Source: Ferruginibacter sp. (GTDB lineage Bacteria; Bacteroidota; Bacteroidia; Chitinophagales; Chitinophagaceae). Taken from it: a DNA stretch of 16,921 nucleotides. The stretch lies in contig JANXOQ010000440.1 of assembly GCA_025357775.1 (NCBI GenBank), forward strand, positions 1 to 16,921, given 5' to 3'. This document shows, piece after piece, positions 1-16,921 of the stretch. Both the position numbers and the translations under genes were made by a program. Each line of letters starts with the position of its first letter. Positions within the stretch are counted from its first letter, which is position 1. The notes under the pieces were generated by a model. That model saw nothing but the letters and a program-made list of their open reading frames with translations, did not search any database and had not been told where the DNA came from.

Positions 1-1
1 A

Positions 2-1684
2 TTTATTTTTTCTATTGCCCCTTTAAAAAGTGATTTACAAAGAGTAAGTGAAAACGCAGAGCGTTTAACTTTTATTGTAAATGTATTTTGCTCATCATTT
101 ATTACTTGTTTATTATCTTATGTTTTACTTCGCCAAAATTATAATCGTTCGAAAAGCCTTGTACAAAAACAACAATTTTTAGATGCCGTTTATAACACAT
201 CGCTAGATGCCGTTTTTATAGTAGAAACTGAGAATATGAATATTACGGATTGTAATATTCAAAGTGTAAGGCTATTTGATGTAAAGGATACATATTCTTT
301 AATAAATACGCCCGTAAATTTATTATTTAATGATATAGAAAAAAATACTTCATTTACAAATGCTTTTAAACACAAAAAAAACACTTGGCAAGGAGAGCTT
401 ACATGCTGCACAAATAATGGCGTTGAGTTTCCTGGATATGTAAGTATAATGCCCTTTATGGGTGATGATATTGGGCTAAAGAAAATTAATATTTTAGATA
501 TAACAGATATAAAACTAGCCCAAGCAGAATTAGTAGTAGCAAAAGATAAAGCGGAGCTTGCAATGAATGCAAAATCTAAATTTTTATCGAACATGAGCCA
601 TGAGTTACGCACACCGCTTAATGGTATTATTGGCACTGCAAATTTATTGTTAGATGAAGCTAGCATGCCTGAACAAAAGGAACATTTTAGTTTATTAAAA
701 TACTCATCTGAGCATATGCTCCATTTAATAAATGATGTGCTTGATTTTAGTAAAATAGAAGCAGAAAAAATGGAATTAGAAAGAACTACTTTTAATCTAA
801 AAGTTTTTTTTGGTAAAATACAAACACTTTTTACTAGCCAATTTAATAATAAAAATGTAGCCTTTGAGTTTTTGATAGATGAAAAACTTGACCGCTATTT
901 TTTAGGCGATGAAACAAGGCTGAGCCAAGTAATGAGTAATCTTATATCGAATGCACTAAAATTTACAAGCAAAGGAAATGTAGTAGTAGGTGCAGAAATG
1001 GAAAAATCAAATAGTAAATCTGCCACCATATCTTTTTATGTAAAAGACTCTGGTATTGGAATTACTGAGAAACAACAAAAAGTAATATTCTTAAGTTTTA
1101 CCCAAGCAGATACCACCACTACACGAAAATTTGGAGGTACTGGGCTTGGCCTATCTATTAGTAAAAATATTATAGAATTATACAAGGGAGAGTTAAAAGT
1201 AGAAAGTAATAAAGGCAAGGGTAGTAAATTTTATTTTACCATAGAATTAGATTTACAGCTAAACAATAAAAACTTTGTAAATGAAAATGTGATGAGCACA
1301 TTGGTAAACCTTGAAGGAATGAAGGTATTAATAGCTGAAGACAATATTATAAATATGTTAGTAGCTCGAAAATTTTTAAAAAAATGGAACGTAAATATTA
1401 CAGAAGCTGTAAATGGTAAATTGGCTTATGCATACTTTGAAAATAATGAGTACGATATTTTATTAATAGATTTAGAAATGCCAGAAATGGATGGTTATGA
1501 AACTACCGAAGCTATTAGAAAAATAAATAAAATAATACCTGTAATAGCATTTACAGCTGCAGTATATGACAATATGTATGAAGACCTCACTAGCAAAGGT
1601 TTTACTGATTATATTCAAAAACCATTTAGGCCAGAAGATTTACATAGAAAACTTGCACAATATTCAAATAAAATACCTGCATAA
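2..1684 (+). CDS. Hybrid sensor histidine kinase with receiver domain, 5'-truncated by window edge
   Basis: The reading frame is open from base 2, so the true start lies upstream; the first ATG inside (236) is not the likely start. In visible order there is one hydrophobic segment (about codons 23-43), a PAS-like region starting at [16 protein letters not shown], then a HisKA dimerisation domain with [12 protein letters not shown] (the phospho-accepting His is encoded at 599-601). An HATPase_c domain follows with an N-box ([13 protein letters not shown]), G1 (DSGIGI) and G2 ([10 protein letters not shown]). The C-terminal receiver domain has the acidic pair in LIAEDN, the phospho-acceptor Asp in [12 protein letters not shown] (codon at 1469-1471), a conserved Thr/Ala in IAFTAA and Lys in IQKPF. 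It should autophosphorylate and pass phosphate internally from His to Asp, as BarA-like membrane kinases do. No Hpt domain is present, so an external phosphotransfer partner or direct signalling is needed. The signal is unknown, and the sensor part is mostly outside the window. Confidence 0.93.
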
Positions 1685-2016
1685 TTTTTTAATAAGATAT
1701 TGTTAAAAATATAGGGTTTACAATTATGCAACCTAAGCTCTCACATATTTATAGAGGATAAATGTCTTTTGCTGGAGTACAGGAGTGTACTAATACAAAT
1801 GTTACAAAAGCTTTATTATTACTATCAATAAACAAATGCAGCTATAAAGCCATGCCTAACTTGCCATTGTACTCCACTCCTATTTTATATTTACCAAGTG
1901 AAATGGCAAAGAATAAGCAATTTTATTTGGTAATTTTTTTTAATGATTCTAAAAATTACTAATAATTTTTTTAAAAAAAAGGCATATTTACAAAATATTA
2001 ATACAAAGAAAAAAGC
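1685..2016. other. Intergenic region, no convincing gene
   Basis: This stretch lies between the hybrid kinase and a hairpin terminator. It is AT-rich and contains one 66-codon open frame (1762-1962, +), preceded by a weak AGAGGA and with no recognisable domain; I do not accept it as a gene. A 9-base inverted repeat TGGAGTACA / TGTACTCCA lies at about 1773-1781 and 1878-1886. No RNA gene was recognised. Confidence 0.5.
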
Positions 2017-2054
2017 AAAAAAATAGACATGAAATAAATCATGTCTATTTTTTT
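2017..2054. terminator. Bidirectional intrinsic terminator
   Basis: A perfect 16-bp stem: arm 2017-2032 starts with seven A and continues TAGACATGA; arm 2039-2054 is its exact complement and ends in seven T; the loop is AATAAA. A U-tract is produced on either strand, so it can end both the hybrid kinase transcript (+) and the SET/secreted-protein transcript (minus strand), which converge here. Confidence 0.85.
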
Positions 2055-2114
2055 ATGAGCTTAATAACCCGAAAGAAAAATTTATATTACTATATTTTAT
2101 AACAGGTATAAATT

Positions 2115-2675
2115 TTATTTTGTTTCTATTTCGCTAGAAAAATGTTTTCCGGTAGCACAATTCACCATATCGCCAGTACTTGGATCTAGGTAGATATTTT
2201 CCCCTGCAGCAGTTTGCATTATTACATGTTTGTCTTTATCAATTCCCATTACTTTTAAGGTTTCTGCAAATTTTATTTTATAATAAGGGTCTTGTGGATT
2301 GCTAGATTTAGAGGCGCTGCTTAAAGGAAAAATTATTTTACGATACTTTATTTCAGCAGTTTTCATATTGCTGTGATATGACGTACTCACTGGTTTCATA
2401 TCTCCTGTAGCAGCATCAACCATAAAAAATTCACCTTTGCTATTTTCAAAAACACATGCTGTTTCTGTTGCTCCTACAAGTTTCATTTCATCTGTTTGTT
2501 TAAGTCCATTTATTTTAAGATAAATGTTAGACTTTGCAGCTCTAGTAGTTTGAGATGTTTGTTTTTCAGCATTAGCCGCCTGTGCATGTAGGCTGCTTGG
2601 CAGTGTTTGCAAAGCAAGCAAAGCAGCAAAAGATAGTACTTTTGGTGCTAAATAACGGATTTCATTTTTTTTCAT
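2115..2675 (-). CDS. Secreted hypothetical protein with internal duplication (TGDM repeats)
   Basis: I do not recognise the family. The 186-aa product starts with charged residues, then a hydrophobic stretch (about 13-26) and an AxA-type site near LHAQA (29-33), so it is probably exported to the periplasm or beyond. The mature part holds two related units of about 30 residues, 64-93 and 140-170. Each has a G near the start, a V at the middle, GE, an Asp and a closing TGDM. This resembles short beta-hairpin or propeller-blade repeats, but two units do not make a propeller. It follows the SET-domain gene by 27 bases on the same strand, so they are probably co-transcribed, and its transcript runs into the hairpin at 2017-2054. 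No catalytic motif is visible. The gene call is secure; the function is unknown. Confidence 0.8.
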   Translation of the reverse strand: MKKNEIRYLAPKVLSFAALLALQTLPSSLHAQAANAEKQTSQTTRAAKSNIYLKINGLKQTDEMKLVGATETACVFENSKGEFFMVDAATGDMKPVSTSYHSNMKTAEIKYRKIIFPLSSASKSSNPQDPYYKIKFAETLKVMGIDKDKHVIMQTAAGENIYLDPSTGDMVNCATGKHFSSEIETK

Positions 2676-2702
2676 TTTATGTAGTTTTATTTGTTAAAAA
2701 AA

Positions 2703-3182
2703 TTATGATACTAATAATGTGCCTCTGCAATTTGCAGCATTACAAAAACATGGCGATATTTCTTTTTTCTCCGCCATTGTAAGATTTTTATCTTTGTTAA
2801 AAGCGCTAAGTTTATAATCAAAACTTAATTCCTCTCCTTCGCCTATTTCTCTGAGTGCATATATAAATGGTATTTCATTAAAAAAATGTACTGTACAATT
2901 TGGGCTACAATGGTGGTTTATAAACCGAGCATCGTTTCCATTACGTTCGCCATCTATTGCTATTGTTTCATTAAGGTTCATTACATAAATACCAGTAGTA
3001 AGCCCATTTACAATATCATCAACCATATTTTCTTTTAATATTCTTTCTCCTTTATACTCTATTATACGAGTGCCACTTGGAATTATTTTTTTTGCAAACA
3101 AACCGTTACCTGCTATTGAGGAACTTTTTACTGAGGTAAAGCCTCTATCTAATGCAGTATTTATTACTCCTTCTATTTGCAT
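2703..3182 (-). CDS. SET-domain protein lysine methyltransferase
   Basis: The 159-aa protein is almost entirely a SET domain with a post-SET tail. SAM-binding and fold motifs appear in order: AGNGLFA (24-30), EYKGE (42-46), RFINHHCSPNC (86-96, the NHxCxPNC signature) and the catalytic-site FDY (121-123, Tyr123). The post-SET cluster C145-x-C147-x4-C152 can, with C96, bind one zinc, as in eukaryotic Su(var)3-9-like enzymes. It would transfer methyl from S-adenosylmethionine to a lysine of a protein; the substrate cannot be read from the sequence. There is no signal peptide, so it acts in the cytoplasm. Bacterial SET proteins are found in many environmental Bacteroidota and in chlamydiae. It heads a likely two-gene operon with the secreted protein downstream, and no chromatin-type protein is encoded nearby. 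Confidence 0.92.
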   Translation of the reverse strand: MQIEGVINTALDRGFTSVKSSSIAGNGLFAKKIIPSGTRIIEYKGERILKENMVDDIVNGLTTGIYVMNLNETIAIDGERNGNDARFINHHCSPNCTVHFFNEIPFIYALREIGEGEELSFDYKLSAFNKDKNLTMAEKKEISPCFCNAANCRGTLLVS

Positions 3183-3410
3183 TTATATTTTTAAGGATTG
3201 ATTTATGAATATTTTATTTATTTTGAAATACAAAAATGCAATTTATCTTGAATGTGTATTGTAAATATAAGTAGTTTATATTTTAAAAAAATGTAATTAT
3301 ATCTAAAGAAATTATAACTTTTAAATGCTTAATCCTTAATCTATAGATAACAGAAAATACAAGAATTACATTTTAATAAGACACTACAGGAGCCCCATTT
3401 TAGTATTTTT

Positions 3411-3443
3411 AAAAACAAAATGCTGCATGCAATATTTGCAGCA
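3411..3443 (-). terminator. Candidate intrinsic terminator downstream of the barrel-protein gene
   Basis: Read on the minus strand, TGCTGCA (3443-3437) pairs with TGCAGCA (3427-3421) around a 9-base loop, and TTTTGTTTTT follows at 3420-3411. The position is right to end transcription of the minus-strand gene whose stop is at 3593, although 150 bases intervene. Confidence 0.5.
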
Positions 3444-3456
3444 ACATTTTATCTTA

Positions 3457-3476
3457 TACACTTCCCCCAAAGTGTA
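3457..3476. other. Hairpin TACACTT/AAGTGTA with C-rich loop
   Basis: A 7-bp perfect stem (3457-3463 and 3470-3476) closes the loop CCCCCA. On the plus strand a short T run follows at 3480-3485, so it could act as a weak plus-strand terminator, but no plus-strand gene is known upstream. It is one of three hairpins within 90 bases. Confidence 0.4.
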
Positions 3477-3485
3477 GTGTTTTTT

Positions 3486-3509
3486 ATAGGATAACTTAAT
3501 TTATCCTAT
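3486..3509. other. Hairpin ATAGGATAA/TTATCCTAT
   Basis: A 9-bp perfect stem (3486-3494 and 3501-3509) with loop CTTAAT. It overlaps the stop codon of the putative remnant reading frame at 3506-3589. No U-tract lies in the direction of the nearby minus-strand gene, so a role as terminator is doubtful. Confidence 0.4.
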
Positions 3510-3589
3510 GAAGTTACATGAGGTGGAAAAGTAATTTTAATTGGTCTTTTTGCCGTTGATAATTCTTTTATGACTTCTGCTATTTTTTA
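3506..3589 (-). pseudogene. Possible 3' remnant of a coding sequence
   Basis: Directly after the stop of the barrel-protein gene, and after one further in-frame stop, the minus strand reads an uninterrupted protein-like stretch (IAEVIKELSTAKRPIKITF, then a short tail) ending in TAG at 3508-3506. There is no start codon. The composition is amphipathic and unlike the surrounding AT-rich spacer, and it vaguely resembles the last helix and strand of a PDZ-type domain; that resemblance is speculative. It may be the tail of a deleted gene, or chance. Confidence 0.25.
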
Positions 3590-3592
3590 TTT

Positions 3593-4717
3593 TTAAAATA
3601 TTTTTGAATAACTAAGTAAGATACTTTGGCTATAAAATGGCTTAAATGGGTTTGTAGAAAAATCTCCTTTTAATGCAGCTCTGTGTGTGAGGTATAAGTT
3701 TTTTATGAGTCTAAATTTTGTAATAAACAAACCATCCATCAATCCATTTTTGGCTATTTTTTCAAAATAGTTAGAAGATAAACTAAGGCGGTATTGCATT
3801 TCTAACCATTTGCCAATTTTTTTATCGTACCAAAAATTTATTTCTGCCCCTAGTCTTTTAAACAAATGTTTTTTAAAACTACCCGTAGCAGTCGTATCGG
3901 TTATAAAAATCCCTTTGCTCAATATTTCATCATGCTTTACACCATATAAATTGAATGAGTATGGTGAAATAGAAATACGCAAATTTTTATTTGGCTGCCA
4001 TTTAAAGCCAGGCGAAATGGTAACGTCGTAAGGACTTAAAAAACCTTGTATTTTGCCCAGTACATTTATATCTTTAAAATAATCGCCATCGTAAATAGTA
4101 AAAATAGAAGTAGCTGTTTTTGCAATTAAATTAAAATTCCATTTTTTTGTTTTACCAATGGCAATAGAAAAATCGTGCAGGGTTGCTAGCTCGTCTGTTA
4201 CCCGTTGTATATTTGCTGCTGCAGTAAGCCCAGATTTTTGTAACCCAAAAATATAATGCAACTCATTCGTCATAGCAAAGCGGGCGCTTTCTTTTGCATA
4301 GTTAAGCCCAAGATCCATGCTGGTTGTGCCGCTAAAGCTTTTTTTATCAGAACCGCCAGGGCGGTTGAACTCTAGCAAGTTGCCAAGGTTAAAACCTATA
4401 CCTGCTGTAAAAATCCAATTTTTTATTACGGGAGTTATTTCTTCGGTAATTGGTTTTATAATTTTGCCAAATACTTTATTTTGTACCAAATTACTATCGT
4501 AAAAGTTTTGCTTAACAGAGTCCACCAATGTCTTTAATATTTTAGTTTTAAAAACTTTACTATTAGTGTCAGCATAAGCGTATTCATATTTATCCGCTGT
4601 AGATTTTAATATTTTGCAGCGTATTTGTGTGCTATCATTTTTGTAAATAATGTCTCGTTGGGCAAAAGTTTGCTGAATGCCAAAAATAGTTATGAATGCT
4701 AGAAAAAGAAATTTCAT
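3593..4717 (-). CDS. Outer-membrane beta-barrel protein, DUF3078-like
   Basis: The 374-aa product begins with a clear signal peptide (cleavage near FAQ, about residue 20). Residues 21-75 resemble the short sheet domain common at the start of Bacteroidota surface proteins (RDIIYKNDSTQIRCKI). From about residue 100 on come alternating, aromatic-rich strands typical of a transmembrane beta-barrel, including NWIFTAGIGFNLGNL, SMDLGLNYAKE and FLSPYDVTISPGFKWQP, and a last strand with a terminal aromatic residue (SYSKIF), as expected for insertion by the BAM machinery. The middle part, with HDFSIAIGKTKKWNFN and ISPGFKW near LRISISPYSF, recalls the DUF3078 family, whose function is unknown. The product should sit in the outer membrane; no substrate can be assigned. 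It is probably monocistronic, with a candidate terminator at 3411-3443. Confidence 0.8.
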   Translation of the reverse strand: MKFLFLAFITIFGIQQTFAQRDIIYKNDSTQIRCKILKSTADKYEYAYADTNSKVFKTKILKTLVDSVKQNFYDSNLVQNKVFGKIIKPITEEITPVIKNWIFTAGIGFNLGNLLEFNRPGGSDKKSFSGTTSMDLGLNYAKESARFAMTNELHYIFGLQKSGLTAAANIQRVTDELATLHDFSIAIGKTKKWNFNLIAKTATSIFTIYDGDYFKDINVLGKIQGFLSPYDVTISPGFKWQPNKNLRISISPYSFNLYGVKHDEILSKGIFITDTTATGSFKKHLFKRLGAEINFWYDKKIGKWLEMQYRLSLSSNYFEKIAKNGLMDGLFITKFRLIKNLYLTHRAALKGDFSTNPFKPFYSQSILLSYSKIF

Positions 4718-5105
4718 TTTATTAAGTTTATAATTTTGGTAATTGAGCTATTCTTTTTTGGTATTAAATTGAGAATAAAAATTAAAAAATTGGTTTTAAA
4801 ACCCTTGTTTGCATTAGTGTAAATAAATACTTCTTTTAGCTACCGATATTTTTATTTAATCGGGCAATGCGGTATTATTATCGCATAATTTGTAAGTTAC
4901 TTTTACATTAATACCTACACTAATCACACCGCCTTCTTACATTTTTATTTGCCTTATGTCCAATAGATTCTATAAAATATGTGCATTTTTAACTCACAGC
5001 TTATTTGCTTATGCTAACATATGTGCTTCAATTTTATTTACAAAAACAAACGTTGTCATTAATAGTATTATTTTTTTCATCTCCTTTATTATTTTAATCT
5101 TATGA
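4718..5105. other. Intergenic region containing a probable decayed secreted-protein gene
   Basis: Apart from the region immediately upstream of the barrel-protein gene (near 4718-4800, minus strand), the gap contains broken minus-strand coding debris, listed separately at 4856-5080. No RNA gene, transposase or plus-strand gene is visible. Confidence 0.45.
4856..5080 (-). pseudogene. Possible remnant of a small secreted-protein gene
   Basis: On the minus strand, AAAGGAG sits directly before an ATG (5080-5078) that starts a leader-like peptide, MKKIILLMTTFVFV plus a polar tail, which stops after 23 codons. After several stops the minus strand again reads a protein-like stretch of 26 codons, 4936-4859 (GGVISVGINVKVTYKLC and a short tail), ending in TAA at 4858-4856. 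A signal-peptide start and a plausible C-terminus separated by stops fit a decayed gene. A functional short peptide from the first ATG is an alternative. Confidence is low because no homology search was possible. Confidence 0.3.
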
Positions 5106-5145
5106 GAAATAGAGCATATACATTTTATTACATATGCTCTATTTC
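5106..5145. terminator. Long hairpin just after the secreted-protein gene, candidate terminator
   Basis: A perfect 14-bp stem, GAAATAGAGCATAT at 5106-5119 against its complement at 5132-5145, with a 12-base loop. It begins 6 bases past the stop of the minus-strand gene at 5151. No proper U-tract follows on either strand, so it may act as a 3'-end stabiliser rather than a classical intrinsic terminator. Confidence 0.5.
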
Positions 5146-5150
5146 AAATA

Positions 5151-6287
5151 CTATCCTCTTCCTTGTTCAGCTTGAACTCCCTCTGCTTTATCCGCCTCTT
5201 TATCATTCATTTCTATTATTCCACCTTCTTTTACTTCAACACACAATTTTGTACAATAGGTATTTGTTTGGCTATACCATTTGCTACAGCATTTTATATA
5301 ATGCGTTATTTTAAAACACTTACCTACAACTACACCTTGGTAGCTATACCCATAGCCAGATGTGCTTGCGGTTATACCAGTCCCCATTCCTATGGGTGTA
5401 GCCACACCAGTGCTAGTTACTCCTAATCCAAAAGTACCTCCTGACATAATTGTAGAAAGCGGAATGGCAGTATTATCTCCTATACCGCTTGCGCCTAGTA
5501 GACCCCAATAATGTTGTGCGCCACCAGTTATAACAGGGTTTACATTTATAACTACGTTGCCTTGTGCATTTACTGTAAAAGCAGCCGCAGAAAAATTTGG
5601 ACTGCATTTTTCATCTGGTATTTTACATTTTTTTTCTATACAAATTTTATCTAGTTGTATCCAAGAAACATAAGCCCCATCATTTTGTGTATAATTATTT
5701 TCTGGATGTAATGAAATACTATTTGCACCAGTTGTGGTAAAAGTGAAAGAGTATGTTTCCCAACTTGCGCTAGTTATATCTGGAGATGCAAAACTAGGCA
5801 GCGAAGAGTAAGAAGATGGTGCACCTGTTCCATTATAGGCAGTTAAATTAAGCCTAACAAGAGTAGATAATGAAGTTGGGCTAATAAACCTCGCAGTAAA
5901 CTTTACAGTATAGGTTCCAGCTGCAAATGTTAACCCATTTTGATGGATTGATTCACCAACTGTTTTATTTCCCCACATACTCACAACACCTTTGTCGCAC
6001 GGTGATTGTACGGTATTGCTCCATTGTGGGGTATTATAGCCCTTTGCCCAAGGTAAAGAACTTGTTGTAATGTCTGAAGGAAGTGTACCTCCAACAGAAA
6101 GATTTTGAAAACCACCATCCATTACCAAATTATTTTGGTTGCATTTGCAATCTACATTTCCCATTTCATAAGCAATTTTTGCTTCGTTCATTTGTGGTTT
6201 CATAGCCAACTTTTCTTCATTATCTATTTGAGCATAAAGCGTAAAACTGGTTATACATACCAAAAATGCGAATAATAATTTTTTCAT
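5151..6287 (-). CDS. Secreted protein with galactose-binding-like jelly-roll domain
   Basis: The 378-aa product has a strong signal peptide (MKKLLFAFLVC..., cleavage near LYAQ, residue 20). After a short linker with a C-x-C pair (about 46-48), residues 52-220 form a jelly-roll-like domain. It starts with NLVMDGGFQNLS, continues with WSNTV, AAGTYTVKFTARF and SWETYSFTFTTTG, and closes with SWIQLDKICIE, the pattern of carbohydrate-binding or galactose-binding-like modules in Bacteroidota. Residues about 225-355 form a second, Cys-containing, Ser/Gly/Thr-rich domain ending in CFKITHYIKCCSKWYSQ and further Cys. The tail is charged. No glycosidase catalytic domain and no type IX sorting domain is visible. 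It is likely a surface or secreted binding protein; the ligand is unknown. It diverges from the sensory operon at 6607. Confidence 0.78.
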   Translation of the reverse strand: MKKLLFAFLVCITSFTLYAQIDNEEKLAMKPQMNEAKIAYEMGNVDCKCNQNNLVMDGGFQNLSVGGTLPSDITTSSLPWAKGYNTPQWSNTVQSPCDKGVVSMWGNKTVGESIHQNGLTFAAGTYTVKFTARFISPTSLSTLVRLNLTAYNGTGAPSSYSSLPSFASPDITSASWETYSFTFTTTGANSISLHPENNYTQNDGAYVSWIQLDKICIEKKCKIPDEKCSPNFSAAAFTVNAQGNVVINVNPVITGGAQHYWGLLGASGIGDNTAIPLSTIMSGGTFGLGVTSTGVATPIGMGTGITASTSGYGYSYQGVVVGKCFKITHYIKCCSKWYSQTNTYCTKLCVEVKEGGIIEMNDKEADKAEGVQAEQGRG

Positions 6288-6470
6288 AATAATTTTTTTA
6301 GTTGTTATTTTAATTGTTTAGAAAATTGTGCTACTTAGGCGCCTTGCAAGTTTTCTTACCTATTATCTATTTTCAAAGAGTTAAGGTGAGGTTACCACAC
6401 TTCGGTATCACAAAGCAAAGGTGCAAATATTTATAAGTTTCTACAATGTGCCATTAGCTATAAAATTGTA

Positions 6471-6501
6471 TTAAACAACGGTAATATTTTCCGTTGTTTA
6501 A
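6471..6501. promoter_or_regulatory. 11-bp inverted repeat upstream of the sensory operon
   Basis: TTAAACAACGG at 6471-6481 is mirrored exactly by CCGTTGTTTAA at 6491-6501 around a 9-base AT-only loop. It lies 106 bases before the operon's first ATG and 184 bases before the divergent gene. With no U-tract after it, an operator or 5' RNA structure is as likely as a terminator. Confidence 0.4.
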
Positions 6502-6546
6502 CGGATATAAATATGGGTTTTAAACTGCTAAACATTCACTCACAAA

Positions 6547-6575
6547 TTGTTTATTTTACTTTACGAATAATTTCT
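6547..6575 (+). promoter_or_regulatory. Weak candidate Bacteroidota-type promoter for the sensory operon
   Basis: TTG at 6547-6549 followed after 18 bases by TAATTTCT at 6568-6575, compared with the Bacteroidota pattern TTTG / TAnnTTTG. It would leave an AT-rich leader of about 25 bases before ATG 6607. The match at the -7 box is imperfect. Confidence 0.3.
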
Positions 6576-6606
6576 ATATATATTTATTTAACTAAAACTA
6601 TTCAAC

Positions 6607-7101
6607 ATGAGAAATTTTAAATTGCTTAGCTTATTACTTGCTATTTTACTACTAGTACTGTTACTTTTTTGGAAAGGCTTTTTTGATAACACTAAACCAA
6701 ATAGCTGTGATAACTCCATTAATGATTGGTCTCATTTTATTACTAAAGATTTGGCAAAACGTTATATCGATTCTTTAAAAGAAAGGCGGGCTTTAAATCC
6801 TAGGGTACATGCATTAGATTCTATACAAATTGGAACAGCAGAATTATTTATACATGCAAAAGATATGATGCGAAATATGATGCTAAGAGACACCTGCGTA
6901 GGCATGAGGGTTTATTATGGATTGAAAGAAGGTAGAATTATACCAATTGTATGCGGTGCAAAAGGAGACAAGGGGGATATATACTGGGAAATGCCTCCTA
7001 ATTTGAAAGCAAAAGGTTTAGCAGCACCAGCGCCTACACAAGGGCTTTTAGACTTGAGCCAAGGAGAACCACCTGTAATGGCAATTCCAACTTTGCATTA
7101 A
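6607..7101 (+). CDS. Membrane-anchored small hypothetical protein, first gene of sensory operon
   Basis: The family is not recognised. The 164-aa product has one strong N-terminal hydrophobic helix (about residues 5-24, LLSLLLAILLLVLLLFW) without a convincing cleavage site, so it is most likely anchored in the inner membrane with the rest in the periplasm. The outer part contains Cys in NSCDNS, RDTCVGMRVYYG and PIVCGAKG, compatible with one disulphide, and a Pro/Ala-rich tail. It starts the operon and ends 10 bases before the 7-TM gene. The context suggests an accessory sensor part, such as a ligand-binding or modulating subunit, for the kinase two genes downstream; that is inference from gene order only. 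Confidence 0.75.
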   Translation: MRNFKLLSLLLAILLLVLLLFWKGFFDNTKPNSCDNSINDWSHFITKDLAKRYIDSLKERRALNPRVHALDSIQIGTAELFIHAKDMMRNMMLRDTCVGMRVYYGLKEGRIIPIVCGAKGDKGDIYWEMPPNLKAKGLAAPAPTQGLLDLSQGEPPVMAIPTLH

Positions 7102-7111
7102 TGTTTATTAT

Positions 7112-7768
7112 ATGACAGCAGAAACAATAAATATTATTTTGGCATATAGCTGTGTACTACCCGCCGTTGTAGGTTTGTTATTTTATAAAAGGATGGATAA
7201 ATGCTACCATCCTTTTATATGGGCCATGTGGCTCTCTGTATTTTCAGAAACAACAAGCAGATTTATATTGCCTTTTAGCACTCAGCCAATATTACATATT
7301 TGCGTTATTCATGCATATTATTTATTGCATTTTTATTTTTTTCTTTTATTATTTTACAGGCTTGAGGTTGTAAACAAATTTTTATTAAAAAAACTTTTGA
7401 TTTTTGGGTGTATAATTTTTTTTGTAAATGCTATACTTAAACCAGTTTTTTATAACTTACTTGGTGAAAAAACGATAGTTTTTTATTTGATTATTTTTTA
7501 TTTTGCTGTAAAATTACTAACACTACAAATATTTAACCATAATATAAATATTGGTACCAATGCATTATTTTTTATTGGCTGTGGGTTGTTAATGTTAGCT
7601 TTTCCTATTTTGCAAAATACTATAAAAATAATTGTAAGATATTTTTACAATTTATCTACAGCAAAAATTACAGTATTACAATACGTTTTTGTAATTGCAA
7701 ATGCAGTAAGTTATATCTTATTTTTTATGGCAACGATATACATACCAAAAAAATTGAAGAAAATATAA
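7112..7768 (+). CDS. Seven-helix integral membrane protein, probable sensory partner of the kinase
   Basis: The 218-aa product is almost wholly hydrophobic. Seven transmembrane helices can be drawn: about 8-25, 33-52, 60-82, 92-111, 119-139, 147-172 and 186-209. A short basic C-terminus (PKKLKKI) would lie in the cytoplasm by the positive-inside rule. Aromatic residues are frequent in helices 3 and 5. No transport or enzyme motif is seen. It lies 10 bases after the anchored small protein and 4 bases before the histidine kinase. The kinase itself has only one membrane helix and no sensor domain, so this protein is a good candidate for the separate membrane sensor that controls it. That role is inference; a small transporter or permease is the main alternative. 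Confidence 0.78.
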   Translation: MTAETINIILAYSCVLPAVVGLLFYKRMDKCYHPFIWAMWLSVFSETTSRFILPFSTQPILHICVIHAYYLLHFYFFLLLFYRLEVVNKFLLKKLLIFGCIIFFVNAILKPVFYNLLGEKTIVFYLIIFYFAVKLLTLQIFNHNINIGTNALFFIGCGLLMLAFPILQNTIKIIVRYFYNLSTAKITVLQYVFVIANAVSYILFFMATIYIPKKLKKI

Positions 7769-7772
7769 TTGT

Positions 7773-8525
7773 ATGAAGGATGAGGAAAAAATGCTATCGC
7801 TGGTATTTATAATAAGTGGAATTGTACTAACCATTTTTATACTTTTTATAGTTTATACAGTATTAAAGCAGCAAAGAATTATTACAAAATGGCAGCAGGC
7901 TCGTATAGCAGCAGAAATAAATACTTTGGAAAGTGAACGAAAAAGAATAGCTGGTGATTTACATGATGAGCTTGGCCCAATGCTTTCTGCCATTAAACTT
8001 CAAATAAACCACTTAGAGCCTACAGACGAAATAGAAAATATAGTTTTAGAAAAATCATCTGCACAGATTGATACAGTTATACAAAGGTTTAGAGAAATAT
8101 CTTACGATTTATTACCAAACACTTTGGTAAGAAAAGGATTTATAAAAGCTACAGAAGAATATATAGAGAAATTGAGGTTACTACACGACATTAAAATAAA
8201 TTTTTTAGCAGAAATGTTTACATTGCCAGCAGCTAAAGAAGTAAATCTTTATAGAATAGTACAAGAAATTATTCAAAATACATTTAAACATTCAAGAGCT
8301 TCTACACTTGATATTACACTACAAAAAAAGCAAAAATTAATTGTGCTGCAAACAAAGGATAATGGTGTTGGGTTTAACTACAAAGAAAAATCTATTGAAG
8401 CAAACGGTATAGGATTACTAAGTTTACAAAGTAGAGCACAAATATTAGGTGGGCATCTTAGCGTAATAACACAAATAGGTAAAGGTGTAATTTTTATAAT
8501 TGAAATACCAATAGATAATGGATAA
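7773..8525 (+). CDS. NarX/LiaS-type sensor histidine kinase (HisKA_3 + HATPase_c)
   Basis: The 250-aa kinase has one transmembrane helix (about 8-31), a short coiled region, then a HisKA_3 domain with ERKRIAGDLHDELGPMLS, His64 being the phosphorylation site. The HATPase_c domain shows the N-box (VQEIIQNTFKHS, Asn169), DNGVGFN (Asp196) and GIGLLSLQSRAQILGG. There is no periplasmic or PAS sensor, so the input probably comes through partners, most simply the 7-TM protein encoded 4 bases upstream. It should phosphorylate the LuxR-type regulator whose start codon lies inside this gene's 3' end (8-base overlap), which implies translational coupling and near-equal synthesis. The signal is unknown. 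Confidence 0.92.
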   Translation: MKDEEKMLSLVFIISGIVLTIFILFIVYTVLKQQRIITKWQQARIAAEINTLESERKRIAGDLHDELGPMLSAIKLQINHLEPTDEIENIVLEKSSAQIDTVIQRFREISYDLLPNTLVRKGFIKATEEYIEKLRLLHDIKINFLAEMFTLPAAKEVNLYRIVQEIIQNTFKHSRASTLDITLQKKQKLIVLQTKDNGVGFNYKEKSIEANGIGLLSLQSRAQILGGHLSVITQIGKGVIFIIEIPIDNG

Positions 8526-9171
8526 CTACAAAAAAATTAGATTAATCATTGCAGATGATCATGAAATATTTTTGGATGGTTTTAGATTAATGATTTCTAA
8601 ATTTACCGATATTGATTTAATAGGTGAAGCTTCTAATGGAAGAGAATTGCTAGAGCTTGCGACACTACATTTACCTGATGTAATTATTACTGATATTAAA
8701 ATGCCAATAATGGATGGAATAGAAGCAACAAAAAAAATTGCCTTGCAATTTCCTACTATTGGTGTTATAGGATTATCTATGTTTGATGAAGATGATTTAA
8801 TAGTGGATATGCTTGAAGCTGGTGCAAATGGGTTTTTAATAAAAAATGCAGACAAGCTAGAAATAATTGAAGCTATAAGAACAGTATATAATAATGATAC
8901 TTACTATTGCAAAACAACAAGTCATAAGCTTACCAAAATGATTGCAAAAAGCCGATTTAATCCATATAAAAAAATAGAAAAAATAATATTTACAGCAAGA
9001 GAAAAAGAATTTTTACAATACTCTACCTCTGAAATGAGCTATAAAGAAATAGCTGAAAAAATGTTTTGTAGCCCTCGTACTGTAGAAAGTTATAGAGACT
9101 CTCTTTTTGGAAAATTAGATTTGAAAAGTAGGGTGGGATTAGCAGTATTTGCTATAAAAAATGGTTATTGA
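8518..9171 (+). CDS. NarL/LuxR-family response regulator
   Basis: The 217-aa protein has an N-terminal receiver domain (IIADDHEIF with the acidic pair D13/D14; phospho-acceptor Asp59 in IITDIKMPIMDG; the switch region IGLSMFDEDD; Lys in FLIKNADK). The C-terminal LuxR-type helix-turn-helix covers about 152-216 (FTAREKEFLQYSTSEMSYKE, then EIAEKMFCSPRTVESYRDSL). It is the cognate DNA-binding partner of the kinase upstream, with which it overlaps by 8 bases. Its targets cannot be read; the operon itself and the divergent secreted-protein gene are obvious candidates. The stop codon is 11 bases from the stop of the convergent mutase gene, so there is no room for a terminator between them. Confidence 0.94.
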   Translation: MDNYKKIRLIIADDHEIFLDGFRLMISKFTDIDLIGEASNGRELLELATLHLPDVIITDIKMPIMDGIEATKKIALQFPTIGVIGLSMFDEDDLIVDMLEAGANGFLIKNADKLEIIEAIRTVYNNDTYYCKTTSHKLTKMIAKSRFNPYKKIEKIIFTAREKEFLQYSTSEMSYKEIAEKMFCSPRTVESYRDSLFGKLDLKSRVGLAVFAIKNGY

Positions 9172-9182
9172 TTATTAATCTC

Positions 9183-11249
9183 CTACATATTTCTCCTATA
9201 CTGCCCACCAACACTGTATAAAGCATTTGTAATTTCCCCCAATGAACAATGCTTTACTGTTTCCATTAATTCTTCAAAAAGATTGCCATTGGCTATAGCT
9301 ACATTTTGTAATTGCTTTAGCATAGTTGCGTTTTTATCTTTGTGGCGTTCTTTAAATGCATTGAGCATAGTAATTTGCAATTCTTTTTCTTCGGTAGTGC
9401 TTCGTATTACTTCGGCAGGTAAAATTGTAGGTGAACCATTTTTATTTAAGAATGTATTTACACCTACAATTGGAAATTCTCCAGTATGTTTTAATGTTTC
9501 GTAATACAAACTTTCTTCTTGTATTTTATTGCGTTGGTACATTCTTTCCATGGCACCTAATACACCACCACGTTCTGTAATCCTTTCAAACTCTGCCAAT
9601 ACAGCTTGTTCCACTAACTCTGTCATTTCTTCTATTAAAAAAGAACCTTGGTTTGGATTTTCATTTTTAGCAGTTCCTAATTCTCTGTTTATAATTAATT
9701 GTATAGCCATTGCTCTACGTACACTTTCTTCTGTAGGTGTAGTAATTGCTTCATCATATGCGTTTGTGTGTAAGCTATTGCAATTATCATAAATAGCATA
9801 CAAGGCTTGCAGGGTAGTTCGGATATCGTTAAAATCTATTTCTTGTGCATGCAAACTCCTGCCGCTTGTTTGTATATGGTATTTTAATTTTTGGCTACGG
9901 TCGTTTGCTTTGTATTTATACTTCATTGCTTTTGCCCAAATTCTTCTTGCTACTCTGCCTATCACAGAATATTCAGGATCCATTCCATTACTAAAAAAGA
10001 AAGAAAGATTTGGAGCAAAGTCATCAATATTCATTCCTCTGCTCAAATAATATTCTACATAAGTAAATCCATTGCTTAATGTAAATGCAAGCTGTGTTAT
10101 AGGATTAGCGCCAGCTTCAGCAATATGATAGCCACTAATACTTACGCTGTAAAAATTTTGAACTTTATTACTAATGAAATATTCTTGTACATCACCCATT
10201 AATTTCAATGCAAACTCTGTACTAAAAATACAAGTGTTTTGTGCTTGGTCTTCTTTCAAAATATCTGCTTGCACAGTACCACGTACGCTTGATAATGCTT
10301 TTGCTTTTATGGTTTCATACACATCGGTAGGTAAAATATCTTTTCCGCTTAAACCTAGTAAGCGTAATCCTAATCCATCATTACCTTCTGGTAAAAACCC
10401 AGCCCCCCTGCCCCCCGAAAGGGGGTTCTGGGAAGCCTGAATATTTTCAGCTGTTTCTTTTTTACTTGTAGAACTTAAGGTCTTTGGTAAATTGGTATGA
10501 TGTATCGGTATGCCGTCCGTGCCTATGTATTTTGGCAAATTTTCTATATTATATTTTACTTCTATAATTTTATTTACTTCTTCTTGTAAATTATTTTCGA
10601 TGATATATTTTTCACACATTTGGTCTATGGCAGCATTCATAAAAAATGCTAATAGCATTGGTGCTGGGCCATTTATCGTCATGCTTACCGAAGTCTTTGG
10701 GTCACATAAATCAAAACCACTATACAATTTTTTTGCATCATCTACTGTAGCAATACTTACTCCGCTGTTTCCTACTTTACCATAAATATCTGGCCTATGT
10801 GCTGGGTCTTCACCGTATAAGGTAACACTATCAAACGCAGTACTAAGTCGCTTTGCAGGCTGCCCCACACTTACATAATGAAAACGCCTGTTGGTTCTTT
10901 CTGGCCCACCTTCGCCAGCAAACATACGAGTCGGGTCTTCGCCTTCTCTCTTTAAAGGAAATACACCTGCGGTAAAAGGAAACTCGCCAGGTACATTTTC
11001 TTGCAATTGCCATTGCAAAATATCTCCCCAATCTTTAAATTTTGGTAAATAAACTTTACTCACTTTTGTACCACTTAAAGATGTAAAAGTAAGTGGTTGT
11101 TTTATTATTTTATCTCTTACTTTAAATTCATATTCATCGCCTTCGTATTGCTTTACAACATCCCTCCATTTTTCTACTAATTTTTTTGCATCTGGATGTA
11201 GTTGCTCTTTTAGTTCGTTGTATTTATCTATAAGTGTTTGCTGTAGCAT
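9183..11249 (-). CDS. icmF: IcmF-type acyl-CoA mutase, catalytic subunit (C-terminal half of split IcmF)
   Basis: The 688-aa protein is the TIM-barrel mutase part of a fused isobutyryl-CoA mutase (IcmF), which interconverts isobutyryl-CoA and n-butyryl-CoA using adenosylcobalamin. Family-specific stretches are present: [33 protein letters not shown] (90-102, in place of the PWTIRQYAGF of methylmalonyl-CoA mutase), [61 protein letters not shown] and [16 protein letters not shown]. It has no B12-binding domain of its own; that domain is on the product of 12538-14004. In the family these are one chain of about 1,100 residues, so the gene is split in the linker before the mutase part. Residues about 274-284 ([11 protein letters not shown]) come from an inserted repeat element just before [10 protein letters not shown]. 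The start follows the nuclease gene by 14 bases. A related branched acyl-CoA such as pivalyl-CoA is an alternative substrate. Confidence 0.88.
10398..10432. repeat. GC-rich palindromic element inserted in frame in the mutase gene
   Basis: In an AT-rich gene, 10398-10432 is a block of C and G runs. CCCCC, GAAA loop, GGGGG form a hairpin at about 10412-10425, flanked by CCCAG (10398-10402) and its complement CTGGG (10428-10432). Bases 10401-10419 are identical to 13384-13402 in the other IcmF half. On the coding strand it reads [11 protein letters not shown], in the same frame as the other copy. Confidence 0.75.
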
Positions 11250-11263
11250 ATAATATTTTTAAA

Positions 11264-12541
11264 TTATTTTTTTGTTGGTGCAATTTTATTCTTTTTAAGA
11301 AATCGAGTTACTTCTGCCTGTAATATTTTAGCAGAAGGTAATTTATCTTTTAAATTTTTAGGTAATAATTTACTAAAATGATATTCACTTACACCTATTG
11401 GATGGTTAATACTTGTTAAGGCATAATCTACTTCTATATTATCTTTAGCTCCACACAGTATAATTCCGATAGTTGGGTTGTCATGCTCTTGCCGAAGTTG
11501 TTTGTTCACCATATTCAAATAACCATTTAACTGACCTGCATGAGATAATTCAAATTCATCCATTTTTAATTCTATTACCACATAGCATCTTAAGTGCAAA
11601 TGATAAAAAAGTAAATCAATAAAATGATCTTTACGACCTGCCTTTAATTTTACTTGTCTGCCTACAAATGCAAAGCCTGCACCAAGCTCCATTACAAAAT
11701 CTTGTATGTGTTTTACAAGATGATCTTCTAATTGTTTCTCATTTATATTTTCACCAATTTGCATCATTTGAAAAATATAAGGATCTTTCAATATTTGGTT
11801 AGCTAAATCTGCTTGAACTTTAGGTAAGGTTAAATGAAAGTTGGATGCTTTTTTTGTTTTGTGTTGTCTTACATATAAATCTGTTTCAATTTGATATTGT
11901 AAAACTGCACGGCTCCAATTGTTTTCTATTGTTTTATTTATGTACCAAAAACTTTCCTCTTGCTCTTTTATTTTATCTAACAATGTAACATGGTGCCCCC
12001 ATGGAATACTCACTAACAAAGGGTTTGAAAGAAAATAAATTTTGTTGCTAAATTGGGCAACGGGCTGTTGCCCAATTACATTATCATCTTCTAATAGTGC
12101 AGCAGGTTGCTGCACTATTAGATTTTTTTTATTCTTTTTCAATTGGGCAGCAGGCTGCTGCCCAATTGAAGTTTTACTGTTTTTTTGTATTAACGCAGCA
12201 GGTTGCTGCGTAATTGGTTTGCTATTTGTTAATTGGGCAACGGGCTGTTGCCCAATTAACAAATCGGGGTATGTAGTCGCAAATTGACGCATGTATTTTA
12301 GATTTCGATAAGAATAACCTTTCGTATCAGGAAAAGCTTTTTGCAAATCAACGGATAGTTGTTCTATCACTTTTGTACCCCAACCTTCGGCATCTATTTT
12401 TTGTACAATTTGCTTACCTATATACCAATATAAAATAAGCATATCACTATTAACTTTTAGCGATGTTTGCAAGCGACTGTGGCTAATATTATTTTTTAAT
12501 TCGCCTAGCCATTGGTTATATTTTTTTGCAACTAATTTCAT
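11264..12541 (-). CDS. DUF1016/YhcG-family PDDEXK nuclease-like protein with repeat-expanded loop
   Basis: The 425-aa protein has the DUF1016 N-terminal domain (YNQWLGELKNNIS, LILYWYIGKQIV, GYSYRNLKYMRQFA), the family motif IPWGHHVTLLDK (about 181-192) and a C-terminal PDDEXK nuclease fold with FIDLLFYH (Asp309) and VVIELKMDEF (Glu324, Lys326) as the likely metal-binding set. Members are linked with restriction, mobile elements and phage conflict, but substrates are poorly defined. In the family a single QQPVAQ-like motif directly precedes PWGH. Here that spot is expanded into five copies with prolines at 100, 114, 130, 146 and 160, separated by polar linkers, and the last is cut off from IPWGH by a 20-residue spacer. 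The start codon overlaps the stop of the upstream IcmF gene (ATGA, 12541-12538), and the mutase gene follows after 14 bases: a foreign gene in the middle of a metabolic operon. Confidence 0.88.
   Translation of the reverse strand: MKLVAKKYNQWLGELKNNISHSRLQTSLKVNSDMLILYWYIGKQIVQKIDAEGWGTKVIEQLSVDLQKAFPDTKGYSYRNLKYMRQFATTYPDLLIGQQPVAQLTNSKPITQQPAALIQKNSKTSIGQQPAAQLKKNKKNLIVQQPAALLEDDNVIGQQPVAQFSNKIYFLSNPLLVSIPWGHHVTLLDKIKEQEESFWYINKTIENNWSRAVLQYQIETDLYVRQHKTKKASNFHLTLPKVQADLANQILKDPYIFQMMQIGENINEKQLEDHLVKHIQDFVMELGAGFAFVGRQVKLKAGRKDHFIDLLFYHLHLRCYVVIELKMDEFELSHAGQLNGYLNMVNKQLRQEHDNPTIGIILCGAKDNIEVDYALTSINHPIGVSEYHFSKLLPKNLKDKLPSAKILQAEVTRFLKKNKIAPTKK
12051..12264. repeat. Array of five in-frame palindromes inside the nuclease gene
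   Basis: Five hairpins, with centres at about 12064, 12106, 12154, 12202 and 12244 (spacing 42, 48, 48, 42). Perfect stems: 12051-12061/12067-12077 (11 bp), 12090-12104/12108-12122 (15 bp), 12138-12152/12156-12170 (15 bp), 12193-12200/12204-12211 (8 bp, extended past one bulged A) and 12224-12241/12247-12264 (18 bp). The inner arms differ between units (GGGCAAC, GTGCAGCA, GGGCAGCA, ACGCAGCA), and in each case the opposite arm carries the matching complement. Each unit codes in the same frame for a variant of QQPxA. The sequence between units is AT-rich and unrelated. Confidence 0.9.
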
Positions 12542-14004
12542 TTTTTATCATCCATCATTTTTATAACTGCATCTAGTTGGTATAATTTAGTGGCAATAGC
12601 AGCTTGGTCTTTTGCCCACTTATTATATTCATTTATTGTTTCACTAATTTCTGCTAAATAACGTACTCTTTTTGGTGGAATAATTGAACCATCCATACCG
12701 CCACTTTTTTCAAATGGCTTGTGTGTACCAAAACTTGAATTTGTTTTTTTATTAATTACGTCAATCAGTTTATCAAATAAATTATTAACCCCAGCATCGT
12801 TAAATTGTGCAGCAATTGTACCCACTACAGGCAAGTCTTCATCTTTAGCATCCCACAATTCGTAGTTGCGTTTGTATTGTTTACGTACATCATGCAATGC
12901 ATCTAATGCGCCAGCTTTATCAAATTTATTTAAGCAAATAACATCTGCATAATCAAGCATATTTATTTTTTCTAATTGTGATGGTGCACCATACTCAGGT
13001 GTCATCACATACATACTCACATCGCAATGCTCCAATATAGAAGCATCGCTTTGTCCCACACCTGCACTTTCTAAAATAATTAAATCAAACCCAGCAACTT
13101 TGCATATATCTAAAGCTTCTGTTACATATTGGCTCAATGCTTTATCGCTTTCTCTTGTAGCAAGGCTACGCATATATGCCCTTGGCGATGAAATAGAATT
13201 CATCCGTATTCTATCCCCCAACAATGCACCGCCTGTTTTCTTTTTGCTTGGGTCTACAGATATTACAGCTATGGTTTTATCAGTATAATTATTTAAAAAC
13301 CTGCGAACAATTTCATCTGTAACGGATGATTTTCCTGCACCGCCTGTACCTGTTATGCCGAGGACAGCCCCAGAATCCCCCACAGCCCCCCTGCCCCCCG
13401 AAGGAAAGCCCCCCTGCACCCCGAAGGGGGGTTCTACCGAAGCAGAGATCAATTTTTTATATTGACCATTTTCTGCTACAGTAATTGCTTTTGCAATACT
13501 TATGACATCTTTCCATTCCCCTAATGCAAACTTTCCATTTTCGTTAGGACTTGCCTTTAAGCCCTCCTGTGGAGGGTTTGGGAGGCGGCATTTATCTATC
13601 ACATCTTGTATCATTCCATCAAGCCCCATTCTTCTGCCATCATCTGGGCTATAAATTCTGGTAATACCATAGTTATGTAATTCTTCAATTTCAGATGGCA
13701 AAATTGTACCACCACCACCACCGAATATTTTTATATGCCCACAACCATTTTCGTTAAGCAAATCTTTCATGTATTTAAAAAACTCCACATGCCCACCTTG
13801 ATAGCTAGTAATGGCAATGCCTTGCACATCTTCTTCTATGGCACATTCTACAATTTCTGCTACACTTCTATTATGCCCAAGGTGTATTATTTCAGCACCT
13901 TTGCTTTGCAATATTCTGCGCATAATATTTATAGCTGCATCATGCCCATCAAATAATGCTGCTGCAGTTACTAGTCTTACTTTCTTTTCTGTTACTTCAG
14001 TCAT
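12538..14004 (-). CDS. icmF: IcmF B12-binding and MeaI-type GTPase chaperone subunit (N-terminal half of split IcmF)
   Basis: The 488-aa protein joins a cobalamin-binding domain (about 8-138) and a G-protein chaperone domain (about 215-440), in the same order as the N-terminal half of fused IcmF. B12 signs are FDGHDAA (Asp19-x-His21, the lower axial ligand of a DxHxxG-type site), the SYQGGH region and the GGGGGT loop. GTPase signs are Walker A GTGGAGKS (219-226), VDPSKKKTGGALLGDRIRM, ESAGVGQSD and NKFD (359-362). The GTPase loads and protects adenosylcobalamin in the mutase. The C-terminus (KRVRYLAEISETINEYNKWA... to MMDDKK) matches the linker that in fused IcmF leads into the mutase. Two stretches, 141-153 and 191-214, are coded by inserted GC-rich repeats on either side of the domain linker. 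The stop overlaps the nuclease start by four bases. Confidence 0.9.
   Translation of the reverse strand: MTEVTEKKVRLVTAAALFDGHDAAINIMRRILQSKGAEIIHLGHNRSVAEIVECAIEEDVQGIAITSYQGGHVEFFKYMKDLLNENGCGHIKIFGGGGGTILPSEIEELHNYGITRIYSPDDGRRMGLDGMIQDVIDKCRLPNPPQEGLKASPNENGKFALGEWKDVISIAKAITVAENGQYKKLISASVEPPFGVQGGFPSGGRGAVGDSGAVLGITGTGGAGKSSVTDEIVRRFLNNYTDKTIAVISVDPSKKKTGGALLGDRIRMNSISSPRAYMRSLATRESDKALSQYVTEALDICKVAGFDLIILESAGVGQSDASILEHCDVSMYVMTPEYGAPSQLEKINMLDYADVICLNKFDKAGALDALHDVRKQYKRNYELWDAKDEDLPVVGTIAAQFNDAGVNNLFDKLIDVINKKTNSSFGTHKPFEKSGGMDGSIIPPKRVRYLAEISETINEYNKWAKDQAAIATKLYQLDAVIKMMDDKK
13362..13436. repeat. GC-rich tandem repeat element inserted in frame before the GTPase P-loop
   Basis: Two direct 21-base copies, 13384-13404 and 13407-13427, differ at one base (pattern AGCCCCCCTGC[C/A]CCCCGAAGG). 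They are followed by GGGGGGTTCT, which can pair with the C runs, and preceded by further G/C-rich sequence to 13362. Bases 13384-13402 are identical to 10401-10419 in the mutase gene. The coding strand reads residues 191-214, including EPPFGVQGG and PSGGRGA, directly before LGITGTGGAGKS. Confidence 0.75.
13561..13587. repeat. Second type of in-frame palindromic element (PNPPQEGL)
   Basis: CCCTCC (13562-13567), loop TGT, GGAGGG (13571-13576), followed by TTTGGGAGG. It codes for LPNPPQEGL at residues 141-149, just after the B12 domain. The type differs from the C-run elements but has the same character: a short GC-rich hairpin set in frame in a linker. Confidence 0.6.
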
Positions 14005-14135
14005 ATATCATTTTTTGGCTAAAAGGTTAAAGGAGAAAAAAGGATTACTCAATTTTGGGTTATTTTTTCAACTTTAAACTATTCTTGTATTATTTCTTGC
14101 TATTACATTGTCTCCATCTTTTCTCTTTGAGCCTA
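14005..14135. other. Spacer between rsmA and the icmF locus
   Basis: 131 bases, the only place for the promoter of the minus-strand icmF/nuclease operon. No convincing TAnnTTTG box is seen. A small TGAGC/GCTCA hairpin at 14128-14143 overlaps the rsmA stop and has no U-tract. Confidence 0.4.
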
Positions 14136-14888
14136 TTAGCTCATTCTAAAAGTCAATGCTGCAAAATCTTCAATGCTGAGCACCTCTGCACGTTTATTAA
14201 ACAATTCATCTTTTAATTCTTCTGCAGTAAACAAAGATTTTACTGCGTTGCGTAAGGTTTTTCTACGTTGGTTAAAAGCAGTTTTTACCAAAACGATATA
14301 TGCCCTTTCTGATTTTACTACCAATGCATCTTTTTTTCTAGTGAGTCTAATCATACCACTCATTACTTTTGGTGGCGGTGTAAAACTTGTAGGCGGCACA
14401 TCAAACAAATATTCAATATCGTAAAAAGGTTGTATTAATGCACTTAAAACACCATAGATTTTTCCACCCGGTTTTGCTGCTGCTCTTTGTGCCACTTCTT
14501 TTTGAAACATTCCTATAACCACTGGCACATCATCTTTCCAATCTAATATTTTAAATAAAATTTGTGTAGAAATATTATATGGAAAATTACCAATTACTGT
14601 AAATATTTCATCAAAAGGTTTTTCTATATCTAAAAAATTTTGGTGAATAATTTTATCTTTTAATAAAGGATATTTTTGTTTTAGTAATGGTACTTTTTCA
14701 TCATCAAGTTCTACTGCTTTAAAATTAATATCAGTTATTTTTATTAATTCTTTTGTAAGTGCTCCACCACCTGGCCCTACCTCTAATAAATTTGTAAACT
14801 CATGCTCATTTAACGCTGCTATAATTTGTTTTATAATTGCTTCGTCTTTTAAAAAATGTTGTCCTAACGACTTTTTCAACTTTAACAT
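14136..14888 (-). CDS. rsmA: 16S rRNA dimethyladenosine transferase (RsmA/KsgA)
   Basis: The 250-aa enzyme dimethylates two adjacent adenosines in helix 45 at the 3' end of 16S rRNA during late small-subunit assembly, using S-adenosylmethionine. The motifs are all present: KKSLGQHFL at the N-terminus (5-13), EVGPGGGALT (36-45, SAM binding), AVELDD (58-63), the catalytic GNFPYNIS (100-107) and SFTPPPKV with the C-terminal helical part (FNQRRKTLRNA). The length is normal. A TATTTTTG box on the minus strand (14900-14893) lies only four bases before the ATG. It diverges from pdxA, a common neighbour of ksgA in other bacteria, where both often share one strand. Confidence 0.97.
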   Translation of the reverse strand: MLKLKKSLGQHFLKDEAIIKQIIAALNEHEFTNLLEVGPGGGALTKELIKITDINFKAVELDDEKVPLLKQKYPLLKDKIIHQNFLDIEKPFDEIFTVIGNFPYNISTQILFKILDWKDDVPVVIGMFQKEVAQRAAAKPGGKIYGVLSALIQPFYDIEYLFDVPPTSFTPPPKVMSGMIRLTRKKDALVVKSERAYIVLVKTAFNQRRKTLRNAVKSLFTAEELKDELFNKRAEVLSIEDFAALTFRMS

Positions 14889-14892
14889 AATA

Positions 14893-14900
14893 CAAAAATA
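14893..14900 (-). promoter_or_regulatory. Candidate -7 box (TATTTTTG) for rsmA
   Basis: It matches the Bacteroidota -7 pattern TAnnTTTG fully, but the -33 TTTG is not visible at the expected distance. If used, transcription would begin at or next to the start codon, giving a leaderless mRNA. A chance match in AT-rich DNA is quite possible. Confidence 0.25.
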
Positions 14901-15008
14901 GCTTAATAAACGATAAATATCATTTTTGGATAGAGCTATAAACCACTCTAAAAACTGTAAGTTTAGTTCTATTCTATTTAATTGTATTTTTACAACTCAA
15001 TTAGTATT

Positions 15009-16106
15009 ATGAGCATTACAAATGAACAAAAACCAGTTATTGGTATTAGCTGTGGAGATATTAATGGCATTGGCCCTGAAATAATAATAAAAACTTTATT
15101 AGATACTCGAATCTTAGATTTTTGTACGCCTGTTATTTTTGCAAATAACAAAATGCTTAATTTTTATCGTAAAACGCTGCCCGAAAGTAATGTTACTTTT
15201 AATATTGCAAAAGATAATGCACATATAAGTACTAAGCAAGTAAACGTATATAATTGCTGGGAAGAAGATGTAGCAATAACACCTGGACAAATAAATGAAA
15301 CAGGAGGTAAGTATGCACTTATAAGCCTTACTACGGCTGGTGAAGCTTTAAAAGAAAAGCACATAGATGCTCTCGTAACAGCACCCTTACATAAAAGTAA
15401 TGTGCAAAGTGCAACTTTTAAACACACTGGACATACACCTTACTTAAAAGAATTATTTGGCGCAAAAGATGTAGTTATGATGATGGTAGCAGATAACATG
15501 CGTGTGGCATTGCTTACCGAGCATGTACCCATAAAAGAAGTAGCACAATTTATTACAAAAGATGCCATATTAAGTAAGTTAAAAATAATAAACGATTCTC
15601 TTAAAAAAGATTTTGGCATAAACAAACCAAAAATTGCCGTGCTTGGTTTAAACCCACATGCAGGCGATGAAGGGTTGGTAGGCAAAGAAGAAAAAGAGAT
15701 TATAAAACCTACCATAGCAGAAGCAAAACAAAAAGGCATATTTTGTTTTGGACCATATAGTGCCGATGCATTTTTTGCAAGGGGTTCTCACGAAAAATTT
15801 GATGCCGTTTTGGCTTTGTATCATGACCAAGGGCTTATACCATTTAAGTCTCTAGCATTTGGCGAAGGGGTGAACTATACAGCTGGAATTGATGGCGTAC
15901 GCACATCACCAGACCATGGTACTGCGTTTGATATAGCAGGGAAGGGTATTGCAGATGAATCAAGTTTTAGAGAAGCTATTTATAAAGCTGTTGATATTGT
16001 AAACATGCGCAAAGAAATTACCACACAGCAAGCAAATCCATTAAAAAGAAGAAGTGTCTTTGTATTTAAACATGCTAAAGATGAGTCTATACCATTGGAA
16101 GTGTAG
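15009..16106 (+). CDS. pdxA: 4-hydroxythreonine-4-phosphate dehydrogenase PdxA
   Basis: PdxA oxidises 4-phosphohydroxy-L-threonine with NAD, and the product is condensed by PdxJ in the DXP-dependent route to pyridoxal phosphate. The 365-aa product shows the start PVIGISCGDINGIGPEI, the substrate region LVTAPLHKSNV, and the metal-binding His residues in FKHTGHTPYL, GLNPHAGDEG and LYHDQGLIPFK, followed by RTSPDHGTAFDIAGKG. The frame is open to a TTG at 14982, but ATG 15009 gives the usual PdxA N-terminus and is chosen. The gene diverges from rsmA across 120 bases and is followed by an inverted repeat at 16116-16182. Confidence 0.96.
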   Translation: MSITNEQKPVIGISCGDINGIGPEIIIKTLLDTRILDFCTPVIFANNKMLNFYRKTLPESNVTFNIAKDNAHISTKQVNVYNCWEEDVAITPGQINETGGKYALISLTTAGEALKEKHIDALVTAPLHKSNVQSATFKHTGHTPYLKELFGAKDVVMMMVADNMRVALLTEHVPIKEVAQFITKDAILSKLKIINDSLKKDFGINKPKIAVLGLNPHAGDEGLVGKEEKEIIKPTIAEAKQKGIFCFGPYSADAFFARGSHEKFDAVLALYHDQGLIPFKSLAFGEGVNYTAGIDGVRTSPDHGTAFDIAGKGIADESSFREAIYKAVDIVNMRKEITTQQANPLKRRSVFVFKHAKDESIPLEV

Positions 16107-16115
16107 AAGTAAAAT

Positions 16116-16182
16116 TTTACTTGACAATAACAACTAAAAATTATTATTTTTTATTTTCTCTAATTCCATTATGTCAAGTAAA
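16116..16182. other. 11-bp inverted repeat after pdxA
   Basis: TTTACTTGACA at 16116-16126 and its exact complement TGTCAAGTAAA at 16172-16182 enclose 45 AT-rich bases. It lies in the convergent gap between pdxA and the LolA-like gene and may form the stem of a large shared 3' structure. No U-tract follows the outer arm. A smaller 13-base palindrome, GTAAGAATCTTAC, lies at 16232-16244. Confidence 0.4.
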
Positions 16183-16315
16183 TCTTTAGGTCTATTGATG
16201 GCTTTTTTACAAGTTATTAAATGATTATAATGTAAGAATCTTACTGGTATATTTCTATTTCGGTTAATACAGAATATTTAAAACATTCTTCAAAGCCAAT
16301 ATTTTAAAACAGAAA

Positions 16316-16921
16316 TCACTTTGTAATAAATACCTCATCATTTACCCCTTTATTAATTATGTAATTGCTAAATGTAATTTCTGCTTTTCCTTTTTTGCCT
16401 TTTAATGCATCAGTTGGTTTGGTTGGTTGTGCTGTTCCATCATCAAAATCAAAGGTTACACCCTTTGGTAATTTATAATCTTTTGCATTAAAACTAAAAA
16501 TTATTTTATCGGGTAAGCCATATGCAGCGTAAGTGCCGTAAGTCATTTCTAGTTCGTAGGTACCATTATCTTTTGTGGTAGTTTTTGCTTTTTTTATAAG
16601 AGCAGTTACTTCATCAATGTAGATGGTACTAAGTACTACTTCACTATTATCATCTTGTGGTAATAGTTTTGCAACTCTCACTGTTGTGCCATTTATTTTA
16701 TCAGTTCCAGCATCTAATACAGTAAATTTATTTGTACCTGTAAGGTTATTCAAATTGAGGCTCACGGCACCTTTTGGTATAAATGATATGCCACTTTCAC
16801 TTTTTAATTTTAACCTATTTGGTTTTTTAAAATAGATTTTTACTTTGGCTACAGGTACTTTTAAAAACAACACATTGGTTTTTAATTTGCCTGTGGCTTC
16901 ATAATCATTTACCGATTCTAG
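16316..16921 (-). CDS. LolA-like outer-membrane lipoprotein carrier protein, 5'-truncated by window edge
   Basis: The minus-strand frame is open to the right end of the window (codons begin LESVNDYEATGKLKTNV), so the N-terminus with its expected signal peptide is missing; a GTG at 16873 is not the true start. The visible 201 residues have the beta-rich pattern of LolA/LolB-like proteins: YEATGKL, VKIYFKKPNRLKLKS, GISFIPKG, VLSTIYIDEVTALIKKA with TTTKDNGTYELEM, then GLPDKIIFSFNAKDYKLPKG with FDFDDG. Such proteins carry lipoproteins across the periplasm or belong to related sorting families widespread in Bacteroidota. The C-terminus (SNYIINKGVNDEVFITK) is intact. Which branch of the LolA family it belongs to cannot be decided from the fragment. 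Confidence 0.75.
   Translation of the reverse strand, partial: LESVNDYEATGKLKTNVLFLKVPVAKVKIYFKKPNRLKLKSESGISFIPKGAVSLNLNNLTGTNKFTVLDAGTDKINGTTVRVAKLLPQDDNSEVVLSTIYIDEVTALIKKAKTTTKDNGTYELEMTYGTYAAYGLPDKIIFSFNAKDYKLPKGVTFDFDDGTAQPTKPTDALKGKKGKAEITFSNYIINKGVNDEVFITK

Follow-up and report, generated by a model that had tools for sequence, protein, structure and literature searches.

ParB and Noc read palindromes. In these proteins, helices alpha4, alpha6 and alpha8 contribute to the DNA contacts; position 6 of the parS or NBS site is read by residue 201, an Arg in Noc, and position 1 by residue 173, according to the available passages of the study concerned (PMC7383237). By our own count, position 6 lies three bases and position 1 eight bases from the center of the 16-bp site. 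Among nucleases, I-TevI has the same affinity for its homing site as for an operator at its own gene, as stated in the available part of PMC2988022. A 2005 survey, in the passage available, lists YhcG as a nuclease family without known function, and nothing on function is added by the passages on YhcG found in later literature.

The window, i.e., the whole stretch of 16,921 nt analyzed here, from a Ferruginibacter sp. genome, carries a gene of this family on the minus strand (11264..12541, 425 aa). The protein matches Pfam DUF1016_N (4.8e-39) and YhcG_C (2.1e-61), and its scores for PF17761 and PF06250, 134.0 and 206.8 bits against cut-offs of 32.8 and 32.5, place it in the DUF1016/YhcG family. 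PADLOC assigns it to the listed defence family PDC-S02 (3.3e-134), which we take, from the name, to be a candidate anti-phage defence family. The helix-turn-helix recognition helix is predicted at residues 75-90 (12272..12319, minus strand, the GYSYRNLKYMRQF region) from alignment A4 and the models. Residues 179-190 (11972..12007, minus strand) form the IPWGHH segment, the equivalent of LSWSHY in other members and, by motif, of LSxGHA in ParB. The YhcG_C PD-(D/E)XK nuclease domain, with an EndoMS/NucS-like fold, occupies 11336..11797 on the same strand. Upstream lies the B12-binding and MeaB GTPase half of a mutase (12538..14004, minus strand), and downstream the methylmalonyl-CoA-mutase-type half of the same split gene (9183..11249, minus strand). 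Between 9183 and 14004, the mutase gene is thus present as two ORFs, both open, with the DUF1016 gene between them. The two neighbors are one fused ORF (open frame of at least 1122 aa) in 22 of the 29 relatives' genomes searched, and one further genome (G022) resembles the window in having a split mutase with DUF1016 inside.

Five copies of a 40-nt repeat start at 12038, 12080, 12128, 12176 and 12218, with the spacing of 42/48/48/42 given in a preliminary description of this DNA. In gene order, they encode IGQQPVAQL, TQQPAAL, IGQQPAAQL, IVQQPAALL and IGQQPVAQF, and each holds a palindrome with a loop of 1-5 nt, in frame within the DUF1016 ORF and read on the minus strand. The first palindrome of the gene (12224..12264) has perfect arms of 18 bp and codes DLLIGQQPVAQLTN; the second (12193..12211) has perfect arms of only 8 bp and codes TQQPAAL. 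Arms of 16, 15 and 11 bp are found in the third (12138..12170, coding TSIGQQPAAQLK), the fourth (12090..12122, coding NLIVQQPAALLE) and the fifth (12051..12077, coding VIGQQPVAQF). The compensating changes already noticed between copies are confirmed: 7-9 bases off center, the arm differences GGG, GTG and ACG are paired with CCC, CAC and CGT on the opposite arm. These five in-frame palindromes are real and far above chance. Shuffling synonymous codons over the whole gene (n = 400) left a mean of 0.10 inverted repeats and at most 2, against the 5 observed; with the peptide of the zone fixed and its codons redrawn 1000 times, the mean was 0.02 and the maximum 1. The folding energy of the 261-nt strand lies 13 s.d. 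below that of 200 dinucleotide shuffles. In the model of the window protein, the repeat-encoded residues 106-156 mostly have a pLDDT below 50, and this stretch splits the N-terminal domain.

A similar palindromic site is present in most DUF1016 genes examined, whether from the near set, the phylum, the phage collection or E. coli. Six DUF1016 genes are present in the genome of the window; the arms reach at least 9 bp in five of them and 7 bp in the sixth, and each of the six has a palindrome of different sequence. The family occurs in 12 of 39 near-set genomes and in 109 of 296 genomes of the phylum (the window's own genome counted in both), as well as in E. coli and at 61 loci of the phage collection; DUF1016 genes are also reported in Rickettsia. 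From 172 ORFs, 14 short ones were dropped and 117 nonredundant genes retained. In 69 of these 117 genes, the zone before SWSHY/PWGH has a palindrome with perfect arms of 9 bp or more, where synonymous shuffling predicts 1.5 and two control zones of these genes gave 4 and 0; under a looser rule (8 of 9 pairs), the count rises to 95. Of 81 palindromes with such perfect arms, 77 have their center on the first base of a codon and 30 exactly six codons before the tryptophan. In E. coli, yhcG has in-gene palindromes as well, and copy number varies as had been supposed: K-12-like yhcG has three sites, one of them imperfect, and the L073 allele has two. At three loci, apparent pieces of another DUF1016 gene, whose palindrome differs, are found immediately upstream of the main gene. 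Seven E. coli loci show yhcG broken by IS1, IS629 or another insertion, in one of them (L077) at the end of the third palindrome.

What the family keeps is the palindrome and not the peptide. The preliminary description had taken a QQPxA-type motif for a family feature; at the same position, other members have QTLSA, NALRS, VSLIR, PSPTD and others. Its view that the palindrome is conserved rather than the peptide agrees with the stem covariation of the homologues, the comparison it had proposed: at fully synonymous third positions, eight bases off center, the complement is found in 211 of 243 cases. Selection on the peptide alone is ruled out by these free third positions together with the synonymous shuffles. 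The site itself changes readily. Among pairs of nuclease domains 80-95% identical (n = 109), only 25% have an identical 9-base arm, and the nuclease domain is hence more stable than the palindrome.

In the model of a relative, a DNA-binding domain similar to that of ParB/Noc seems to be joined to a nuclease like NucS; the best fold matches are NucS/EndoMS and Noc/ParB. A sequence search for a solved structure of the DUF1016 family returned none (best E 0.097). In general domain searches, no ParB/Srx CTPase domain was found among the matches of the window protein at E ≤ 0.001, nor in the best 25 of the 48 families found for A5. The residues that may read the palindrome were sought by coevolution, a relation that the preliminary description had missed; k1 to k9 denote the bases counted outward from the palindrome center. 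The set comprised 314 ORFs. A stem was found in 275 of them under a loose criterion (6 of 8 pairs), which admits some chance stems, and 200 nonredundant genes served for the residue-base couplings and the pairing table; the set includes genes selected with the CAGACA pattern, which fixes k1-k6 in them and leaves k7-k9 free. Outside the palindrome-coded columns, the strongest couplings in the 200 genes were 80-k7, 146-k3, 118-k3, 83-k8 and 147-k2. In 130 disjoint sister pairs (2280 tests), column 80-k7 had the top rank (p = 1.8e-13), followed by 83-k8 (2.6e-9); 118-k3 was fourth (8.4e-7), 147-k2 eighth (7.6e-6), 146-k3 fifteenth and 84-k5 twenty-first, and 122-k4 reached only rank 154. Permuting within divergence classes (25 permutations) gave p values no lower than 4.7e-6, and six couplings fell below this floor: 80-k7, 83-k8, 118-k3, 136-k5, 76-k5 and 243-k4. 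The last three were unexpected: 136-k5, 76-k5 (GFS glycine, HTH turn) and 243-k4 (nuclease domain).

Recognition-helix columns 80, 83 and 84 thus coevolve with k7, k8 and k5, and the residue after the tryptophan in the IPWGHH segment (column 118) with k3. With the register set by motif, column 118 would correspond to ParB residue 201, and columns 79-84 would lie in the recognition helix (alpha4). The pairings are often close to exclusive: Arg80 goes with G in 80 of 83 genes and Gln80 with C in 13 of 13; Trp, Tyr and Phe at column 83 go with T (30/30, 16/16 and 9/9) and Glu83 with C (25/28); Asn84 goes with A (40/41), Arg147 with C (134/138) and Gly118 with C (16/16), while Ser80, Thr118 and other residues are mixed. 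At columns 80 and 118, the window protein has Arg and Gly; G at k7 and C at k3 are found in all four of its sites in the scanned range, consistent with the table, one entry of which comes from the window gene itself. A contact set of 25 columns and the contact columns used for prediction were defined after the first 200-gene scan; 11 of the top 20 sister-pair couplings fall inside this set, among 285 columns, and leave-cluster-out prediction was strong for k3 (0.85 vs. 0.50) and mixed at other bases, with no predictive power for k5 and k6 and, at one of the clusterings, none for k8. On statistical grounds, DUF1016 shows one mark of the ParB/Noc type, a palindromic cognate site with residue-base coevolution.

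Given the suggested ParB/Noc-like domain and the residues that coevolve with the palindrome bases, the palindrome is most likely the binding site of the protein itself. Our preferred explanation, which we hold to be probable, is that the five palindromes are double-stranded DNA sites of the encoded protein and serve mainly in its self-control. The site would measure ~19 bp (nine bases, a center base and nine bases), with a palindrome reader of the ParB/Noc type as N-terminal domain and a NucS-like nuclease as C-terminal domain. Most members would have at least one cognate site within the coding sequence of their own gene, as a rule six codons ahead of SWSHY/PWGH, with extra copies sometimes in the same zone or just outside the gene. 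In vivo, the protein would bind the palindromes as a dimer; by binding its own gene, it would block transcription, and a dangerous nuclease would stay scarce. Divergence of specificity would allow paralogues to coexist without cross-reaction. As regards the use of the site, we infer autoregulation first and a homing-type target second. The earlier phrase "self-targeting or self-regulating" comes close to this explanation. A self-limited defence nuclease is also possible, because PADLOC lists the family as PDC-S02.

The most serious competitor, though an unlikely one, is a homing-type cycle, in which the nuclease would cut palindrome-bearing alleles that lack the gene and repair would copy the gene in, lone palindromes being targets or footprints. 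All gene-less loci seen hold a palindrome, the putative homing target. E. coli U13A and SK1144 lack yhcG; between gltD and nanQ, they have a single 27-bp palindrome, with the same sequence as the first palindrome inside the gene in four other strains. In one relative (G016), a split mutase without DUF1016 has a lone imperfect palindrome after a 525-aa ORF; it was read by eye, is flanked by 10-nt complementary outer arms, is not listed by the exact-repeat scan and is identical to the window sites at 14 of 19 positions at most. The patchy distribution of the family points in the same direction, and because of the lone palindromes at gene-less loci, a homing-like cycle is kept under consideration. 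However, the gene keeps its own site intact and would be cut too: in the E. coli alleles compared, palindromes are intact beside and inside the gene, and insertion of the gene does not interrupt the target. No duplication or insertion footprint was seen, and the lone palindromes could just as well have been left behind by loss of the gene. Lone CAGACA-type palindromes were also seen at L193, L217/L362, L232 and L278, with no DUF1016 match in the fetched stretch.

The outer arms bear on a quite improbable alternative, namely that the nuclease recognizes an extruded hairpin or cruciform, like a Holliday junction, and not linear duplex. Between copies within a gene, 88 of 133 differences at bases 7-9 are compensated (k7 36/39, k8 28/47, k9 24/47), compared with only 5/25 at k10; the arms thus co-vary although their sequence is free, and YhcG has been placed near YraN-like Holliday-junction-resolvase nucleases in the available part of PMC1189080. 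The base-specific coevolution in ParB-like geometry nevertheless fits duplex reading, and the top fold matches likewise speak against a junction enzyme, although the two modes of reading are compatible with each other. Genes with sites of two specificities exist; these, and the compensated k7-k9 differences, fit structure reading, allele exchange or traces of past specificities. A purely mutational cause, quasi-palindrome correction, is not favored, since complementarity drops sharply past base 9 and protein residues coevolve with the bases.

A pattern search of species genomes, with only the core and the ATT/AAT ends fixed, gave at least 119 matches in at least 113 stretches. Of the 119 matches listed, DUF1016 genes (profile match widened by 60 nt) contain 91; another 5 are no more than 500 bases away from such a gene, and the 23 found elsewhere include some in apparent DUF1016 remnants. 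In 67 of the 91, the free outer triplets complement each other. The palindromes are selected at the DNA level, as shown by computation. The preliminary description had left DNA and RNA side by side as the level of selection; the covariation supports the former, and the latter finds no support in the mismatches. A stem in the transcript, as protein target, translation control or RNase site, would draw on the stable predicted hairpins, but an RNA stem should tolerate G-U, and three counts of G-U against A-C type mismatches in the palindrome stems (21:30, 5:16 and, at free third positions, 27:31) show no G-U excess, which makes an mRNA hairpin very improbable.

In the genomes tested by computation, the palindrome is nearly restricted to its own gene. 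In the genome of the window, the core has five exact matches, all in the window gene, with two near misses elsewhere; a repeat dispersed in this genome is rejected. In 12 other genomes, picked for an already known match, the exact core of another subtype was found 17 times in total and once in 9 of the 12 (a reversed control pattern matched once in 2 of 12); 12 of 15 inspected sites were inside DUF1016 genes, and no regulon of trans sites was seen in these 12. The flanks of 95 genes, 319 kb in all, gave nine matches to the gene's own core; eight of these are 12-94 nt away from a gene end, on the upstream side in five cases and on the downstream side in three, with the first ATG taken as gene start. 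A 33-base E. coli query had places in 5335 of 5426 genomes, with a median of 3 per genome, both strands of the palindrome presumably being counted separately; the four places opened, among 30 listed, were all at the yhcG locus. An in-frame selfish element like those of Rickettsia, or palindrome-templated amplification, both proposed in the preliminary description, would account for the five copies here and the variable copy number in other genes, but is barely credible for a palindrome that is not dispersed in the genomes tested, stays in one family, homologous zone and codon phase, and tracks the protein's residues.

A broader form of the preferred explanation is put forward tentatively and is rather doubtful as a whole: DUF1016 proteins would be self-addressed nucleases, in which the gene of the reader carries the matching palindrome, extra copies are past specificities, and lone ones are homing-like targets or footprints. 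With the matching palindrome inside the frame of the reader, gene and site would move and change specificity as one unit. Hundreds of protein-site pairs would then be available and the recognition code could be read directly. A widespread bacterial nuclease family appears to carry the palindrome it recognizes inside its own gene, and both appear to change together. If the palindromes are indeed the proteins' sites, the DNA site of many members could be predicted from their own gene, that of E. coli YhcG first, and function would thus be directly testable. The family would also be a large natural source of data on coevolving protein-DNA specificities, and an example of a coding sequence constrained both for a protein and for the binding site of that same protein. 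The DUF1016 palindrome is not described in the passages available from the open-licence literature searched, including PMC11341870, PMC13183296, PMC1913061, PMC2635572, PMC8649781 and PMC7022226.

In comparison with known systems, REP/RAYT resembles DUF1016 in that short palindromes adjoin the gene of a DNA-processing enzyme. REPs, however, are extragenic and high copy (PMC3733652), whereas the DUF1016 palindromes are in-gene, with one or a few per genome tested, and no high-copy extragenic palindromes were found in the genome of the window and the 12 others. PARCELs also are palindromic DNA in tandem coding repeats but, in the available part of PMC2996958, encode an amphipathic motif of 25 residues, in many cases within membrane-targeted ORFs; in DUF1016, the peptide is free and the DNA is kept. 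Rickettsia palindromic elements share palindromes inside ORFs whose frames are unbroken (PMC4316617, available passages). They are ~100-150 nt long and found in intergenic regions, RNAs and coding genes; those of DUF1016 measure ~19-41 nt and keep to one family and zone, and the same element is not dispersed over many loci in the genome of the window.

ParB/Spo0J-parS and Noc-NBS resemble DUF1016 in the palindromic site and probably in the DNA-binding fold, which is predicted to be similar. DUF1016 adds a nuclease domain, and its site is private to each gene and lies within it. In B. subtilis, too, a parS lies inside spo0J. The post-tryptophan and recognition-helix residues of DUF1016 coevolve with positions like those of residues 201 and 173 (PMC7383237, in the part available). 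As to I-TevI, its operator overlaps a promoter upstream of the ORF and its catalytic domain is GIY-YIG, while the DUF1016 site is inside the frame of the DNA-binding domain and the nuclease is PD-(D/E)XK. The likeness would lie in the self-control proposed for DUF1016: among the T4 intron endonucleases, as shown for the homing nuclease I-TevI, the DNA-binding domain also binds an operator at the nuclease's own gene and limits its expression (PMC2988022, available passages).
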